DNA from: Streptomyces hirsutus
GTDB lineage: Bacteria > Actinomycetota > Actinomycetes > Streptomycetales > Streptomycetaceae
Length of the DNA: 64,000 bases
Assembly: GCF_001418415.1 (NCBI RefSeq)
Contig: NZ_LIQT01000072.1
Coordinates: 1-64,000 of the forward strand
Reading direction: 5' to 3'
Made by a program: the position numbers and the translations under genes. Under the pieces are notes generated by a model. It was not told where the DNA came from. It saw nothing but the letters and a program-made list of their open reading frames with translations, and did not search any database. Position 1 is the first letter of the stretch. Each line of letters begins with the position of its first letter. This document shows, one piece after another, positions 1 to 64,000 of this stretch.

Positions 1-2
1 GC

Positions 3-665
3 TCACCCGAGCCCCACGAACCCCGACTCGTACGCCACGATCACCGCCTGCGTACGGTCCCGCGCCCCCAACTTCGTCAGCACGGCGCTCACATGCGACT
101 TCACCGTCTCCACCCCTACCACCAGCCGACCGGCGATCTCCGCGTTCGACAGACCCCGCGCCATCAGCCGCAGCACCTCCGCCTCCCGCCCGGTCAGCCC
201 CGCCCGGTCCAGCACGGCCCGTGCCGCACGGTTGCCGCCGCTCTCGCCGTACTCCGCGGCCAACTGCCGGACCGATGCGGGGAACAGCAGTGACTCGCCC
301 TCGGCGACCAGCCGCACCGCGTGCACGATCTCGGCGGGCCGCGCCCGCTTCAGTAAGAACCCGTCGGCACCCACGCGCAGCGCCTCGTACACGTACTCGT
401 CCTGCTCGAACGTCGTCACCACGATGATCTTCGGCGGGTCCTCGACCGTCCGCAGCACGGCGCGGGTGGCCTCGATGCCGTCCATGAGCGGCATGCGCAC
501 GTCCATGGCGACCACATCCGGCCGCAGTCGCCGTACCAGCGGGATCACCGCCGCCCCGTCGGCCGCCTCCCCGACCACCTCGATGTCCGGCTGCGCCTCC
601 AACACGGCCCGCAGACCCGCACGTACGAGGGGTTCGTCGTCGACGAGCAGAACGGTGATCGGCAT
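3..665 (-). CDS. NarL/LuxR-family response regulator
   Basis: Two-component response regulator of 220 residues. The N-terminal receiver domain has the acidic pair near residues 9-11, the phosphoacceptor Asp at about 55 in the stretch VAMDVRMP, the Thr of VVTT near 84 and the conserved Lys at about 106. A LuxR-type helix-turn-helix follows at roughly 150-205, with LTGREAEVLRLMARGLSNAEI. It should bind DNA after phosphorylation by the histidine kinase encoded just upstream on the same strand (714-1868), about 50 bases away. The divergent ABC exporter genes at 1978-3626 are the obvious target, but that is inferred from position. The gene is complete and its stop is at the very edge of the window. 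Confidence 0.95.
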   Translation of the reverse strand: MPITVLLVDDEPLVRAGLRAVLEAQPDIEVVGEAADGAAVIPLVRRLRPDVVAMDVRMPLMDGIEATRAVLRTVEDPPKIIVVTTFEQDEYVYEALRVGADGFLLKRARPAEIVHAVRLVAEGESLLFPASVRQLAAEYGESGGNRAARAVLDRAGLTGREAEVLRLMARGLSNAEIAGRLVVGVETVKSHVSAVLTKLGARDRTQAVIVAYESGFVGLG

Positions 666-713
666 CCGGTCAGCCTAGATCAGCACGCCCCCGTGCAGCC
701 CACACGCCCCTGT

Positions 714-1868
714 TCAGCCCAGCGGCAGCTCGACCCGGACTCGCCAGTCGCCCTCGTCCGGGCCGGTCCGCGCCCGGCCGCCCAGCAGAGCGGCGCGCTC
801 GCGTATGCCGCGCAGCCCGCTGCCGCGGCCGGGGCCCGACACCCCCTCGGCCAGCGGATTGCGGATCTCCAGCAGCAGTGTGCCGTCGGCGACGCACACC
901 CTCGCCCGCACCGGAACCGGCCCCGCGTGCCGCAGCGCGTTGGTCAGGGACTCCTGGAGGATGCGGTACCCCTCGCGTGAGACCGGGCCCGGCACGGTCT
1001 CCAGGGGGCCGGACACCTCGGCCTCGAGCTTCACCCCGGAGGCACGGGCGGACTCCAGCAGACGGTCGGCGTCCACGAGCGTCGGCCGGCTGCTCACGGG
1101 TCTCTCCGGCTCGCGCAGGATGCCGAGGACCCGGTCCAGGTCCTCCAGAGCGGTCCGGCCGGTCTCCTCGATGGCCTCCAGCGCCCGGTCGGTGAAGGCG
1201 GGGTCATCCGCGGCCCGCGCGGCGCCGGCCTGAACCACGGCGATCGTCAGGGCATGACCGATGGAGTCGTGCAGCTCGCGCGCGATGCGGGTGCGCTCCA
1301 GGAGCTGTTCGGTCCTGATCTCCAGGGCGGCCAGACGTTCGGCGGGGGAGGGGCCGAGCAGACGGCGCGCGGCGGCGGTGATCAACTCGCCGAGACCCAC
1401 CGTCGTCGCGTACAGCAGGACCAGGAAGACCGGGATCAGCAGTGCGTAGGCCCAGTGCGGCGACGCGTCCTCCAGCAAGGGGATGCCCCTCGGCGCGTGT
1501 CCCATGGCTATTTCTCCCGAGCCGTAAGCCAGGAGTGGCAGCCAGGTCGTGGTGACCCCCGTCACTATCGCCAGCCCCACCCGCGCCGCCAGCCACAGCA
1601 CGGTCCGCCACCGGTCCCACCAGCTCGCCGACGGCTCCTCGGAGAACTCCGACTCCCGTTCGTCGGATGCCAGCAGCAGCCGGGCCTGTATGCCCTCGCC
1701 CCTGCGCACCGCCGGGACCAGCCCCAGCGGAATCAGCACGAGCGCGGGCGCCCACGGGGCTGCCGGATAGATGAAGATCCAGATACTGAACGGCAGCGCG
1801 GTCACCCACAGATGCAGGATGCGGGTGTACGTCACCCCGCGCAGGAGCGGACGCAGGACGGTGGGCAT
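714..1868 (-). CDS. Sensor histidine kinase, NarL-partner (HisKA_3) type
   Basis: Membrane histidine kinase of about 384 residues. Hydrophobic segments near residues 15-55, 90-118 and 139-165 suggest four or five membrane helices. The HisKA_3 dimerisation domain follows, with the phosphoacceptor His at about 200 in RIARELHDSIGH, and then a C-terminal HATPase domain (GSGLRGIRERA glycine-rich box, end near the stop). The open frame runs further upstream to 2162, but that part overlaps the divergent ABC gene and lacks family features, so the ATG at 1868 was chosen. It pairs with the response regulator at 3-665 and diverges from the ABC exporter, a common arrangement for drug- or envelope-stress-responsive systems. 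Confidence 0.92.
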   Translation of the reverse strand: MPTVLRPLLRGVTYTRILHLWVTALPFSIWIFIYPAAPWAPALVLIPLGLVPAVRRGEGIQARLLLASDERESEFSEEPSASWWDRWRTVLWLAARVGLAIVTGVTTTWLPLLAYGSGEIAMGHAPRGIPLLEDASPHWAYALLIPVFLVLLYATTVGLGELITAAARRLLGPSPAERLAALEIRTEQLLERTRIARELHDSIGHALTIAVVQAGAARAADDPAFTDRALEAIEETGRTALEDLDRVLGILREPERPVSSRPTLVDADRLLESARASGVKLEAEVSGPLETVPGPVSREGYRILQESLTNALRHAGPVPVRARVCVADGTLLLEIRNPLAEGVSGPGRGSGLRGIRERAALLGGRARTGPDEGDWRVRVELPLG

Positions 1869-1977
1869 GGCGTCATCGTGCCAGCCGTCACCGGCGACCG
1901 GCCTCCCCCGCCCGGGGGAGACGGTCCCCCCGCCCGGGGGAGGTGCAGGCGCCGGCCCTGCGGCCACGCTGGTCCGC

Positions 1978-2898
1978 ATGACCAGCATCCACGTCCACGA
2001 CCTGACCAAGGAGTACGGCAGCCGGCGCGCCGTCGACCATCTCACCTTCCACGTTCCGCCCGGCCGTGTCACCGGTTTTCTCGGCCCCAACGGCGCCGGA
2101 AAGTCCACCACCATGCGGCTGCTGCTCGGCCTCGACCGCCCGACGTCCGGCTCCGCCACCATCGGCGGCCAAGACTACGCCACACTGCGCGAACCCCTGC
2201 GCCGCGTCGGCGCCCTGCTGGACGCGCAGGCCGCGCACGACTCCCGCACCGGCCGTGACCACCTGCGCGTCCTGGCCGCGAGCAACCGCATCCCGGACCG
2301 CCGGGTCGACGAGGTACTGGAGGAGACCGGCTTGGCCTCGGCGGCCACGCGCAGGGTACGGACGTACTCCCTGGGCATGCGCCAGCGGTTGGGCATCGCC
2401 GCCGCGCTGCTCGGCGACCCGGAGGTGGTCATGCTCGACGAGCCCTCCAACGGGCTCGACCCGGAAGGGATCGTGTGGGTGCGGCAGTTGCTGCGCCGAC
2501 TCGCGGACGAGGGGCGCACCGTGCTGGTCTCCAGCCATCTGATGAACGAGACGGCGTCCTTCGCCGACCACCTCGTCGTCCTCGGCCGGGGCCGGCTGCT
2601 GGCGGACACCCCGATGCGCGCGTTCATCGAGTCGCGCGTGCGTCCCGCCGTCCGTATCCGCACCTCGGACCCCGTCGCGCTGAAGAGCGCGCTCGCCCCG
2701 CACGGCCACGAGGCCGTCGAGCAGCAGGACGGGCACTGGACCGTGCAGCACGCACGCGTGGACGACATCGGACGCCTCGCGTCCGCCGCCGGCGTGCCGA
2801 TCCTCGAACTCGCCGCGGAGGAAGGCACGCTGGAACAGGCTTACCTGGACCTCACAGCAGCCGAGACCGAGTTCACCGCTTCGCCCCAGGAGGCCTGA
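1978..2898 (+). CDS. ABC transporter ATP-binding protein (exporter type)
   Basis: ATPase subunit of about 306 residues. Walker A is GPNGAGKST at residues 36-44, the ABC signature SLGMRQR at 131-137 and Walker B VVMLDEPS at 150-157, followed by the D-loop region GLDPEG and the switch His in SSHLMNE. The roughly 90-residue C-terminal tail after the nucleotide-binding domain is typical of bacitracin or lantibiotic-type drug exporters (DrrA/CcmA-like). The ATG at 1978 gives the canonical start of the nucleotide-binding domain; the open frame begins earlier but overlaps the divergent kinase. It ends 2 bases before the permease gene. It probably energises export of an antibiotic or lipid under control of the adjacent two-component system (inference). 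Confidence 0.92.
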   Translation: MTSIHVHDLTKEYGSRRAVDHLTFHVPPGRVTGFLGPNGAGKSTTMRLLLGLDRPTSGSATIGGQDYATLREPLRRVGALLDAQAAHDSRTGRDHLRVLAASNRIPDRRVDEVLEETGLASAATRRVRTYSLGMRQRLGIAAALLGDPEVVMLDEPSNGLDPEGIVWVRQLLRRLADEGRTVLVSSHLMNETASFADHLVVLGRGRLLADTPMRAFIESRVRPAVRIRTSDPVALKSALAPHGHEAVEQQDGHWTVQHARVDDIGRLASAAGVPILELAAEEGTLEQAYLDLTAAETEFTASPQEA

Positions 2899-2900
2899 CC

Positions 2901-3626
2901 ATGCAGTTCGCACCCGTACTCCACGCCGAGTGGCTGAAGATCCGCACGCTCCGCTCGCTTCTGGGCGCGCTGGCGGTGCTGTTCGTGACGACCACCGCGT
3001 TCTCCGCGCTCGCCGGTGCGTCGAGCACGTCGGAACCCGAGTTCGACCCGTTGTTCACGACCCAGTTCGGGGTCTTCCTGGGACAGATCGCCGCGATCTC
3101 CTTCGGTGCCATGGCGGTGTCGGCCGAGTTCCGCAACGGTGCGCTGAGACTGTCGCTGGCGGCCGTCCCGCAGCGCGGGCACTGGTTCGCGGCCAAGATG
3201 ACCGCCATCGCCCTCCCGGCTCTCGCCGTCGGCCTGCTGACCGCCCTGGCCTCCCTTTTCGCGGCAAGGGCGACGCTGGGCCCGGCGGCGGACGGGCTCA
3301 CCACGGGCGAGCAGGCGCGCGCGGTCGTGGGCTGCGGCATCTACCTCATGCTGATGGCCCTGTTCGCGGCCGGACTCGCGACCCTGCTGCGCAGCGGTGT
3401 GACGACGCTGTCCCTGCTGATCCCGTTCATCCTGATCGTGTCGTTCGTGATCGGGGACGCGGCCGGCACGGCCGTCGAGTTCATGCCCGACCGCGCCGGT
3501 CAGGTGATCCTCCAGCAGACGTACGACGGGCCGCTCGGCCCCTGGTCCGGGCTGGGAGTGACCGCGCTGTGGGCCGCCGCGGCGCTGCTGGCGGGGGTCT
3601 GGAGACTGCGTCGCCGGGACGCCTGA
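2901..3626 (+). CDS. ABC transporter permease (ABC-2 type)
   Basis: Integral membrane subunit of about 241 residues. Hydrophobic segments lie near residues 20-40, 52-75, 98-120, 135-165, 170-190 and 215-235, fitting a six-helix ABC-2 permease. The start ATG at 2901 follows the ribosome site CAGGAGG at the end of the ATPase gene, so the two are translationally linked. Together with the ATPase it forms a half-size exporter of the type often found beside NarL-type two-component systems. The substrate cannot be read from sequence. Confidence 0.9.
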   Translation: MQFAPVLHAEWLKIRTLRSLLGALAVLFVTTTAFSALAGASSTSEPEFDPLFTTQFGVFLGQIAAISFGAMAVSAEFRNGALRLSLAAVPQRGHWFAAKMTAIALPALAVGLLTALASLFAARATLGPAADGLTTGEQARAVVGCGIYLMLMALFAAGLATLLRSGVTTLSLLIPFILIVSFVIGDAAGTAVEFMPDRAGQVILQQTYDGPLGPWSGLGVTALWAAAALLAGVWRLRRRDA

Positions 3627-3713
3627 CGGACAGGGTGCCGACGCGCCGTCAAGTTCCAGGGACGGTGGGGTCACCGGCTCCATGAGCAGCGCACAGCGCA
3701 TCGCCCCCATCGA

Positions 3714-3752
3714 CGGGCCGCGCTCCGCCTCCTCCCTGCGGAGCGCGGCCCG
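3714..3752 (+). terminator. Strong hairpin terminator after the ABC exporter
   Basis: A near-perfect 14-base inverted repeat (GGGCCGCGCTCCGC at 3715-3728, its complement at 3738-3751) with a 9-base loop lies about 90 bases after the permease stop. There is no T-run, as is usual in streptomycetes. It probably ends the ABC operon and insulates the symporter gene downstream. Confidence 0.7.
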
Positions 3753-3820
3753 TCGGACGGTGGCTTCGCGGGACCGGATTCCCTGTGTACGCCCTGACAC
3801 CACTAGGCGGTCATTTCTGA

Positions 3821-3854
3821 ACAAGTCGGGCGCTCCGTCGCAGTTGCGACTTGT
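3821..3854. promoter_or_regulatory. Nested inverted repeats upstream of the symporter leader
   Basis: Two overlapping palindromes lie here. ACAAGTC (3821-3827) pairs with GACTTGT (3848-3854), and inside them GTCGCA-GT-TGCGAC (3837-3850) is perfect. They sit about 45-75 bases upstream of a possible promoter at 3896-3923 and about 350 bases upstream of the symporter start. Their symmetry suits a dimeric repressor or activator site. The binding protein is unknown. Confidence 0.35.
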
Positions 3855-3895
3855 AAAGAGAGAGCTGCAAAGATCCTGATGTGGGAATAACGAAG

Positions 3896-3923
3896 TTGGA
3901 CAGGATGGGCGTTGCAGTGTAAA
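3896..3923 (+). promoter_or_regulatory. Possible sigma-70-type promoter for the symporter leader RNA
   Basis: TTGGAC at 3896-3901 and TGTAAA at 3918-3923 are separated by 16 bases, resembling a housekeeping promoter in an otherwise GC-rich region. Transcription would begin near 3930, just ahead of the structured RNA. This assignment is by pattern only. Confidence 0.35.
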
Positions 3924-3929
3924 CATCAG

Positions 3930-4053
3930 TTGTCTGCCTCGTGTAGCTGCGAGGCAGCTCTCCGTGGATCTCCGGTAGGGCCGAAGGGTGCCACCGTCGG
4001 CAGAAGCCGATGCCCTGAAGCCGGTTTGCGGGCCCAAAGGGGCCCGCTGTTTT
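3930..4053 (+). ncRNA. Structured leader or small RNA ending in an intrinsic terminator, upstream of the symporter
   Basis: Three helices can be drawn. Stem A is CTGCCTCG (3934-3941) with CGAGGCAG (3950-3957). Stem B is a long interrupted stem closed by CCGG (3972-3975) with CCGG (4021-4024) and AGGGC (3977-3981) with GCCCT (4012-4016), enclosing the small hairpin TCGGC-AGAA-GCCGA (3997-4010). A terminator follows: GCGGGCCC (4028-4035), loop AAAG, GGGCCCGC (4040-4047), then TGTTTT. T-rich terminators are uncommon at this GC content. It is either an attenuator or riboswitch controlling the symporter, 150 bases downstream, or a free small RNA. I could not match it to a known riboswitch class. 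Confidence 0.5.
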
Positions 4054-4203
4054 GTGAGCGCCCCCGGCTTCAGCGACGACGCGCCGGGTGGCGAGATGGA
4101 GTGCGTCCCCGGGCCTCCGGCGCATGGATGCGTTTGGCATGTCCTGGGCGAGTCTTCGGTGCGGTCGCTGACGCCGGGCTCGATGAGTCGAAGGAGGTGG
4201 CGT

Positions 4204-5958
4204 GTGTCGGGCGGAACGGATACGGCCCAGTTCAGCGCCGTGGTTGTTGTTGGCTTGCTGGTCCTCTTCTATGGGGGGACCTTTCTGATCTCGACCCGTA
4301 TCGGCAAGAGGGAGGAGAACGCCGACGGGTACATGACGGCCGGCAACAACGTCGGATTCGGCATCTCGGCCGCCAGCATGACGGCGACATGGATCTGGGC
4401 ATCCTCGATGTACGCGTCCGCCACGTCGGGTTACACCTACGGCATCTCGGGCCCCATCCACTACGGGCTCTGGGGCGCCCTGATGATCCTTTTCATCTAC
4501 CCCTTCGGCAAGCGCATCCGTAAGGTCGCCCCCAAGGCGCACACCCTGGCGGAGGTCATGTACGCCCGCCACGGCCGCTCCAGCCAGTTGATGCTCGCGG
4601 GCTCCAACGTCGTCGGCAGCCTCATCAGCCTGATGTCCAACTTCATCGCCGGCGGCGTGCTGATCTCACTCCTGTCACCGTTCAACTTCATCCAGGGCGT
4701 CGTCTGCGTCGCCGCGGGTGTGCTGCTCTACACGCTGTGGTCCGGGTTCCGCGCCTCCGTCATGACCGACTTCGTGCAGGTCGTCGCGATGCTCGGTGCC
4801 GTGGCCGTGATCGTCCCGTTCATCTTCTTCGCGGCCGGCTTCCCCGCGGCGTTCGAGACCGGTGCGGACAACCTGACCCCGCAGCAGGGGAACTTCTTCT
4901 CCAGCGAAGCCTTCATGGGGCAGGGCGCCCCCTACATCGCCGCGGTGCTGGCCTACGCGATCGGCAACCAGACCATCGCCCAGCGTCTTTTCGCGGTGAA
5001 GGAGAGCCTGATCAAGCCGACCTTCATCACCGCGACCATCGGGTACGGCGCCATGGTGATCGGCATCGGCATGCTCGGCGTGCTCGCCCTCTACCTGGGC
5101 TTTGAGCCGTCCGGTGGCGACCTCAACAACCTCATCCCCGAGATGGCCGCCGAGTACCTGCCGCCCGCGCTGCTGGCCCTGTTCTTCATCATGATCGTCG
5201 GCGCGCTGTCCTCCACCGCCGACGCGGACCTCGCCGCCCTCTCGTCGATCACCATGGCCGACGTCTACGGCCAGGGTGTCGGCAAGGAGAAGGCCGACCC
5301 GAAGACGATGCTGCTGGTCGGCCGGATCACCATGGTGGTGGCCACCGCGCTGGGCGTCACGTTCGCCAGTCTCCAGCTGAGCATCCTCGACCTGCTGGTC
5401 TTCGTCGGCGCGCTGTGGGGCGCGCTGGTCTTCCCGGTGCTGGCCAGCTTCTACTGGGAGAAGGTCACGAACAAGGCGTTCACCACCTCGGTGCTCGTGG
5501 CGCTCGCGGTCTTCCTGCCCGTGCGCTTCGGCTGGATCCCCGTGGACGGCGCCTTCGGCATCGTCGTGGACGTGCTGGCGGTCCTCGGCATCGGTGTCGT
5601 CCTCGGCCTGATGGTCTTCGGCTTCCTGGGCGCCAGGGCGGCGAAGACCGTCGGTGTGCTGGCCGTGCTGGTCTCCGCGCCGTTCGCCATCGGATCCCTG
5701 CACGAGTACGCGACGCTGTGCGGTTCGCTCGTCGCCTACTCGGTGAGCACCGTCATCTGCTGGGCCATGTCCGTACGGCAGGAAGAAGGCTTCGACTTCT
5801 CCGTCATCGCGGAACGCACCGGCAACTTCGACGACGGCGGCGCCGCCGCGGCGACCGCCGACGGGCAGGGGGAGGCACCCCCTGTCCCCGGCCGGGCCCA
5901 GCGCCCCGGAGGCGCCCCGGACGCGGGCGACCTCGAGCCCGCCGCACACACCAAGTGA
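4204..5958 (+). CDS. Sodium:solute symporter (SSS family)
   Basis: Membrane transporter of about 584 residues with around 13 hydrophobic segments, matching the SSS/LeuT-fold family. Recognisable features are GYMTAGNNVGFGISAASMTA in the first unwound helix, the sodium-site region ALSSTADADLAALSS near residue 335-350, and a hydrophilic, Pro/Ala-rich C-terminal tail. The GTG at 4204 was chosen because AAGGAGGTG at 4191-4199 sits 5 bases upstream; the frame is open back to 3988, but that part overlaps the leader. The likely role is Na+-coupled uptake of a small organic solute; the nearest family resemblance is to urea- or carboxylate-type symporters, unproven. It is co-transcribed with the 42-residue gene that follows 16 bases later. 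Confidence 0.92.
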   Translation: MSGGTDTAQFSAVVVVGLLVLFYGGTFLISTRIGKREENADGYMTAGNNVGFGISAASMTATWIWASSMYASATSGYTYGISGPIHYGLWGALMILFIYPFGKRIRKVAPKAHTLAEVMYARHGRSSQLMLAGSNVVGSLISLMSNFIAGGVLISLLSPFNFIQGVVCVAAGVLLYTLWSGFRASVMTDFVQVVAMLGAVAVIVPFIFFAAGFPAAFETGADNLTPQQGNFFSSEAFMGQGAPYIAAVLAYAIGNQTIAQRLFAVKESLIKPTFITATIGYGAMVIGIGMLGVLALYLGFEPSGGDLNNLIPEMAAEYLPPALLALFFIMIVGALSSTADADLAALSSITMADVYGQGVGKEKADPKTMLLVGRITMVVATALGVTFASLQLSILDLLVFVGALWGALVFPVLASFYWEKVTNKAFTTSVLVALAVFLPVRFGWIPVDGAFGIVVDVLAVLGIGVVLGLMVFGFLGARAAKTVGVLAVLVSAPFAIGSLHEYATLCGSLVAYSVSTVICWAMSVRQEEGFDFSVIAERTGNFDDGGAAAATADGQGEAPPVPGRAQRPGGAPDAGDLEPAAHTK

Positions 5959-5974
5959 GACAAGAGGAGGCACA

Positions 5975-6103
5975 GTGACCGTCGCTCTGAGCGTCTACGT
6001 CCTGATGTGGCCCGTCGCCGTGGCCGTCATCCTGTTCGTGATCAGCCGTGGGTTCTTCCGCGAGTGGCTCGAAGCCCGCCGCAACGGCCAGGACATGATC
6101 TGA
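5975..6103 (+). CDS. Small single-helix transporter subunit (42 residues)
   Basis: A short gene: GTG at 5975 preceded by AGAGGAGG (5963-5970), stop TGA at 6101. The product has one hydrophobic helix (about residues 5-25) followed by a basic amphipathic tail (FREWLEARRNG) and ends QDMI. Its size, single helix and position immediately after a sodium symporter match the small accessory subunits that accompany several Na+-coupled transporters. It probably stabilises or modulates the symporter in the membrane. Confidence 0.8.
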   Translation: MTVALSVYVLMWPVAVAVILFVISRGFFREWLEARRNGQDMI

Positions 6104-6117
6104 CCCGCGCCGTAGCA

Positions 6118-6166
6118 CCAGGCCCTGTCCTCAGGACCCCATGGGGGTTCCGAGGACAGGGCCTGG
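6118..6166. terminator. Bidirectional terminator between symporter operon and purB
   Basis: CCAGGCCCTGTCCTC (6118-6132) is the exact reverse complement of 6152-6166, with a 19-base loop that itself contains GGACCCC...GGGGTTCC and can extend the stem. It lies between two convergent genes and should stop transcription from both sides. Confidence 0.85.
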
Positions 6167-6173
6167 GAGCGGG

Positions 6174-7616
6174 TCAGAGAATCGCCCCGGGAGTGTAGGC
6201 GGCGGCTTCCGGGTGCTGCTTGACGATCTCGTCGACACGGCCCACGACGGCGGCGACCTGGGCGCTCGCCGCACCCGTGAACGACAGCTTGTCCGCCATC
6301 AGCGCGTCCAGCGCGGACCTGTCGAGGGGGATCCGGTCGTCGGCCGCGAGCTTGTCGAGCAGGTCGTTGCGCTCGGCGCCCTGCTCACGCATCGCGAGGG
6401 CCGTGGCGACGGCGTTCTCCTTGATCGCCTCGTGCGCGACCTCACGGCCGACACCCGCGCGCACCGCGCCCATCAGCACCTTGGTGGTGGCCAGGAACGG
6501 CAGATAGCGGTCCAGCTCCCGGGCGACGACCGCCGGGAACGCGCCGAACTCGTCGAGCACCGTCAGGAACGTCTCCAGCAGACCGTCGAGCGCGAAGAAC
6601 GCGTCGGGAAGCGCCACCCGGCGCACCACCGAGCAGGACACGTCGCCCTCGTTCCACTGGTCGCCCGCCAGCTCCCCGGTCATCGAGGCGTAGCCGCGCA
6701 GGATCACCATCAGGCCGTTGACGCGCTCGCAGGAACGGGTGTTCATCTTGTGCGGCATCGCGGACGAGCCGACCTGGCCCGGCTTGAAGCCCTCGGTGAC
6801 CAACTCGTGCCCGGCCATCAGCCGGATGGTCTTCGCCAGCGACGACGGGGCCGCCGCCAACTGCACCAGCGCGGTCACCACCTCGTAGTCCAGCGACCGC
6901 GGGTAGACCTGTCCGACCGAGGTGAACGCCTCGGCGAAACCCAGGTGCCCGGCGATCCGACGCTCCAGCTCCGCGAGCCGGTCCACGTCGCCGCCCAGCA
7001 GGTCCAGCATGTCCTGCGCCGTACCGACCGGGCCCTTGATGCCCCGCAGCGGATAGCGGCCCAGCAGCTCCTCCAGCCGGCCGTACGCGACGAGAAGCTC
7101 GTCGGCGGCGGTGGCGAAGCGCTTGCCGAGCGTGGTGGCCTGGGCCGCCACGTTGTGCGAGCGGCCGGCCATGACCAGCTCGCCGTACTCACCGGCCAGC
7201 CTGCCGAGCCGGGCCAGCACCGCCACCGTACGGTCCCGCATCAGCTCCAGCGACAGCTGGACCTGCAGCTGCTCCACGTTCTCGGTGAGGTCGCGGGAGG
7301 TCATCCCCTTGTGCACGTGCTCGTGCCCGGCGAGGTCGTTGAACTCCTCGATCCGCGCCTTCACGTCGTGCCGGGTCACCTTCTCGCGCTCCGCAATGGA
7401 GGCCAGGTCGACCTGGTCGAGGACCCGCTCGTAGTCGGCGAGCGCCGCGTCCGGCACCTCGACACCGAGGTCCTTCTGCGCCCGCAGCACGGCGAGCCAG
7501 AGCTGCCGCTCCAGCCTCACCTTCTGCTCGGGCGACCAGAGCGTGGCGAGCTCGGCGGAGGCATAACGTCCGGCGAGGACGTTCGGGATACGGGGCTTGG
7601 CGGGCGCAGCAGTCAC
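6174..7616 (-). CDS. purB: Adenylosuccinate lyase
   Basis: Enzyme of purine biosynthesis: it cleaves SAICAR to AICAR and adenylosuccinate to AMP, both releasing fumarate, in the cytosol as a homotetramer. The 480-residue product carries the fumarase/aspartase-superfamily signature in GSSAMPHKMN (catalytic Ser loop) and the conserved segments TSRDLTENVEQ and GRSHNVAAQ, plus the N-terminal substrate region GRYAS. The GTG at 7616 gives the length usual for actinobacterial PurB; the frame stays open further upstream into transposon remnant DNA. It is a single gene, convergent with the symporter operon. Confidence 0.95.
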   Translation of the reverse strand: MTAAPAKPRIPNVLAGRYASAELATLWSPEQKVRLERQLWLAVLRAQKDLGVEVPDAALADYERVLDQVDLASIAEREKVTRHDVKARIEEFNDLAGHEHVHKGMTSRDLTENVEQLQVQLSLELMRDRTVAVLARLGRLAGEYGELVMAGRSHNVAAQATTLGKRFATAADELLVAYGRLEELLGRYPLRGIKGPVGTAQDMLDLLGGDVDRLAELERRIAGHLGFAEAFTSVGQVYPRSLDYEVVTALVQLAAAPSSLAKTIRLMAGHELVTEGFKPGQVGSSAMPHKMNTRSCERVNGLMVILRGYASMTGELAGDQWNEGDVSCSVVRRVALPDAFFALDGLLETFLTVLDEFGAFPAVVARELDRYLPFLATTKVLMGAVRAGVGREVAHEAIKENAVATALAMREQGAERNDLLDKLAADDRIPLDRSALDALMADKLSFTGAASAQVAAVVGRVDEIVKQHPEAAAYTPGAIL

Positions 7617-7699
7617 GTGCACGGAGTTTACCCGGCGTCCAAGGAGACTCCGAACCGTCCATGCGGTCCGGAAAGACCAGGTCGGACACCTTCCGGCCT

Positions 7700-8105
7700 G
7701 GGCTCTCCACCGGTTCCGTGAGATGCGTGGGAGACGACGAGGGCCCGCCGGAGCACTCCGGCGGGCGTTCGTAGCACGCCTGGGTGCGCGGGTCGAAGCA
7801 CAGGCGGGTCTGCGCGATCCGGTGCAGGGCGGCGTCGGCCTGCCGGCCGCCGCCGCGGTTGAGGCGGAGGTACGGCCTGTTTGCCGAGAGCGCTCGACGG
7901 GGCTGACCCCGCACAGCGCGGCGAGGGACGCCTCACTGCCCGGACGCTCCGGTTGTCCCCCACCGTGATCGGCAAGGTGACGGCCGTCCGGACCGATGCC
8001 CACCCCTGTGAGCGGCTGCGGGGCGTGGCGGTCCACGATCCGGGCCAGGCGGTCTTCCAAGCCCCGGATCTGTTCGGTGAGCTGCCCGATTCGGTGGGAC
8101 CAGCA
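7700..8105 (-). pseudogene. IS110-family transposase, C-terminal remnant with frameshifts
   Basis: Pieces of an IS110/IS116/IS902 transposase C-terminal domain are readable in three successive frames: QLTEQIRGLEDRLARIVDRH, then SEASLAALCGVSPVE (the hallmark region around the catalytic Ser loop), then LRLNRGGGRQADAALHRI and LCFDPRTQACYE. The N-terminal RuvC-like DEDD half is missing and no frame is continuous, so it is inactive. No intact element ends were identified. The remnant stops next to a 39-base sequence that is repeated at 16672. Confidence 0.8.
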
Positions 8106-8116
8106 GGCTCAGCGTG

Positions 8117-8155
8117 ATGCGGCCGGCCTGGAGCACAAGCGTCGCGCTGGACGAA
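8117..8155. repeat. 39-base dispersed repeat, copy 1
   Basis: The sequence starting ATGCGGCCG and containing CTGGAGCACAAGCGTCGCG is repeated at 16672-16710 in the same orientation, with about 4 mismatches. Here it joins the broken TPR regulator to the IS110 remnant; at the other site it joins an IS3 orfB to an IS630-like remnant. Being at two gene breakpoints suggests a recombination or transposon-end sequence. Confidence 0.7.
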
Positions 8156-8590
8156 CTCCCGCACGGCCGACTCACGCCGCCAGGGGGCCAGGGCCGCGTT
8201 GAACTCACGGACGTAGTCCGTGGCCCGGCTCGGCTGGACGTGGGCGAGGATGTCGACGGACCGGTTGCCGAGCTCGAGTCCGTGGTCGAGTCGCGGGCCT
8301 GGCGGTGGGAGGGCCCGACGATGGCGAGCCGCATGCCGACGGAGCGGGTGAACACGCCCGTCGGCATCGCGGTGGCCTGCTTGTTCCAGGCCAGTGCCGT
8401 CTTGGGGTTCTTCGGGTCGCGGAAGACCTCGGCGGCGTCCGCGGACAGGCGTAGGGACTGCATGGCCATGGTGGTCAGCACATAGCAGCCGAGCTGTACG
8501 TCCCCGCCCGCGCGGGCCATCCGCAAAGCCTGGATGAAGTGCCGCTGGGCCACCTCGTGCTGGCCGACGTACTGGCTCTGACCAGTCGCT
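8156..8590 (-). pseudogene. TPR-containing transcriptional regulator, 5'- and 3'-truncated
   Basis: Reading on the minus strand, the fragments HEVAQRHFIQALRMARAGGD, VLTTMAMQSLRLS and MPTGVFTRSVGMRLAIVG, followed in a shifted frame by RATDYVREFNAALAPWRRES, belong to the C-terminal TPR repeats of a regulator family abundant in Streptomyces (NsdA-like helix-turn-helix plus TPR). The N-terminal DNA-binding half is absent. At least one frameshift occurs near 8310, and the end runs into the 39-base repeat at 8117-8155. It is non-functional. Confidence 0.7.
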
Positions 8591-8750
8591 CCCGAGTCAG
8601 GAAATAGCTGGTCATGCGCACATTTTCGGGCTCGGGTGCGGAGTAGGGTGGAGGCGCCGGGAGCTCTTCGCACGCCGGTTCCTCTGCGGTGTCGTTCCCG
8701 GTGATCGACAAGGCCGGGCCGCCCCACGAGCCCGGGGGCAGGTCCGCGCC

Positions 8751-9287
8751 ATGACCGTGACCATCGACCGTACGGCATCGAGCAGGCGCGCACCGTCGCT
8801 TTCGGCTCGCCTGTGCCTGACGCCCGCGCCGGGCGGGCTGGACGGCACGTGGTGGCCTCGCTCCCGTGCCCTCACCCGTGAGCTGCCAGCCTTGACAGCC
8901 GCGCTGGGCGACCTCTGGGGCCGCATCACAGGCGTCACGGTGAACCCGGACCACTGGCCCGTCATCCCGCATTGGGTGTCCGTCGCCGGGCGCACCGTGC
9001 ATGTGGGCTGGTCCACCGAGGAGCAGGATCCGCACCGGATGACCCTTTTCTCCACCGGTGGCCGCCGGGACGTGCTGGCGATTCCGCCGGAAACCGGTGT
9101 GGATGCCGCCGCACGGCTGATGGCGGGTGACGGTATCGATGCCCCGGGCCGGGAGGAAGCAGCAGACAGGATCGATGCCCGAAGCAGGGAAGAAGCGTGG
9201 GAGACCGACGGCGGGGCAGGTCCGCCGTCGTTCCTGCCCCGGTCCATCGGCTCGACAGGGCGTTCGCCCGCCGGCCAAGGGATGTGA
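8751..9287 (+). CDS. DUF5994 family protein
   Basis: Soluble protein of 178 residues with the family pattern GGLDGTWWPRSRALTRELPA near residues 28-47, followed by a beta-rich core (GRTVHVGWSTEEQ, MTLFSTGGRRDVLAIPPETG). Family members are small actinobacterial proteins of unknown function. The last 50 residues after MAGDGID are low-complexity and charged, unlike the shorter paralogue at 10109. The stop lies 7 bases before the next gene, so the two are probably co-transcribed. Confidence 0.75.
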   Translation: MTVTIDRTASSRRAPSLSARLCLTPAPGGLDGTWWPRSRALTRELPALTAALGDLWGRITGVTVNPDHWPVIPHWVSVAGRTVHVGWSTEEQDPHRMTLFSTGGRRDVLAIPPETGVDAAARLMAGDGIDAPGREEAADRIDARSREEAWETDGGAGPPSFLPRSIGSTGRSPAGQGM

Positions 9288-9294
9288 GAGGACC

Positions 9295-9822
9295 ATGACT
9301 GTCATCGCCGTGGCCGCGCTGCTCGTCCTGATCGCTGTCGGAGTCGCTCTGATCCACCGGCTCAACGCTCAGCACGACGAACGGATCGCTGCCTTCCACT
9401 ACAGCGATGCCCTACCGGGGATCGGCCGCCGGACCCGGAGGCACCGCCGGCCGGCGGTGGACGCGACCGCCCCGACACGCCCCACCGCGACAGCGACTGC
9501 GGATGACATCGACTTCGGCCCAGTCGGGGGCCGTAGAGGACGGCAGGTCATGGCGATACTGCGAGACCGGAAGACGTACCGCGAGAAGATCATGCGGGCT
9601 CTGTACGAAGCCGCCGAAGGCAATCGGCTCCTGGGCGTCGACGGGGCGAAGCTCCGCAACGACCTCGGCATCCCTGAGCAGGACATGGCCGCTGCCTGTA
9701 CGTATCTGGCGGGTGAAGGCTGGGTCGTCGTCGACTGGGCGAGGGGCAACACGCCCACGATGATCACGCTGACGCACCAGGGGATCCGGCGGATGGAAGC
9801 AGAAGAGGAAGGGCGTGGCTGA
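9295..9822 (+). CDS. Membrane-anchored winged-helix-like protein of unknown function
   Basis: About 175 residues. One N-terminal transmembrane helix (MTVIAVAALLVLIAVGVALI, residues 1-20) is followed by a basic linker and a soluble domain from about residue 85 (MRALYEAAEGNRLLGVDGAK...DLGIPEQDMAAACTYLAGEGW...ITLTHQGIRRMEAE). The C-terminal pattern of helix, helix, then WVVVD and an ITLTHQGI strand resembles a winged helix. The ATG at 9295 follows GAGAGGACC. It sits directly after the first DUF5994 gene and 290 bases before the second. No function is assigned. Confidence 0.7.
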   Translation: MTVIAVAALLVLIAVGVALIHRLNAQHDERIAAFHYSDALPGIGRRTRRHRRPAVDATAPTRPTATATADDIDFGPVGGRRGRQVMAILRDRKTYREKIMRALYEAAEGNRLLGVDGAKLRNDLGIPEQDMAAACTYLAGEGWVVVDWARGNTPTMITLTHQGIRRMEAEEEGRG

Positions 9823-9946
9823 GTCGCCACGTCGGCTTCTCGGACCGAAGTGAACCTTCGTAAGGATTGCTTATGTCGGGATAGTCCCTTTGGCGTAATG
9901 TGGAAAGCGGGTCGGCGCACGCTCACGTGCAATGACCCGGAAGGGC

Positions 9947-9972
9947 GGCTCCGGCGGGTATACGCCGGAGCC
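9947..9972 (+). terminator. Hairpin terminator
   Basis: GGCTCCGGCG (9947-9956) and CGCCGGAGCC (9963-9972) form a perfect 10-base stem with a 6-base loop, about 125 bases after the stop at 9822. There is no T-run. It separates the first gene pair from the second DUF5994 gene. The remaining 9823-10108 sequence shows no coding signal. Confidence 0.55.
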
Positions 9973-10108
9973 GTTGCCTGTCTCCGGAACCACCTGCGGC
10001 GAAGCGTTCACGCGAGCGTCGTGCGGAGTACGGTGAGGTGGCAGGGTCATTTCATATCACGGTCGCACGCCCTGCGGTCGCACTACTCTCTGCGGACGGG
10101 CGGACCTC

Positions 10109-10600
10109 ATGGCCGACTCCGACACCCCCCACACCCCCAGGTTGCTGCCGGACGCCGTCCACCAGCCGGTGAGACCCGGGACGGCCCTGCTGAGGCTGGA
10201 GACGACACACGCGCGCGAGGGAATCCTGGACGGTGCCTGGTGGCCGCGGTCCCGGGACATCGGCGCCGAGCTTCCCTCGCTGATCACCGCGTTGACCGAG
10301 CATCTCGGACCCGTCACCCGCGTCGGTCTGGACCGCAGTGCCTGGGACGAACTGCCGACCCGGCTGATGATCGACGGCCGAGTCGTCCACATCGACTCCT
10401 TCCCGGTCGGTGACGACACCGTCCTCATCACCCGGGGCGACCGGGACCATTTCTCCTTGCTGGTAGTCCCGCCGGACACGATGCCTGACGCGGCACACGC
10501 CGCGATGACCAGGGCCGTCCGGGCCGACAACGTCACCGGGGCCGAACAGATTCTCATCGACATCGACACTGGCAGCGACACGCCGTCTCCGCCGAGCTGA
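10109..10600 (+). CDS. DUF5994 family protein, second copy
   Basis: 163-residue paralogue of the gene at 8751. It shares the signature GILDGAWWPRSRDIGAELPS near residues 39-58 and the following beta-strands (RLMIDGRVVHIDSFPVGDD, HFSLLVVPPDTM). It lacks the charged C-terminal extension of the first copy and therefore better represents the core domain. Function is unknown. It converges with the GNAT-AAA+ gene, whose stop lies only 38 bases away. Confidence 0.75.
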   Translation: MADSDTPHTPRLLPDAVHQPVRPGTALLRLETTHAREGILDGAWWPRSRDIGAELPSLITALTEHLGPVTRVGLDRSAWDELPTRLMIDGRVVHIDSFPVGDDTVLITRGDRDHFSLLVVPPDTMPDAAHAAMTRAVRADNVTGAEQILIDIDTGSDTPSPPS

Positions 10601-10638
10601 CACCTCCGTTGCAGACCGGATATCCGGAAGCCAGGACG

Positions 10639-11910
10639 CTAGATACGGGCGAACTTCTCGGTCTGGTCGGCGAACTCCTGGGCCATGGCGCCGCTGACCG
10701 TGGGCTGGGTGTCGCGGATCGTGGCCAGGTAGTCGTCCGTGGTGGCCAGGGCCTGGGTTCCGGTGTCGAAGGTGCGCTCGAACTGTGCCTGGGAGACAGT
10801 ACGTGCCACGTGGGCGATGTCGGCGGGGGTGAACCCCTCGCTGGCGGACGAGAGTGCCGCGCTGTCGGCCCGGGCGCCCGCTCGGGTCAGGTAGCTCTTC
10901 CACAATGCGGTCCTGGCGCTGTGGTCGGGAGGGCCGAGGGGCAGCACGTAGTCGAAGCGACCGTGCCGTAGGAAGGCCGGGTCGAGGGTGGTCACGTTGT
11001 TCGTGGCGCAGACGAGAAGCCGCCCGTCCTGGGTTCGGAACCGGACGATCGCCTTGAGCAGTTCGTTGACGACGCCGACCGCGGTCGCATCCGCACCGCT
11101 GCGTTCACCGGCGACCTCCTCGACCTCGTCGATGAAGACCAGGACGTGGTCGAGCTGGGCGATCTCGTCGAAGCGCCGGCTCAGCCCGCTCGCCAGACCG
11201 TACTCGGCAGCCAGACGTGCGGGGAACAGTTCGAGAAAGGGCCAGCCCAGGCGGCCGGCGATCGCGTGCGCGAACGTGCTTTTACCGGTCCCGGGCGGAC
11301 CGAACAGCATCACCGCTCGCGGCAGTTCCACACCGTGCTGGGCGGCCAGTTCGGGATGGGCCAGTGGCAGGACCAGGCGGCGCTCGATGAGCTGTTTCTC
11401 CCTGTGCATGCCCGCGACCTTCTGCCACAGTCCCCCGTGCGGCAGTTCCGCCCCGAGCGAGGAGAGCATGCCGATCTCCTGAGGAGTCACCGGCCCGCGC
11501 TTCTCGAAGACGACCATGCCCGAGCGGGCGCCGAAGCCGCAGTTGTACAGAGCGGCGGCACCGGTCTCGCCCTTGGGCAGGACCGCGTGCACCGCGCGGA
11601 CGCCACTGGCGAAGAGCCGGTGCTCCAGGGCTGTGATCAGGTCGCTGCCCAGCCCCCGTTGCCGCCAGGCCGGTGCCATGCAGATGCGCAGGATCCATGC
11701 CCGGTCGCCCTCCACTCTGCTCACCGCGGCGCCGACCACCCCCTCGTCCGCCGTGGCCACCACCGCCGGGTGGAGGGCTTGGAGGGCCGCCACGGCGTCC
11801 GAGAGCGGGAAGAGAGGTGGCTCTTCGGCCGTGCTGCTCTCCGCATCGACGCGGATCACCGCTTCGAGATCGTCCTGGGAGTAGTCCCTGACACGCCACT
11901 CCGTCATCAT
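10639..11910 (-). CDS. GNAT acetyltransferase-AAA+ ATPase fusion protein
   Basis: 423 residues with two recognisable domains. Residues 5-135 form a GNAT fold: WILRICMAPAWRQRGLGSDL near 72-91 contains the acetyl-CoA pyrophosphate loop (RQRGLG), and LYNCGFGARSG is the typical last strand. Residues 165-400 form an AAA+ ATPase of the FtsH/Cdc48-like class: Walker A GPPGTGKST at 204-212, Walker B VFIDEVEE near 256-263, an SRH-like segment ATNNVTTLDPAFLRHGRFDY with arginines, and an AAA lid. There are two possible starts (11910 and 11907). The architecture suggests acetylation coupled to an ATP-driven remodeller or a regulated switch. The substrate is unknown. Confidence 0.85.
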   Translation of the reverse strand: MMTEWRVRDYSQDDLEAVIRVDAESSTAEEPPLFPLSDAVAALQALHPAVVATADEGVVGAAVSRVEGDRAWILRICMAPAWRQRGLGSDLITALEHRLFASGVRAVHAVLPKGETGAAALYNCGFGARSGMVVFEKRGPVTPQEIGMLSSLGAELPHGGLWQKVAGMHREKQLIERRLVLPLAHPELAAQHGVELPRAVMLFGPPGTGKSTFAHAIAGRLGWPFLELFPARLAAEYGLASGLSRRFDEIAQLDHVLVFIDEVEEVAGERSGADATAVGVVNELLKAIVRFRTQDGRLLVCATNNVTTLDPAFLRHGRFDYVLPLGPPDHSARTALWKSYLTRAGARADSAALSSASEGFTPADIAHVARTVSQAQFERTFDTGTQALATTDDYLATIRDTQPTVSGAMAQEFADQTEKFARI

Positions 11911-11991
11911 CAGCTCCGCGTGTTCGGCCGTACTCCCATCATCAGCCGATGCATGGAGTACGCGCGCGACAGGCGTCGGCCGTGAGTCCGA

Positions 11992-12539
11992 TCAGTCGGC
12001 GCCGCGCCACTCGATGAGCAGGAGCGTCGCGTCGTCCGTCGTGATCCCGCCCCGTGCCCGTTTGAGCGTGTGGGGGAGGGAACGGGCCACGGCCCGGGTC
12101 TCATACGCCGTACGTTCGAGGCGGTCCACCCAGCCGATGAGCTGTTCCTCACCGAATTCCTCACCACCGACATCGTGCTCCTCGATCAACCCGTCGGTGA
12201 AGCACATGATCCGATCTCCGGGGTCGAGGGCCAGTTCACTGATCCGGGGCTCGTGACCGCCGAAGCAGACAGGGAGCGTCGTCGGGCCGCGGAGCCGCCG
12301 GACAGCACGGTGTCCGCGGATCAGCAGGGGGGCGGGATGTCCCGCGTTGACCCACTGGACACGGCCCGTCATTGTGTCGAGCCGCATTATCTGAGCGGTC
12401 ACGAAGTGGTCGGGGCCGAACTGCTCGGCGATGGCCCGGTCCATGAACGCATAGATCTCCGGCAGGCCGACACTGATCCGCCGGGCGTGCCGGTAGGCAC
12501 CGATGGCCACCGTGTCCATCGTGGGGGCCTCCCCCTGAG
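11992..12539 (-). pseudogene. SpoIIE-type PP2C phosphatase, 5'-truncated by IS3
   Basis: This reads as the C-terminal half of a PP2C/RsbU-SpoIIE phosphatase from VAIGAYRHARR to IEWRGAD (EQFGPDHFVTAQIMRLD, NAGHPAPLLI, CFTDGLIEEH, TDDATLLLIEW). It aligns along its whole length with the last 180 residues of the intact paralogue at 14240-15481. The GAF-like sensor half and the first metal-binding Asp region are gone: the frame is cut at about 12539, exactly where the IS3 element begins. It may still be translated from an IS-derived start but should lack activity. Confidence 0.8.
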
Positions 12540-12596
12540 TGGTGGACACGCTGATACTGGATCTGCTTGATCCGGAGGAAGCGAGAAAGACCGCCG

Positions 12597-12953
12597 ATGG
12601 CGCTGAAGGACTACTCGGACTAGTTCAAGGCCGATGCCGTGGCCCTGTACGAGTCCACGCCCGGGGCGACGCACAAGGGTATCGCCGCCGACCTGGGCAT
12701 CAACCGGGCCACCCTGCGTGAGTGGGTGCTGCGGGACCGTGACCGCCGCGGTGTCGCCGCCACGGCCCCCTCGTCGGGCGGGCAGATGGCGGCCCGGGCC
12801 GGGAAGACGGTGCCGTCCGAGGATCCGGACGAGCGGATCCGGCAGATGGAGGCCCGGGTGGCCGAGCTCGAGGCGAGTGAGCGGAAGCCGGCGACCGAGC
12901 GGGACATACTCCGCAAGGCGGCCAAGTATTTCGCCGGGGAGACGAACTGGTGA
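12597..12953 (+). pseudogene. IS3 orfA (helix-turn-helix subunit) with a nonsense codon
   Basis: The reading frame starts MALKDYSD and then hits TAG at 12621-12623. After that it continues as a normal OrfA: HTH segment HKGIAADLGINRATLREWV, then a leucine-zipper-like tail (RIRQMEARVAELEASERKPA) ending DILRKAAKYFAGETNW. The nonsense codon at position 9 removes the first residues, so translation would need a downstream start (12639 is possible). Its stop overlaps the orfB start (TGATG at 12951). Confidence 0.75.
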
Positions 12954-13846
12954 TGAGCCGCTTCCAGTTCGTTGACGACCACCGGGACGCCTTCGAGGTG
13001 AAGCGGCTCTGCGAGGTCCTGGACCTGAACCGGTCCAGCTACTACCAGTGGCTCGCCGGAAGACAGGCGAGGGCGGCACGACTACGCAAGGACCGGCTCC
13101 TGGCCGAGGAGATCCGCGAGGTCCACGGCGAGTTCCGCGGCACCTACGGCTCTCCGCGCGTGACCGCCGAGCTTCGCGAGAAGGGCCGGCGGGTGAACGA
13201 GAAGCGAGTCGCCCGGCTCATGCGCACGTTCTCCATCACCGGCGTCCACCTGCGCAGACGCGTCCGCACCACGATCCCGGACCCGGCAGCCTCGCAGGTC
13301 CCGGACCTGTTCCAGCGGGACTTCACCGCCACCGAGCCGGGCCGCAAGTACATGGGCGAGATCACCCATCTGCCCCTGGAGAACGGGAAGTTCCTCTATC
13401 TCGCAACGGTTCTGGACTGCTTCAGCCGCAGGGTCGCCGGCTGGTCCATCGCCGACCACATGCGCACCAGTCTGGTCACCGACGCCCTGCGGATGGCGGC
13501 TCGGACCCGCGCCGGCCTGGACGGCTCCGTGTTCCACTCCGACCACGGGGCCCAGTACGTCTCCCGGGCCTTCGCGGACCTCTGCACCGAGCTCGGGGTC
13601 ACCCGGTCGATGGGCGCGGTCGGCATCAGCGCGGACAACGCGGCCTGCGAGAGCTTCCACGCGTCCCTGAAACACGGGGCGCTTCAGGGCGCCCGCGACT
13701 ACGGCGACCGGGCCGCCTGCCGCAGTACCGTCTTCGCCTGGCTGACCCGCTACAACACCCGCCGCCGGGACTCCGCCAACGGCCACCTCAGCCCCAACGA
13801 ATACGAACGCCGACGCCGCACCGCTAAACTCACGCTCGCCGCGTGA
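12953..13846 (+). CDS. IS3-family transposase OrfB
   Basis: 297-residue integrase-core transposase. The N-terminal HTH_21 region contains RGTYGSPRVTAELREKGR. The rve catalytic core follows: the position of the first catalytic Asp reads KYMGEITHLP, where the family normally has GDITY, so the first D is Glu. The second acidic residue is present in FHSDHGAQY and the Glu in NAACESFHASLKH. The D-to-E change together with the orfA nonsense codon suggests an immobile copy. The ATG at 12953 overlaps the orfA stop. Confidence 0.88.
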   Translation: MSRFQFVDDHRDAFEVKRLCEVLDLNRSSYYQWLAGRQARAARLRKDRLLAEEIREVHGEFRGTYGSPRVTAELREKGRRVNEKRVARLMRTFSITGVHLRRRVRTTIPDPAASQVPDLFQRDFTATEPGRKYMGEITHLPLENGKFLYLATVLDCFSRRVAGWSIADHMRTSLVTDALRMAARTRAGLDGSVFHSDHGAQYVSRAFADLCTELGVTRSMGAVGISADNAACESFHASLKHGALQGARDYGDRAACRSTVFAWLTRYNTRRRDSANGHLSPNEYERRRRTAKLTLAA

Positions 13847-13879
13847 TCAATAACCGCGTGTCCACCATTACGGGGGAGG

Positions 13880-14000
13880 GCCCACCGCCGTGGCCGGCGG
13901 ATCCCTGCGATTGCACCACCTGCCCCCGGCGCTGGCTCGGATCATCGCCCTCACCGGCAACAGCACCCTGCTCCACGGCTACCCGGACGACCTCCCACCG
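13880..14000 (+). pseudogene. Remnant resembling a STAS (anti-sigma antagonist) C-terminus
   Basis: On the plus strand a short frame reads GGSLRLHHLPPALARIIALT followed by GNSTLLHGYPDD. This looks like the last helix and strand of a STAS-domain protein of the anti-anti-sigma kind, often encoded beside SpoIIE-type phosphatases. Both ends are lost: the IS3 element lies upstream and the frame dissolves downstream. The rest of 14001-14239 contains no convincing coding sequence. Confidence 0.4.
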
Positions 14001-14239
14001 CGGCCTTCTTCGCCGCCCTGGACACCCGGAGCGCCAAGTCGGGGGCCCTCCCGAACACCGAGGGTCACCGCGATCCCTACGCCCGGGAACTGACCGACCT
14101 CCGATTCCGACCGACCGCGGCCCGGTCCTCACCCCTCACCGCCCGCCCTGAGCGCCGAACGCGGCACCACGTCCCACACCGGCCTGAAGCTCCTCGCCGG
14201 CGAGGTCGCCACCCTTTCGTCGTGGTGGTGGCTGTCGGC

Positions 14240-15481
14240 TCACTCCAGGAGGGCGAGGTGGTCAGCGGCGCCCCCGCGCCATTCGATCAGGAAGAGGGTC
14301 GCGTCGTCGCTGGTGCGGCCGCCCCGCTGCTGCTTCAGAGCGTGGGAGAGTGCGCGCACAACCGCGCGTACTCCCTTCTCCGTGTGTTCGATGCGGTTGA
14401 CCCAGTGGATCAGTTGCTCCTCGCCGAACTGCTCTTCACCGGCTTCGTGTTCCTCGATCAGGCCGTCGGTGAAGCACAGCACCCGGTCGCCGTGTTGGAG
14501 CATCTGTTCGCTGACCCGGGGCTCTTCACCGCCGAAACCGACCGGCAAGGTGGTCGGGCCTGCCAGTTGCCGCACGACCTGGTGATTGCGGATCAGCAGC
14601 GGTGCGGGGTGGCCCGCGTTGACCCACTGCAGGTGGCCCGTTGCGATGTCCAGACGCATCATCTGCGCGGTGACGAAGTGGTCGGGCCCGAACTGCTCGG
14701 CGATGGCCCGGTCCATGAAGGTGTAGATCTCGGACAGGCCGATGTCAGCACGCCTGGCGTGCCGGTAGGCCCCGACGGCGACGGTCGCCATCGTGGCGGC
14801 GTCCAGGCCGTGGCCCATCGCATCGACCATGGCCATATGCAGGATGTCCTCGTTGAGGGCGTAGTCGAAGCTGTCGCCTGCGACGCTGTAGGCGGGCTCC
14901 AGGATTCCGGCCACCGCTGCCTGCGGGACGGACATCGCCAATGGCGGCAGCAGGGACCACTGGATCTCCGCGGCCACGCTCATCGGTTCGCGGCGCCGGG
15001 CGAGGAAGAACTGGTCGGTGTAGCTGTGCTTGGTGACCAGCATGTCGGCGACCAGACCGGCGAGCCGGCGCAGTAGCCGCCGGTCGTCGTCATCGACGGT
15101 GTCCAGGGTGAGGGCCATCACTCCCACCTGGTCGCTGCCGTCCAGCAACGGCAGGTACATCCGGACGCCGTCGGACTGCGGCACCTCGACAGTGGTCGCC
15201 TGCAGGAAGGCCGTGCCGGCGGGAGAGCCATCGATCGGTTCAGGCTCGCCGACCGTCAGCCGCCGACCCGGCAGTGGCACCAGCATCAGCTGGCCGTAGT
15301 CCTGCAGCAGGATCGAGACGTCGCGGCCACCGACCCTGGCCACCTCTTCCGCGATCAGCGGTGCGATCAGCTGCGGCGGCATCTCGTGTGCCCGGTCCAG
15401 CAGCACCCCCAGCAGCCGCTCACCGAACCCTTCCGAGCGGTCCGTCATGCCGTTGTCCGGCCGTCGCTCACCTTGTGCCAT
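14240..15481 (-). CDS. GAF-like/PP2C (SpoIIE-type) protein phosphatase
   Basis: 413 residues. The N-terminal 180 residues form a GAF-like sensor region (ILLQDYGQLMLVPLPG, GVRMYLPLLDGSDQVGVMAL, LRRLAGLVADMLVTKH). A PP2C_SIG phosphatase domain follows from about 205 (EIQWSLLPPLAM), with metal-binding Asp residues in YSVAGDSFDYAL and MVDAMGHGLDAA, then NAGHPAPLLIRN, CFTDGLIEEHE and SDDATLFLIEW. Proteins of this type dephosphorylate STAS anti-anti-sigma factors and so release stress sigma factors. The start is ATG 15481; ATG at 15448 (MTDRSEGF) is also possible. A truncated paralogue and a STAS-like scrap lie just downstream. Confidence 0.9.
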   Translation of the reverse strand: MAQGERRPDNGMTDRSEGFGERLLGVLLDRAHEMPPQLIAPLIAEEVARVGGRDVSILLQDYGQLMLVPLPGRRLTVGEPEPIDGSPAGTAFLQATTVEVPQSDGVRMYLPLLDGSDQVGVMALTLDTVDDDDRRLLRRLAGLVADMLVTKHSYTDQFFLARRREPMSVAAEIQWSLLPPLAMSVPQAAVAGILEPAYSVAGDSFDYALNEDILHMAMVDAMGHGLDAATMATVAVGAYRHARRADIGLSEIYTFMDRAIAEQFGPDHFVTAQMMRLDIATGHLQWVNAGHPAPLLIRNHQVVRQLAGPTTLPVGFGGEEPRVSEQMLQHGDRVLCFTDGLIEEHEAGEEQFGEEQLIHWVNRIEHTEKGVRAVVRALSHALKQQRGGRTSDDATLFLIEWRGGAADHLALLE

Positions 15482-15788
15482 GGCCGCGCCCTTGCACCAG
15501 TGTCCTCAAAGTCTCGGTCACCGTGCCCTGCTCACCTTGTGCCGCGGATCCAGCGCCCGCCCGGACCGCTCGGGGCCATCCGGCGGTCGTGGCCGATCCT
15601 CTCGACCCTCTCACGTGATCTGTACACAAGACTCCTGACGCGACCGTGATCACCCCTTCCAGAGTGACGCGGCCGACCAACCCAAAGTGCCCATTACGCT
15701 AAACGCGGCATGTCATACGGCTTCAACCAGCTCAACGACCCCACCTGGCTGTGGGAGTGAACTTCCCCCGCTGTGTGGGAGGTGCTGA
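15482..15788. other. Intergenic stretch, no gene recognised
   Basis: Upstream region of the phosphatase. It contains a comparatively AT-rich segment near 15660-15720 and a 16-codon open frame at 15709-15759 (begins MSYGF) that ends just before the IS3 orfB; it is probably a clipped gene end or chance. No strong palindromes were seen. Confidence 0.4.
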
Positions 15789-16673
15789 CTAGCTGGTCAG
15801 GGCGGGTTTGCGGGGTTTCAGGTTCACCGGTTCGGCCGTTGCCTGGTTGACGTAGTACTTCTCCTCGAACTCGATGGGGCTGAGGTAGCCGAGTCGTTTC
15901 TGGATGCGGCGGGGGTTGGAGAACCCGTCGACGTACTCGAAGAGCGCGAGGTTCGCCTCGGCCCGGGTGGCGAACACCCGGCCTCGGGTGCACTCGGTTT
16001 TGATCAGCATCCACAGGTTCTCCGCCAGGGCGTTGTCGAACGAGTCGCCCACCGATCCCATGGACGCCTTAATTTTTGCCCGCACCAAGCGTGTTGTGAG
16101 CTTGATGGACGTGTACTGACAGCTGTGGTCGGCATGGTGAATGAGCGTGCCGGGGGTGACCTCGCGGCTGGCCAGGGCGTACTCCAGCGTGGTCAGGACC
16201 AGGTCGGCATCGGCGCGGGCAGAGGTCTCCCAGGCCACGATGCGGCGGGAGAACGCATCTCGGATTGCCGACAGCCACAGCTGGCCCTCGCCGGTGAGGA
16301 TCATCGTGAGGTCGGTGACCCACAGCCGGTTCGGCTCGCTCGCGGTGAAGTCGCGCTGCACCAGGTCCGGGACAAGGCCGGCGTCCGGGTCACGGCGGGT
16401 GAAGCCCCTGCCCGTGCGGCGTGGGCCGATGCCGGCTTCCCGCATCAGCCGCTCGACCCTTTTGCGGCCGATCGCCACGCCCTCGCGCTTCAGGACGGCA
16501 TGCACGCGCGGGGAGCCGTAGATCCCGCCGGAGTCCGCGTGAACCTGGCGGACCTTCTCGGTGAGCTCGGCGTGCTGGCGTTTCCTGTGACACGGCTCCT
16601 TCTTGGCGCGGCACCACCGGTAGTAGGCGGAGGAGGAGATGTGCAGTTCCCGGAGTACGGGCTTGACCCCCAT
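15789..16673 (-). CDS. IS3-family transposase OrfB (second, unrelated element)
   Basis: 294 residues starting MGVKPVLRELHISSSAYYRW. The HTH_21 region is GGIYGSPRVHAVLKREGV. The catalytic core carries all three acidic positions: WVTDLTMIL, HHADHSCQY and NALAENLWMLIK. It differs clearly from the IS3 copy at 12953. No orfA is present upstream: instead the 39-base repeat (16672-16710) and an IS630-like remnant adjoin, so the element lacks a full set of genes. Terminal repeats were not identified. Confidence 0.88.
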   Translation of the reverse strand: MGVKPVLRELHISSSAYYRWCRAKKEPCHRKRQHAELTEKVRQVHADSGGIYGSPRVHAVLKREGVAIGRKRVERLMREAGIGPRRTGRGFTRRDPDAGLVPDLVQRDFTASEPNRLWVTDLTMILTGEGQLWLSAIRDAFSRRIVAWETSARADADLVLTTLEYALASREVTPGTLIHHADHSCQYTSIKLTTRLVRAKIKASMGSVGDSFDNALAENLWMLIKTECTRGRVFATRAEANLALFEYVDGFSNPRRIQKRLGYLSPIEFEEKYYVNQATAEPVNLKPRKPALTS

Positions 16674-16710
16674 GCGGCCGACCTGGAGCACAAGCGTCGC
16701 GCTGGGCGAC
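16672..16710. repeat. 39-base dispersed repeat, copy 2
   Basis: Second copy of the sequence at 8117-8155 (ATGCGGCCG ... CTGGAGCACAAGCGTCGCG), same orientation, about 4 mismatches. It contains the start codon of the IS3 orfB on the minus strand and borders the unrelated HTH remnant, marking a junction. Confidence 0.7.
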
Positions 16711-16740
16711 TTCGACCGCCAGGGCTTCCCCGACGAAGCG

Positions 16741-17011
16741 GCCCGGACGCCTCCGCTGCGGTCGGCTCCCCATCCGCCTGCACAGCAAGCCGAGCCGGAG
16801 CCACCTGCTTGATCAGGCCGAGGATCATCGAGCGTTCCGCCTCGGTGATCTGCCGCTTGCGGCCCTGCCCGCCCAGATCCTCCAGCCCTTGCAGGCCCAT
16901 GGGGTTGAAGCGGTGCAACCAGCGGCGGGGCTGGATTGGGTTGCACCTCAGCTCATCCGCGATGACGGGCACCCGCCGCCTTGTCCGGGCCGAGGCCGAC
17001 GTCACGATCAC
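16741..17011 (-). pseudogene. IS630-like/helix-turn-helix transposase N-terminal remnant
   Basis: The minus-strand frame reads VIADELRCNPIQPRRWLHRF, MGLQGLEDLGGQGRKRQITE and AERSMILGLIKQVAPARL. These are the double helix-turn-helix segments of IS630-type transposases or the related HTH_29 proteins of Streptomyces. The frame leaves the family after AVQADGEPTAAEASG near 16741, where unrelated sequence and the 39-base repeat begin. The catalytic DDE domain is absent. Confidence 0.65.
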
Positions 17012-17094
17012 CCGGCGCTGACGAGGTGCCGGGTTGGCGGCATGACATGAGTTCTCCCGTCCGGTTCCGGTTCACTCTCCGGTCCGCCACCGGC

Positions 17095-17964
17095 TCAGCC
17101 GTGCTGGGACTCGGGCACGGTGATCACCGGGCACTCCGCCCGGTGCAGGAGACCGTGCACCACCGATCCGAGCCTCATGCCGGAGTACCCTCCGCGCCCG
17201 TGTCTGCCGACGACGACCACCAGGGCGCCGATCGAAGCGAGGGCCAGTTCCTCCACCGGGTGGCCGCGCAGGACCTCATGGGTGATCTTCACATCCGGGT
17301 ACTTTCCTCCCCGTCCCGCTACGGTTTCGGACAGGATCCGGCGCCGCTCGTCAAGCTCCGCTGCTTCGTCGCCGAAGGACACGACGGGTCGCCGCCACAC
17401 CCATACGGCGTGCAGGGCGGCGCTGTGCAGCGCCGCCTCTTCCACGGCGAACTCCAGGGCCGTTCTCGAGGATTCGCTGCCGTCGACACCCACGACGAGA
17501 TGGGGATGCCGTTGCCCCGCGCGCTCCGGCTCCCTGACCACGACGACCGGGCAGTCCGCCTGGGCACTCACCGGAACGGCCACCGAGCCCGCACTGAAGA
17601 GCTCTTCCGGTCGGCTGAGCCGACGGGAACCGACGACGACCATCCGGGCCTGCGCCGCTTTCCGGCAGAGCACCACCGACGGCGTCCCGTCGAGCAGTTC
17701 CGTCGCCAGGGGCACTTCCGCGTACAGCGCCCGCACCGTGGCGGCCGCCTCGGTGAGCGCGCTTTCGCCCTGGCCCTGGAGCATGGTGCGGTTCCAGGGT
17801 GCGTCGACGTGCCGTCCGCCGGGCAGGGGCGGCACCGCTACCACGAGCCGGAGGGGCAACCGTCTGCGGACGGCCTCGTCGGCCGCCCAGGCGAGCGCCG
17901 GAACGGACTGCTCGCGCGGGTCGATCCCGACGATCACCTCATCGCGTCCAGCGGTGTTCTGCAT
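17095..17964 (-). CDS. Universal stress protein, tandem UspA domains
   Basis: 289 residues made of two UspA domains. Domain 1 (residues 8-145) opens IVGIDPREQSVPALAWAADE and closes with CPVVVVRE; domain 2 (about 156-285) opens LVVGVDGSESSRTALEFAVE and has the nucleotide-loop pattern VVVGRHGRGGYSGMRLGSVV and CPVITVPE. The G-2X-G-9X-G(S) motif indicates ATP binding in domain 2. Tandem USPs of this type are core members of DosR-controlled dormancy regulons in actinobacteria. A palindrome GGGACC-GAA-GGTCCC lies about 170-185 bases upstream of the start. The role is probably survival under hypoxia or other stress. Confidence 0.92.
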   Translation of the reverse strand: MQNTAGRDEVIVGIDPREQSVPALAWAADEAVRRRLPLRLVVAVPPLPGGRHVDAPWNRTMLQGQGESALTEAAATVRALYAEVPLATELLDGTPSVVLCRKAAQARMVVVGSRRLSRPEELFSAGSVAVPVSAQADCPVVVVREPERAGQRHPHLVVGVDGSESSRTALEFAVEEAALHSAALHAVWVWRRPVVSFGDEAAELDERRRILSETVAGRGGKYPDVKITHEVLRGHPVEELALASIGALVVVVGRHGRGGYSGMRLGSVVHGLLHRAECPVITVPESQHG

Positions 17965-18131
17965 GGCTTCTCCTGCTGCCTCACGCCGTCATGGGAAACG
18001 GACCGCGACGAGTGGGCTCGACATCGCCGTAAGCGCCCCCGGCCAGACCCCGGTCAGTGGCGCTTGGACGGGACGCTCCGTGCACGCTGTCATCGCGGCC
18101 GCACGAGAGCCGGGGCCGGCAAGTCTCCGCC

Positions 18132-18148
18132 CGGGACCGAAGGTCCCG
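18132..18148. promoter_or_regulatory. DosR/OsdR-like palindrome upstream of a USP gene
   Basis: CGGGACC-GAA-GGTCCCG is perfectly palindromic outside the 3-base centre. It resembles the GGGAC...GTCCC core recognised by DosR-type NarL regulators and lies 168 bases upstream of the minus-strand USP at 17095-17964. The assignment rests on motif form and gene context only. Confidence 0.55.
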
Positions 18149-18232
18149 CATACGGCCTGTCCCACTCCATTCTTTCCCCGGACGGGCTCGCCCGCCGCCC
18201 CAGGCGGTCCGCGCGGCGGGAATCGCCCGTGG

Positions 18233-18264
<32 letters not shown>

Positions 18265-18398
18265 GCGGCGGCCGCCCGCCGGGCCGTGTCGTCGTGGTCG
18301 ATCTGCACCGCCGCCGGATCGGCCCCTGCAAGACCGTCGCGCGGCCACGGGGTCCCGTGCCGCCGCAGCACCCGGCCCCGGACGCCCACTCCCTTTTA

Positions 18399-19469
18399 TC
18401 AGGACGCCCGGACCGCCAGGACGTCGTGCTGCTGTCCGCCGAGAACGACCTTGAGCGCACCGGTGTCGGCGGCCCGTGAGAAGACGTCGTACGCCTCTTC
18501 CATATGGTCCAGGGGGAACGTGTGGGTGACCAGGGACGCCGTGGGCAGGCGGCCGGCGGCCAGCATGCGCAGCAGCATGGGAGTGGAGTGCGTGTCGACC
18601 AGGCCGGTGGTGATCGTCACGTTCTTGATCCACAGGTCTTCGAGGTGCAGTGTCGCGGGTTTTCCGTGCACGCCGACATTGGCCACGTGCCCGCCCGGCC
18701 GCACCATGCGCGTGCAGGTCTCGAAGCTCTCCGGCACCCCGACCGCTTCGATGACCACGTCGGCGCCGAGCCCTTCGGTGAGGTCGGCGACCAGTTGCTC
18801 GGCTTCTTCCCCCGCGGAGGCCACGGCATCGGCGCCAAGGCGCTTGGCGGCCTCCAGCCGGGGCGGGGCGAGATCCACGGCGATGATCTTCTCGGGCGTG
18901 TACAGCCGGGCGGTGGCTATCGCCGCGAGCCCGATGGGCCCCGCTCCGACCACTGCGATCGTGTCTCCGGGCCGTACGCGCCCGTTCAGGACGCCCACCT
19001 CGTAGGCGGTGGGGATGATGTCGGCCAGCAGGACGGCGTCCTTGCTGTCCACCGCGCCGGGAAGGGGGTGCACGGACAGGTCCGCGTACGGCACACGGAC
19101 GTACTCGGCCTGGGTGCCGTTGATCAGGTGGCCGAGGATCCAGCCTCCACCGCCGCGGCACTGTCCGTACGCCCCCTCCCGACAGAAGCGGCAGCGGCCG
19201 CACGCCGTGATGCACGAGACCAGGACGCGCTCGCCGGGGCGGACACCGTGTACGTCGCTGCCCACCTCGACGACCTCGCCGACGGCTTCGTGCCCGAGCA
19301 CCGTGCCGGGGCGTACCTCCGGCACATCGCCCTTGAGGATGTGCAGGTCGGTCCCGCAGACGGTCACGGCGTCGACACGGACGATCGCGTCGGTGGCCTC
19401 CTGCAGGGCGGGGTCCGCGATCTCCTCCCAGGCGGACTTGCCGGAGCCTTGGAACACGAGTGCTTTCAC
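18399..19469 (-). CDS. Zinc-dependent alcohol dehydrogenase
   Basis: 356-residue medium-chain dehydrogenase. Catalytic zinc ligands are in TVCGTDLHILKG (Cys) and GHEAVGEV (His-Glu); the structural-zinc Cys cluster is in CITACGRCRFCREGAYGQC. The Rossmann nucleotide site is VVGAGPIGLAAIATAR. It probably interconverts a small alcohol or threonine-like substrate with its aldehyde or ketone using NAD(H). The GTG at 19469 follows GGAAGGG. It is about 70% similar by eye to the second ADH at 27503. The position beside USP genes and DosR-like palindromes at 19664-19687 suggests a role in fermentative redox balance during hypoxia. Confidence 0.92.
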   Translation of the reverse strand: MKALVFQGSGKSAWEEIADPALQEATDAIVRVDAVTVCGTDLHILKGDVPEVRPGTVLGHEAVGEVVEVGSDVHGVRPGERVLVSCITACGRCRFCREGAYGQCRGGGGWILGHLINGTQAEYVRVPYADLSVHPLPGAVDSKDAVLLADIIPTAYEVGVLNGRVRPGDTIAVVGAGPIGLAAIATARLYTPEKIIAVDLAPPRLEAAKRLGADAVASAGEEAEQLVADLTEGLGADVVIEAVGVPESFETCTRMVRPGGHVANVGVHGKPATLHLEDLWIKNVTITTGLVDTHSTPMLLRMLAAGRLPTASLVTHTFPLDHMEEAYDVFSRAADTGALKVVLGGQQHDVLAVRAS

Positions 19470-19663
19470 AACGATCCCTTCCGGGCAGCGGTCGTGGGCA
19501 ACACCAGCGGCCGGTGCCCTGCGCACGGCCACCCGCAGCCCCTGGACTCGTCGGCGCCGAGGATGGTCGGGGCACCGTGAGGTGGCCATTCGAACGGAGT
19601 GACCTCGTCCCTCCAGCCTGCCCGTGACGGCCGCCGTCCGCATGGGCAGACGATCCCCACTGC

Positions 19664-19687
19664 GGGACCGTCGGGACCGTCGGGCCC
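19664..19687. promoter_or_regulatory. Repeated DosR/OsdR-like half-sites upstream of ADH
   Basis: GGGACC-GTC-GGGACC-GTC-GGGCCC: three half-sites at 9-base spacing, the last two forming an imperfect GGGACC-N3-GGTCCC palindrome (one mismatch). They lie about 195-220 bases upstream of the ADH start at 19469, a spacing like that of the perfect site ahead of the USP gene. The rest of 19470-20139 shows no gene. Confidence 0.4.
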
Positions 19688-20047
19688 GGTATGCCGGCCC
19701 CGGCCACCGCTTGTGCACCAGGGCTGAACTGCCAAGGCCGGACGTGACGGGTACGTCGGACGGTCCCCTGAGGCCGCCCGGTAGGACCCTGAGGGATTCC
19801 GGGCGCAAGGCGGGATAACGGGAGCAGGGCGGGATGAAAGGTCGTGATCCGGATGAACAGCCGGGGCAGCTCGGCGCGGAGCCGCCGTCCGCGGGTACGG
19901 CGGCCACCGAAGCCGCCCTGCTCGGTACCAGGACCGCGCTCGCCTTCCCGGGTCTGACGTTCGCCGTCGGCGTTTCGCACAGGGGCGGCTCGTCCAGGGG
20001 CGGTACGAGCAAGGAAGCTGTGAGGGAAACCGGGTCGGACCACAACG

Positions 20048-20062
20048 GGGACCCAAGGCCCC
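20048..20062. promoter_or_regulatory. Imperfect DosR/OsdR-like palindrome
   Basis: GGGACC-CAA-GGCCCC has one mismatch to the GGGACC-N3-GGTCCC form seen at 18132. It lies downstream of the GH65 gene and about 580 bases upstream of the ADH start, so it may serve the ADH or be incidental. Confidence 0.3.
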
Positions 20063-20139
20063 GGCTCCAGGGGCTGGTTGTGGTACGCCGTGCGGTCCGG
20101 CCGGCCTCGACGGACCGTGGACGCTTCGAGTCCGGTGGA

Positions 20140-22548
20140 TCAGTCCTCCGGCAGGAGCAGCGTGCAGGTCTCTCCTGGCGCGACGGTGACGGCCCGGTCG
20201 GTCAGGACGACGCGGATCGGCGCCTCCTCCGAGCCGGGCACACCGATCCGCAGCTTTCCGGGGCGCAGCCGTACGCTGATGCCCCAGTGGCCCCGGTAAC
20301 GCAGTGAGAATCCGTACTCGGACAGGGCCGGTAGCGGCACCGGGTCCAGCCGCAGGGCGTCCTCCCTGGTCTCCAGGCCGGTCAGGCCGCGCTGCACCAG
20401 ATCCAGGCTCCCCGCCATGGCGCCAAGGTGGATGCCCTCGCCGGTCGTGCCGCCCTGGAGGTCGGCGACATCCTGTTCCAGGGCTTCCTGACAGTACGTC
20501 CATGCCTCGGCCCGGCTGACCCGTGCGAGGACCCATGCGTGGACGAGGCTGCTCAGGGTGGAGCCGTGACTGGTGCGCTTGAGGTAGTAGTCGACGGTCC
20601 TGCGCCAGATCTCGTTGCCCACGTCGTAGCCGAGGCGGCGGAACAGGTCCCGGAGCTCGGCGGGCGAGAAGAGGTAGCCGAGCATCAGGACGTCGGCCTG
20701 TTTGGAGGCTTGGTAGCGGTTGACGGTGTCGCCCTCGGCCTCGAGGATCCGGTCCAGCCGCCGGATGCTGTCGTAACGTGCGCGGTAGCCGTCCCAGTCC
20801 AGGTCGGCGAGGTCGCCGTAGCCGTCGAACTGGCTGATGACCCCCTGGTGGAAGGGAACCAGCAGCCGCCGGGAGATGTCCTCCCACTTCGGGAGTTCGC
20901 CGCTGTCCAGCCCGATGCGCTCGAGCACCTCCTGCCGACGCCATACCGGAAGTCTCCGCACCAGTTCCAGGGCGCGGCTGAGGACCCAGGCGGCGGTGAC
21001 GTTGGTGTAAGCGTTGTCGTCGATGCCGGGGCGGGCGGCGTCCGGGTAGCTGTCGTGGTACTCGTCGGGGCCGACCACGCCGCGGATGCGGTAGCGGCCG
21101 ATGTCCGGGGCGAATTCCGCGGTGTCCGCCCAGAAGCGGGCGATCTGCAGCAGCATCTCCGCGCCCTTGGTGTGCAGGTACTCGGTGTCGCCGGTCGCTT
21201 CGCAGTACTGCCACACGTTGTAGGCGATCGCCGAGCCGACGTGGTGCTGGAGCCGGGAGTTGTCGGGCAGCCAGCGCCCCGAACGGGGGTTGAGATGCAG
21301 TTGCTGGGTCTCCTCACGCCCGTCGCTGCCGCTCTGCCACGGGTACATGGCCCCCGCCCGGCCCACCTCGCCCGCCGCACGGCACGCCTGCGGCAGGCGC
21401 CGGTGCCGGTAATTCAACAAGGCTCGAGACACTTCTGGAAAGTGCAGGTTCAGGAAAGGCAGCACGAACAGCTCGTCCCAGAAGACATGACCCCGGTACG
21501 CCTCGCCGTGCAGTCCCCGGGCCGGCACTCCCACGTCCAGCTCCGCGGTGTGCGGGGAAAGTGTCTGCAGTACGTGGAACAGATGCAGCCGCAGTACGCG
21601 GCCCGCCTCACCGGGCACCCGGATGTCCGCGCGCCGCCACAACCGCGCCCACGCGGCGACGTGGGAGTTCACGAGCGCAGTGAAGTCCCCGGCCGCGGTC
21701 ACCCGGTCGACGGCATCCCCGTACGGGTCGTTGATCGCCAGGTCACGCGAGGTGTGCAGGGCGACGATCTTCTCCACGACGGCAGGCTGTCCCGGGGCGA
21801 CCGGTATCAGCAGCCGGTGTACCGCACGGCGGCGGGACGGACGAACCTCCGACGAATCGGGCGGCGGCCCGATGACGACCGTGCGGGCCGCCATACCGAT
21901 GCCGACGTCGGAGGCGCTGGTGCGGCACCGCAACCACGTCGTGTCGGCTCCGACAGCACCGGTCCGTACGTGGGCCAGATGGTGCCGGTTGAGGGACCGG
22001 TAGCGGTGCACGTTGCCGTTCATGACGCCGCCGTCGAGGACGGACTCGACCTCTATCCGCCCCGACCGCTCCTCGGCCGTGAAGACGGTCCGCAGCGTGG
22101 CCAGGTGAGGATCCGCCATATGCACCAGGCGGATCTGCCGCACGCCCAGCACCCCTGCCTCGGTGTCCCGGTAACGGAACGTGCGCGTCAGTGTGGCACG
22201 GCGCAGGTCCAAGATGTGCCGGTAGTCGAACGGCTGTCCCGCGTCGGGAGAGAACCAGGGGCCCGCCGATCCGTCCGCCGAGCGGAAACGGAACCGCAGG
22301 AGCAGCCAGTTCGGAAGATTCACCAGGTCCTCGTTCACCACCTGCCGTCCCGCCACGGTCGACTCCAGGCGGTTGTACACTCCCGCCGCGTAGGTGGCCG
22401 GGTAGTGCACCAGGCCCGCCCTGCACTCGGGCACGGCGCCGCGGGTGGCGAAGTAGCCGTTGCCGAGCGTGCACAGCGATTCACGCAACCGCTCGGCAGC
22501 GGGGTCGTATCCCTCGTACTCCCAGGTCCATTCCGGCATCCGTCGCAC
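20140..22548 (-). CDS. Glycoside hydrolase family 65 protein (disaccharide phosphorylase)
   Basis: 802 residues. The GH65 N-terminal domain (ESLCTLGNGYFATRGAVPEC near 25-44) is followed by the (alpha/alpha)6 catalytic barrel with FWDELFVLPFLN and the general-acid Glu in GVVGPDEYHDSY, the phosphate-loop region TSHGSTLSSLVHAW, and a beta-sandwich tail. Family members are trehalose, maltose or kojibiose phosphorylases or hydrolases; the Arg/Ser/Gly-rich phosphate segment favours phosphorolysis, but the substrate is not readable. It lies downstream of a USP gene (about 65-base gap), probably one operon. It could mobilise stored trehalose during dormancy. The GTG at 22548 has AGGAGAGG upstream; ATG 22539 is an alternative. 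Confidence 0.88.
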   Translation of the reverse strand: MRRMPEWTWEYEGYDPAAERLRESLCTLGNGYFATRGAVPECRAGLVHYPATYAAGVYNRLESTVAGRQVVNEDLVNLPNWLLLRFRFRSADGSAGPWFSPDAGQPFDYRHILDLRRATLTRTFRYRDTEAGVLGVRQIRLVHMADPHLATLRTVFTAEERSGRIEVESVLDGGVMNGNVHRYRSLNRHHLAHVRTGAVGADTTWLRCRTSASDVGIGMAARTVVIGPPPDSSEVRPSRRRAVHRLLIPVAPGQPAVVEKIVALHTSRDLAINDPYGDAVDRVTAAGDFTALVNSHVAAWARLWRRADIRVPGEAGRVLRLHLFHVLQTLSPHTAELDVGVPARGLHGEAYRGHVFWDELFVLPFLNLHFPEVSRALLNYRHRRLPQACRAAGEVGRAGAMYPWQSGSDGREETQQLHLNPRSGRWLPDNSRLQHHVGSAIAYNVWQYCEATGDTEYLHTKGAEMLLQIARFWADTAEFAPDIGRYRIRGVVGPDEYHDSYPDAARPGIDDNAYTNVTAAWVLSRALELVRRLPVWRRQEVLERIGLDSGELPKWEDISRRLLVPFHQGVISQFDGYGDLADLDWDGYRARYDSIRRLDRILEAEGDTVNRYQASKQADVLMLGYLFSPAELRDLFRRLGYDVGNEIWRRTVDYYLKRTSHGSTLSSLVHAWVLARVSRAEAWTYCQEALEQDVADLQGGTTGEGIHLGAMAGSLDLVQRGLTGLETREDALRLDPVPLPALSEYGFSLRYRGHWGISVRLRPGKLRIGVPGSEEAPIRVVLTDRAVTVAPGETCTLLLPED

Positions 22549-22614
22549 TCGTCCTCTCCTCGGGAGACGCTCTCCTCGACGAGCCGTGCGGGAGCGCGGC
22601 CCGAGGACCGGAGT

Positions 22615-23478
22615 TCAGGCCCGTTGCGGGACGACGGCGACCGGGCACTCGGCGTGATGCAGCAGGGCGTGGGCGACCCTGCCGAGTTGCAGGCCGAAAT
22701 GGCCGTGCCGCCTCAGCTCACCCACGACGATCAGGTCGGCGTCGGCCGATGCGTCCAGAAGGACCGTGTGAGCGGGGCCTTCGACCACTTGCCGATGGAC
22801 GTCGACCTGCGGGTGCTCCCGTACGGGGGTGCGGAGTGCGTCGGTGAGAAGGGTGGAGGCTCGTTCCTCATGGACACCGGCGGTGTCGTCCCCGTCCCCC
22901 TGCTCGTGGGCGGGACGGCGCCAGGCCCGTACGGCATGGAGCTCGCAGCCGCGTTTTTCCGCCTCCTGAAAGGCGAACCCCACGGCGGCCGGGCTCACGG
23001 TGGAGTCGCCGACGCCGACCACGACACGGCCGAGGGAGCCCTGGCGATTCCGCTTCCCGCCACGGACCACGACGACCGGGCAGACCGCACGGGCGGCAAC
23101 CGCGAGACTCACCGATCCCAGCAGCATCCCGGCGACCTCTCCGCGGCCTCGGGAGCCTGTGACAAGGGCGAAGGATTCAGGACCCGCGTGCAGCAGCACG
23201 GACACGGCGTCCTCGGGCAGCACCTCGCTGGAGACCTTCAGCTCCGGATGGCGCAGCCGGACGCGTTCCGCGCACGAGGCGGCGATGTTCTCCGCCATGA
23301 TCACCCCGGACGGGGAGTCGGTACTGATGGAGGGAAGACGTCGCTCGTACCGCTCCCACAGGAAGCCGTGGACAAGCCGCACCGGCAGCCCGTGGTGCGC
23401 CGCCTCGTCCGCTGCCCAGTCCACCGCCTCCAGACTGGAATCCGACCCGTCGACGCCCACGACCAGCGGGAGTTCCAT
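22615..23478 (-). CDS. Universal stress protein, tandem UspA domains
   Basis: 287 residues in two UspA domains: domain 1 starts PLVVGVDGSDSSLEAVDWAA and includes TGSRGRGEVAGMLLGSVS and CPVVVVRG; domain 2 starts VVVGVGDSTVSPAAVGFAF and ends CPVAVVPQ. The ATP-loop motif is intact in domain 1 and partly degenerate in domain 2 (GELRRHGHFGLQLGRV). The ATG at 23478 was chosen for the domain start; a GTG 9 bases upstream is possible. It is followed by GH65 on the same strand. It is similar to the USP at 48029, which shares the GMLLG(S/T)VSLAVAAR segment. Confidence 0.92.
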   Translation of the reverse strand: MELPLVVGVDGSDSSLEAVDWAADEAAHHGLPVRLVHGFLWERYERRLPSISTDSPSGVIMAENIAASCAERVRLRHPELKVSSEVLPEDAVSVLLHAGPESFALVTGSRGRGEVAGMLLGSVSLAVAARAVCPVVVVRGGKRNRQGSLGRVVVGVGDSTVSPAAVGFAFQEAEKRGCELHAVRAWRRPAHEQGDGDDTAGVHEERASTLLTDALRTPVREHPQVDVHRQVVEGPAHTVLLDASADADLIVVGELRRHGHFGLQLGRVAHALLHHAECPVAVVPQRA

Positions 23479-23751
23479 CGTCCCCACCGCCTTTCTGCCC
23501 GGTCACCGCGAGAATCCCCTGTAAACACCGTCGCACCGCCCTCGGCCCACCGCGACACATGCCTCGGCTCCCGGAGTTGTCTTCGCCCGGGTTGCGCCAC
23601 GCCGGTTTGCGGCGATCGTGGAGTCATGCGGCCGGCAGGAGGACACCGCTGGATCCGCCCTCCGCAGCCATGGCCCGGCCGCGTGCCGAGGCGTCCGTGG
23701 CCGGACAGGAGCCCGGCTCCGCTCCGAGGTCGCGGAGAAGGGACGGCCATC

Positions 23752-24209
23752 ATGGTCATGCGGACCGGCGTCTTCGGCGTCATGACCAGGGAGCATCGCG
23801 AGCAGTTCATCTCACTCGCTCGTGAGGTGTCGTTCGCGGAAGGCGGGCGCATCCTCAACGAGGGCGACAAGGCGGACCGCCTCTGGACCCACCCGCACGG
23901 GCACGGTGACTCTCGGCCTTCACGCGCCGGGACGGCGGGCAGCGGTCGTTGAGGCATTCGGTGTCGGAAGACCGCTGGGCTGGTCCTGGCTGGTCCTTTG
24001 CCGTCACTGGAAGCCGGGCCGGGGCCGGCAGCCCGGTGCGTGCCCACGAGTTCGGCGCGGCGACGGTTCGTGAGATGTGCGCGAAGGGCCCGAGGCGGAC
24101 TCACGAGCTGTGCGCTCATGTCTCCGGCGTGCTCGCGCGCCGGCTCCGGTCCGCCCGGGTGCGACTGCTCGACCTGCGTGCGCCCTACGGTGCGGACGAG
24201 GTTCCCTGA
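23752..24209 (+). pseudogene. Crp/Fnr-type cyclic-nucleotide-binding regulator, frameshifted
   Basis: The start is intact (MVMRTGVFGVMTREHREQF, then SLAREVSFAEGGRILNEGDK), giving the first half of a cNMP-binding beta-roll. The frame then shifts to TGTVTLGLHAPGRRAAVVE and RPLGWSWL, and shifts again to PVRAHEFGAATVREMCAKG and HELCAHVSGVLARRLRSAR, ending at TGA 24207. At least two frameshifts break it. No DNA-binding helix-turn-helix is seen at the end, so the parent was probably a stand-alone sensor of the kind found in hypoxia islands. The preceding 270 bases (23479-23751) hold nothing recognisable. Confidence 0.75.
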
Positions 24210-24229
24210 ACGAGACGAGGTGCTTCGAA

Positions 24230-24916
24230 GTGCCGCATACTCCGCACATCGTGAGTGATGTGATGACCCAGACGGTCGTGGCTGTCGGACGCGACGCGCC
24301 CTTCAAAGAGATCGTCCGGACCCTGGAACAGTGGAAAGTCAGTGCCATGCCCGTCCTCGAGGGCGAAGGCCGCGTGATCGGTGTCGTCTCCGAAGCCGAC
24401 CTGTTGCCCAAGGAAGAGTTCCGTGACAGCGACTCGAGCCTCTTCGAGCAACGCCGGCGTCTGTCCGATGTCGCCAAGGCCGGGGCGGCGAAGGCGGAGG
24501 AACTCATGAGCACCCCAGCCATCACGGTCCACCCCGACGTCACCCTGACCCAGGCAGCCAGGATCATGGCTGTCCGGCGCGTCAAGCGTCTGCCCGTGGT
24601 CGACGACGTCGGCATGCTCCAGGGCATCGTCAGCCGTGCCGATCTGCTGAAGGTGTTCCTGCGGTCCGACGAGGACATCGAGGAGGAGGTTCGCCGCACC
24701 GTGGTGTCCTCCCTCTTCCCGGCCTTCAGCCACGCCGTCCATGTGAAGGTGCACGAGGGAGTCGTCACCCTCCGCGGGCACATCCGCGACACCTCGCTCA
24801 TCTCGGTCGCCGTGCGCCTCGTGCGTGCCGTGGAGGGCGTCGTGGACGTCGATCCCCAACTCACCGGTGAGTCCGCCACTCCGGCCGGACCGGGGGCCGA
24901 ACCGGCGTCGGAATGA
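24230..24916 (+). CDS. CBS-pair and BON domain protein
   Basis: 228 residues. Two CBS motifs (residues 8-58, with VSAMPVLEGEGRVIGVVSEA, and 90-145, with RVKRLPVVDDVGMLQGIVSR) form a Bateman adenine-nucleotide sensor. A C-terminal BON domain (about 150-215, VHVKVHEGVVTLRGHIRDTS) follows, which in other proteins contacts membranes or phospholipid. The GTG at 24230 has GACGAGG 9 bases upstream. CBS-BON proteins accompany USP genes in actinobacterial dormancy regulons. Energy sensing is the likely role, with the partner unknown. It lies directly after the broken Crp-like gene. Confidence 0.9.
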   Translation: MPHTPHIVSDVMTQTVVAVGRDAPFKEIVRTLEQWKVSAMPVLEGEGRVIGVVSEADLLPKEEFRDSDSSLFEQRRRLSDVAKAGAAKAEELMSTPAITVHPDVTLTQAARIMAVRRVKRLPVVDDVGMLQGIVSRADLLKVFLRSDEDIEEEVRRTVVSSLFPAFSHAVHVKVHEGVVTLRGHIRDTSLISVAVRLVRAVEGVVDVDPQLTGESATPAGPGAEPASE

Positions 24917-24972
24917 GGCACCGTGCGGTCGAGCACGGTACGTACCGGGCAGGCGAGTCCGGCAGGCATTCC

Positions 24973-25395
24973 TCACGCGACCGAAGCAATGCGGTGCCCG
25001 GTGATGCGTGTGGGCTCGATCGGCACCCACATCTCGCGTTCGCCCCCGGCCACGGCTTGGTGTGGGCCAGGTCGGTCGGTCTCCGTACAGCGTCGGGCTC
25101 GGTGACCATCCGCGCATGTCCGGCGACGAGTACGCTCCAGCCCTGGCTCATGGCCTCCTCCACATGGTCGACCTCGAAGGCGACCTGTGATCCCGCGGCC
25201 GCCGCGGGGAGGGACTTCGGCGCGGTGCGGAACGCGATCCCACCGTTGATGACGTCGTAGTTGACCGGAACCACCGCCGGGCCGTCAGGTGTCGACACCG
25301 CGAAGCGTCCCACGCCGTGTGGGGAGATGCGGGCGCGGCATTCCTCGGGGTCCAGGTCCCGCGGCTGAGGCCGGAACCCCGTCTTCGATACGGTG
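24973..25395 (-). pseudogene. Pyridoxamine 5'-phosphate oxidase-like protein, frameshifted
   Basis: The minus-strand frame reads DLDPEECRARISPHGVGRFA, AVVPVNYDVINGGIAFRTAP and VAFEVDHVEEAMSQGWSVLV: the split-barrel FMN or F420-binding fold of PPOX-like proteins. Near 25040 the homologous sequence continues only in the next frame (GEREMWVPIEPTRITGHRIA, stop at 24973). The shift lies in a run of five Gs where the intact homologue at 45856-46764 encodes PWPGGEREMW, so loss of a single G explains it. The N-terminal end upstream of 25395 is uncertain; the HTH part of the homologue is not recognisable. Confidence 0.75.
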
Positions 25396-25868
25396 GCGGA
25401 CCTTGCCAGTGAGTGCGGCCAGTCGCTCGGAGGTCACCGCCCGTGGTGCAAGGGGTTTCCGGATCGGAGGTGCTGCCGACGGAAGCCCGGCCGGGTCAGT
25501 GGCGCATCCGAAGGGCGCACGCCCGTAGCGACGGGGCTCCGAAATCCCCGTTGTCCAGCCGCATCGCCGAGCCGGTCGCAAGGCCCGGGTCCCACAGCAC
25601 GCGGGCCGCGACACGGGGCCCCTCGACTCTCAGGCCGGACTTCATGCCCGTCCGTTCGCCGCCGTTTCGCGGACCACATGCGCTGCGAGGAGATCTGGGG
25701 TACTCCTCGATGGAGAAGCGTCGTGCCCAACGCATCGACCAGACGCTCCTACGGCGCACGGAGCACGCCCCAGGATCGGCCTGCACGGCCCCGACGCTCG
25801 GGGCACCGGCAGCCTGACCGCAGCCCCACACCGTTCTCCCGGCTTCGTACGAGACGGAGGCAGTCGCC
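25396..25868. other. Intergenic stretch, no gene recognised
   Basis: Leader region of the USP gene at 25869. Several short open frames exist on both strands, none with family features. GGGTCCCAC and GGGGCCCC fragments near 25590-25622 resemble half-sites of the palindromes seen at 18132, but they are not symmetrical. The ribosome site GGAGG at 25856-25860 belongs to the next gene. Confidence 0.4.
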
Positions 25869-26747
25869 ATGGAACGAGTCCTCACCGTGGGCCTAGACGG
25901 CTCACCCGAGAGCCTTGCCGCCGCCCATTGGGCCGCCGACGAAGCCCAGCGGCGCAAACTCACGCTGCGACTGCTGCACGCATGGCCCCTGCTGGCACCG
26001 GAACCGACCGGCGTCCCCGCGGAAGTGGACCAGAACTACTGGGCGAAGCGGCTCGTGCACAACGCCCGGACGGAACTCCAGGCGCACCACCCGGGCCTCA
26101 CCGTCGTCGGCAACCTGGTCGCCGACGACGCCCAGGGCGCACTGCTCCGAGCGGCGTCGGAGTCCGAGATGCTCGTGCTCGGCTCGCGCGGCCTGACTCC
26201 CGTGGAGAGCTACTTCCTCGGCGACATCAGCATGATCGTCGTGGGACGCGCCGAGCGGCCGGTGGTCCTGGTACGTGCCGAGGAGCGGGCGGAAAGGCCC
26301 TCGACACCCGAACCAGGTGCGACAGGCGACGTAGTGGTGGCACTGAAACTGCACGCCCCGTACGACGAACTGCTCGATTTCGCCTTCACCACCGCCGCGG
26401 CGCGGAGCTTGCCGCTCCGCGCCGTCCACGGCCGCGGCACTCCGCTCCACGCGTACACCCCCTGGGGCGTGGACCACACCGTGACCCAGGAGATCGTCCA
26501 GGAGGCGCAGAAGGACCTGAATCAGGCGCTCCGTCCCTGGCGCGAGAAGTTTCCGGGCGTGAGCGTCGCCGACACCATCCGTCTCGACAGTCCTGCCAGG
26601 GCCGTTGTAGCAGCCGCAGAGGACGCCGAACTGCTGATCGTCGGCCGACGCAAGCACCACCCCAACCTGGGACCGTACCTGGGCCCGGTGGCCCAGGCCG
26701 CCGTTCACCACGCGCACTGCCCTGTCGCCGTCATCCCCCATGACTGA
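25869..26747 (+). CDS. Universal stress protein, tandem UspA domains
   Basis: 292 residues: domain 1 opens LTVGLDGSPESLAAAHWAAD and includes LGSRGLTPVESYFLGDISM and RPVVLVRA; domain 2 begins near 150 (DVVVALKLHAPYDELLDFAF) and ends with VGRRKHHPNLGPYLGPVAQA and CPVAVIPH. Domain 2 is atypical: VALKLHAP replaces the usual VGVDGS, so its nucleotide site may be altered. The ribosome site GGAGG lies 8 bases before the ATG. It is on the plus strand, opposite to the previous USP genes. Confidence 0.92.
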   Translation: MERVLTVGLDGSPESLAAAHWAADEAQRRKLTLRLLHAWPLLAPEPTGVPAEVDQNYWAKRLVHNARTELQAHHPGLTVVGNLVADDAQGALLRAASESEMLVLGSRGLTPVESYFLGDISMIVVGRAERPVVLVRAEERAERPSTPEPGATGDVVVALKLHAPYDELLDFAFTTAAARSLPLRAVHGRGTPLHAYTPWGVDHTVTQEIVQEAQKDLNQALRPWREKFPGVSVADTIRLDSPARAVVAAAEDAELLIVGRRKHHPNLGPYLGPVAQAAVHHAHCPVAVIPHD

Positions 26748-27502
26748 GCCGAGCTCGGGCAGCAAGCCGTTGATGTCGGAGCGGCGGGCCGACGCGTCCG
26801 CACTCCGGCCCGGTGCCGCCTCACCAGCCGCGCACCCGGGGCGTCCGATGCAGGTCCCGACGTGGCCACCGTCATGGCGGCCATGGAACCGCCGTGGTGG
26901 GAAGCCGTCAAGGCCGAAACGAGCGGGCCCCTGGAGACCGCCGTGGTCCAGGCACTGGCAGCGATTCGACCCCACGCCGATGGCCGGGCCCCGGTCTTCC
27001 GTCGCCCCTGCACGGAGCCGGACTGAGGGCTCGCAGAGAATCAACCTGTTGCTTCCCGTGATTCAGCTCGTCGGTGTGGTGTGCGCGTTTCCGAGTCGAT
27101 CTGGCGGGGCCACGCACCGTATGCCCGTCACGGCCTCGAGCGAGGAGGCCGCCGTGGCTGAACCGAGACCTCCTGACCCTGGCGCGGCGGGCCGTGGCTG
27201 CTTGCTTCCTCGCCCCCTTCCCGCTGCTCGCGCAGCGCTGAATCCACTTCCCGAGGGACCGCCCAGGACCGCCTGGGAACGCGGCCGCGCCCAGCCGACG
27301 GCACCTCGGTCGGGGTGTACTGGGAGAACCGCCCCGGCAGTGACTGGGCGAAGGACCCTGCAGCGGGCCGGGCGAGAGTGCTGTACCGAACAGGTCCGCC
27401 ATTGCGGCCCAGCCGCACACGGGTCCGCCAGTCCCAGTTGCCCGAACGTGCTGTGAGAGCGACGGTGGAGGGGCAGCCGGGGGAGTCAGGGAGTGGGTGA
27501 TC
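26748..27502. other. Degraded region between USP and ADH genes
   Basis: No intact gene. A 50-codon frame at 26873-27025 (MAAMEPPWWEAVKAETSGPL) has coding-like third positions, and a plus-strand frame near 27300-27460 contains TSVGVYWENRPGSDWAKDPA, which looks protein-like but is not recognised. Both are probably remnants. Confidence 0.4.
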
Positions 27503-28558
27503 ATGCGAGCACTCGTCTACCACGGCCCCGGACGGATTGCCTGGGACAAGGTCATGGATCCGGCGATCGAGGATCCGACCGACGCGATCGTGCGCGTCGA
27601 CGCCACCACCATCTGCGGCACCGATCTGCACATCCTGCACGGGGAACTCCCCGAAGTGAAGCCCGGAACGGTCCTCGGCCACGAGGCTGTCGGCGAGGTG
27701 ATGGACGTCGGCCGCGAGGTCCACTCCATCAGCCCGGGCGATCAGGTGATCGTGTCGTCCGTCACGGCCTGCGGCCACTGTCAGCCCTGCCGGGACAACA
27801 CGTTCGGACAATGCCGCGGCGGGGGCGGGTGGATGCTCGGGGATCTGATCAACGGCACCCAGGCCGAGTTCGTACGGGTGCCCTTCGCCGATTACTCCAC
27901 CCGGCGGACGCCCGGCACCCTGGCGCTCGATGACGCCGTCCTGTTCTCCGAAGTCCTCCCCACCGCCTACGAGGTCGGTGTGCGCAACGGACACGTGAGC
28001 CCCGGAGACACCGTCGTCGTCGTGGGCGCCGGTCCGATCGGACTCGCCGCGGTCATGACCGCGCGGATCTACTCACCGCGCAGAATCATCGCGGTGGACC
28101 TGTCCTCCTCCCGGCTGGAAGCCGCCGGCCGGCTGGGAGCCGACGCCGCCGAGCTGCCCGGACGGCTGATGGCCGATCTCGCGGACGGACCCGGCGCCGA
28201 CGTGGTCATCGAGGCCGCCGGAGCTCCGGACAGCTTCGTCCTGTGCACCCGGGCCGTCCGCTCGGGCGGGCACATCGCCAACATCGGCATGCACGGCAAA
28301 CCGGCCACACTGCATCTCGAGGCGCTGTGGCGCAAGAACGTGACGATCAGCACCGGCCAGGTCGACACCTCCTCCACGCCCTGGCTGCTCGACCTGGTGA
28401 CCTCCGGACGCCTTCACATCTCCCCGCTCGTCACCCACACCTTCGGGCTCAGCCGGATGGAGAACGCCTACGAGGTCTTCTCCCACGGCACCGACACCGG
28501 CGCCCTCAAGGTCGTACTGCACCGCGAAGAGAGCGCCCTCTCCGGTGACCGGCCGTGA
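27503..28558 (+). CDS. Zinc-dependent alcohol dehydrogenase, second copy
   Basis: About 351 residues. Zinc-site segments TICGTDLHILHG and LGHEAVGEVMD and the structural-zinc cluster SVTACGHCQPCRDNTFGQC are present; the Rossmann site is VVGAGPIGLAAVMTAR. It is a close paralogue of the ADH at 18399 (shared RGGGGW(I/M)LG(H/D)LINGTQAE and NVTI(T/S)TG). It has a distinctive shorter loop where copy 1 has ASAGEEAEQLVADL. The ATG at 27503 gives the usual N-terminus MRALVYHGPG; a GTG 6 bases earlier is also possible. It follows the USP gene on the same strand after a 750-base degraded gap. Confidence 0.92.
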   Translation: MRALVYHGPGRIAWDKVMDPAIEDPTDAIVRVDATTICGTDLHILHGELPEVKPGTVLGHEAVGEVMDVGREVHSISPGDQVIVSSVTACGHCQPCRDNTFGQCRGGGGWMLGDLINGTQAEFVRVPFADYSTRRTPGTLALDDAVLFSEVLPTAYEVGVRNGHVSPGDTVVVVGAGPIGLAAVMTARIYSPRRIIAVDLSSSRLEAAGRLGADAAELPGRLMADLADGPGADVVIEAAGAPDSFVLCTRAVRSGGHIANIGMHGKPATLHLEALWRKNVTISTGQVDTSSTPWLLDLVTSGRLHISPLVTHTFGLSRMENAYEVFSHGTDTGALKVVLHREESALSGDRP

Positions 28559-28905
28559 GGGCGGACCTGCAGCTCCACCGAGCCGTCCGACTCCCGTGCC
28601 CGGACCACCCGCGCCAACGAAGCTGAGCCACCCGACCAACCGGCCGGTACAGGAGCCGCGGTGGGAGTGTCCGGCCTCGCCCGACGGGCGCCGCGGCCGT
28701 CCCGGTGGGCAGCAGCCGTGGTCAGATGCGGCTCCCAGGGAGGCCTGTGTCCGCCTACTCCTCAACGTGCCCTGGTGCAACCCGTGGCTGTCTCTCTCGG
28801 CGAGTGCTGGACACCGGCGTCCTCGACGCCGGTGCAGCAGGCTGGCCGGCGTCCCTGTCCTGAGCCGCCCTACGGCTGCGAAAAAGCCACAAGGAGGTGC
28901 CTCCC
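28559..28905. other. Intergenic stretch, no gene recognised
   Basis: Nothing recognisable is coded here. A run GGCCTGTGTCC...CGACGCCGGTGC contains the short inverted repeat GACACCGGCGTC / GACGCCGGTGC near 28810-28835, which could act as a terminator for the ADH gene. The ribosome site AAGGAGG at 28891-28897 belongs to the short flavodoxin frame that follows. Confidence 0.4.
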
Positions 28906-29022
28906 ATGGGCGTCCTCGTCGGATACGCGACCGTCCACGGTTCCCCCCGGACGATCGCCGAGCGGATCGCTTCCGTGCTGAGCGGTGCGGGACTGAACAC
29001 AGAGGCCTCGACCTGGACCTGA
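28906..29022 (+). pseudogene. Flavodoxin-domain protein, truncated to 38 residues
   Basis: A perfect ribosome site (AAGGAGG, spacing 8) precedes MGVLVGYATVHGSPRTIAER, followed by IASVLSGAGL. This is the first strand, phosphate-binding loop and first helix of a flavodoxin or HemG-like protoporphyrinogen oxidase. The frame ends at TGA 29020 after 38 residues, and no continuation of the fold is readable downstream. The start signals are intact but the protein cannot bind FMN. Confidence 0.6.
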
Positions 29023-29131
29023 CCACCCGGGCGGTGACGGTGCCCGACTCGCGCGCCCCAGGTGACGACCACGCCGAGCAGCACTCGTCAGCACGCACGG
29101 CTGGTGGCTCCGGCCAGGGGCGGCCGTGGGG

Positions 29132-29878
29132 TCAGTGCTCGCTGGTGGCGATGTAGGTGCCGTGCCAGGTGTGGTCCCACACGGCGCCGGTGGAGGCGTT
29201 GACCGACAGCATGCCGGTGATCTTCCCGGAGCGCAGGGTGTGCAGGGTGTAGTAGCCGGGGAACGCCTCGGCCTCACCGGCGGTCAGGTCACCGCCCCGC
29301 TCGCGCAGCCACTGCTGGGCGCGGTCCTGGGCCTGGTCGGCGGAGATCCGGGTCTCGGTCCGGCCGCCGCCGTGCATCCCGTAGTCGGTGTTCCACATCA
29401 TCGCGGGTCCGTACTCGATCCCGGTGTCACCGTCGGCCGGGTCGACGAGGATCTCGGTGGCCGGTTTCCCGTCAGGGTTTTCCAGTTCGGCGTAGAAGTT
29501 CTTCGAGAACTGCATGACCTCACCGACACGCAGATCGAGCCGGTCGGCGAAAGCCTCGGCCCGCTGTCGGGCCTGGTCCAGGGTCGTCACCGGGGTGCCG
29601 CCGCCCCGCTGCCAGTAGTGCCCGCCCATCATGCCCGGCCCCCACGAGCAGTCCTCGCGGCCCATCATGCCCGGTCCCATGCCGGGCCCCCACGAGCCCC
29701 AGTCGTCCCAGTCATCGCCCGACATGCCCGACCTCCAGCAATCGCCGGCGGAGGAACTGGCTGGGGCGGTGGCCGGGTGGAGGGAGGTGCTGTCGCCCGA
29801 CGCGCATCCGGCGGCCAGAGTGCCGGCCAGCGCGAGGGCCGCCAGCGCGGCGGCGGTCCGCCTGCTCGTGCTGGGCAT
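29132..29878 (-). CDS. Exported lipoprotein with Met/Trp-rich segment
   Basis: About 248 residues. The N-terminus is a lipoprotein signal peptide (RRTAAALAALALAGTLAAGC, lipidated Cys at 25). Residues 50-80 are rich in Met, Gly and Trp (DDWGSWGPGMGPGMMGRED, WGPGMMGGHYW), a composition reminiscent of copper-binding segments. From about 90 on two repeats begin TLDQARQRAEAFADRLDLRV and SADQAQDRAQQWLRERGGDL, each followed by beta-strands (FYAELEN; GYYTLHT), resembling PepSY-like or propeptide domains. The start could also be at 29884. It sits within the redox island. A metal-binding or redox-envelope role is inferred. Confidence 0.75.
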   Translation of the reverse strand: MPSTSRRTAAALAALALAGTLAAGCASGDSTSLHPATAPASSSAGDCWRSGMSGDDWDDWGSWGPGMGPGMMGREDCSWGPGMMGGHYWQRGGGTPVTTLDQARQRAEAFADRLDLRVGEVMQFSKNFYAELENPDGKPATEILVDPADGDTGIEYGPAMMWNTDYGMHGGGRTETRISADQAQDRAQQWLRERGGDLTAGEAEAFPGYYTLHTLRSGKITGMLSVNASTGAVWDHTWHGTYIATSEH

Positions 29879-30025
29879 GATCATCACTCTTCCGGGTCGT
29901 TCCTGTCCCGACCGCCCGACCCGGCGGACGCGGGTCTGTCCCCTCCAGCCTCTCTCCGGGCGCAAGGACTGCCCAGGGCCGTCCGGACCCGGCCGGTGCA
30001 CCGATCGGCCCGTGCATGAGACGAG

Positions 30026-30382
30026 ATCAAGAGCGGTGAGCCGGACGAGGTCAAGGAGCGCCGGGCGCTGAAGTTCATCGCGCTCACGTTCTTCGCGCTC
30101 GCTGTCCACGCCACCGTCGAGGGCATCCGCGACCTGATCGGCGGGGAGAAGCCCGACACCTCCCTCGTCGGTATCGTCCTGACCGGCCTGTCGATCGTGA
30201 TCATGCCGTGGCCGGCGCGGGCCGAGCGCGAGGCGGGCCTGGAGATGGACTTCCCGCTTGGTCGTCGTCGCCGACGCCGCCGAGACCAGGTTGTGCGCCT
30301 GGCTGAGCGTGTCCACCTTCGCCGGCCTGCCGGCCTTCGCCCTGTTCGGCTGGACCCGGTCGCCCGGTCGCCGGATTCGTCA
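30026..30382 (+). pseudogene. Cation diffusion facilitator fragment
   Basis: The plus-strand frame reads EVKERRALKFIALTFFALAV, ATVEGIRDLIGGEKPDTSLV and GIVLTGLSIVIMPWPARA, then shifts near 30258 to RLVVVADAAETRLCAWLSVS and GLPAFALFGWT. These are the middle transmembrane helices of a CDF-type cation efflux protein. Both ends are missing: the 3' side meets a truncated IS5 transposase at about 30385. There is one frameshift. It is non-functional. Confidence 0.7.
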
Positions 30383-30832
30383 CGCTGAGGTACTTGTCTC
30401 CTCGCCGTAGTTGTACGAGAACAGGGCCGGGGAGGAGTCGATCACCGCCCGCGACCAGTCGAGCTGTTTCGCTGCTCGCAGCCTGGTCGGCAGCACGGCG
30501 TGGAGCCGGTCCCGGACGCCGGCCTCGTTCCACGCGGCAGGCCGCCGCCGGCACGTCATGCCCGAACCGAAGCCCAGCTCCTGCGGCAGGTAATCCCGCT
30601 GGATCCCGGTATGCAGCACGAACAGGATCCCGCACAGCGCCTGCCGGTCAGGCACCCTCGGCCGGCCGGCTACCCGCTTTGGCCCCGGCTCGGGCAGCAA
30701 CGGCTCGATCAGCGACCACAGTTCATCCGAGACGGTCCATGGAGGCGACTCCCTCTTCCCTACGAACAGACCAACGAGCATCCAAGCCGACAGTCGCATC
30801 ATCAGAGACTTCTGTGAGGACCTCTTGGGCAC
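30380..30832 (-). pseudogene. IS5-family transposase, N-terminal fragment
   Basis: The minus-strand frame starts at GTG 30832 and contains SPPWTVSDELWSLIEPLLPE, RQALCGILFVLHTGIQRDYL and LRAAKQLDWSRAVIDSS, the N-terminal half of an IS5-group transposase up to the first catalytic Asp. After VIDSS (about 30432) the sequence no longer belongs to the family and stops at 30380. The rest of the DDE domain is deleted. It abuts the CDF fragment, so this IS probably mediated the loss. Confidence 0.75.
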
Positions 30833-30891
30833 GACCGAAACAGGAACGTCCTCCCTCCCCGTGGGATTTCCGGCTGTCTGACGACGCCGGT

Positions 30892-31548
30892 CTACTGAAA
30901 GGCCGCGTGGATCTCCCGCTCGGTGGCGGCGTGGGAGACGACGAGGAGTTCGTCGCCGGGCTGCAGCCGCATCCCGGGAGCGGGGACCGTGGGCCGGCCC
31001 TCCCGGATGACGGTCGCGATGACGGTGCCCGCGGGGAGGGCGATCTCGGCGAGTGTGCGGCCCGCGGCGCGGGACTGCGGGGTGATGGCGGTTTCGATGA
31101 CGTCGACGCCCGCCTTGCTCAGCCGCAGCAGGGCGACGGTGTCGGTGGCGCCGGTCGCTTCCTCGATGAGGGAGATCAGTGGCGTGGCGACGGGGACCGC
31201 GGTGTCCACTCCCCAGTTCTGGTCGAAGAGCCAGGTGTTCTCCTCGTCGTTGACGCGTGCCGCGACCCGGGGCACGGCGAACTGCCGCTTGGCGAGAAGA
31301 CTGATGACGAGGTTGTCCTCGTCGTTGCCGGTGGTGGCGATGACGAGGTCTGCGGTGAGCGCTCCGGCATGCTCCAGGAAGGTGGGTTCGCAGGCGTCTC
31401 CCACCATGGTGCGTACGGGCAGACGGCCCTCGAGTTCCGTGATGCGGTCGTCGTCGATGTCGACGAGGGTGACGTCGTTGCGGGCGGCGGCGAGGACCTG
31501 AGCGATCTGAGTGCCCAGGCGTCCGGCGCCGGCGATGAGGGCTTTCAC
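30892..31548 (-). CDS. TrkA-type K+ channel/transporter regulatory protein (RCK), second of a pair
   Basis: 218 residues. The N-terminal Rossmann RCK_N domain has MKALIAGAGRLGTQIAQVLA (the family's GxGxxG) and the acidic end of strand 2 in VTLVDIDDDR. The C-terminal RCK_C domain (about 140-218) contains AGRTLAEIALPAGTVIATVI. It should bind NAD(H) or ATP and gate a K+ channel or Trk-type transporter. The GTG start overlaps the stop of the upstream TrkA gene (GTGA at 31545-31548). No TrkH or TrkG pore subunit is encoded nearby; the K+ channel at 43781 is the only candidate pore in the window. Confidence 0.9.
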   Translation of the reverse strand: MKALIAGAGRLGTQIAQVLAAARNDVTLVDIDDDRITELEGRLPVRTMVGDACEPTFLEHAGALTADLVIATTGNDEDNLVISLLAKRQFAVPRVAARVNDEENTWLFDQNWGVDTAVPVATPLISLIEEATGATDTVALLRLSKAGVDVIETAITPQSRAAGRTLAEIALPAGTVIATVIREGRPTVPAPGMRLQPGDELLVVSHAATEREIHAAFQ

Positions 31549-32204
31549 GTCCCCAGCTCCTTGTCCAGGAAGCCGCGCAGTCTGCCGAGCGAGGTGGCGG
31601 CGACCGCGAAGGTGACCAGATCTCCGGGCTCGGCCGGGGTGCTGTGCGCGGGGACGAGCGAGCGGCCCGCCCGGGTCACCTCGACGACGCGGATTTCGCC
31701 GTCCATGTCGAACTCCGTCAGCCGCCGCCCGGTGAGATAGCCAGGCAGCTGTGAGCGGACCAGCAGCGTTTCGCCGTTGCCGAAGCTGAGTTCGGGGGTG
31801 AGGTGACGGTGCAGCAGCATCTGGTGGATCTCATGCACCGTCCAGCGGACGCTGGCGATGGTGGGGATGCCGAGTTCACGGTAGAGGTCGGCGCGGCGGG
31901 GGTCGTAGACGCGGGCGAGGACGATCGGTACCCGGTAGGTCTCCTTGGCCGTCCGCGCGCTGACCATGTTGCTGTTGTCGCCCGAGGTGACGGCGACGAA
32001 CGCGTCCGCGTGCTCGATCCCGGCGGCCTCAAGGACTGTACGGCTGTATCCGTTGCCCACGTGGAACTGGCCCGGGAAGCCGGCGGGCAGCAGCCTGCGC
32101 GTCCTGGCCACGCGGTCCACGATCCGTACGTCATGGCCTTCGGCGGCGAGTTGGGCGGCGAGCAGGGACCCGGCCCGTCCGCAGCCGACGATGATCACTC
32201 TCAT
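31545..32204 (-). CDS. TrkA-type regulatory protein (RCK), first of a pair
   Basis: 219 residues: RCK_N with MRVIIVGCGRAGSLLAAQLA and the strand-2 acidic end VRIVDRVAR, followed by the ligand-loop region FVAVTSGDNSNMVSARTAKE, then an RCK_C-like domain (TGRRLTEFDMDGEIRVVEVT, PAEPGDLVTFAVAATSLG). Start and stop both overlap neighbours (ATGA at 32201-32204 with the P-type ATPase; GTGA at 31545-31548 with the next TrkA). Tandem TrkA-like pairs form hetero-octameric gating rings in some Gram-positive K+ systems. Confidence 0.9.
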   Translation of the reverse strand: MRVIIVGCGRAGSLLAAQLAAEGHDVRIVDRVARTRRLLPAGFPGQFHVGNGYSRTVLEAAGIEHADAFVAVTSGDNSNMVSARTAKETYRVPIVLARVYDPRRADLYRELGIPTIASVRWTVHEIHQMLLHRHLTPELSFGNGETLLVRSQLPGYLTGRRLTEFDMDGEIRVVEVTRAGRSLVPAHSTPAEPGDLVTFAVAATSLGRLRGFLDKELGT

Positions 32205-34978
32205 CGCGTCCCTCCTTTCGGGTCTGCGGGCGTACGGCGGCGCAGCCACGCCTTCCTGAGTTCCTCGGCGACCAGCAGCAGCACGCCGAGCCCGGCGAGG
32301 ACGGCCCAGTCGCCCGCGGCCAGTGGGGCGGTGTTGAACAGGGCCTGCAGCGGGGGCAGATAGCTGATGCCCGCCATGAGGGTGATGCCGAAACATCCGG
32401 CGGCCAGCAGCCAGGGGTTGGACAGCAGGCCGATGCGCAGCAGGCTCTGCCGGTCGGTGCGCACGGCGAGGGCGTTGAAGAACTGACTGACCACGATTCC
32501 GGCCTGGACCATCGTGATCGCCTCCCGGTAGACGGTGTCCTCCTCGGTGAACTCGGAGTACGCGATCCCCGAGGCGTGGATGTGCCAGAAGAAGACGGCG
32601 GTCACGCCGAGAGCCTGGATGCCGCCCAGGAACAGGATGCGACCCATGACGGCCCTGGAGAACAGCTGCTCCTTCCGTGAGCGTGGTGGGCGGTCCATGA
32701 CGTCGGGTTCCGGCGGCTCGGCGCCCAGCGCCAGCGCCGGCAGGACGTCGGAGCCGAGGTCGATGGCGAGAATCTGCACGGCGCTGATCGGCACCAGCGG
32801 AAAGCCGGCCAGGGTCGCCGCGAGGATCGGCACGAGTTCGGCGATGTTGTGGCTGAAGAGGTAGATGAGGAACTTGCGGATGTTCTGGTAGACCGACCGG
32901 CCCAGCCGCACCGCCGCGGCGATGGAGGCGAACGAGTCGTCCAGCAGCACCATCACTGCGGCTTCCCGGGCGACATCGGTGCCGGAGGCGCCCATCGCCA
33001 CACCGATGTCGGCGTGCTTGAGGGCCGGGGCGTCGTTGGCGCCGTCGCCGGTGACCGCGACGACCTCGCCGCGCCGGTGCAGGGCGCCCACGACCCGCAT
33101 CTTGTCCTCGGGGCTGACCCTGCACAACAGCAGCTCACCCGGCCGGTCGAGCAGGGCGTCCAGGCCGTCGTCGTCCAGCGCCTCGAACTCGGCGCCGGTC
33201 GCCACGGTGGGGGTTGATCCGGTGACGATGCCGACCCTGCGGGCGACGGCCTCGGCGGTCAGCGGATGGTCCCCGGTGACCATCACGATCCGGATGCGGG
33301 CCCGCCGGCAGGTGGCGACCGCGTCGCTGACCTCGGGCCGCGGCGGATCCAGCATCCCGACGAGTCCCAGCAGCGTCAGCTCCGACTCGGCCGTGTCCTG
33401 GCGCGGACGGGCGTCGGGCACCGGCCGCCGGGCCACCGCCAGCACGCGCAGCCCCTGGGAGGCCAGCTCGTCGTTCGCGGCGATGACCTCGGCCCGCAGC
33501 GCGTCGGTCAACGCGCGGCGCTCTCCCGCCCAGTCGGCGACGGTGCAACGGTCGAGGAGTTCCTGCGGTGCGCCCTTGACGTACACGCGGTAACCACCGC
33601 CGTCGGTGCCCTTGTGCACGGTGCTCATGAGCTTGCGGCCGGAGTCGAAGGGGTACTCCGCGACGCGCGGTGCCGCGGCCTCCTCCGCGGCCACATCAAG
33701 CCCTGCCTTGGCCGCGGCCACGAGCAGCGCCCCCTCGGTGGTGTCGCCGAGCACCCGCCAGCCCGCCTGCTCCGACGGCGGGACCAGCCGAGCGTTGCAG
33801 CACAGGGCCCCCGCCCGCAGCAGCCCACGGACCGGCTGCGGGTCGACGACCTCGCCGTCGGGCGCGTACCCCACGCCGGTCACCGTGTGCTCCGCCCCGC
33901 CCGCCCACACCCGTACGACGGTCATCTCTGCTCGGGTGAGGGTGCCCGTCTTGTCCGTGCACACCACCGTGGTGGACCCCAGCGCCTCCACCGCCAGCAG
34001 TCGCTTGACCAGGGCGTGCCGCCGGGCCATGCGCCGTACGCCGATCGCCAGGGACACCGACAGGGTCGCGGGCAGGCCCTCGGGGACGAGGGCGACCATG
34101 ACGCCGAGGGCGAAGACGAAGGTCTCGACGAACGGCTGCCCGGTGGGCAGGCGCACCAGGAACAGCAGCGCCCCGATCGCAAGGGCCGTCCCCGCGACCC
34201 TGCGGGCCATCAGGGCGACCTGGCGCTGCAGCGGGGTCTTCTGGCGGGGTGCCGCGGCCGTGAGCCGGAAGATCTTGCCGAACTCGGTGGCCGTGCCGGT
34301 GGCGAACACCACGGCCTTCGCGGAGCCCGCCACCACATCGGTGCCCATGAACACACAGTTGCGGGCCTCGAGCACCGGCCCGGCGGCCACGGGGTGGGCG
34401 GTGCGGCCGACGGCATCGCTCTCCCCCGTCAGTGCCGCGTTGTTCACGGAGACCTCGTGCGCCTCCACCAGACGGCAGTCCGCGGGCACCGCGTCCCCGG
34501 CCTCCAGCACCACCACGTCCCCGGGCACCAGCTCCCGCGACGGCACCTCTCGTCTCTCCCCGTCGCGCAGCACCCGGCAGGTGTGTCTGACCATCGCCTG
34601 CAACGACTCGGCCGTCCGCTCGGCGGAGTACTCCTGGGCGAAGCCGATGGCGGCGTTCAGCACCACCACGCACAGGATCGCCACGGCGAGTTGCAGCGTG
34701 CCCAGGTCCCGGGGGTCCTGAAGTCCATAGGCCAGGAAGGTGATCGCCGACGCGACGAGCAGGACGACGGCGAACAGATCGGTGAACTGGCCGGCCAGTT
34801 CCCGCCACAGCCGCGTCCGACCCGCGGAAGGGAGCGCGTTGGGGCCCAGACGGCCCTGCAGCGCCGTGGCGTCCGCCGACGTCAGCCCGCGCGGCGAGGT
34901 GTCCAGCGCCGCGAAGACCGCCCCGGTCGGCAGAGTTTGGACGGTGGGAGCGGAGCGCCCGGCTTCCTGTTCCGTCAC
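32201..34978 (-). CDS. P-type cation-transporting ATPase (P2-like)
   Basis: 925 residues with the full P-type layout: cation-ATPase N-domain (LTSADATALQGRLGPNALPS), actuator motif LTGES near 175, the ion-site helix-4 motif VPEGLPATLS, the phosphorylation site TDKTGT with Asp at about 341, the N-domain Lys segment YVKGAPQELLDRC, TGDHPLTA and the hinge TGDGANDAPALKHADIGVAM, then six C-terminal helices. It resembles Ca2+, Mg2+ or Na+/K+ pumps (P2A/P2-type) rather than heavy-metal pumps, since no CPC motif is present. The GTG at 34978 overlaps the formate dehydrogenase stop and its own stop overlaps the trkA start, so one transcript is nearly certain. Transported ion unknown. Confidence 0.93.
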   Translation of the reverse strand: MTEQEAGRSAPTVQTLPTGAVFAALDTSPRGLTSADATALQGRLGPNALPSAGRTRLWRELAGQFTDLFAVVLLVASAITFLAYGLQDPRDLGTLQLAVAILCVVVLNAAIGFAQEYSAERTAESLQAMVRHTCRVLRDGERREVPSRELVPGDVVVLEAGDAVPADCRLVEAHEVSVNNAALTGESDAVGRTAHPVAAGPVLEARNCVFMGTDVVAGSAKAVVFATGTATEFGKIFRLTAAAPRQKTPLQRQVALMARRVAGTALAIGALLFLVRLPTGQPFVETFVFALGVMVALVPEGLPATLSVSLAIGVRRMARRHALVKRLLAVEALGSTTVVCTDKTGTLTRAEMTVVRVWAGGAEHTVTGVGYAPDGEVVDPQPVRGLLRAGALCCNARLVPPSEQAGWRVLGDTTEGALLVAAAKAGLDVAAEEAAAPRVAEYPFDSGRKLMSTVHKGTDGGGYRVYVKGAPQELLDRCTVADWAGERRALTDALRAEVIAANDELASQGLRVLAVARRPVPDARPRQDTAESELTLLGLVGMLDPPRPEVSDAVATCRRARIRIVMVTGDHPLTAEAVARRVGIVTGSTPTVATGAEFEALDDDGLDALLDRPGELLLCRVSPEDKMRVVGALHRRGEVVAVTGDGANDAPALKHADIGVAMGASGTDVAREAAVMVLLDDSFASIAAAVRLGRSVYQNIRKFLIYLFSHNIAELVPILAATLAGFPLVPISAVQILAIDLGSDVLPALALGAEPPEPDVMDRPPRSRKEQLFSRAVMGRILFLGGIQALGVTAVFFWHIHASGIAYSEFTEEDTVYREAITMVQAGIVVSQFFNALAVRTDRQSLLRIGLLSNPWLLAAGCFGITLMAGISYLPPLQALFNTAPLAAGDWAVLAGLGVLLLVAEELRKAWLRRRTPADPKGGTR

Positions 34979-37656
34979 GAGACGACCACGCGGACCGCCG
35001 TGACCTTGTACTCGGGGCAGGACGTCACGGTGTCGGCGTGGCCGGAGGTGAGACGGTTGACCCCGCTGGCGGGGAAGTGGAAGGAGCAGAAGACCTGGCC
35101 GGGCGCGGTCTGCTCGCCGACGCGGGCGATGAGCCGGGCCCGGCCGTGCCGGCTTTCCACCGTGACCGGCTCGCCGTCGCGCACGGCGTACCGGGCCGCG
35201 TCGCCGGGGTGGAGGTCGAGGAAGTCGACCGGGTCGAGGGCGAGGTTGGCGCCGCGCCGGGTCATGCTGCCGGAGTTGTAGTGCGCCCAACGCCGTCCGG
35301 TGACCAGGACCAGCGGGTAGTCGTCGTCGGGGTGTTCACCCGGCGGGAGATAGGGCGCCGCAGCCAGGTGGGCACGGCCGTCGGCGGTGGCGAACCGATC
35401 CCGGTAGAGCTTCGCCTCGCCTGGCTGGGCAGGGTCCCGGCAGGGCCACGGAACGGCGCCCTCCCGGTCCAGCCGGTCGTGGGACAGACCGGCGAAGACG
35501 GGGGCGACCCGACCGCACTCGGCCAGGGCCGCGGTCGGGGTCGGGCAGTTCAGGTCGGCACCCATGGCCGACGCCACGGCGTGGACGACGTCGAAGTCGC
35601 TGCGGGCTTCTCCAGGCGGGGGAACGGCGGGGCGGACCCGCTGGAACCGGCGGTCGAGGTTGACGAAGGAGCCGTCCTTCTCCAGCCAGGACGCGACCGG
35701 CAGCACCACGTCGGCGCGGCGGGCGGTCTCGGACAGGAACAGTTCGCTGCACACCACAAGCGGGCACGCCTCCAGGGCCGCGGCAACCTCGTTCGCGTCG
35801 GGGTCGGTGGCGCAGACGTCCTCCCCGATGACCCACAGTGCCCGAAGTTCTCCCCCTCGCGCGGCTGCGAACATGTCGGGAATCCGCAGGCCGGGCCGCT
35901 CGGGAACCGGCACGCCCCACACCGCCTCGGCCCGGGCCCGCGCCGCCGGGTCGATCACCTTCCCGTAGCCGGGCAGGAGGTCGGGCAGCGCGCCCATGTC
36001 GGAGGCACCCTGGACGTTGTTCTGGCCACGCAGTGGATTGACCCCGTGCCCTCGGTCGGTGCCCACGGCACCGCGCAGGATCGCCAGGTTGGCCAGGGAC
36101 CGCACTCCGTCCGTGCCGTGCAGGTGCTCGGTCACCCCCAGGCCGTAGACGATCGCGGGACGCCGGGCCCGGCCGTAGAGCCGGGCGGCGGCGATCAGGT
36201 CGGCGGCGGGCACGCCGGTGATGTCCGCGACCCGGTCCGGCGGGTAGCCGGCCAGCAGCTCGATGAGTTCCGGCAGGCCGGTGACCCGCTCCCGCAGGAA
36301 CTCCTCGTCGGTCAGGCCTTCGGCGAGCAGGACGTGGGCGAGTCCGTGGCAGAGCGCGACATTGGTGCCGGGGCGGGGCCGCAGATGCACATCGGCGTGC
36401 ACGGCGAGGCCCACGGCGCGCGGGTCGGCGACCACCAGCCCGGCCCCGCGCAGCACGCGCCTCAGCAGCCGCGCCCCGACCACCGGATGGGCCTCGACGG
36501 GGTTGGCCCCCACCACGAGCAGGCAGTCGGCCCGCTCGACGTCGTCGAAGCTGTCGGTGCCGCCGGACAGGCCGAAGGACGCGGTCAGGCCGGCGGCGGA
36601 CGGGGAGTGGCACAGGCGGGAGCAGTTGTCGACGTTGTTCGTGCCGATGACCACCCGCATGAACTTCTGGACGAGATAGTTCTCCTCGTTGGTGGCGCGG
36701 GCCGAGGAGATCGCCGCCACGGCGTCCGGACCACCGGCGGCGACGGCCGCGCGCAACCCTCGGGCGACATGACCGAGTGCCTCGTCCCAGCCGGCGGGCT
36801 CCAGGCGGCCGTCACGTCGCAGCAGGGGCCGGGTGAGCCGCTCGGATGAGGTGAGGTAGCCGTGGGCGAAACGGCCCTTGACGCAGGCGTGGCCCTGGTT
36901 TACCGGGCCGTCCCTGGCGGGCAGTACGGCCGTGACCTCGCCGTCGGAGGTGACGACGTCCAGGGCGCAGCCGACGCCGCAGTATCCGCACGTCGTTCGG
37001 GTCGCAGCCGGCCGGTGGGCGGAGGTGAGCCCGCGCGCCGGGCCGGGTTCGGTGAGCGCGCCGGTGGGGCAGGTGTCGACGCAGCCGCCGCAGGCCACAC
37101 AGTCCGACTCGGCCCAGGACCCGCCGGTGCCGGGCGCGACCACGGTGTCGGCACCCCGGCCGACCAGGGTCAGGGCGAAGGTGCCCTGCACCTCGGCGCA
37201 CATACGGACGCACCGTCCGCAGGCGATGCACAGGTCCCGGTCCAGGTGGACGTACGGGTGGGAGTCGTCCCCGCCCCGGCCTCCGGCACCCTGCGCCGTA
37301 TCGGGGCCGATGCCCGACGACCGGCAGACCTCGGCCAGTTCACTGGGGTTGCCGTCGGCGAGGGCGCGGGGCGGCAGGGCGGAGGCGATGACCTGCACTG
37401 CCTCCCGGCGCAGCTGCCGGAGATCATCGGTGGCGGTCTCGACGTGGGCACCGGAGGCGGCCGGGGTCACACAAGCCGCCACGATCCGCCCGCCGGCACG
37501 GACGAGGCAGGTACGGCAGGAGCCGGCCGGGCTGAGCCGGTCGTCGGAGCACAGCGCGGGCAGGTCGATCCCGGCCGCCCGCACCGCCGCAAGCAGGGAC
37601 GCTCCCTCGGCCACGGCGACGCTCGTGCCGTCGACCTGGATCTCGATTCCGGTCAT
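34975..37656 (-). CDS. fdhA: Formate dehydrogenase alpha subunit (NAD-linked, molybdenum/tungsten)
   Basis: 893 residues. The N-terminal [2Fe-2S] ferredoxin domain has CSDDRLSPAGSCRTC at 35-49, followed by a NuoG-like His/Cys region and two [4Fe-4S] sites (CIACGRCVRMC; CVACGGCVDTCP). The catalytic domain opens with CGYCGVGCALD near 222 and has NVDNCSRLCHSPS, where Cys at about 348 occupies the selenocysteine position. The molybdopterin-binding C-terminus includes VTGRRWAHYNSGSMTRR. It oxidises formate to CO2, passing electrons through the Fe-S chain to the NuoEF-like partner upstream, with which it shares an ATGA overlap (37653-37656). The layout matches cytosolic FdsA-type enzymes. Confidence 0.92.
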   Translation of the reverse strand: MTGIEIQVDGTSVAVAEGASLLAAVRAAGIDLPALCSDDRLSPAGSCRTCLVRAGGRIVAACVTPAASGAHVETATDDLRQLRREAVQVIASALPPRALADGNPSELAEVCRSSGIGPDTAQGAGGRGGDDSHPYVHLDRDLCIACGRCVRMCAEVQGTFALTLVGRGADTVVAPGTGGSWAESDCVACGGCVDTCPTGALTEPGPARGLTSAHRPAATRTTCGYCGVGCALDVVTSDGEVTAVLPARDGPVNQGHACVKGRFAHGYLTSSERLTRPLLRRDGRLEPAGWDEALGHVARGLRAAVAAGGPDAVAAISSARATNEENYLVQKFMRVVIGTNNVDNCSRLCHSPSAAGLTASFGLSGGTDSFDDVERADCLLVVGANPVEAHPVVGARLLRRVLRGAGLVVADPRAVGLAVHADVHLRPRPGTNVALCHGLAHVLLAEGLTDEEFLRERVTGLPELIELLAGYPPDRVADITGVPAADLIAAARLYGRARRPAIVYGLGVTEHLHGTDGVRSLANLAILRGAVGTDRGHGVNPLRGQNNVQGASDMGALPDLLPGYGKVIDPAARARAEAVWGVPVPERPGLRIPDMFAAARGGELRALWVIGEDVCATDPDANEVAAALEACPLVVCSELFLSETARRADVVLPVASWLEKDGSFVNLDRRFQRVRPAVPPPGEARSDFDVVHAVASAMGADLNCPTPTAALAECGRVAPVFAGLSHDRLDREGAVPWPCRDPAQPGEAKLYRDRFATADGRAHLAAAPYLPPGEHPDDDYPLVLVTGRRWAHYNSGSMTRRGANLALDPVDFLDLHPGDAARYAVRDGEPVTVESRHGRARLIARVGEQTAPGQVFCSFHFPASGVNRLTSGHADTVTSCPEYKVTAVRVVVS

Positions 37657-39338
37657 GGCTCCCATCCCGCCAATCGGTCGCCGTAGACGTGGGCGAGGCT
37701 GTGCACGGTGGGCGGGATACGCCGCCCGAAAGCGCACAGGCTCGCCTCGGTCAGCACATGCGCGAGCCGTTTCCACTCGGCACCGGGCGGAGTGTCGGCC
37801 AAAGCCAGCTCCAGGCCACGGCCCGAGCCCACGCGGCAGGGGGAGCAGGCGCCGCAGCTCTCCGCTGCCGCGAACTCCCACACCTGCCGCAGCATGTCCT
37901 CCGGTGCCACACGCCGGTCGAAGGCGACCAGTCCGGCATGGCCCAGTGCGGCGCCGCGGGCAGCGATGCCGGCGGTGGTGAGCGGTACGTCCAGCGCGTC
38001 GGGGGCGAGGAAACCGCCCAAGGGGCCGCCCACCTGGACAGTGGTCAGCTCGCTGCCGCCCTTCAGGCCGCCTCCCAGCTCGGTGACAATGCGCAGCAGC
38101 GAGGTGCCCAGCTCGACCTCGTACGCTCCCGGCCGGGCGAACCGCTCCGACAGACAGACCAGTTTCGTCCCCGTCTCGTCCGGCGTCCCGCGCCGGGCGT
38201 ACGCGTCGCCGCCCCGGGCCACGATCCACGGAACGGCTGCGAGGGTCTCCACGTTGTTCACCACGGTCGGCGCATCCCACAGTCCGCGCCCGGTCGGGTA
38301 CGGCGGGCGCGGCCGGGCGCAGCCCCGGTCCCCTTCCAGGCGTGCGATCAGCGCGGTCTCCTCCCCGGCGACGTACGATCCGGCGCCCTCCACCACCTCG
38401 ACGTCCAGGGCCGTGTCCGTGCCGTGCGCGGAGGGGCCGAAGTGCCCGTCGGCGTAGGCACGCTCCACTGCTTCACGTATGTGTGCCAGTGCCTGCGGAT
38501 ACTCCGAGCGCACCAGCACCACGCCCCGGCGGGCGCCGCAGGCGAAGCAGGCCAGCGCCAGGCCCTCCAGCACCCGCTCCGGATCGGTCTCCATCAGCAG
38601 CCGGTCGGCGTACGATCCCGGGTCCCCCTCGTCTCCGTTGGCCACCACCACGGTGCCGGGCACCCGGCCGGCCGCCTCCCACTTCGCCGCCACCCGGAAG
38701 CCCGCTCCTCCACGTCCCCGCAGCCCGGAGGCAGCCACCTCCCCGTGGACCTGGTCAGCACTGCCGGCCGTCACGATTCCCGGCCACACCTGCCACGCCG
38801 GCTCACCGGCGACCACCCCTGCCAGCAGCACAGGGTCACCGGTGTCGTCGGCCACCGGCATCCGCGGAGCCGACGGTGGCTCGCGCCCTGCCAACTGGGC
38901 GGCGAGCGCAGGGCCCGTGCAGGGCGTGTCGCCGTCGAGCGCGGCGGGGCCGGCGTAGCAGTACCCAAGACAGCGGACGGCCTGCAGCGACGTCTCTCCG
39001 CCCGGCGAGACGGTGCCCACCGTGACGCCCAGTTCCTCTTCTATCTGGGTGAGTTGCCGTCCCGCCTGCGCCGCGAAGCAGGCCGTCGCCGTGCAGACCC
39101 GGACGTGACGGCTCCCGTGCGGGGCGACGAGGTCCGCGTAGTGGGCGGCCGGTCCGAGTGCGGCGGCGGCAGGCAGGCCGAGGCCGGCGGCGACCGCCGG
39201 AGCCCAGCTGGCGGGGCCGTCCCCCGTGCCCGCTCTGGTGCGGGTCAGGCTTTCCATCAGCCGCTCACCGGCTCTTCCGCGCCGCTCGGAGAGGGCGCGG
39301 AAGGCGTCGTAACGGCCAGCAGGACGAATGGAAGGCAT
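37653..39338 (-). CDS. Formate dehydrogenase NAD-reducing subunit (fused NuoE-NuoF)
   Basis: About 561 residues. The N-terminal NuoE-like [2Fe-2S] thioredoxin fold has CTATACFAAQAG and CLGYCYAGPA; the NuoF domain follows with the NADH site SGLRGRGGAGFRVAAKWEA, the FMN site ANGDEGDPGSYADRLLMETD, EETALIARLEGDRG and the [4Fe-4S] cluster ESCGACSPCRVG. The fusion of the FdsG and FdsB functions passes electrons from formate to NAD+. The start is uncertain: ATG 39338 was chosen, and ATG 39257 (MESLTRTRAG) or 39371 are possible; a comparatively AT-rich stretch at 39331-39390 probably holds the operon promoter. It is the first gene of a five-gene overlapping operon down to 30892. Confidence 0.9.
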   Translation of the reverse strand: MPSIRPAGRYDAFRALSERRGRAGERLMESLTRTRAGTGDGPASWAPAVAAGLGLPAAAALGPAAHYADLVAPHGSRHVRVCTATACFAAQAGRQLTQIEEELGVTVGTVSPGGETSLQAVRCLGYCYAGPAALDGDTPCTGPALAAQLAGREPPSAPRMPVADDTGDPVLLAGVVAGEPAWQVWPGIVTAGSADQVHGEVAASGLRGRGGAGFRVAAKWEAAGRVPGTVVVANGDEGDPGSYADRLLMETDPERVLEGLALACFACGARRGVVLVRSEYPQALAHIREAVERAYADGHFGPSAHGTDTALDVEVVEGAGSYVAGEETALIARLEGDRGCARPRPPYPTGRGLWDAPTVVNNVETLAAVPWIVARGGDAYARRGTPDETGTKLVCLSERFARPGAYEVELGTSLLRIVTELGGGLKGGSELTTVQVGGPLGGFLAPDALDVPLTTAGIAARGAALGHAGLVAFDRRVAPEDMLRQVWEFAAAESCGACSPCRVGSGRGLELALADTPPGAEWKRLAHVLTEASLCAFGRRIPPTVHSLAHVYGDRLAGWEP

Positions 39339-39489
39339 ATTTTCATGGTGGCGGTAGACACATTGCCCCACAATTCAGACTTTTAGAGCGCATGGTCGAA
39401 CCGGCCGGCGGCGACACCCGCATCGCTCCGGCCGCGGTGTCCGCAGTCAAGGGTTGCCCGGTCACCTTCCTCGGGTCCGCGAGCGGGAG

Positions 39490-39775
39490 CACCGGGCGCC
39501 GTGCAGCAGCGCATTGTGCGGAAGGTGCGGCCGACGGAACGATCTGTGTTCCGATCCGTCCCGAACGGGCACTTGTGTCACGGGTTCGGCCATGGGTACC
39601 CACCGGGACCTGCGCGAGGTGCTCGCGCTGCACGCCGCCGGACGTACCAGGTCATCGTGCGGACCTCTGCAGCCGCCGACGAGTTCATCGCCGAAGTCCT
39701 GGACGGGCGGTAGTCCTGGACGGGCGGTTCAGGACACGCATCGTCCTCGAGATGCAATTCGACCGCAGCCGGAAG
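39490..39775 (+). pseudogene. Zinc alcohol dehydrogenase, C-terminal fragment with frameshifts
   Basis: Plus-strand pieces in different frames: AADGTICVPIRPERA, then MGTHRDLREVLALHAAGRTR, then VIVRTSAAADEFIAEVLDGR and finally GRFRTRIVLEMQFD. Together these match the last quarter of an AdhP-like alcohol dehydrogenase (final Rossmann strands and dimer helix). The front three quarters are missing. It lies between the divergent formate dehydrogenase and PPDK genes. Confidence 0.55.
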
Positions 39776-39788
39776 GAAGAGCACCGCC

Positions 39789-41135
39789 ATGGTCCACTAC
39801 GTGTACGCGTTCACCGAGGGCGGCCGGGACATGGCCGGCCTGCTCGGCGGCAAGGGCGCCAATTTGGCCGAGATGACCAGCTTGGGCCTGCCGGTGCCGC
39901 CCGGCTTCACGGTGACCACTGAAGCTTGCCGCTCATTCCTCACCACGGGCAGCGAGCCGGCCGGCCTCGCCCGCGAGATCTCCGATCATCTGGCCATGCT
40001 GGAGCAGGTCGCCGGGCGGCGGCTGGGACAGCCGGACGACCCGCTGCTGCTGTCGGTCCGTTCCGGGGCCCGCTTCTCCATGCCCGGCATGATGGAGACG
40101 ATTCTCGACATCGGTCTCAACGACGACTCCGTCCTGGGCCTCGCGAAGTCCTCCGGGAACGAGCGCTTCGCCTGGGACTCCTACCGCCGCCTCGTGCAGA
40201 TGTTCGGCAGTACCGTCATGGGTGTCGACAGCGCCCTGTTCGAGAGCACCATGGCCCGGCTCAAGCAGGCGCGCGGCGCGGTCGACGACCTGGGGCTGGA
40301 CGCGGCCGATCTGGCCGGGCTCGTCGAGGCGTACAAGGAGCTGATCCGCCGGGAGACGGGCGAGTCCTTTCCGCGGTCCCCGGCCGAACAGTTGCGGCGG
40401 GCGGTCCTGGCCGTCTTCCGGTCGTGGAACGTCGAGCGGGCCCGCGTGTACCGCCGTCGTGAGCACATCCCCGATGGCCTCGGCACCGCGGTCAACGTGC
40501 AGACCATGGTCTTCGGCAACCTTGGTCCCGACTCCGGCAGCGGCGTCGCCTTCACCCGCGACCCGGCCACCGGCCGCTCCGGCCTGTACGGCGACTACCT
40601 GCCCAACGCGCAGGGCGAGGACGTCGTCGCGGGCATCCGCAACACCGTGCCGCTGGACGAACTCGGCCGGCTGGACCCCGACGCGTTCACCCGGTTGCGC
40701 GACCACATGGCCACGTTGGAGGCCCACTACCGCGACCTGTGCGACATCGAGTTCACCATCGAGCGCGGCCGGCTGTGGATGCTGCAGACCCGGGTCGGCA
40801 AACGTACGGCGGAGGCCGCGTTCACCATCGCCGCCGAGCTGGCCGACGATCGGCTCATCACCCCGGACGAAGGCCTGGCGCGGGTCAGCGGCGACGAACT
40901 GGCCCGGCTGATGTTCCCCCGGTTCGACACCTCCGCCGTCGCCGAGGGCCGCGCCGCACGGCCCGGCCTGAAGATCGGCGTCTGCGGTGAACACGGTGGC
41001 GACCCGGAGTCGGTGCACTTCTTCCACGCCGCCGGTCTCGACTACGTCTCCTGCTCCCCGTTTCGCGTTCCGGTCGCCCGCCTGGAGGCAGGGCGGGCCG
41101 CGCTCTCCGGGACCGAGGTCAGCGACAGCAGGTGA
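39789..41135 (+). pseudogene. ppdK: Pyruvate phosphate dikinase with a large in-frame internal deletion
   Basis: 448 codons against about 880-900 for the family. Residues 1-382 are the normal N-terminal ATP-grasp part (LLGGKGANLAEMTSLGLPVP, RSGARFSMPGMMETILDIGL, WDSYRRLVQMFGSTVMGV, GVAFTRDPATG). At about residue 380-386 the sequence passes directly to the extreme C-terminus of the family (RPGLKIGVCGEHGGDPESVH, LDYVSCSPFRVPVARLEAGR). The swivelling phosphohistidine domain (GGxTSHAA motif) and nearly all of the PEP-binding barrel are gone, yet the frame is kept. The product cannot catalyse ATP + Pi + pyruvate to PEP. Ribosome site GGAAGGA upstream is intact. It could be translated as a stable fragment. 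Confidence 0.85.
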
Positions 41136-41179
41136 CCGGCGGCCGTCCGGCCCGGACATCCGGGCTTACGGACCATCGT

Positions 41180-41413
41180 CAACGCGCCTTCCCCGCAGGG
41201 CTCGACGGCGGCGTCCACAACGGCCTGCTGCCGTCACCGACACTGGGCTGCGGCTCGTCGGGCAGCACGTTCGTGCCCAACGACGTCTCCGTCGGCCGAC
41301 TACGCATGCACGCCCGGTGTGGCGACCGTCGACCCGCTGCCGACCACCAAGACGACCCGGCGTCGGCGGCCGACGGCGGCTTCGACGCCCTGACCCACGT
41401 CGTCGAGGCGTAG
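41180..41413 (+). pseudogene. AdhE-like aldehyde/alcohol dehydrogenase scraps
   Basis: Short plus-strand pieces are recognisable: LDGGVHNGLLPSPTLGCGSS is the aldehyde dehydrogenase-to-linker part of bifunctional AdhE, and VATVDPLPTTK followed in a shifted frame by ADGGFDALTHVVEA is the start of the iron alcohol dehydrogenase domain. Most of the roughly 870-residue gene is missing. The following 41414-41856 shows nothing recognisable except a TGAACC-AAT-GGTCCC sequence near 41810. Confidence 0.5.
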
Positions 41414-41856
41414 CAGGGGCGGGAGGCGGAATCCGCGGCGCCGGTGGGGGAGTCGCGAACTGCCGTGATGCTCATCCCTTCCAGAGGGCGACGCAGGACG
41501 TGGACGACTCTCCTCGCCTCTTCGACGTCTCGCGTCACGGACATCCGCCATAGGGGCCGCAAGGCCTGGACAGCGGGCCGAACGCCCCCTGGGCGAAGCC
41601 CTGTTGGTAGGCCGTGAGCCGTCCGCTCCTGCCAGGCTCACCCGGTCGGGACGCGTGGGACGTACTCGGAGTCGACTCGACGCCCTGTCAGACCCATCGG
41701 CATGCGGCGGGTGTCCGCAAGCCCTCCCGAGGGTTCCGAGAAAAGGACGACACCCCGGCGCCACCGGTGATGGCCGCCGCTCGCTCGTCGAGACGTTCCA
41801 GCACGGCCTCCTGAACCAATGGTCCCTACGAAGAATCGCCAGGGACGACAGGCCGG

Positions 41857-42276
41857 TCAGGATGTCGCGCAGACCGCCTCGACGAAGCGACCCACCTGGT
41901 CCTCGGGCAGGTGACGTGCGAGGTCCGCCTCGCTGATCATGCCGACGAGGCGATGGTTGTCGGTCACCGGCAGCCGACGGATCCTGTGCTCCTCCATGGT
42001 GTGCAGGACCTGGCCGGCATCGGCCTTGGCATCGATCGTGACCGGCTTGCCCTGCTCCAACTGGCCGGCACTCATGGTCCGGGGGTCCTTGCCCCTGGCG
42101 AGACACTTCACCACGATGTCGCGGTCCGTGATGATCCCGTGGAGCCGGTCGTCCGGTCCGCAGATCGGCAGGGCTCCGACGTCCAGTTCCTTCATCCTGC
42201 GTGCCGCGTCCTGAAGCGTTTCGTTCTCCTGTACGCAGGTGGCACCGGCGTGCATGATCTCCTGGGCAGTCGTCAT
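41857..42276 (-). CDS. CBS-domain pair protein
   Basis: 139 residues consisting only of two CBS motifs: residues 5-58 (LQDAARRMKELDVGALPICG, LHGIITDRDIVVKCLARG) and 75-130 (MEEHRIRRLPVTDNHRLVGM). This matches the small stand-alone CBS proteins that are prominent in DosR regulons (hypoxic response protein 1-like). It probably senses adenine nucleotides. The ATG at 42276 (MTTAQEIM) fits the family length; the frame is open further upstream to 42531. Confidence 0.9.
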   Translation of the reverse strand: MTTAQEIMHAGATCVQENETLQDAARRMKELDVGALPICGPDDRLHGIITDRDIVVKCLARGKDPRTMSAGQLEQGKPVTIDAKADAGQVLHTMEEHRIRRLPVTDNHRLVGMISEADLARHLPEDQVGRFVEAVCATS

Positions 42277-42409
42277 GGTCGTGTCCTTCCGGCGTCGCTG
42301 CCGGAGCGGGAGGAGGTCGTGGAGTCCGACCCGCTCCGGCCGGTCTCGTCCTTCAGACCAGTGTCGGCTGCTCTCCGCCCTTGCGCATGCCGGGGGAGAG
42401 GCGGTCGCG

Positions 42410-43662
42410 TCACCGCGTGGCGATGTGTTCGACGACGTCTCGGGTCGCCGATGGGCCCCCGCGCGGCGGGCGTTCCGGTCCGAACCCTGTCTGGAGCCGC
42501 ATGACGACAGGGCCGAGGCCGGACAGCGCACAGGCGATCACCAGGTCGGTGGGAGACAGAGGCTCCGTACCCAGCAGGTCCTGGAGGGGCGGCAGGTAGA
42601 CGCCGGCTGCCTGCAGGCTCAGTGCCGTCCCCACCGCGATCAGCAGGAACGGGTTGGTCAGGCTGCCGGGACGCGCCCGGGACCCGAGTGCCACGCCGAG
42701 CTGGGTCGCCCCGAGCACCAGGAAAATCATGGACTGCCAGGGGCGTCCGGTCTCCCGGGCCCAGATGCCGGCCGCGAGAGTCACGGTGGCGATGAAGGCG
42801 CCCATGAACAGGCTCCGCGGCCACAGACCCGCCCCCAGCGCACTCTCCGCGGGAGGCCGGGGCGGGTGGCGCATCGTGGCCGGGGCGACGGGTTCCGCGC
42901 CGAGAGCGACGCCGGGCAGGCCATGTGTGAGCAGGTTGATCCACAGGATCTGTGCGGGCAGGAGCGGTAGCGGCATTCCCAGGAAGGGGCCGAGGAGCAT
43001 GACCAGGATCTCCGCCGTGCCACCGGCGAGGGCGCTGTCGGCCCCGGTGGCGGTCACGTCGACCCGTCCGTGGCCCCGGACGATGACCGTGCCCGCCGAC
43101 ACCGTCCCGCGCGTGCCGTCCCCGTCGGGGGCCTTCTCCACCGGAGCGGACTCACCCGTCAGCGACGACTCGTCCGCCAGCAACGACGCCGCGGCGAGCA
43201 CGTCCGCGTCTGCGGGGACGACGCCCCCTCGGCCACCAGGACCAGGTCGCCCGGAACCACCTCGCTCGCCGCGACGGAGCGTTCCTCACCGTCCCGCACC
43301 ACCCTGGCGGCGGGGGCGTTCATGGCGGACAGGGCCGCTACCGCCTGTTCCGCCCGCACCTCCTGCACGACGCCGACCACGGTGTTCACGGTGAGCACGA
43401 GCAGGATCACGGAGGCGTCGGAGAGATCGCCGGTGGCGATCGTCAGGGCGGCCGCCACGAGCAGGACGAGGACCAGCGGGTCGCGCAGTTGCTGCAGCAC
43501 CCGCCGCCACACCGGGATCCGCGGTTCTGAGGGGATCTCGTCGGGCCCGTGGCGCGTCAGACGCCGTGCCGCCTCGTCCGACGACAGACCTGTAGCGGGA
43601 GTCACATCCGGGCGTCGGCCTGCTTCGGCAGCGGGTTTCCGGCTGCCACCGGGGCGGTTCAC
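42410..43662 (-). pseudogene. P-type cation ATPase missing its catalytic domain
   Basis: The front part reads LSSDEAARRLTRHGPDEIPS, then two membrane helices and VVPGDLVLVAEGA. A frameshift near 43220 leads to AAASLLADESSLTGESAPVE (actuator motif intact), and after VTATGADSALAGGTAEILVM the sequence jumps straight into the C-terminal membrane region (LPAQILWINLLTHGLPGVAL, LTNPFLLIAVGTALSLQAAG). The whole cytoplasmic P and N domain, with the DKTGT phosphorylation site and the TGDG hinge, is deleted, so the pump is inactive. It is distinct from the intact pump at 32201. Confidence 0.85.
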
Positions 43663-43780
43663 CGCCGTCGCTGAGGTGTGTCCGGACGGCTCTGCGTGCT
43701 GGGTGCCATGACCGCTCCCGTCCTGTGACCGGCCGCCCCGAGGGACGGAACCCCCTTCTCAGAGTGCCGCCCCTGCCCGC

Positions 43781-44659
43781 TCAGGGCTGGGCGCCGTCGC
43801 GGCCGTGGTCGGCGGCGTAGGCGGCGAACACGGCCGCCGGCGGGCCGCCCGTACGGAGGAAACGCTGGTCGAGGATGGCGGCGAGGTCCTTCAGCGCGCC
43901 GGCGAGCAGGGCGCCGGCCAGTCGTACCTCCGGCCGTCGGGCCGCCTGCCCGTGTCGGGTGAGCACGGTGGCGTAACCGACCATGGCCGCCAGCGACGAG
44001 TGGTCCTCCCCGTCATGGAAGTAGTACGCCTCGGCGTACTGGGTGAAATCGATGCGGACACGTGCGACTTCGCCGGCCAGGCTGTCCAGCAGCAGCGCCC
44101 CCGCGGTGCAGTCGAGCTGCCGCGTCGTCGGACCCGCTTCGCGCAGCAGAGCCAGCCGGAGGGCCAGAACCCTCCTGCGGGTCAGCGCCGGATAGATCTC
44201 CAGCACCCAGGAGACGGTGGCCGTCAGGAGGACGAAACCGACGAGGGCTTCGAGCGGTGAGACCAGACGGAGCCAGTCCTCGCCGGGTGCGATGTCACCC
44301 AGCCCCAGGGTGGCCACCGTGACCAGAGACAAGTACACGGAGTCGAGCAGAGCCGGCTCCTGCGCCGCCTGGGAACCGGGGGAGAAGGTGAACGCCCCGG
44401 GCATGTGGGGCCAGTAGACGATCGCCCAGCCGAGGACGACGGTGACGGTCCACATGCTCACCACCGTGACCATGGCGAGCGGCCCGACGAGCCCGACCAC
44501 GCGCCCGGGCGCACGGAAACGCCGGGCCAGTCGCCAGAGCGCCGTCATCACGAGGCGGCTCAGCCCTCCGTGGCGTGTGGGGTGCCAGAGTGTGTGGAAC
44601 AGGTCCCGCAGGGTGACCATGACGAGCCCGGCTCCGACCAGCGAGACCAACCACTTCAT
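43781..44659 (-). CDS. Ion channel protein with K+ channel-like pore
   Basis: 292 residues. The N-terminus is a membrane helix (MKWLVSLVGAGLVMVTLRDL). Two more helices flank a pore loop with VTVATLGLGDIAP at residues 114-126; the selectivity filter reads TLGLGD rather than the canonical TxGYGD. The roughly 130-residue C-terminal soluble part is helical (DCTAGALLLDSLAGEVARVR, SLAAMVGYATVLTRHG) and lacks an RCK domain, which fits a role for separate TrkA-type regulators (30892-32204) but does not prove it. Ribosome site GGAGAC precedes the ATG. Confidence 0.82.
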   Translation of the reverse strand: MKWLVSLVGAGLVMVTLRDLFHTLWHPTRHGGLSRLVMTALWRLARRFRAPGRVVGLVGPLAMVTVVSMWTVTVVLGWAIVYWPHMPGAFTFSPGSQAAQEPALLDSVYLSLVTVATLGLGDIAPGEDWLRLVSPLEALVGFVLLTATVSWVLEIYPALTRRRVLALRLALLREAGPTTRQLDCTAGALLLDSLAGEVARVRIDFTQYAEAYYFHDGEDHSSLAAMVGYATVLTRHGQAARRPEVRLAGALLAGALKDLAAILDQRFLRTGGPPAAVFAAYAADHGRDGAQP

Positions 44660-44805
44660 CCGCGTCTCCCCACGGTCCTGTCGAATGGACGGAAACCCAC
44701 CACGGGAGCCCGGGGCAGGTGAGGGTGCGCCGGACACGCCGGTCGGGTGCCACCGGCCGGTGACCGGCGCAGGAGGCGTGAACGCGGGCCGTGAACAGCC
44801 CGGGG

Positions 44806-45798
44806 TCAGGGTTCGATGCCGAGTACCTCCGCCACGGGGCGGCGCGGCGTGCCGGGACCGTTCGGGCCGTATCCCAGGCGCAGCAGGACCTGCGTATAGC
44901 CCGTCCCGGTCATCGGGTCGCGCAACGGCCAGCGCAGGTCCGTCCATTCGAGAGGCTGGGTCGCGAAGGAGCTGGAGAGACCCTCACGGGTGGCCAGCAG
45001 GAGGACACGTTGCATGGCCTGGCCCGCGCGGAGCCAGTTCTCCGGGCGGTCGTGGTCCGTGCTGATGAGGGCCAGCTGCGGGGTCTGTTCGAAGTCCGCG
45101 GCGTCGCGCCCGGCCACCTGTCGGGGGCCCGCGAAGTCACGCATGGGCGCCTTACCCCCGCGCTTGCGCGGCCCGAAGGCGTAGTGCGGGACTCCGTCGT
45201 CGGCGGTGCTCACCGACGGGGCGTCGATACGCGTCCACCGGGCCAGGTCCTGGTCGCTGCCGCGGTCGGTGATGTTGCGTGCCTCGGCTTCCTGGACCGC
45301 TTCCAGTACCTCCCGCAGATGCCATGAGGTGGGGAACATCAGTGCCGCTCCCTCGACGCGAGCGGCCGCGCCGAGAGCCTCCCGCACGGCTCCGGGGATC
45401 CGCCGTTCCTCGAACGGGTGGCGGCTGCTGTGGCGTTGGTGGATCGCCGGATACAGCGCGCCGAGGCCGCTCTCGTCGTGCGTAGGGCCGGCCAACCGTA
45501 CTCTTGCCAGGAACGCCTGGTCAGCGGGGTCGGGCAGGAGCCGGGTTTCCGGGTGCCGGCCCTCGTGGACGATGGCGGCCCTCAGATTCAACAGGGCGGC
45601 ACCGCAGCCAAGATGAATGCCGCGGGTGTCGGGGTCGGAGTGCGGCATGGCGCGCTCGAAGTCGGCCCGCACCTCGAAAGTGCGGCTGCGCCGGTGATAA
45701 AGGAAGCGCCAGGGCTGCGCGTTGTGCATCGACGGGGCGGCCACCGCGTCGTGCACCAGGGCGGCCACCCACTCGTCGGACGGTACTGGCCGGCTCAC
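44806..45798 (-). CDS. Acg-family FMN-binding protein (nitroreductase-like)
   Basis: 330 residues. It matches the Acg (Rv2032) group, which has two nitroreductase-like folds but a blocked active site: AAPSMHNAQPWRFLYHRRSR near 20-39, HLGCGAALLNLRAAIVHEG, and in the second half RAGQAMQRVLLLATREGLSS and a short tail with MTGTGYTQVLLRLGYG. Members are DosR-regulated in mycobacteria and thought to sequester FMN during dormancy. The GTG at 45798 is preceded by AAGGAGG. It is the upstream gene of a run that may include the K+ channel. Confidence 0.88.
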   Translation of the reverse strand: MSRPVPSDEWVAALVHDAVAAPSMHNAQPWRFLYHRRSRTFEVRADFERAMPHSDPDTRGIHLGCGAALLNLRAAIVHEGRHPETRLLPDPADQAFLARVRLAGPTHDESGLGALYPAIHQRHSSRHPFEERRIPGAVREALGAAARVEGAALMFPTSWHLREVLEAVQEAEARNITDRGSDQDLARWTRIDAPSVSTADDGVPHYAFGPRKRGGKAPMRDFAGPRQVAGRDAADFEQTPQLALISTDHDRPENWLRAGQAMQRVLLLATREGLSSSFATQPLEWTDLRWPLRDPMTGTGYTQVLLRLGYGPNGPGTPRRPVAEVLGIEP

Positions 45799-45855
45799 CG
45801 GAACCTCCTTCGAGAGTCGTGGGGACGGGACCGCTCCGCGGTGGCCCGCGTCCGG

Positions 45856-46764
45856 TCATCCATCGGCCGGGGTGATGCGGCGGCCCGTGAGCTGTGCGGG
45901 CCGGATCGACACCCACATCTCGCGTTCACCGCCCGGCCATGGTGTGGTGTGGGCGTGTCCGGTGAGTCTGCGCACGGCGTCAGGCTCCGTCACGACGCTC
46001 GCGGGGCCGACGGCGAGGACGCTCCAGCCCTGACTCAGGGCCTCGTCCATGTGATCGACCTCGAAGGCGACCTCCGTTCCGACAGCCGCTGCGGGCGTGG
46101 AGTTCGGCGCGGTCCGGAAGACGATCGCGTCATCCACGACGTCGTAGTTGACCGGAACGACCGCCGGGCGGCCGTCGGACGCCGACACCGCGACGCGCCC
46201 CACCCCGTGCGTCGAGAGCAAGATGCGGCATTCCTCCGGGCCGATGTCCCGCAGCCGAGGACGCAGCAGCGCCTGTCCTTGGCCGGGTGGCAGATCCACT
46301 CCTCCGCCGCGCAGCGTGGTGACGGTGGTGCCCAGCGCGTCGGCCAGCCTGATGAGGGTTGCCGCACTCGGGTCGGCAGGCCGTTCCTCCAGGTACTCCA
46401 GGTAGCCGGGGGACATTCGGGCGCGGCGGGCCGTCTCCTCGCGGCTGAGCCGCTGCCTCCGGCGTTCGACGGCCACGCGCCGGCCGATGTCACCGGGGCG
46501 GGGTGTCCCGGGCACCGCGGTCTCCTCCTCGGCCGGATCGGGGCCGGAAGGGGAGCGGGCGGTCCCGGGGTGCCCGTGTTCGAGATGCCGGATGTGCGCG
46601 TCGGGCCCGGGGAACACGAGCGTTGTCTCGCCCGTGTCCGACCAGCGCACGTCGTAGGGCGGAGTCCCGTCCTCGTGATGGAGTCCGATGATCTCGCCGT
46701 CGCGCCTGGGACCGTCGGCCGTCGTGCTTTCGATGACGAGCTGATCGCCGAGATGAGCTCTCAT
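45856..46764 (-). CDS. DUF1918-helix-turn-helix-PPOX fusion protein
   Basis: 302 residues with three parts. Residues 1-60 are a DUF1918 domain (MRAHLGDQLVIES, LHHEDGTPPYDVRWSDTGET). Residues 95-155 are a XRE-type helix-turn-helix (RRVAVERRRQRLSREETARR, TLIRLADALGTTVTTL). Residues 170-300 are a split-barrel flavin/F420-binding PPOX-like domain (HGVGRVAVSASDG, VVPVNYDVVDDAIVFRTAPN). It may be a flavin- or redox-responsive DNA-binding regulator. The ATG at 46764 gives a clean DUF1918 start; the open frame upstream comes from the Hsp20 remnant, whose frame runs into this gene. The frameshifted relative is at 24973-25395. Confidence 0.85.
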   Translation of the reverse strand: MRAHLGDQLVIESTTADGPRRDGEIIGLHHEDGTPPYDVRWSDTGETTLVFPGPDAHIRHLEHGHPGTARSPSGPDPAEEETAVPGTPRPGDIGRRVAVERRRQRLSREETARRARMSPGYLEYLEERPADPSAATLIRLADALGTTVTTLRGGGVDLPPGQGQALLRPRLRDIGPEECRILLSTHGVGRVAVSASDGRPAVVPVNYDVVDDAIVFRTAPNSTPAAAVGTEVAFEVDHMDEALSQGWSVLAVGPASVVTEPDAVRRLTGHAHTTPWPGGEREMWVSIRPAQLTGRRITPADG

Positions 46765-46859
46765 GACGCCGCCCTCTTCTCGAAGTGGTGCTGTATCCAA
46801 CGTGCCACGCGCGACGGGCGGCCGCACGGGGCGAGCAGACCTGGAGACCGGCCACCGCG

Positions 46860-47147
46860 CCCCGCACGCCCGTCGGCCGATCCGGCCGGTGATCTCGATA
46901 CGCCGAGCCTCGCCCTCCTCGGTCTTGGGGACCTTCACCGTGAGGACCCCGTCGGTCGGACAGGTAGGCGTCGTCGGTGTCCTCGACGTCGGCCAGGGGC
47001 GCCCATGGCTCGGTCGCACCGAACCCGGGGGAAGCCGCCACCGGGAAAGGCGGCGCGCACGAGCTGGCCCACCCCGGCGCGCGGGTCCTCCAGCTCCCGC
47101 AGGACTGCCGGAAGCCCACCTCTGCCGTGTCGTGCGGGGTGTGTCAC
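46860..47147 (-). pseudogene. Hsp20 (alpha-crystallin) chaperone, internally deleted and frameshifted
   Basis: The start is intact: GTG 47147 with GGAGGGA upstream, MTHPARHGRGGLPAVLREL. After a frameshift comes PPFPVAASPGFGATEPWAPL with VEDTDDAYL, and after another shift DGVLTVKVPKTEEGEARRIE, the last strand and tail of an Hsp20. The central alpha-crystallin strands are missing between VEDTDDAYL and DGVLTV. It cannot form the dimer sheet. DosR regulons typically include an Hsp20, so this is a lost member. Confidence 0.75.
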
Positions 47148-47196
47148 GGGTGATCCCTCCTCGACTTCTGCCTTGGCGTCGCTGTGTCGCCGTCGG

Positions 47197-47484
47197 TCAC
47201 GTGGGCCACCCGGCGACCTTCCGGCCGTGCGGCCGCGGTGTGCCCATGCCCTCGATGTCGCGCTCGGCGGTCTTCAGCAGCCGCCGGGCCAGGTCGTTCA
47301 GGGCCCGGCCCGCGGCCAGCTCGTCACCGATCTCCGGCACGTTCGCGTCCGCCGGATGGCAGTGCGCGGTCCCGTGACCGGTGAGCTCTGTGGTGCCGGT
47401 GTCCAGGATCAGATGGGCCTTCGTCGTGCCCTCGTCGTCCTCGAACAGATGAAGACGAACCGTCCATTCCGATGTGTGCGGCAT
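47197..47484 (-). CDS. DUF1876 domain protein
   Basis: 95 residues covering the whole DUF1876 domain: MPHTSEWTVRLHLFEDDEGT, then TKAHLILDTGTTELTGHGTA and an end helix GRALNDLARRLLKTAERDIE. This dsRBD-like small domain of unknown function is a recurrent neighbour of USP and CBS genes in Streptomyces and mycobacterial dormancy loci. Ribosome site AGGAGGAG precedes ATG 47484. Confidence 0.85.
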   Translation of the reverse strand: MPHTSEWTVRLHLFEDDEGTTKAHLILDTGTTELTGHGTAHCHPADANVPEIGDELAAGRALNDLARRLLKTAERDIEGMGTPRPHGRKVAGWPT

Positions 47485-48028
47485 CGCTCTCCTCCTCACC
47501 TCGCTGCGGACCGATGCGATCCGGCCGGGCTTCGTTCTGAGACCTGGGGCCGTGCGGAGGTGGCCGACAGCTGTTTCCCGATATGGCGCCGGACGCGGGC
47601 GGTGAGCACACCGAGCGACACCGAGCGACTCGGAGCCGTCGCGCGGGGTGCGATCGGCCACCGGATCCGGCGGGCGGCTGAGGACGGCCTGCCCGGGGCT
47701 GCGGCGAATCCACCCGGTACTCGTCGAGCGTGGGCCTCCGGCCGGTGTGCCGCCCGTTCCGCATCACCGTCTCCACCAGCGCAACGCCGTCGTCGGGGAG
47801 TTCGCGCCCTGGGGCGCGTGATCTCCGCGCCTCGACGGCGGACCGGAGGTGCGGGGCGAACCTTGTGCGCTCATGAGTCAGTCTCCCGTGACTCGTCGGC
47901 GGTCCCCCCACCACCTGCTCCCACCGTCGAACGGCGTTGGGCTCGGGGCAGGGGGCCGAAAGTCCCTGCGGGCCGGTTTCCGGCCCGATTCCACCGGCTG
48001 CCGTCATGGTCCCCCTCTGCCGCCGTGG
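47485..48028. other. Degraded intergenic region
   Basis: No intact gene. The minus strand contains a coding-like stretch around 47720-47870 (ERTRFAPHLRSAVEARRS, ALVETVMRNGRHTGRRPTLD) that is not attributable to a family and lacks a usable frame. Probably a remnant. Confidence 0.35.
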
Positions 48029-48850
48029 TCATATCTGCGGAACGACCGCGACAGGACACGGCGCGTGATGCAGCAACGCGTGATTGATCAGGCCCAGTTG
48101 CAGGCCCGGGTGCCCCTGCCGCCTGTGTGCGCCGACGACCAGCAGGTCCGCCGCCGACGCCGCGTCCAGCAGCGCTCGGCGGGCCGGGCCCTCAATCACC
48201 CTGGGGTCCACCCGGGTGTGGCGATACGGATCCGCCGGGCCGCGCAGGGCGTCGTCGAGCACCTGGGACGGTGGGCGCCGATGGGTCTCCAGGGCGTACC
48301 ACGATGAGGCCGGCCGTGGGGTGAGAGCCCTGGACGACGGGTTCCAGGCGTGCACCGCCGTCAGCCGGCAGTTCCGCACATGGGCCTCGCGGAACGCGAA
48401 CTGCAGGGCCGTGCCGCTGCCCTCCCCCTCCTCGACACCGACGACGATGTTCCCGAACAGGCCGTCCCGGTGCTCCGCGGTACCACGCACCACGACGACC
48501 GGGCAGTCCGCTCGTGCCGCCACGGCCAGACTGACCGTGCCCAGGAGCATTCCGGTGAGGTCTCCGAGCCCTCTGGACCCGAGTACCAGCGCGAAGGCGT
48601 TGCGCCCCTTGTGGATGAGGGCGGAGACGGCGTCCTCGTGCGGCGCCTCGCTTGCCGGCCGGACCGTGGGAGCTCTTTGCCTGGCGCGCTCCGAGGCGGC
48701 ACCGATCACGCCGGACGCCTCGTGGTCACCGGCCGCCGCATGCAAGAGGTGGAGCGGCACACCATGCCGGACTGCCTCGTCGGTGGCCCAGTCCACCGCC
48801 TCCAGACTCGCTTCGGATCCATCGATGCCGACCACCAGGGGAATCGCCAT
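48029..48850 (-). CDS. Universal stress protein, tandem UspA domains
   Basis: 273 residues. Domain 1 opens PLVVGIDGSEASLEAVDWAT and has LGSRGLGDLTGMLLGTVSLA and CPVVVVRG; domain 2 opens IVVGVEEGEGSGTALQFAFR and ends VGAHRRQGHPGLQLGLINHA and CPVAVVPQ. Closest in the window to the USP at 22615, so probably a duplicate. The ATG at 48850 follows GGAGGAGGCAG; the gap to the upstream USP gene is 69 bases, suggesting a two-gene operon. Confidence 0.92.
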   Translation of the reverse strand: MAIPLVVGIDGSEASLEAVDWATDEAVRHGVPLHLLHAAAGDHEASGVIGAASERARQRAPTVRPASEAPHEDAVSALIHKGRNAFALVLGSRGLGDLTGMLLGTVSLAVAARADCPVVVVRGTAEHRDGLFGNIVVGVEEGEGSGTALQFAFREAHVRNCRLTAVHAWNPSSRALTPRPASSWYALETHRRPPSQVLDDALRGPADPYRHTRVDPRVIEGPARRALLDAASAADLLVVGAHRRQGHPGLQLGLINHALLHHAPCPVAVVPQI

Positions 48851-48919
48851 CGCACCTGCCTCCTCCGCCTCGACCACCCGGCCGTGCGCGGGCACGGTGC
48901 CCCCGGGCCGTTCGGCGCT

Positions 48920-49792
48920 TCACACCGGGACCACGATGACGGGGCAGTGGGCATGGTGCAGTACCCCCTGGCTCACCGAGCCCAGCAGCATGCCCGTGAA
49001 CCCTCCGTGCCCGCGGGCTCCCACGACCAGGCCCAAGGCGTGTTCCGAGGCTTCCGTCAGGACTTGCACGGGGTGACCTCGCACGACTTCGTGGTGCAGC
49101 TCGACTCCCGGGTGCGTCGCGGTGCGGCCCGCGACCGTCTCGGACAGCACACGGCGGCACTCCCGCACCGCGGCGTCCTCGTCCAGGACACCGAGGAGCG
49201 GCGGATGCCACACGTACAGGGCTCTGAGGTTCGCTCCCCGCAGGGCCGCCTCCTCGAACGCCACATCCACAGCCGCGACCGCGTGCGGACTGTCGTCGAC
49301 GCCGACCACGAAGTAAGCGGGTTCCTGGGTGGTGTGCTCCGGCTCCGGGACGACGACGACCGGGCAGGGCGCGTGAGCGATGAGCGGGAGGGAGACGGAG
49401 GCCGAGGTGAACAGTTCGTGCCGGGTGCTCAGATGCCAGGAGCCCACCACGACCAAGGAAGCGTTCCGCGCCTCCTCACGCAGAACCCACGCCGGCTCGC
49501 CCTCCGCCAGCAGGGTCGACATCTCCACCGTCGGCCGCCGGGATTCGACGAAGGCGACCGCCCCCTCGAGCACCTCGACACCCGTTTCGTGCAGCGTCCG
49601 GTTCCACTGCTCCCAGGACGGCTGGGTCTTGCCCGACCGGTATCCCCCCGTCGGTACGCCTTGGGCGTGGACGAGCCGCACCGGCAGGCCGCGGCGATCC
49701 GCCTCGTCGGCGGCCCAGGCGAGTGCCAGCCGCTTCGCGGGGTCGGGGTCGATACCCACCACGATCGGTTTACGGCCGTCCGCACCGCTCAT
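48920..49792 (-). CDS. Universal stress protein, tandem UspA domains
   Basis: 290 residues: domain 1 opens IVVGIDPDPAKRLALAWAAD and closes CPVVVVPE; domain 2 opens FVVGVDDSPHAVAAVDVAFE and has VGARGHGGFTGMLLGSVSQG and CPVIVVPV with an intact nucleotide loop. Its first domain resembles that of the USP at 17095 (VGIDP...LAWAADEA). Ribosome site GGAGGTG lies just before ATG 49792. It is the first gene of the USP pair. With this, five tandem USPs lie within 33 kb. Confidence 0.92.
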   Translation of the reverse strand: MSGADGRKPIVVGIDPDPAKRLALAWAADEADRRGLPVRLVHAQGVPTGGYRSGKTQPSWEQWNRTLHETGVEVLEGAVAFVESRRPTVEMSTLLAEGEPAWVLREEARNASLVVVGSWHLSTRHELFTSASVSLPLIAHAPCPVVVVPEPEHTTQEPAYFVVGVDDSPHAVAAVDVAFEEAALRGANLRALYVWHPPLLGVLDEDAAVRECRRVLSETVAGRTATHPGVELHHEVVRGHPVQVLTEASEHALGLVVGARGHGGFTGMLLGSVSQGVLHHAHCPVIVVPV

Positions 49793-50055
49793 GGCACCTC
49801 CAGGAAATCCCGTTCCGCCGCCCGTCCTCTGCCCTTCCAGCGTGACCCCAGCCGTCGGAAGCCGCCAGGTGGCCGACCGCGCGCGGTGGGGCCCCTGATA
49901 CGGGGCGCCGCATGCCGACGAGTCTCGACGGACGCAGACGGAGCCCTCGGCTCGGCCGCCCCGGGACATCGGCCGCCCCGGGACAGCGGAGCACCTGCGG
50001 CAGCGGTCGTTCGAGGGCGACGGTCGTGGCGTGGCAGGGAGAGCCGGCAGGGGAG
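49793..50055. other. Intergenic region upstream of the USP pair
   Basis: No gene recognised. A GGGGCCCCTGATACGGGGC sequence at 49887-49905, about 100 bases upstream of the USP start, has some dyad symmetry and could be a regulatory site, but it differs from the GGGACC-type palindromes. Confidence 0.35.
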
Positions 50056-50403
50056 TCAGAGACTCCGGCCGGCTGCGGTGTGGGTCGATGGCTTGCGGGA
50101 GGCCGGGTGCAGCGGTGTTGGGCTGTGCGGTTCCGCGCTGCGCTCCCGACTTCGTGCGGCTTCGGCTCCGGCTCCGGCTCCGGCTCCGGTGATCGGCGTG
50201 TTGACCAATTGCTGCGGCGGCGCCCTGTCCGGTTGGTGGGTCCGTCCGGCCTGCGCCGCCGTCGCGGCAGCCGGGACGGCGGAGGTCGCGATGTGGCGGA
50301 CGAGTTGCTCGGCCGCCACCAGGTGCTGCTGGAGCTGCGTGACGTGCTGGTTCGACCGGTCAGCGCGACGCTTATGGGAACGGGCTGCCCGGCGGTAGTG
50401 CAC
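50056..50403 (-). CDS. Hypothetical protein (doubtful)
   Basis: A GTG-started frame of 115 codons with GC-rich third positions over its first 60 residues (RAARSHKRRADRSNQHVTQL, QQHLVAAEQLVRHIATSAVP), suggesting a helical, possibly coiled-coil fragment. The rest is low complexity and covers the GGCTCC repeat at 50164. No family was recognised and no clear ribosome site is visible. It may be the end of a degraded gene. Confidence 0.3.
   Translation of the reverse strand: MHYRRAARSHKRRADRSNQHVTQLQQHLVAAEQLVRHIATSAVPAAATAAQAGRTHQPDRAPPQQLVNTPITGAGAGAGAEAARSRERSAEPHSPTPLHPASRKPSTHTAAGRSL
50164..50187. repeat. Hexanucleotide tandem repeat GGCTCC x4
   Basis: Four exact copies of GGCTCC lie in the gap between the stress island and the SGNH hydrolase gene. 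It resembles in kind the GAGCCC repeat at 18234 (its reverse complement is GGGCTC). Confidence 0.7.
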
Positions 50404-50474
50404 GGCCGGGCCGGCCGGTCGGCGCCACGGGTGATGCGGAGGAAGCTACGAGGCGAGGCGGTGGTCTCCCGCCG

Positions 50475-51251
50475 TCACCGCTCGTCGTACGGCAGCAGTT
50501 CGGGGCGCTTGGGCGGGCGGCCGTCGCCCGAGGAGCGGCCGGTGAGACGGCGGCCGATCCACGGCAGCAGGTGCTGCCGGGCGAACCGGGCGTCCGCGGC
50601 GCGCCGTGTCGTCCAGCCCGGTGGCAGCGAGGCCGGCGGGGGCAGCTGCCACTCGGGATCCTCGGGTGGGTAGCCCAGCGACTGCCACACCGCCTCCGCG
50701 ACCCTGCGGTGCCCGTCGGCCGTCAGGTGCAGCCGGTCCACGTCCCACAGCCGCTGATCGCCGAGCGAGGGCGCCCCGTACAGGTCGACGACCAACGCGC
50801 CGTTCCGTTCGGCCAGTTCGTCGATACAGGTGAACAGCGCCTCCATGCGTGGCCGGAACCGCTCCTGCACGGGGCCCTGGCGGGCCGGGCTGCGCATCAG
50901 CACCAGTTGCTTGCAGTGCGGGGCCAGCCGCTCCACCGCCTCGGTCAGCAGATCCCGCACCATGACCATGTCGCACTTGGGCCGCAGCGTGTCGTTCAGC
51001 CCGCCGACCAGGGTGACCACGTCGGCCCGCATGGCCGCCGCCGTGTCCACCTGTTCGTCGACGATCTGCCGGATCAGCTTGCCGCGCACCGCGAGATTGG
51101 CGTACCGGAACCCGGGAGCGACGGCCGCCATCCGCGAGGCGAGGAGGTCGGCCCACCCCCGGTACGTGCCGTCGGGCAGCAGGTCCGACATGCCCTCGGT
51201 GAAGGAGTCGCCGACCGCGACCAGGCTGGTGTGAGTGGGGTTCGTCTGCAT
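50475..51251 (-). CDS. SGNH/GDSL hydrolase
   Basis: 258 residues with the four SGNH blocks: VAVGDSFTEGM (nucleophile Ser near 16), the Gly in LAVRGKLIRQIV, VTLVGGLNDTLR (Asn), and the catalytic Asp-His in DVDRLHLTADGHRRVAEAV. There is no signal peptide, so it is probably cytosolic. It is an esterase or acylhydrolase with unknown substrate. The C-terminal 50 residues are basic and proline-rich, as in a common Streptomyces subgroup. The ATG at 51251 gives the normal N-terminus. Confidence 0.92.
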   Translation of the reverse strand: MQTNPTHTSLVAVGDSFTEGMSDLLPDGTYRGWADLLASRMAAVAPGFRYANLAVRGKLIRQIVDEQVDTAAAMRADVVTLVGGLNDTLRPKCDMVMVRDLLTEAVERLAPHCKQLVLMRSPARQGPVQERFRPRMEALFTCIDELAERNGALVVDLYGAPSLGDQRLWDVDRLHLTADGHRRVAEAVWQSLGYPPEDPEWQLPPPASLPPGWTTRRAADARFARQHLLPWIGRRLTGRSSGDGRPPKRPELLPYDER

Positions 51252-51377
51252 GGCGACAGAGATGATATCCCGTGCACATACCCGTTGGTCGGTCGGCTCC
51301 TTTCCTGCTCCAGGACCATCGGCCCTCGTGCTCCGTCCCCGTTCGCCCCCGGCCGGAAAACCCGGCCGGGGGACCGC

Positions 51378-52391
51378 TCAGACCCGCTGGCCGAACAGCT
51401 TCTGCAGCACGTCCTCCATCGTCACCAGCCCCGCCAGCCGCCCGTCCGACCCGAGCACGGCCGCCAGATGCGTGCGGCTGCCGCGCATCGCGGTGAGGAC
51501 GTCGTCCATCGGCGTGCTCTCCCGCACCCGTGCGATGGAACGCATGTCCCGCAGCAGGAACGGCATGTCGCGCGGAGAGGCGTTGAGGGCGTCCTTCACG
51601 TGCAGGTAGCCGACGATCCGCCGGCCCTCGTCCACCACCGGGAAGCGGGAGTACCCGGACTCGGCCGAGAGCTCCTCCAGCCCCTCGGGAGTGACGCCCA
51701 CGCGCGCGTAGACCACGCTCTCCAGCGGCAGCACCACGTCCCGCACCGGCCGGCGGCCGAGTTCCAGCACGTCGTTCAGGCGCTCCTGCGCGCGGTCGTC
51801 GATCAGACCCGCCTCGCCGGAGTCCTTCACCATCTGCGCCAGCTCCGCGTCGGAGAAGGTCGCCACGACCTCGTCGCGCACCTCGACCCGCAGCAGCCGC
51901 AGCAGTGTGTTGGCGAAGGTGTTGATCGTGAAGATCACCGGGCGCAGCGCCCGGGACAGCGCCACCAGCGGCGGACCGAGCAGCAGCGCGCTGCGCACGG
52001 GTTCCGCGAGGGCGATGTTCTTCGGCACCATCTCGCCCAGCAGCATGTGCAGGTACGTCGCGAGCGACAGGGCGATCACGAAGGACACCGCGTGCCCCGC
52101 GCCGGCCGGCACGCCCAACGAGTGGAACGCCGGTTCCAGCAGGTGCGCGATGGCCGGCTCCGCGACCACACCGAGGACCAGGGTGCACAGCGTGATGCCG
52201 AGCTGCGCGGCCGCCATCAGGGCGGACACGTGCTCCAGGCCCCACAGCACCTTCTTGGCGCGCCGGTCGCCCTGCTCGGCGTGCGGCTCGATCTGACTGC
52301 GGCGCACCGAGATCAGCGCGAACTCGGCGCCCACGAAGAAGGCGTTGACGACCAGCGTCGCCAGACCGATCAGCAGTTGTACGGCAATCAT
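51378..52391 (-). CDS. CNNM/CorC-like membrane protein (hemolysin family), short form
   Basis: 337 residues. The N-terminal DUF21/CNNM membrane domain has MIAVQLLIGLATLVVNAFFV and helices to about 190. Two CBS motifs follow (RDVVLPLESVVYARVGVTPE; STPMDDVLTAMRGSRTHLAA). It ends at GLVTMEDVLQKLFGQRV and lacks the C-terminal CorC/HlyC domain present in its partner. Probably involved in Mg2+ or Co2+ efflux or homeostasis. The ATG overlaps the stop of the upstream paralogue by 4 bases (52388-52391), so the two are translationally coupled and may form a heterodimer. Confidence 0.9.
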   Translation of the reverse strand: MIAVQLLIGLATLVVNAFFVGAEFALISVRRSQIEPHAEQGDRRAKKVLWGLEHVSALMAAAQLGITLCTLVLGVVAEPAIAHLLEPAFHSLGVPAGAGHAVSFVIALSLATYLHMLLGEMVPKNIALAEPVRSALLLGPPLVALSRALRPVIFTINTFANTLLRLLRVEVRDEVVATFSDAELAQMVKDSGEAGLIDDRAQERLNDVLELGRRPVRDVVLPLESVVYARVGVTPEGLEELSAESGYSRFPVVDEGRRIVGYLHVKDALNASPRDMPFLLRDMRSIARVRESTPMDDVLTAMRGSRTHLAAVLGSDGRLAGLVTMEDVLQKLFGQRV

Positions 52392-53788
52392 CGCCGGGCC
52401 CCCTTCTCACGCGTCATGCCGTGCCTCCTGCCGTCCGACTCGGCCCCCGGCCCCTCGTCCGTCGCGTCCTGCGGGTGCGCGTCGGCGAGCGGCGCGTGCA
52501 GCAGCACGCGTGCCGCGCGGCGTCCCGCGGCGTCCAGCACCTCCATCCGCCAGCCGGCGACCTCCAGGGTGTCGCCGACGGCGGGGATCCGGCCCAGCTC
52601 GGTGGCCACGAGCCCGGCCAGGGTCTCGTACGGCCCGTCCGGCACGCGCAGGCCGACGCGCGCGAGCTGGTCCACGCGCGCCGAGCCGTCGGCCGAGAAC
52701 AGGTCGTGCCCCTCCTCGTCCGAACCCGTCCGGGCCAGGTCGGGGGTCTCATGCGGGTCGTGCTCGTCGCGGACCTCTCCGACCACCTCCTCGACGATGT
52801 CCTCCAGCGTGGCCACGCCCGCCGTACCGCCGTACTCGTCGATCACCACGGCCATGGTGCGCCGACCGGAGAGCCGGTCCAGCAGCCGGTCGACGGTGAG
52901 CGATTCCGGGACCAGCAGCGGCTCGCGCATCATCTCCGACACGGGAACCCGGGTCCGGCGCTCGGCGGGCACCGCCAGTACGTCCTTGATGTGCGCGGTG
53001 CCGACCACCGAGTCGAAGGTGCCGCGGTACACCGGGAACCGGGACAGGCCCGTCGCCCGGGTCGCGTTCGCCACGTCCTCGCAGGTTGCCTGGACCTCCA
53101 GCGCGACGACCTGGACGCGCGGGGTCATCACGTTCTCCGCGGTGAGATCGGCGAGGTTCAGGGTGCGGACGAACAGCTCCGCCGTGTCGGCCTCCAGGGC
53201 GCCCTTCTTGGCGGAGTGCCGGGCCAGCGCCGCCAGCTCCTGAGGGCCGCGCGCGGAGGCCAGCTCCTCCGCGGGCTCCACACCGAAAAGGCGCACTATG
53301 CGGTTGGCCGTGTTGTTCAGGTGCGAGATGAAGGGGCGGAAGGCGGCACTGAACCAGCGCTGCGCGTTGCCCACGTTCTTGGCGACGGCCAGCGGCGACG
53401 AGATCGCCCAGTTCTTGGGCACCAGTTCGCCGACCACCATCAGGAAGACGGTCGACAGCGCCGTGCCGAGCACCAGTGCCAGGGAGCTCGCCACCGAGTC
53501 GGAGACTCCGACGCTCCTCAGCGGGCCGGAGATCAGCGCGGCGATCGACGGCTCGGCGAGCATGCCGACCACCAGGTTGGTGACCGTGATGCCGAGCTGC
53601 GCACCGGAGAGCTGGAAGGTCAGGTTCCGTACGGCTTTGAGCGCACCGGGGGCGCCGCGCTCGCCGCGCTCCGCCGCCCGCTCCAGGTCGGACCGCTCGA
53701 CCGTGGTGAGGGAGAACTCGGCCGCGACGAACGCGCCGCACGCGAGGGAGAGCAGGATCGCCACCAGGAGAAGGAGTACCTCGGTCAC
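52388..53788 (-). CDS. CNNM/CorC-like membrane protein (hemolysin family), long form
   Basis: 466 residues: DUF21 membrane domain (TEVLLLLVAILLSLACGAFV, and helices to about 180), a CBS pair (ENVMTPRVQVVALEVQATCE; RTMAVVIDEYGGTAGVATLE with the family signature DEYGGTAG), a CorC/HlyC transporter-associated domain (LAGLVATELGRIPAVGDTLE, GWRMEVLDAAGRR) and a polar tail. The GTG at 53788 starts the first helix. It is the upstream member of the coupled pair with 51378-52391. Likely role: divalent cation homeostasis. Confidence 0.92.
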   Translation of the reverse strand: MTEVLLLLVAILLSLACGAFVAAEFSLTTVERSDLERAAERGERGAPGALKAVRNLTFQLSGAQLGITVTNLVVGMLAEPSIAALISGPLRSVGVSDSVASSLALVLGTALSTVFLMVVGELVPKNWAISSPLAVAKNVGNAQRWFSAAFRPFISHLNNTANRIVRLFGVEPAEELASARGPQELAALARHSAKKGALEADTAELFVRTLNLADLTAENVMTPRVQVVALEVQATCEDVANATRATGLSRFPVYRGTFDSVVGTAHIKDVLAVPAERRTRVPVSEMMREPLLVPESLTVDRLLDRLSGRRTMAVVIDEYGGTAGVATLEDIVEEVVGEVRDEHDPHETPDLARTGSDEEGHDLFSADGSARVDQLARVGLRVPDGPYETLAGLVATELGRIPAVGDTLEVAGWRMEVLDAAGRRAARVLLHAPLADAHPQDATDEGPGAESDGRRHGMTREKGARR

Positions 53789-53996
53789 CGGGACACCCCC
53801 GCCCCACGACCGGACGGGAGGAGAACGAGTATGCGATGCGATGTGCGGCGACGTCGGGTACTTCGATGCCGCGTTCTACTGGGGGGCTCGCCCATGGGCG
53901 GACGCACACAACCTTTCATGAAGGACCGGGTTACCCTCCCAGAGTAAAGGACCAGCAAAGGTCTTCGGCGAGGTCATCCGCCGTCCGTCCGCACGC

Positions 53997-54245
53997 TCAG
54001 GGCCTGCCGTCCGGAGTGTCACCCGGCAGCGGCTTGACCCAGCGGCGCCAGTGTTCCTCGGGCGCGTACCCGGCGGCGCCCCACGCGCGGTGCGCGGTCT
54101 CGTTGCGCCGCAGCACCATGGCGTCCGCGCGGCGCCCGCCGAGGCGCGCGAACCGCTCCTCGGCGGCGGCAGGCAGTGCGGAGGCGATGCCCTGCCTGCG
54201 GTGTTCCGGGTGCACCGCGAGGCGGTACAGGTGGCAGCGCCAGCC
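53997..54245 (-). pseudogene. GNAT acetyltransferase, C-terminal half of a paralogue
   Basis: The frame reads SDGWRCHLYRLAVHPEHRRQ, GIASALPAAAEERFARLGGR and EEHWRRWVKPLPGDTPDGRP. This is clearly homologous to the second half of the neighbouring GNAT (54292-54711), including the acetyl-CoA loop HRRQGIAS. The N-terminal half is missing; upstream lies sequence that recurs imperfectly at 56471. A leftover of a tandem duplication. Confidence 0.75.
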
Positions 54246-54291
54246 GTCGGATCTTGGCGGCTCACAAACGTCCGTGGAGTCCTGCCCGTGC

Positions 54292-54711
54292 TTACAGCGG
54301 CTTGACCCAGCGCCGCCAGTGGTCCTCGCGATGGTAGCCAGTGGCGGCCCAGGTGTGGTGGGCCTGTGGGTTGGCTTCCAGGACCATGGCGTCGACGCGT
54401 CGTCCGCCGAGGGTGGCGAAGCGTTGTTCGGCGGCTTCCAGCAGGACGGTGGCGATGCCCTGTCGGCGGTGGTCGGGGTGTACGGCGAGTCGGTAGGCGG
54501 AGCATCGCCATCCGTCGAAGCCGGCTATGACGGTTCCCGTGAGGACGCCGTCGCGCTCGGCGAGGAGCAGGGCTTCGGGGTCTCGTGTGATGAGGCGGGC
54601 CACTCCGTCGTGGTCGTCGCTGATGCTGGTTCCTTCCGCGGCCTCGCGCCAGAACCGCAGCACGGTGTCGATGTCCGAGAGGGTGGCGCAGCGGATGTGA
54701 AGATCACTCAT
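54292..54711 (-). CDS. GNAT family N-acetyltransferase
   Basis: 139 residues with a complete GNAT fold: first strand MSDLHIRCATLSDIDTVLRF, then GTVIAGFDGWRCSAYRLAVH, the acetyl-CoA pyrophosphate loop RRQGIATVLLEAAEQRF, and the closing strand segment HTWAATGYHREDHWRRWVKP. The acceptor substrate is unknown. The ATG at 54711 was chosen as the fold start; the frame upstream runs through a heptamer repeat array and is not homologous. Confidence 0.88.
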   Translation of the reverse strand: MSDLHIRCATLSDIDTVLRFWREAAEGTSISDDHDGVARLITRDPEALLLAERDGVLTGTVIAGFDGWRCSAYRLAVHPDHRRQGIATVLLEAAEQRFATLGGRRVDAMVLEANPQAHHTWAATGYHREDHWRRWVKPL

Positions 54712-54795
54712 GGGGTGAGCCAAGCAGAGCGCCGCCCCGTCCGGCGAACGGTTTTGCCGAGGAAACGAGAGAGGGTGGGCCTGGTACCTGGCTTC

Positions 54796-54851
54796 CGCAA
54801 GCCGCAAGCCGCAAGCCGCAAGCCGCAAGCCGCAAGCCGCAAGCCGCGAGC
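54796..54851. repeat. Heptanucleotide tandem repeat CGCAAGC x7 (+1 degenerate)
   Basis: Seven exact copies of CGCAAGC (54796-54844) followed by CGCGAGC lie 85 bases upstream of the GNAT gene, in its promoter region. The unit is 7 bases, so copy-number change would alter spacing and, if translated, reading frame. Confidence 0.9.
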
Positions 54852-54891
54852 CCGTCGGCCGATCCTCATGGCTGTGCCCGGGTGACGGTCG

Positions 54892-55425
54892 TCATGGCCC
54901 CTCAAGCCGTGCTGCCAGATCTTCGGGGAGGGCGTCCCGATTGGTCCGGGTCACTTGGACGAGTGCGATGTCTGGGCGCTGCTTGAGGGTGTCGGTGAAC
55001 GGGGCACTGTGGGCGTGGACTGTGGCGACGATGTCGATGTCGGACTCGAACAGGCACCGGACCGTGTCCTGGAACGCGGTGCACGCCAGCTCCATACGCC
55101 CGAGCTCGTCGATCAGCACGAGATCTCCAGGAGCAGGATCCGCTGCAGCCGACCTGAGCGGCGGCAGCGCGAGCCGCTCCATGACGCCCAGATCGACGCC
55201 GTACCGGCCCACCCTCGGTGGGCCCGGGAAGTCGACATGGGCGAGCACGGCTCGCAGACCGCCCTCCAGTGTTTCCAGCGCGAAACCGCTCCGGGTACCG
55301 CCGTGCCGTATCTCCTCCGTGGTGAAGCCGACAGCCCTACGGGTGCGCAGGAGCGCGGCCAATCGGCGAACGATGGTCGTTTTGCCCGCGCCGGGGCGTC
55401 CCTCGAGCAGGATTCTCGTCGGCAT
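54892..55425 (-). CDS. THEP1-type nucleoside-triphosphatase
   Basis: 177 residues. Walker A GRPGAGKTT lies at residues 8-16 and Walker B with the family motif in LVLIDELGRMEL near 100, followed by the VATVHAHSAPF and TRTNRD segments. This matches the NTPase (THEP1/MJ1559) family of small P-loop ATP/GTP hydrolases of unclear cellular role. The ATG at 55425 (MPTRILLEG) is favoured because GGAG lies 6 bases upstream; ATG 55437 (MEHE) is an alternative. Confidence 0.85.
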   Translation of the reverse strand: MPTRILLEGRPGAGKTTIVRRLAALLRTRRAVGFTTEEIRHGGTRSGFALETLEGGLRAVLAHVDFPGPPRVGRYGVDLGVMERLALPPLRSAAADPAPGDLVLIDELGRMELACTAFQDTVRCLFESDIDIVATVHAHSAPFTDTLKQRPDIALVQVTRTNRDALPEDLAARLEGP

Positions 55426-55547
55426 CTCGTGCTCCATGTCAAGTCCGTCTTACAGATTCCCGGTGCGCTGGTCGGCGTACTCGGCCAATGAGGTGTTCGG
55501 CCCGCCTGGGCCGGTGCCGGCCACGCCGTTCCGGGTAGAGCCGCGAT

Positions 55548-56000
55548 ATGACCGGAATTGAGCTCACGAGCGTGGCGTTCGGCGACCATGCAGCGATCCC
55601 TCGCAGTCACAGCGGGGAGGGCGACGACGTCTCGCCACCGCTGACCTGGTCGGTGGTGCCGGACGCTGCGTCGGAGTTGGTCCTGCTCTGTGAGGATCCT
55701 GATGCCCCGGGCGGGACGTTCCTGCACTGGCTGGTCACCGGTATCGATCCGCGGAGTACCGGTGCGGTGGAGGGGGAGCCGCCTCCCGGCGGCCAGGAGT
55801 GGCCCAACGGTTTCGGCCGGATGGGCTGGGGCGGTCCGATGCCTCCGCCGGGGCACGGGGCGCACCGCTACTTCTTCCGATTGTGGGCCGTGTCGGAGTC
55901 GCTTCCCCTGCACGGCCGGCCGACAGCCGACGCAGTGCATCGTGCCGTGAAGGGCAGGGAGTTGGCGAGCGGCACGCTCGTGGGCACGTACCAACGCTGA
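55548..56000 (+). CDS. YbhB/YbcL-type phosphatidylethanolamine-binding (PEBP) protein
   Basis: 150 residues with the PEBP pattern: SGEGDDVSPPLTWSVVP, the ligand-site CEDPDAPGGTFLHWLVTGID and the second signature GHGAHRYFFRLWAVSESLPL. There is no signal peptide, so it is probably cytosolic. Functions of bacterial PEBP proteins are poorly defined (small-molecule or peptide binding). It is divergent from the NTPase gene, with about 120 bases between starts. Confidence 0.9.
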   Translation: MTGIELTSVAFGDHAAIPRSHSGEGDDVSPPLTWSVVPDAASELVLLCEDPDAPGGTFLHWLVTGIDPRSTGAVEGEPPPGGQEWPNGFGRMGWGGPMPPPGHGAHRYFFRLWAVSESLPLHGRPTADAVHRAVKGRELASGTLVGTYQR

Positions 56001-56136
56001 CCACCATCGCGGAGATTGGTGGAGATGCCCATGGGTGCCGTGCGGGCGGTAGGAACTCGGGGCGATGTGACGGCGCGAGCGACAAGCCCGCCGGGATGTT
56101 CGCCAGGCGCGCTTCGGGTCCCGCATGCCGCATTGC

Positions 56137-56360
56137 TCACCACCAGGCGCGACCGGCCAGCAGGGTGTCCGTGGTCAGCTCGACGCGCTCGCCGTTGGCG
56201 TCGTAGCCGAACATGCGGGTGGGCGCGTTGAGCGCCTCGGTGTGGCTGGGATAGGTGAAGTAGAGGAGTTCGCCGCAGTGTTCGGCGGCGTCGTCCAGGA
56301 GCGACTCCTGGCAGGTGCCCAGCACCGTGATGCCGTGTTCCTGCGTGCTCTTGGCCAGGG
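56137..56360 (-). pseudogene. Unrecognised protein fragment
   Basis: The minus-strand frame ALAKSTQEHGITVLGTCQES, LLDDAAEHCGELLYFTYPSH, TRMFGYDANGERVELTTDTL is protein-like and ends at TGA-type stop near 56137, but an in-frame TAG lies immediately upstream at about 56361 and no ribosome site is visible. Possibly the last 70 residues of a lost gene. Family not recognised. Confidence 0.4.
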
Positions 56361-56409
56361 CCTAGGAACGGTGTGCACATCGCCCGGCGCGTGGTGACCT
56401 CGGTCGTCA

Positions 56410-56475
56410 GGCGGCGACCGCCGCTTGGAAGCCGCCTGCAACAAGGCCATCGCGGTCGGCGACCCGTCGAATCCT
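56410..56475 (+). pseudogene. IS21-type transposase (IstA) C-terminal scrap
   Basis: The plus-strand frame reads RRLEAACNKAIAVGDPSN, matching the conserved C-terminal segment of IstA transposases (usually followed by YRTVKGIL), after which the sequence diverges. Only about 20 residues remain. The rest of 56476-56710 shows no gene. Confidence 0.5.
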
Positions 56476-56710
56476 GGCTGCGCACAAACACCCCCGGAGC
56501 GCTGCCCGTGCCTACAGCGGGTCTGTACGGTGTTCACCGTGCAGACCCGATGCAACAAGGCTCACTGGTCTTTGTGGGGCCGGGATGGTCTTCGAGGGGC
56601 TCTGGGAGAAGGTCTTCTCCCGGGTTTCTCCTCAGCGGCGGTGCTGCGGTCCGGCACATGCGGCTGCCTGGCAGGGTGCTTGGGCAAATGTGCTCCGACT
56701 GGTGGCTTGC

Positions 56711-57076
56711 TCAGGCGGGGTACGGGTCGTAGCAGTCCAGAGCCGGGTGGTACAGCACCTGCCAGGTGCGGCCCTCGATGACACCGTTCTGCGGCAGGCC
56801 GTGGCAGCCCTGGATCCACTCGAGCTTCTTCAGCATGGCTGAGTCGAACGCCCCGTCGAGGGCCAGCTTGGGCGGCTGACCTCCCCACATGTTGCTCAGG
56901 CACTGCGCCTGCTTGACCGCCGCACCGGTGTCACCGTGCGTAAGCGTGGGCCGATACGTCGATGATGTGTAGGAACAGCGGTCGGGGGAGGCCAGGGCGG
57001 AATGCGGTGCCACCAGGCCCAGTGCTGCGGCTGTGCACAGCCCCGCTCCTAAGGTGAGCAATCTGCGCTGTCTCAT
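56711..57076 (-). CDS. Secreted peptidoglycan-binding-like protein
   Basis: 121 residues. The N-terminal signal peptide (MRQRRLLTLGAGLCTAAALG, continuing LVAPHSALA) has likely cleavage after ALA at residue 30. The mature part is one PG_binding_1-like domain (LTHGDTGAAVKQAQCLSNMW, KLEWIQGCHGLPQNGVIEGR) with four Cys that may form two disulfides. It probably binds cell-wall glycan outside the membrane. Ribosome site GGAAGGA precedes ATG 57076. Confidence 0.85.
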   Translation of the reverse strand: MRQRRLLTLGAGLCTAAALGLVAPHSALASPDRCSYTSSTYRPTLTHGDTGAAVKQAQCLSNMWGGQPPKLALDGAFDSAMLKKLEWIQGCHGLPQNGVIEGRTWQVLYHPALDCYDPYPA

Positions 57077-57274
57077 GCCGTTCCTTCCGGTCCGTCCATT
57101 TGCTGGCGAGGCCCGGCGTCCGGGAGCGATGTACACCCTCATCATGCCCACACTCAACAACGACCGCGAGTTACGACCCGTACGCACAGAGAGTGCGCCG
57201 CGGGCCATACGGCACATTCTCGAGCGGCGGTAGGAGCGGGGGGAACGGTGGCGACGCCCTCCCGACAGGCGCGT

Positions 57275-57632
57275 TCAGCGTAGGCGTAGTGCCTCGCGGA
57301 TCGTGGTGAACAGGTCGGTTGGGACTGGTCCGGGCGTTGGTCGAGAAAGTGTGTCCAGGGCATGACGCAGCCGGGCGGCCCGGACCGTACGGGCGAGCCG
57401 CCCGGCTGCGGCTTGCGCTGCGACGGGCCGCGGCCGCGGTGCGGTGAGGCGTCCGGTTCGGGCGAGGGCCGCGACCGCTGCGGCGCAGGCTGTCCCGGTC
57501 GCGGTCAGAGCAGCCCAGGTCAGCCAGGTGGCATCATGGCGACCTGCGAAGTCCCAGAGTGCTCCGGTGCCGAGGTTGCCCAGAGTGATGCCCAGGCCGG
57601 AGACGGTGTTGTAGAAGCCGTAGTGGGTGGCT
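57275..57632 (-). pseudogene. MFS transporter, C-terminal fragment
   Basis: The minus-strand frame reads THYGFYNTVSGLGITLGNLG, TGALWDFAGRHDATWLTWAA and LTATGTACAAAVAALARTGR, and ends with FTTIREALRLR and a stop at 57275. These are the last two helices and tail of a major facilitator drug-type transporter. The upstream part is replaced at about 57632 by an IS4-type transposase fragment, so the insertion or a deletion removed the rest. Confidence 0.65.
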
Positions 57633-58227
57633 GCTGGCGGTGATGGCCCTGGCGGAGACCGGGACGCGGGCCCTGCTCGGCGCGGTCGTCGGCCCGTATC
57701 GCGGTGAGGTGGAGGCCGCCTTGCAGCTGGTCGGCCACCTGCGACAGGACATGCTGGTGCTCGCCGACCGCGGCTTCGACGCGAACGTCTTCATCCGCGC
57801 CGTGCACGCCTCACGGGCTGCGCTGCTGCTGCGGATCCGCTCCTCACGCAGGCCCGCCGCGCTGCAGATCCTGGCCGACGGTTCCTTCCGGTCGGTCATC
57901 GCTGGGGTCCCGGTCCGTGTCATCACCGCGACCGTCACCGTCACCTGCGCGGACGGCAGCACCCATCGGGGCGAGTACCGGCTGGTGACCACGCTGACCG
58001 ACGCGCGCCGCCACCCGGCCGAAGATCTGCTGGCCTTCTACCACGAGCGGTGGGAGATCGAGGTGGCGTTCCTGGCGATCCGCCACACCATGCTCAAGGA
58101 CCGCATGCTGCGCTCGGGCGACCCGCAGGGCCTGCGCCAGGAGATGCGGGCGCTGCTGAGGATCCACCAGCTCCTGGCGCAGGCCCTGCGGGTCACCAAG
58201 AACATCGGCCTGCCCACCCAGGGCTGA
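57633..58227 (+). pseudogene. IS4-family transposase, C-terminal portion
   Basis: 195 codons: GTRALLGAVVGPYRGEVEAA, the second catalytic Asp in DMLVLADRGFDANVFIRAV, and the YREK-like signature with the catalytic Glu in LLAFYHERWEIEVAFLAIRH. The N-terminal half with the first Asp is absent, and the C-terminal tail is cut (stop at 58225), so it is inactive. It interrupts the MFS gene remnant at 57275-57632. Confidence 0.75.
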
Positions 58228-58387
58228 GCACCGGCCCGCGCCTCACGTGATGATGTGGCGACAGCCGTGCCCAAGGGAAGCGAGCCGCAGCCGCAGAAAC
58301 TCGCCAAGAAGAAGGCCCACGCCGTCGTCGACGCCGCTGAACCGGTCCGGCACCCGGAGCACCGGGACAACCACTGGCCATGTGTGA

Positions 58388-58434
58388 GGGGGATGGGACG
58401 GGGACGCCGGGCATCGCCCGAGTCCCCATCCCCA
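58388..58434. terminator. Probable terminator after the ECF sigma gene
   Basis: GGGGATGGGAC (58389-58399) pairs with GTCCCCATCCCC (58422-58433) with one bulge, enclosing the small hairpin CGGGC-ATC-GCCCG. It lies just beyond the stop of the minus-strand sigma factor gene. Confidence 0.5.
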
Positions 58435-58463
58435 CCGTGATCTTGGCCTTGCAGGCGCGCGGG

Positions 58464-59354
58464 TCACACCTTGACCGCCGTGAGTTTCTCCGGGTTGCGG
58501 ACGCAGTAGACGGCCGTCACGACACCGCCGCGGATCTCGACTGAGGTCAGCTGATCGAGTTTGCCGTCGATGAGCACCGCGAGGGAGTACATCTCGTTGT
58601 AGGTGCCGATGCGGACGTCGAGTTCGCCCATGCGGGCGCCCTTGGCCAGGAGTCCGAGAAGCAGCCTGGCCACCCTGTCGGGCCCGACCACGGGGCGCCG
58701 CACCGCGTTCACGACCCCGCCGCCGTCAGCCAGGAACACCACATCGGGTGCGAGCAGGTCCATGAGGCCTTGGACGTCACCGGTCGCGGCCGCCGTCAGG
58801 AACTGTTCGGCGACCGGCCGTGCCTCGGCAGGGGTGGCGACTGCGGTGTGTCGCCTCGCGCGCACGCTGTTGCGGGCGCGCTGGTTCAACTGCCGCACCG
58901 CGGCCTCGGACTTGCCCACCGTGGCGGCGATCTCCGCGTAGTCGAAGCCGAACACTTCGCGCAACACGAACACCGCGCGCTGGGTAGGGGTCAGGGCCTC
59001 CATCACCAGCAGCATCGCGGTGGTCACGGCCTCGCCGGTGAGCACATGGTCGATGCCGTCGGGTGCGTCGCGGGCAGCGTCGGTCACCAGCGGCTCGGGC
59101 AGCCACGGCCCCACGTACTGCTCCCGGCGGCGGACGGCCGACCGCAGTACGCCGAGCGCCTGCCGGGTGACGATCTGCGCCAGGTAGGCCCGGGCGTTCT
59201 CCACCGAGGTGTGGTTCACCGACCGCCACCGCAGGTAGCTGTCCTGCAGGACGTCTTCGGCGTCGGCCACTGACCCGAGGATCTCGTAGGCGATCGAGAA
59301 CAGCAGGGCCCTGTGCGTGGTGAACTCGTCCGCGGGATCCGGCTGCTCGGTCAC
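58464..59354 (-). CDS. sigJ: ECF41-type RNA polymerase sigma factor (SigJ-like)
   Basis: 296 residues: sigma region 2 (LLFSIAYEILGSVADAEDVL, DSYLRWRS), region 4 (RAVFVLREVFGFDYAEIAAT), and a SnoaL-like C-terminal extension from about 180. ECF41 hallmarks are present: WLPEPL at 84-89, DGGG at 210-213 and NPEKL at 288-292, the parts through which the extension controls activity in place of an anti-sigma factor. The GTG start overlaps the stop of the upstream oxidoreductase gene (GTGA at 59351-59354), as expected because ECF41 sigma factors usually control a carboxymuconolactone or oxidoreductase partner gene. Confidence 0.92.
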   Translation of the reverse strand: MTEQPDPADEFTTHRALLFSIAYEILGSVADAEDVLQDSYLRWRSVNHTSVENARAYLAQIVTRQALGVLRSAVRRREQYVGPWLPEPLVTDAARDAPDGIDHVLTGEAVTTAMLLVMEALTPTQRAVFVLREVFGFDYAEIAATVGKSEAAVRQLNQRARNSVRARRHTAVATPAEARPVAEQFLTAAATGDVQGLMDLLAPDVVFLADGGGVVNAVRRPVVGPDRVARLLLGLLAKGARMGELDVRIGTYNEMYSLAVLIDGKLDQLTSVEIRGGVVTAVYCVRNPEKLTAVKV

Positions 59355-60448
59355 TTCGAGCCCCGCAGCCAGGCGTAGGTGGCGGTGCGGGCACCGAACC
59401 TCGCGTAGCGACAGATTCGCTCCTTGACCACGGCCGCGGTGCGCCCGGCGAAGTAGAGCCGGCGCACGGTGTCGTTCCTGTGGCTGACCTGCAGCAGCCC
59501 GTCGCGCCGGCCCAGGCTCACCGCCTGTCCGGCGTACCCCATGGAGTAGGGCTTGGGCTTACGGCCTTGGAGCATCCGCGCCAGCGTATCCGCTGCGTGT
59601 GCGCCCTGAGGCAGGGCCGTCGCGCAGGCCGCTCGCGAGCCGGGAACCGCCGCGCAGTCGCCGACGACGAAGATCCGCGGGTCGGTCACGCTGCGCAGAT
59701 GCTCGTCGACCACCGCCCGCCCGTCGGCATCCACCTCAAGTCCGCTGCGGGCGGCCAGGTCGGGCACGCTCCCGATGATCGCCCACAGCGTGAGGTCGGA
59801 GGTGAACTGCGGGCGCGAGTGGAGACGCACCATGTCGCCTCGTCCCTCCCCGGCGCCAGGGTCGATCTGCGCGACGGAGTCCTCCACGACCTCCACGTTC
59901 AAGCGGTCCAGGCCGGTGCGCACACGCTTCTGCGCTCCTGCCGACAGGCTCGCGGCGATCGTCTGTCCCACGATCCGCACGCGGAGGTCGGGTCGGCCGA
60001 AGGCGATCTCGGATGCCGTCTCGATGCCCGTCAGCCCGCCACCGATGACGGTGACCGCCCTCCCGCCAGGCAGCCCGGCCAGCGCGGCCCGCGCCTTCTC
60101 CGCGCCCTCCCAGGTCCCCACCGCAACGGTGCCCGGCAGCGGTGCGACCGTGCTGCCCACAGCGAGGAACAGGTAGTCGAAGCCGAGACTCGCCCCGTCG
60201 CCGAGAGTGAGCTGACCGTCGCCGATCTTGTCGACGGTGCCCACCCGCGTTGCGACCCCTTCGCCCACCATCGACGTCAGCGGGGTCGCCGCGGCTCCGG
60301 TCCCGGCGATCTGTTCGTGCAGCCGCACTCGCTCGACGAAGTCCGGGCGGGGGTTGATCACCGTAATCTCCGCTGCCTTCACCTTCCTGGCCAGCCGGTT
60401 CGTCGCGACCGTCCCCGCGTAGCCAGCTCCCGCCACCACGACCCTCAT
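59351..60448 (-). CDS. FAD/NAD(P)-dependent oxidoreductase (NDH-2/AIF-like), ECF41 partner
   Basis: 365 residues of the pyridine nucleotide-disulfide oxidoreductase superfamily: FAD-binding VVVAGAGYAGTVATNRLARK at the start, NAD(P) site VTVIGGGLTGIETASEIAFG near 155-174, the second FAD motif RIFVVGDCAAVPG, and a C-terminal membrane-leaning part. It is similar to type II NADH dehydrogenases and FSP1-like enzymes, but the electron acceptor is unknown. Ribosome site AGGAGG precedes ATG 60448. Co-transcribed with the sigma factor, which very probably regulates it. Confidence 0.9.
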   Translation of the reverse strand: MRVVVAGAGYAGTVATNRLARKVKAAEITVINPRPDFVERVRLHEQIAGTGAAATPLTSMVGEGVATRVGTVDKIGDGQLTLGDGASLGFDYLFLAVGSTVAPLPGTVAVGTWEGAEKARAALAGLPGGRAVTVIGGGLTGIETASEIAFGRPDLRVRIVGQTIAASLSAGAQKRVRTGLDRLNVEVVEDSVAQIDPGAGEGRGDMVRLHSRPQFTSDLTLWAIIGSVPDLAARSGLEVDADGRAVVDEHLRSVTDPRIFVVGDCAAVPGSRAACATALPQGAHAADTLARMLQGRKPKPYSMGYAGQAVSLGRRDGLLQVSHRNDTVRRLYFAGRTAAVVKERICRYARFGARTATYAWLRGSK

Positions 60449-60831
60449 GTGTGCCTCCTGTTGCGGAATCAGTTCACACACGGGATACAGCCCACCTCGC
60501 GTTTGTGACGGGCAAGCCGAGTGACCTGCATCACTCACGGACCTTTCGCCCGCCGGCGAACGTACCAACCGTCCATCAAAGCCCTCACCAGGCCGGATAC
60601 GCCCTCACAGCCTGATGGATCCTCCCTGAGGATGAGCCGCCCCCTCGACCGGGTCGCCCACGCATCCAGCCCGGCCCGCGACACACAATTCCATGATCCG
60701 GACGCGTCGCCCGTCCGCATGCCACCCGGCCCGCATGCCACCCGGCCCATACGGACGCCCGGCCCGTACGTCACCCGTCCAAGTGCGTACGCCGCAGGAG
60801 CGGCCACGCCCAGGGAGCCCGCCCGCGCGTG

Positions 60832-63399
60832 TCACTCGTGCGCGATCGCCTCCAGGACGTTCATCCGCGACGCGCGCAGGGCCGGCAGGAGGGCCGCCGC
60901 GATGCCGACCACCGCCGCACCGATGACGACCGCCACGACGGTGCCCCAGGGGATCGCGAGCGCGGTCATGCCCTCCAGCGCCAGCACCTGGTGTATGCAG
61001 ACGCCCCACACCAGCCCCAGCACGAGCCCCAGCACCGCGCCGAACACCGCGATCACCACCGCCTCCAGCCGGATCATCCGGCGCAGTTGCCGCCGGCTCA
61101 GCCCGATGGCCCGCAGCAGCCCGATCTCCCGGGTGCGCTCCACCACCGAGAGCGCCAGGGTGTTGACCACGCCGAGCACCGCGATGATGATCGCCAGCCC
61201 CAGGAGGGCGTAGACGAGGTACAGCAGGACCGCGATCTGGTCGTGCACGAGGTCCTTGTAGTCGGCCTGGTCGCGTGCCTGGACCTGCGGATACGGGGCG
61301 AGCGTCGTCTCCAGCCGGTCACGGAGCTCATCCGCGCTCGTGCCGTCGGCGGCGTTCACGTACAGCGCGGAGTCCTGCCCGCCGGGCACGTACTTCTCGA
61401 TCGCCGCGATACCGAGGAACAGTCCGCCCCGCACGCCGAGGCCCTCGCCGCTCTCCATGTCGGTGAGGGCGCCCACGGTCAGCCCGGTGCGCTGCCCGCC
61501 CGGGAACTCGACAGGGACCGTGCTGCCCGCCCGGACGCCGTGGTCCGCGGCGAAGCCGGCGTCCATGGCGATGCCGCCGTCGGCCAGCGCCGCCGCCGTG
61601 TCGCCGCTCGCGTAGGTGATCCGGGCGACGTCGTCGACCCGGTCTTCGTACCCGGCGGCGGTCGTCTCGACCCGCTCCCCGTCCGGCAGCCGCACCGCCA
61701 CCGGCGCGAACCGCTGCCGTACGACGACGCCCACGCCCTCCGTGTCCCGCACCTGGTCGGTGACCTCCTGGGAGAACGGCAGGAAGTTGGCGTTCTGGAT
61801 GACGAAGTCGGCGCCCAGCGTCCTGTCGATCTGCTCGTCGAAGGAGCGGGACATGGAGGCGCTGGCCACCGACATGCCGCCGACCAGGGCGAGTCCCACC
61901 ATCAGTGCGGCGGCGGTGGCACCCGTACGGCGGGGATTGCGCAGGGCGTTGCGCTGGCTCATCCGGCCCACCGGCCCGAACAGGGCGGGGAAGGCACCGC
62001 CCAGCACCCGGATCACCGGCCGCACCAGCAACGGACCGGCGACGACCGTCGCGATCAGGGTCAGCACGACGCCCAGCCCCAGCAGGGAAGCGGCCGGCCC
62101 CGTCCCGGTCGAGACGGCGCAGCCCGCCAGGGCGGCGGCGCCGAGCGCCCCGACGACGGAACCCACCACCGCGCGGGTCCGCAACGGGCGGCCCACCCCG
62201 GCGATCTCGGCGTCGGCGAGGGCGGCCATCGGGGACACCTCTGCCGCGCGGCGGGCCGGAAGGTACGCCGCCACGAAGGTGACCCCGACCCCCACCGCAT
62301 ATGCCGTGACGGGCGTGACCCACCCGATGACCATCTCCGTGGTGTTCAGGTTCATGCCGAAGACGCTCATCAGCCGGATCAGCCCGTAGGCGAACCCGAT
62401 ACCGGCGGCCATGCCCAGCGTCGAGCCGAACAGGCCGAGCAGCACCGCCTCGGTGAGCACCGATCGGCGCACCTGCCGCCGGTCGGCGCCGAGCGCCCGC
62501 AGCAGCCCGAGTTCGCGGGTGCGCTGCGCGATCAGCATCGAGAACGTGTTGACGATCAGGAAGATGCCGACGAGCACGGCGATCCCGGCGAAGCCGAGCA
62601 TCACGTACTTGATCACGTCGAGGAACTCGCCCAGCTCGTCGGTGGCCGTCGCGGCCTGCTCGTCGGCCGTCTCCACCCGGTAGGTGCCGGCGCCGAGTGC
62701 CTCGGTGACACGGTGGTCGACCTCCTCGGCGGTCACGCCCGGCGCCGCTTCGACGGCGATGCTCGTGGCCCGGTCCGCCGAGCCCAGCAGCTCGACGGCG
62801 GCGACCTCGGGATCGAGGAAGACGAGGGCTGAGCCCGGGTTGGGGGCGGTGAAGGCGGCGATCCCGACGATCTCGACGCGGAAGGTGCCCGGTTGCGCCT
62901 GCACCGACAGGGTGTCGCCGATCGCCAGGTCCTCGGCGTCGGCGGTGTCCGCGTCCAGCACGGCCTCTCCGGCGCCGCGCGGAGTGCGGCCGGAGGTCAG
63001 CTCCACGACACTGCGTTCGTCGGCGGACCAGCCCACCGCGCGCGTGGGTGAGCCGGTCGTCGGCCCCACCGGCTCGTTGTCGCTGTCGACGACCGTGATG
63101 TTCCCCGCCCTGACGTCCGGGCGGGCGGATTCGACCCCCTCGATCCCGGCCAGCCGCTCGGCGAGCGAGGCAGGCACGGTCCGGACCTGGCCGGTGGGCA
63201 CGGCCGCTTCCAGGTCCTTCGGGGGCGCCACGGTCACGTCGGCGGAGGTGGAGGCGAAGAGCCGGTCGAAGGTACGTGCGACGGTGTCGGAGAAGATCAG
63301 GCTGCCCGCGACGAACGCCACGGACAGGACGACAGCCAGCGCGGACAGCAGCAGTCGCCCCTTGTGGGCGAGGAAGCTCCTGAGCGTCGCCTTCAGCAC
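60832..63399 (-). CDS. FtsX/MacB-type ABC transporter permease
   Basis: 855 residues. The N-terminal helix (LKATLRSFLAHKGRLLLSAL) is followed by a large extracytoplasmic MacB-PCD-like domain, three helices (near 265-390, including MLIAQRTRELGLLRALGADR), further helices about 400-500, a second extracytoplasmic domain, and a last FtsX block (LSVVERTREIGLLRAIGLSR). The two FtsX repeats give 8-10 helices. It probably exports or extracts lipids, peptides or drugs from the membrane with the ATPase encoded upstream. The GTG at 63399 lies 4 bases after the ATPase stop. The start of the next region (60449-60831) shows no gene. Confidence 0.92.
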   Translation of the reverse strand: MLKATLRSFLAHKGRLLLSALAVVLSVAFVAGSLIFSDTVARTFDRLFASTSADVTVAPPKDLEAAVPTGQVRTVPASLAERLAGIEGVESARPDVRAGNITVVDSDNEPVGPTTGSPTRAVGWSADERSVVELTSGRTPRGAGEAVLDADTADAEDLAIGDTLSVQAQPGTFRVEIVGIAAFTAPNPGSALVFLDPEVAAVELLGSADRATSIAVEAAPGVTAEEVDHRVTEALGAGTYRVETADEQAATATDELGEFLDVIKYVMLGFAGIAVLVGIFLIVNTFSMLIAQRTRELGLLRALGADRRQVRRSVLTEAVLLGLFGSTLGMAAGIGFAYGLIRLMSVFGMNLNTTEMVIGWVTPVTAYAVGVGVTFVAAYLPARRAAEVSPMAALADAEIAGVGRPLRTRAVVGSVVGALGAAALAGCAVSTGTGPAASLLGLGVVLTLIATVVAGPLLVRPVIRVLGGAFPALFGPVGRMSQRNALRNPRRTGATAAALMVGLALVGGMSVASASMSRSFDEQIDRTLGADFVIQNANFLPFSQEVTDQVRDTEGVGVVVRQRFAPVAVRLPDGERVETTAAGYEDRVDDVARITYASGDTAAALADGGIAMDAGFAADHGVRAGSTVPVEFPGGQRTGLTVGALTDMESGEGLGVRGGLFLGIAAIEKYVPGGQDSALYVNAADGTSADELRDRLETTLAPYPQVQARDQADYKDLVHDQIAVLLYLVYALLGLAIIIAVLGVVNTLALSVVERTREIGLLRAIGLSRRQLRRMIRLEAVVIAVFGAVLGLVLGLVWGVCIHQVLALEGMTALAIPWGTVVAVVIGAAVVGIAAALLPALRASRMNVLEAIAHE

Positions 63400-63403
63400 G
63401 GTC

Positions 63404-64000
63404 TCAGTCCTTGCGGGGGGCCGGTTCGTCGGACCGCACGGCATCCCCGGTGGCGGGGCCCGCTCCGGGAACGGGGTCCGGGGCCCGGTGGGAAGCCGGG
63501 CCGGGGGCGAGGCCGGAAGCCGGTTTCGGGGTGAGGTCCGGGGTGAGGCCGGAAACGCGGCCCGGAGTCGGGATGCCGTCGACGGACCGGGCGCGGATCA
63601 CGTCGAATCGCTTCATCCGGTCGAGTACCGCCTGTGCCGTGGGCCGCTCCATCTCGTCGACGATCCGCCCGTCGGCCAGGAACAGCACCAGATCGGAGTG
63701 GGCGGCGGCGCCGGGGTCGTGGGAGACCATCACCACGGTCTGGTTCAGCCGGTCCACGGCCTCGCGCAGAAAACCGAGCACCTCCAGCCCCGCGCGCGAG
63801 TCGAGATTGCCGGTCGGCTCGTCCGCGAAGATCAGCTCGGGCCGGGAGGCCAGCGCCCGCGCACACGCCACGCGCTGCTGCTGGCCGCCGGACAGCTGCG
63901 CCGGCCGGTGCCCGAGCCGGTCCCGCAGGCCCAGCGTGTCGATGACCTGGTCCAGCCACTTCTCGTCGGGCTTCCGGCCCGCGATGTCCATGGGGAGCGT
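63404..64000 (-). CDS. ABC transporter ATP-binding protein, partial (5' end outside window)
   Basis: C-terminal part of a LolD/MacB-type ATPase: TLPMDIAGRKPDEKW at the window edge, the ABC signature LSGGQQQRVACARAL, Walker B ELIFADEPTGNLDSR, and the switch His in VVMVSHDP. Walker A lies beyond the window. The C-terminal 70 residues are Pro/Gly-rich repeats (PTPGRVSGLTPDLTPKPASG) of unknown use. The stop lies 4 bases upstream of the permease start, so the two form one operon. Confidence 0.93.
   Translation of the reverse strand, partial: TLPMDIAGRKPDEKWLDQVIDTLGLRDRLGHRPAQLSGGQQQRVACARALASRPELIFADEPTGNLDSRAGLEVLGFLREAVDRLNQTVVMVSHDPGAAAHSDLVLFLADGRIVDEMERPTAQAVLDRMKRFDVIRARSVDGIPTPGRVSGLTPDLTPKPASGLAPGPASHRAPDPVPGAGPATGDAVRSDEPAPRKD

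Follow-up and report, generated by a model that had tools for sequence, protein, structure and literature searches.

Among described systems, the nearest case found to the leader analyzed here is the TIGR03647 riboswitch candidate, which precedes a different symporter gene pair; in the available text of its description, the motif lies before a small-subunit gene that is followed by the gene for the large subunit, TIGR03648 (PMC6429828). For Streptomyces transcripts, the accessible part of a study of S. avermitilis derives TANNNT as the −10 motif from mapped starts and reports that roughly 25% of the mapped 3′-ends carry a U-rich motif (PMC8780764).

The leader in question lies in a 64,000-nucleotide stretch of Streptomyces hirsutus DNA (contig NZ_LIQT01000072.1, positions 1 to 64,000), hereafter called the window, for which an initial annotation had proposed an orphan riboswitch or attenuator ahead of a sodium symporter. 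The following features were assigned, in the coordinates of the window:

3837–3857, + strand: operator-like palindrome GTCGCAGTTGCGAC with TTGTAAA, found by pattern match
3896–3926, + strand: weak candidate promoter, TTGGACA ... TGTAAACAT with an 18-nt spacer, found by eye
3934–3957, + strand: first stem, 9 bp (folds, z −2.7)
3972–4024, + strand: second stem region (folds weakly, z −1.65)
4011–4016, + strand: TGCCCT, decayed position of the TANNNT −10 motif kept in 21/24 leaders, from comparison with the other leaders
4025–4047, + strand: kept TTTGC and hairpin (stem-loop 4028–4047), found in 22/22 leaders and in two more leaders besides
4048–4057, + strand: T-rich tail TGTTTTGTGA, from a sequence scan and T counts across leaders
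4191–4198, + strand: Shine-Dalgarno sequence AAGGAGGT, from the sequence, kept in the Streptomyces alignment
4204–5958, + strand: sodium:solute symporter (SSF/SSS family; Pfam PF00474, NCBIfam sss and panF under the cut-off)
5975–6103, + strand: 42-aa putative transporter small subunit (NCBIfam NF038354, above the cut-off)

The segment 4025–4057 is on balance, if narrowly, interpreted here as a conserved hairpin with a T-rich tail at the start of a transcription unit, and not as the expression platform of a riboswitch. What had been a possible riboswitch in the window is thereby recast as a testable proposal: a start-site hairpin that has lost its −10 motif in one clade.

The symporter and the hairpin ahead of it

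The symporter, whose start was taken as the GTG at 4204, is rare in Streptomyces (8/384 genomes, the window's own genome counted), and its top-scoring solved relatives are DUR3 urea symporters. The gene after the symporter encodes the small subunit, for which NF038354 was the sole match, and the two genes are not the TIGR03647/TIGR03648 pair. For the sampling of orthologs, 93 matches to the symporter were listed, 63 of them without a locus, and 40 of those 63 were added. The neighboring genes at nine symporter loci gave no functional clue, with the exception of L075 in Pseudonocardia, where the symporter is flanked by genes for a glutamate-synthase-like protein and a trimethylamine N-oxide permease (L075:972–6497), a neighborhood that hints at a small nitrogenous solute as the substrate.

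The T-tailed, terminator-like hairpin reported by the initial annotation at 4028–4053 is present and forms a stable fold. The stem-loop with its tail (4028–4057) consists of an 8-bp all-GC stem and a 4-nt loop followed by the T-rich tail, and it has the composition of an intrinsic terminator, namely a GC-rich stem and then a U-run, with eight GC pairs and six T among the first eight bases of the tail. The folding energy of the segment 4020–4060 is −20.7 kcal/mol (z −2.0), and terminator-like sites occur at 4 per 10 kb, compared with 1.8 ± 1.4 in shuffled sequences. The accompanying statement that U-run terminators are rare at such GC content was too strong, given the U-rich motif at ~25% of S. 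avermitilis 3′-ends in the accessible part of that study (PMC8780764). The absence of a recognized riboswitch class was borne out, as a search of the window against Rfam gave no match at the gathering threshold and nothing relevant within 3600–4300 at E-values up to 10.

Conservation was assessed in 24 distinct Streptomyces leaders, comprising the window, 21 loci (the Streptomyces or Streptomycetaceae ones among 54 loci, which together with the window make up a set of 22 leaders), L007 and L179; the remaining loci from whole genomes repeat these. The block TTTGC-stem-loop-stem was identified in all 24. In the set of 22, 129/132 cells of the inner six stem pairs are standard pairs, a number reached in 1/10,000 permutations of the right arms among sequences (mean 123.2 paired cells), with the position of the right arm picked to maximize pairing and with kinship among the leaders inflating this and the other conservation statistics. 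Compensatory GC-to-AT double changes were found at pair 3, which is A-T in two leaders, and at pair 5, in four; the stem cells include 12 G-U pairs as against 3 unpaired cells, all three in the imperfect stems of L038 and L083. The tail contains at least 5 T in 8 bases in 11/22 leaders and at least 4 in 19/22, and those of L039, L080 and L084 contain only 2–3. The flanks GTTTGC and GTGAACG are also conserved, and in many leaders the flanks (GGTTTGCG and TTGTGAGC in the window) can pair to lengthen the stem, with 75% of cells paired and 6 double changes. A helix scan over the 24 aligned leaders gave its top ranks to the terminator-like hairpin, the flanks of the hairpin and the upstream DNA palindrome, and RNAalifold over the same alignment gave only −5.4 kcal/mol.

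Two further observations concern this region. In L046 (2813–2854), the GTTTGC/GTGAAC flanks can pair, in which case the U-rich tail would bulge out. A leader peptide or N-terminal extension beginning at a GTG 3′ of the hairpin was considered and rejected, as neither frames nor lengths are conserved in the 22 leaders.

A TANNNT hexamer was identified in 21/24 leaders, ending 8 bases before TTTGC (9 in L038 and L083), and 20/24 carry an extended −10 element (TGNTANNNT, TGnTANNNT). The joint pattern of −10 motif and hairpin occurs in 5/392 Streptomyces genomes, all five of which carry the symporter. In five leaders (L040, L041, L047, L050 and L179), only ~70 nt separate the start of the block from the gene, ~117 fewer than in the window (188 nt), and the −10 motif and hairpin are retained despite this shortening. 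Because the −10 motif lies just before the block, the hairpin would correspond to about nucleotides 5–25 of the transcript, which leaves no room for an aptamer ahead of it. In the orthologs bearing the −10 motif, transcription is thus predicted to start just before TTTGC and to place the hairpin within the initial ~30 nt of the mRNA, where it would most likely shield the 5′-end or, alternatively, cause early pausing or termination.

TANNNT is absent from just three leaders, that of the window and those of L044 and L082, its two closest relatives. The position near the 5′-end is therefore predicted from the −10 motif in 21/24 leaders and not in the window, for which a start site at this place is suggested by its relatives, since the window itself has no −10 motif. 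In this clade the −10 motif has decayed (G for A at the second position), and the hairpin, retained internally, could act as a weak terminator.

Upstream sequences and readings of the Streptomyces leader

An operator-like palindrome (TYGC..GCRA), with GCAAA or a variant thereof on its 3′ side, was found in 19/24 leaders, compared with a mean of 0.04 and a maximum of 1 in mononucleotide shuffles. Relative to the hairpin block, its position is −185 to −189 (typically ~187 bp; −197 in L080), and this spacing is nearly fixed although the intervening sequence has diverged. The two halves co-vary in many leaders (12 double changes) but not in all (L035, L042 and L046), so degenerate DNA half-sites are likelier than an RNA stem. 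The palindrome is the ground for proposing control at the DNA level: judged from the sequence, the symporter would be switched on and off through this operator-like site. Further conserved blocks, CATAACAAAG and GGACATGTC, were observed near the palindrome in many leaders.

The remaining elements described by the initial annotation fared unevenly. The promoter-like sequence gave no match in a consensus promoter scan of positions 1–10,000, which found none; by eye, a weak candidate consists of TGGACA (3897), 18 nt and AAACAT (3921), preceded by TGT, and is near-identical only in L044 and L082. Both stems fold, the second weakly, and the entire stretch 3927–4053 has a z of −2.5 (only −1.1 for 3927–4215), but neither is conserved across the 24 leaders: the helix scan placed nothing at either stem, and where the first stem aligns, folding did not exceed that of shuffled sequences (mean z 0.19, 24 leaders). 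A conserved RNA helix at that place was accordingly rejected, short complementary words that recur in some orthologs being absent from the scan. By eye, L044 and L082 keep the outer six of the nine pairs of the first stem (two as G-U) and have lost the inner three, and little of the second stem is retained in them. Covariation was found at the hairpin and none at the upstream stems, and no match to an Rfam family appeared.

The window, L044 and L082 have in common the operator-like site, the candidate upstream promoter and the hairpin. The stretch from promoter to hairpin has diverged among them, and the hairpin block of the window differs from theirs at no more than one position. Their hairpin energies range from −18.3 to −21.5 kcal/mol, compared with −6.6 to −16.1 kcal/mol in the other 19 leaders, and in all three the hairpin is followed by four or five consecutive T. 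The hairpin is an internal element in this clade, which may have switched promoters, and with its stronger stem and near-identical block it may work as an attenuator or as the end of a short RNA. The near-identity of the block despite the lost −10 motif argues for a role that is not tied to the 5′-end, and the T-rich tail found in most leaders exceeds what a mere stabilizer would need, which counts against the start-site stabilizer reading, as do the unpaired stem cells of L038 and L083 and the low RNAalifold energy. The loss of the −10 motif in this clade is in effect a natural experiment on whether a 5′-end hairpin can turn into an attenuator.

Such an attenuator would require RNA from ~3930 to fold in the window's clade and the hairpin with its U-run to end transcription near 4053 unless an antiterminator forms. 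The shared candidate promoter, the strong hairpin with its run of T and the conservation of the hairpin amid diverging surroundings all speak for it. Its support nevertheless comes from three sequences of one clade, among which the upstream stems are partly or not kept (by eye), and no aptamer or antiterminator conserved ahead of the terminator was seen either among these three (by eye) or in the 24 leaders; we consider it unlikely, and the attenuator arrangement originally proposed is possible in this small clade only, since a −10-like hexamer precedes the hairpin in 21/24 leaders. The anatomy of promoter, stems and terminator would also describe a small RNA gene at 3927–4053 with its own promoter, standing before the symporter by chance, but the hairpin accompanies the symporter in 24 leaders, the upstream promoter is present in only three and the RNA body is not conserved, which makes this reading very unlikely. 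It is more improbable still that the inverted repeat serves as an operator, bound by a protein at the DNA level. Positions downstream of the −10 motif are typical of repressor sites, and the conserved flanks GTTTGC and GTGAACG would fit one, but departures from perfect complementarity that are mostly G-U (12 as against 3 unpaired) are expected of an RNA and not of symmetric half-sites.

That the Streptomyces leader represents a new riboswitch class binding a metabolite is scarcely probable. The lack of an Rfam match and the structured leaders ahead of related symporters favor it, but the riboswitch proposed for the window is unsupported because the helix scan was empty at both upstream stems and a −10-like hexamer stands between the would-be aptamer and the hairpin in 21/24 leaders; moreover, most of the downstream leader is missing from five orthologs, and the covariance model of the Micrococcaceae leader described below matches neither the window nor 19 Streptomyces loci. 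A pseudoknot between the loop and upstream sequence (GGAGCC:GGCUCC) was rejected, as its pairing in 18 leaders (115/126 cells) is not above that of permuted sequences (mean 114.1). A stem around these segments pairs in 55/65 cells (permuted mean 47.5; 1/20,000) in only 13/18 sequences, lined up by hand, and is for that reason not claimed.

Leaders of orthologs outside Streptomyces

In the Micrococcaceae (Arthrobacter-type bacteria), the symporter is preceded by a different leader, which is built from helix P2, hairpin P3, located ahead of the Shine-Dalgarno sequence, and a pseudoknot in which the P3 loop pairs with UCACCGG. It was located with a covariance model:

L123:3157–3267, − strand: Micrococcaceae leader RNA
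L074:2824–2979, + strand: Micrococcaceae leader RNA
29 further matches: Micrococcaceae leader RNA

In 19 aligned leaders, 133/133 cells of P2 are paired, as are 126/133 of the pseudoknot and, with the register chosen for each sequence, 128/133 of P3. Among 14 distinct P3 stems, 93/98 cells pair, as compared with a mean of 72.8 and a maximum of 89 in 20,000 permutations to which the same choice of register was applied. When a single register is kept for all sequences, both sides have changed in 31 cells, compared with a shuffled mean of 13.2, and the covariation score of 0.258 exceeds those of all 500 shuffles and all slid controls; no excess was found in that register for pairs changed on both sides (7 vs. 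5.3 in shuffles; reached in 55/500) or for further pair types (19 vs. 18.3; reached in 222/500).

Across 97 sources, the model built from the 19 leaders recovered 11 loci that were not part of the seed. The alignment of the resulting 30 distinct rows, itself fitted to the model, has 63 cells with changes on both sides, where shuffles average 21.8; counted by pairs, such two-sided changes do not stand out from shuffles (8 vs. 7.3; reached in 225/500). The two sides change together in the new members: P2 goes from C-G to U-A and the pseudoknot from A-U to G-C (CAUCGG:CCGAUG in L147), and P3 changes likewise. In a search of 197 genomes of the family with stricter filters, by which weak matches can be lost, the model matched 24, at least 10 of these matches lying outside the seed, once each and, by coordinates, always directly before the symporter. 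A second, broken copy of the symporter in L194 (1501–3113) is still preceded by the leader RNA.

No Rfam match at gathering was obtained for L058, L059, L072, L074 or L076 (among 19 loci in which only tRNAs matched), nor for the L123 leader at E-values up to 1, and a literature search, thin in subscription journals, found no description of this leader. It is therefore put forward as a candidate orphan pseudoknotted regulatory leader RNA, and the orphan RNA that was proposed for the Streptomyces window, where it is not supported, has a counterpart in these orthologs. By eye, the 3′-arm of P3 or the linker that follows is complementary to the Shine-Dalgarno sequence in many members, which would suit a translational switch. 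At E-values up to 1, the model matched neither the window nor 19 of the 21 Streptomyces loci (L047 and L050 left out), and the Streptomyces leader is consequently not called a member.

It is conceivable, though we rate it as rather doubtful, that the Micrococcaceae symporter is governed by a new class of ligand-sensing riboswitch, made up of P2, the pseudoknot and P3, with the 3′-arm or linker alternatively pairing with the Shine-Dalgarno sequence, and that Streptomyces has replaced it with, or reduced it to, DNA operators and a start-site hairpin. If this is true, a single transporter shows control moving between RNA and DNA. Found only ahead of one uncharacterized symporter in the genomes searched, the Micrococcaceae leader offers a concrete orphan regulatory RNA, whose ligand would reveal the cargo of the symporter.

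The upstream regions of orthologs outside Streptomyces in general also favor the start-site reading of the hairpin. The motif TGTTANNNT is enriched in them, with 32/111 as compared with a shuffled mean of 4.3 and maximum of 9; these 111 "distinct" regions (of 113) still include near-duplicates at shifted offsets, so the counts overstate independence. After removal of repeats of the 50-nt target, the 50 nt following TGTTANNNT have a mean z of −1.48 (n = 29), vs. −0.30 (n = 138) in later windows of the same leaders. Tessaracoccus L057 and L127 show the same order as Streptomyces, that is, TGTTAAGGT, 8–9 bases and a GTTTGC hairpin. A third, structured-looking leader type was observed 60–160 nt before the start in L043, L045, L052, L057 and L063, with the complementary segments GCGCGTC...GACGTGC and CCCGCGG...CCGCGGG, and the Brevundimonas orthologs L065, L068, L069, L073 and L085 have a GC-rich leader, some 200 nt long, that is highly conserved.

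Comparison with known systems

The leader resembles the TIGR03647 candidate in that the available text describes an orphan RNA motif that precedes the genes of a two-subunit sodium/solute symporter, with the ribosome-binding site implicated (PMC6429828). The two differ in gene order, the large-subunit gene here standing ahead of the small-subunit gene (NF038354), and no family in Rfam matched the leaders searched. ANTAR-target RNAs are likewise leader hairpins in actinobacterial mRNAs, according to the accessible part of PMC8164766, but a simple scan (at least 4 pairs) of the window leader found no pair of A1/G4 hexaloop stems 2–25 nt apart, and such a pair was present in 1/113 other upstream regions. 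With intrinsic terminators and attenuators the hairpin shares a GC stem and a T-rich tail, and it differs from them in the weak tail of some orthologs, in showing no conserved antiterminator and in its predicted position at the transcription start in most leaders. Stem-loops that stabilize mRNAs from the 5′-terminus, of the ompA and papA type (PMC3997798), would resemble it in lying a few nucleotides from the (here predicted) 5′-end; the Streptomyces hairpin, whose stabilizing role is putative, is distinguished from them by its conserved loop, flanks and U-rich tail.
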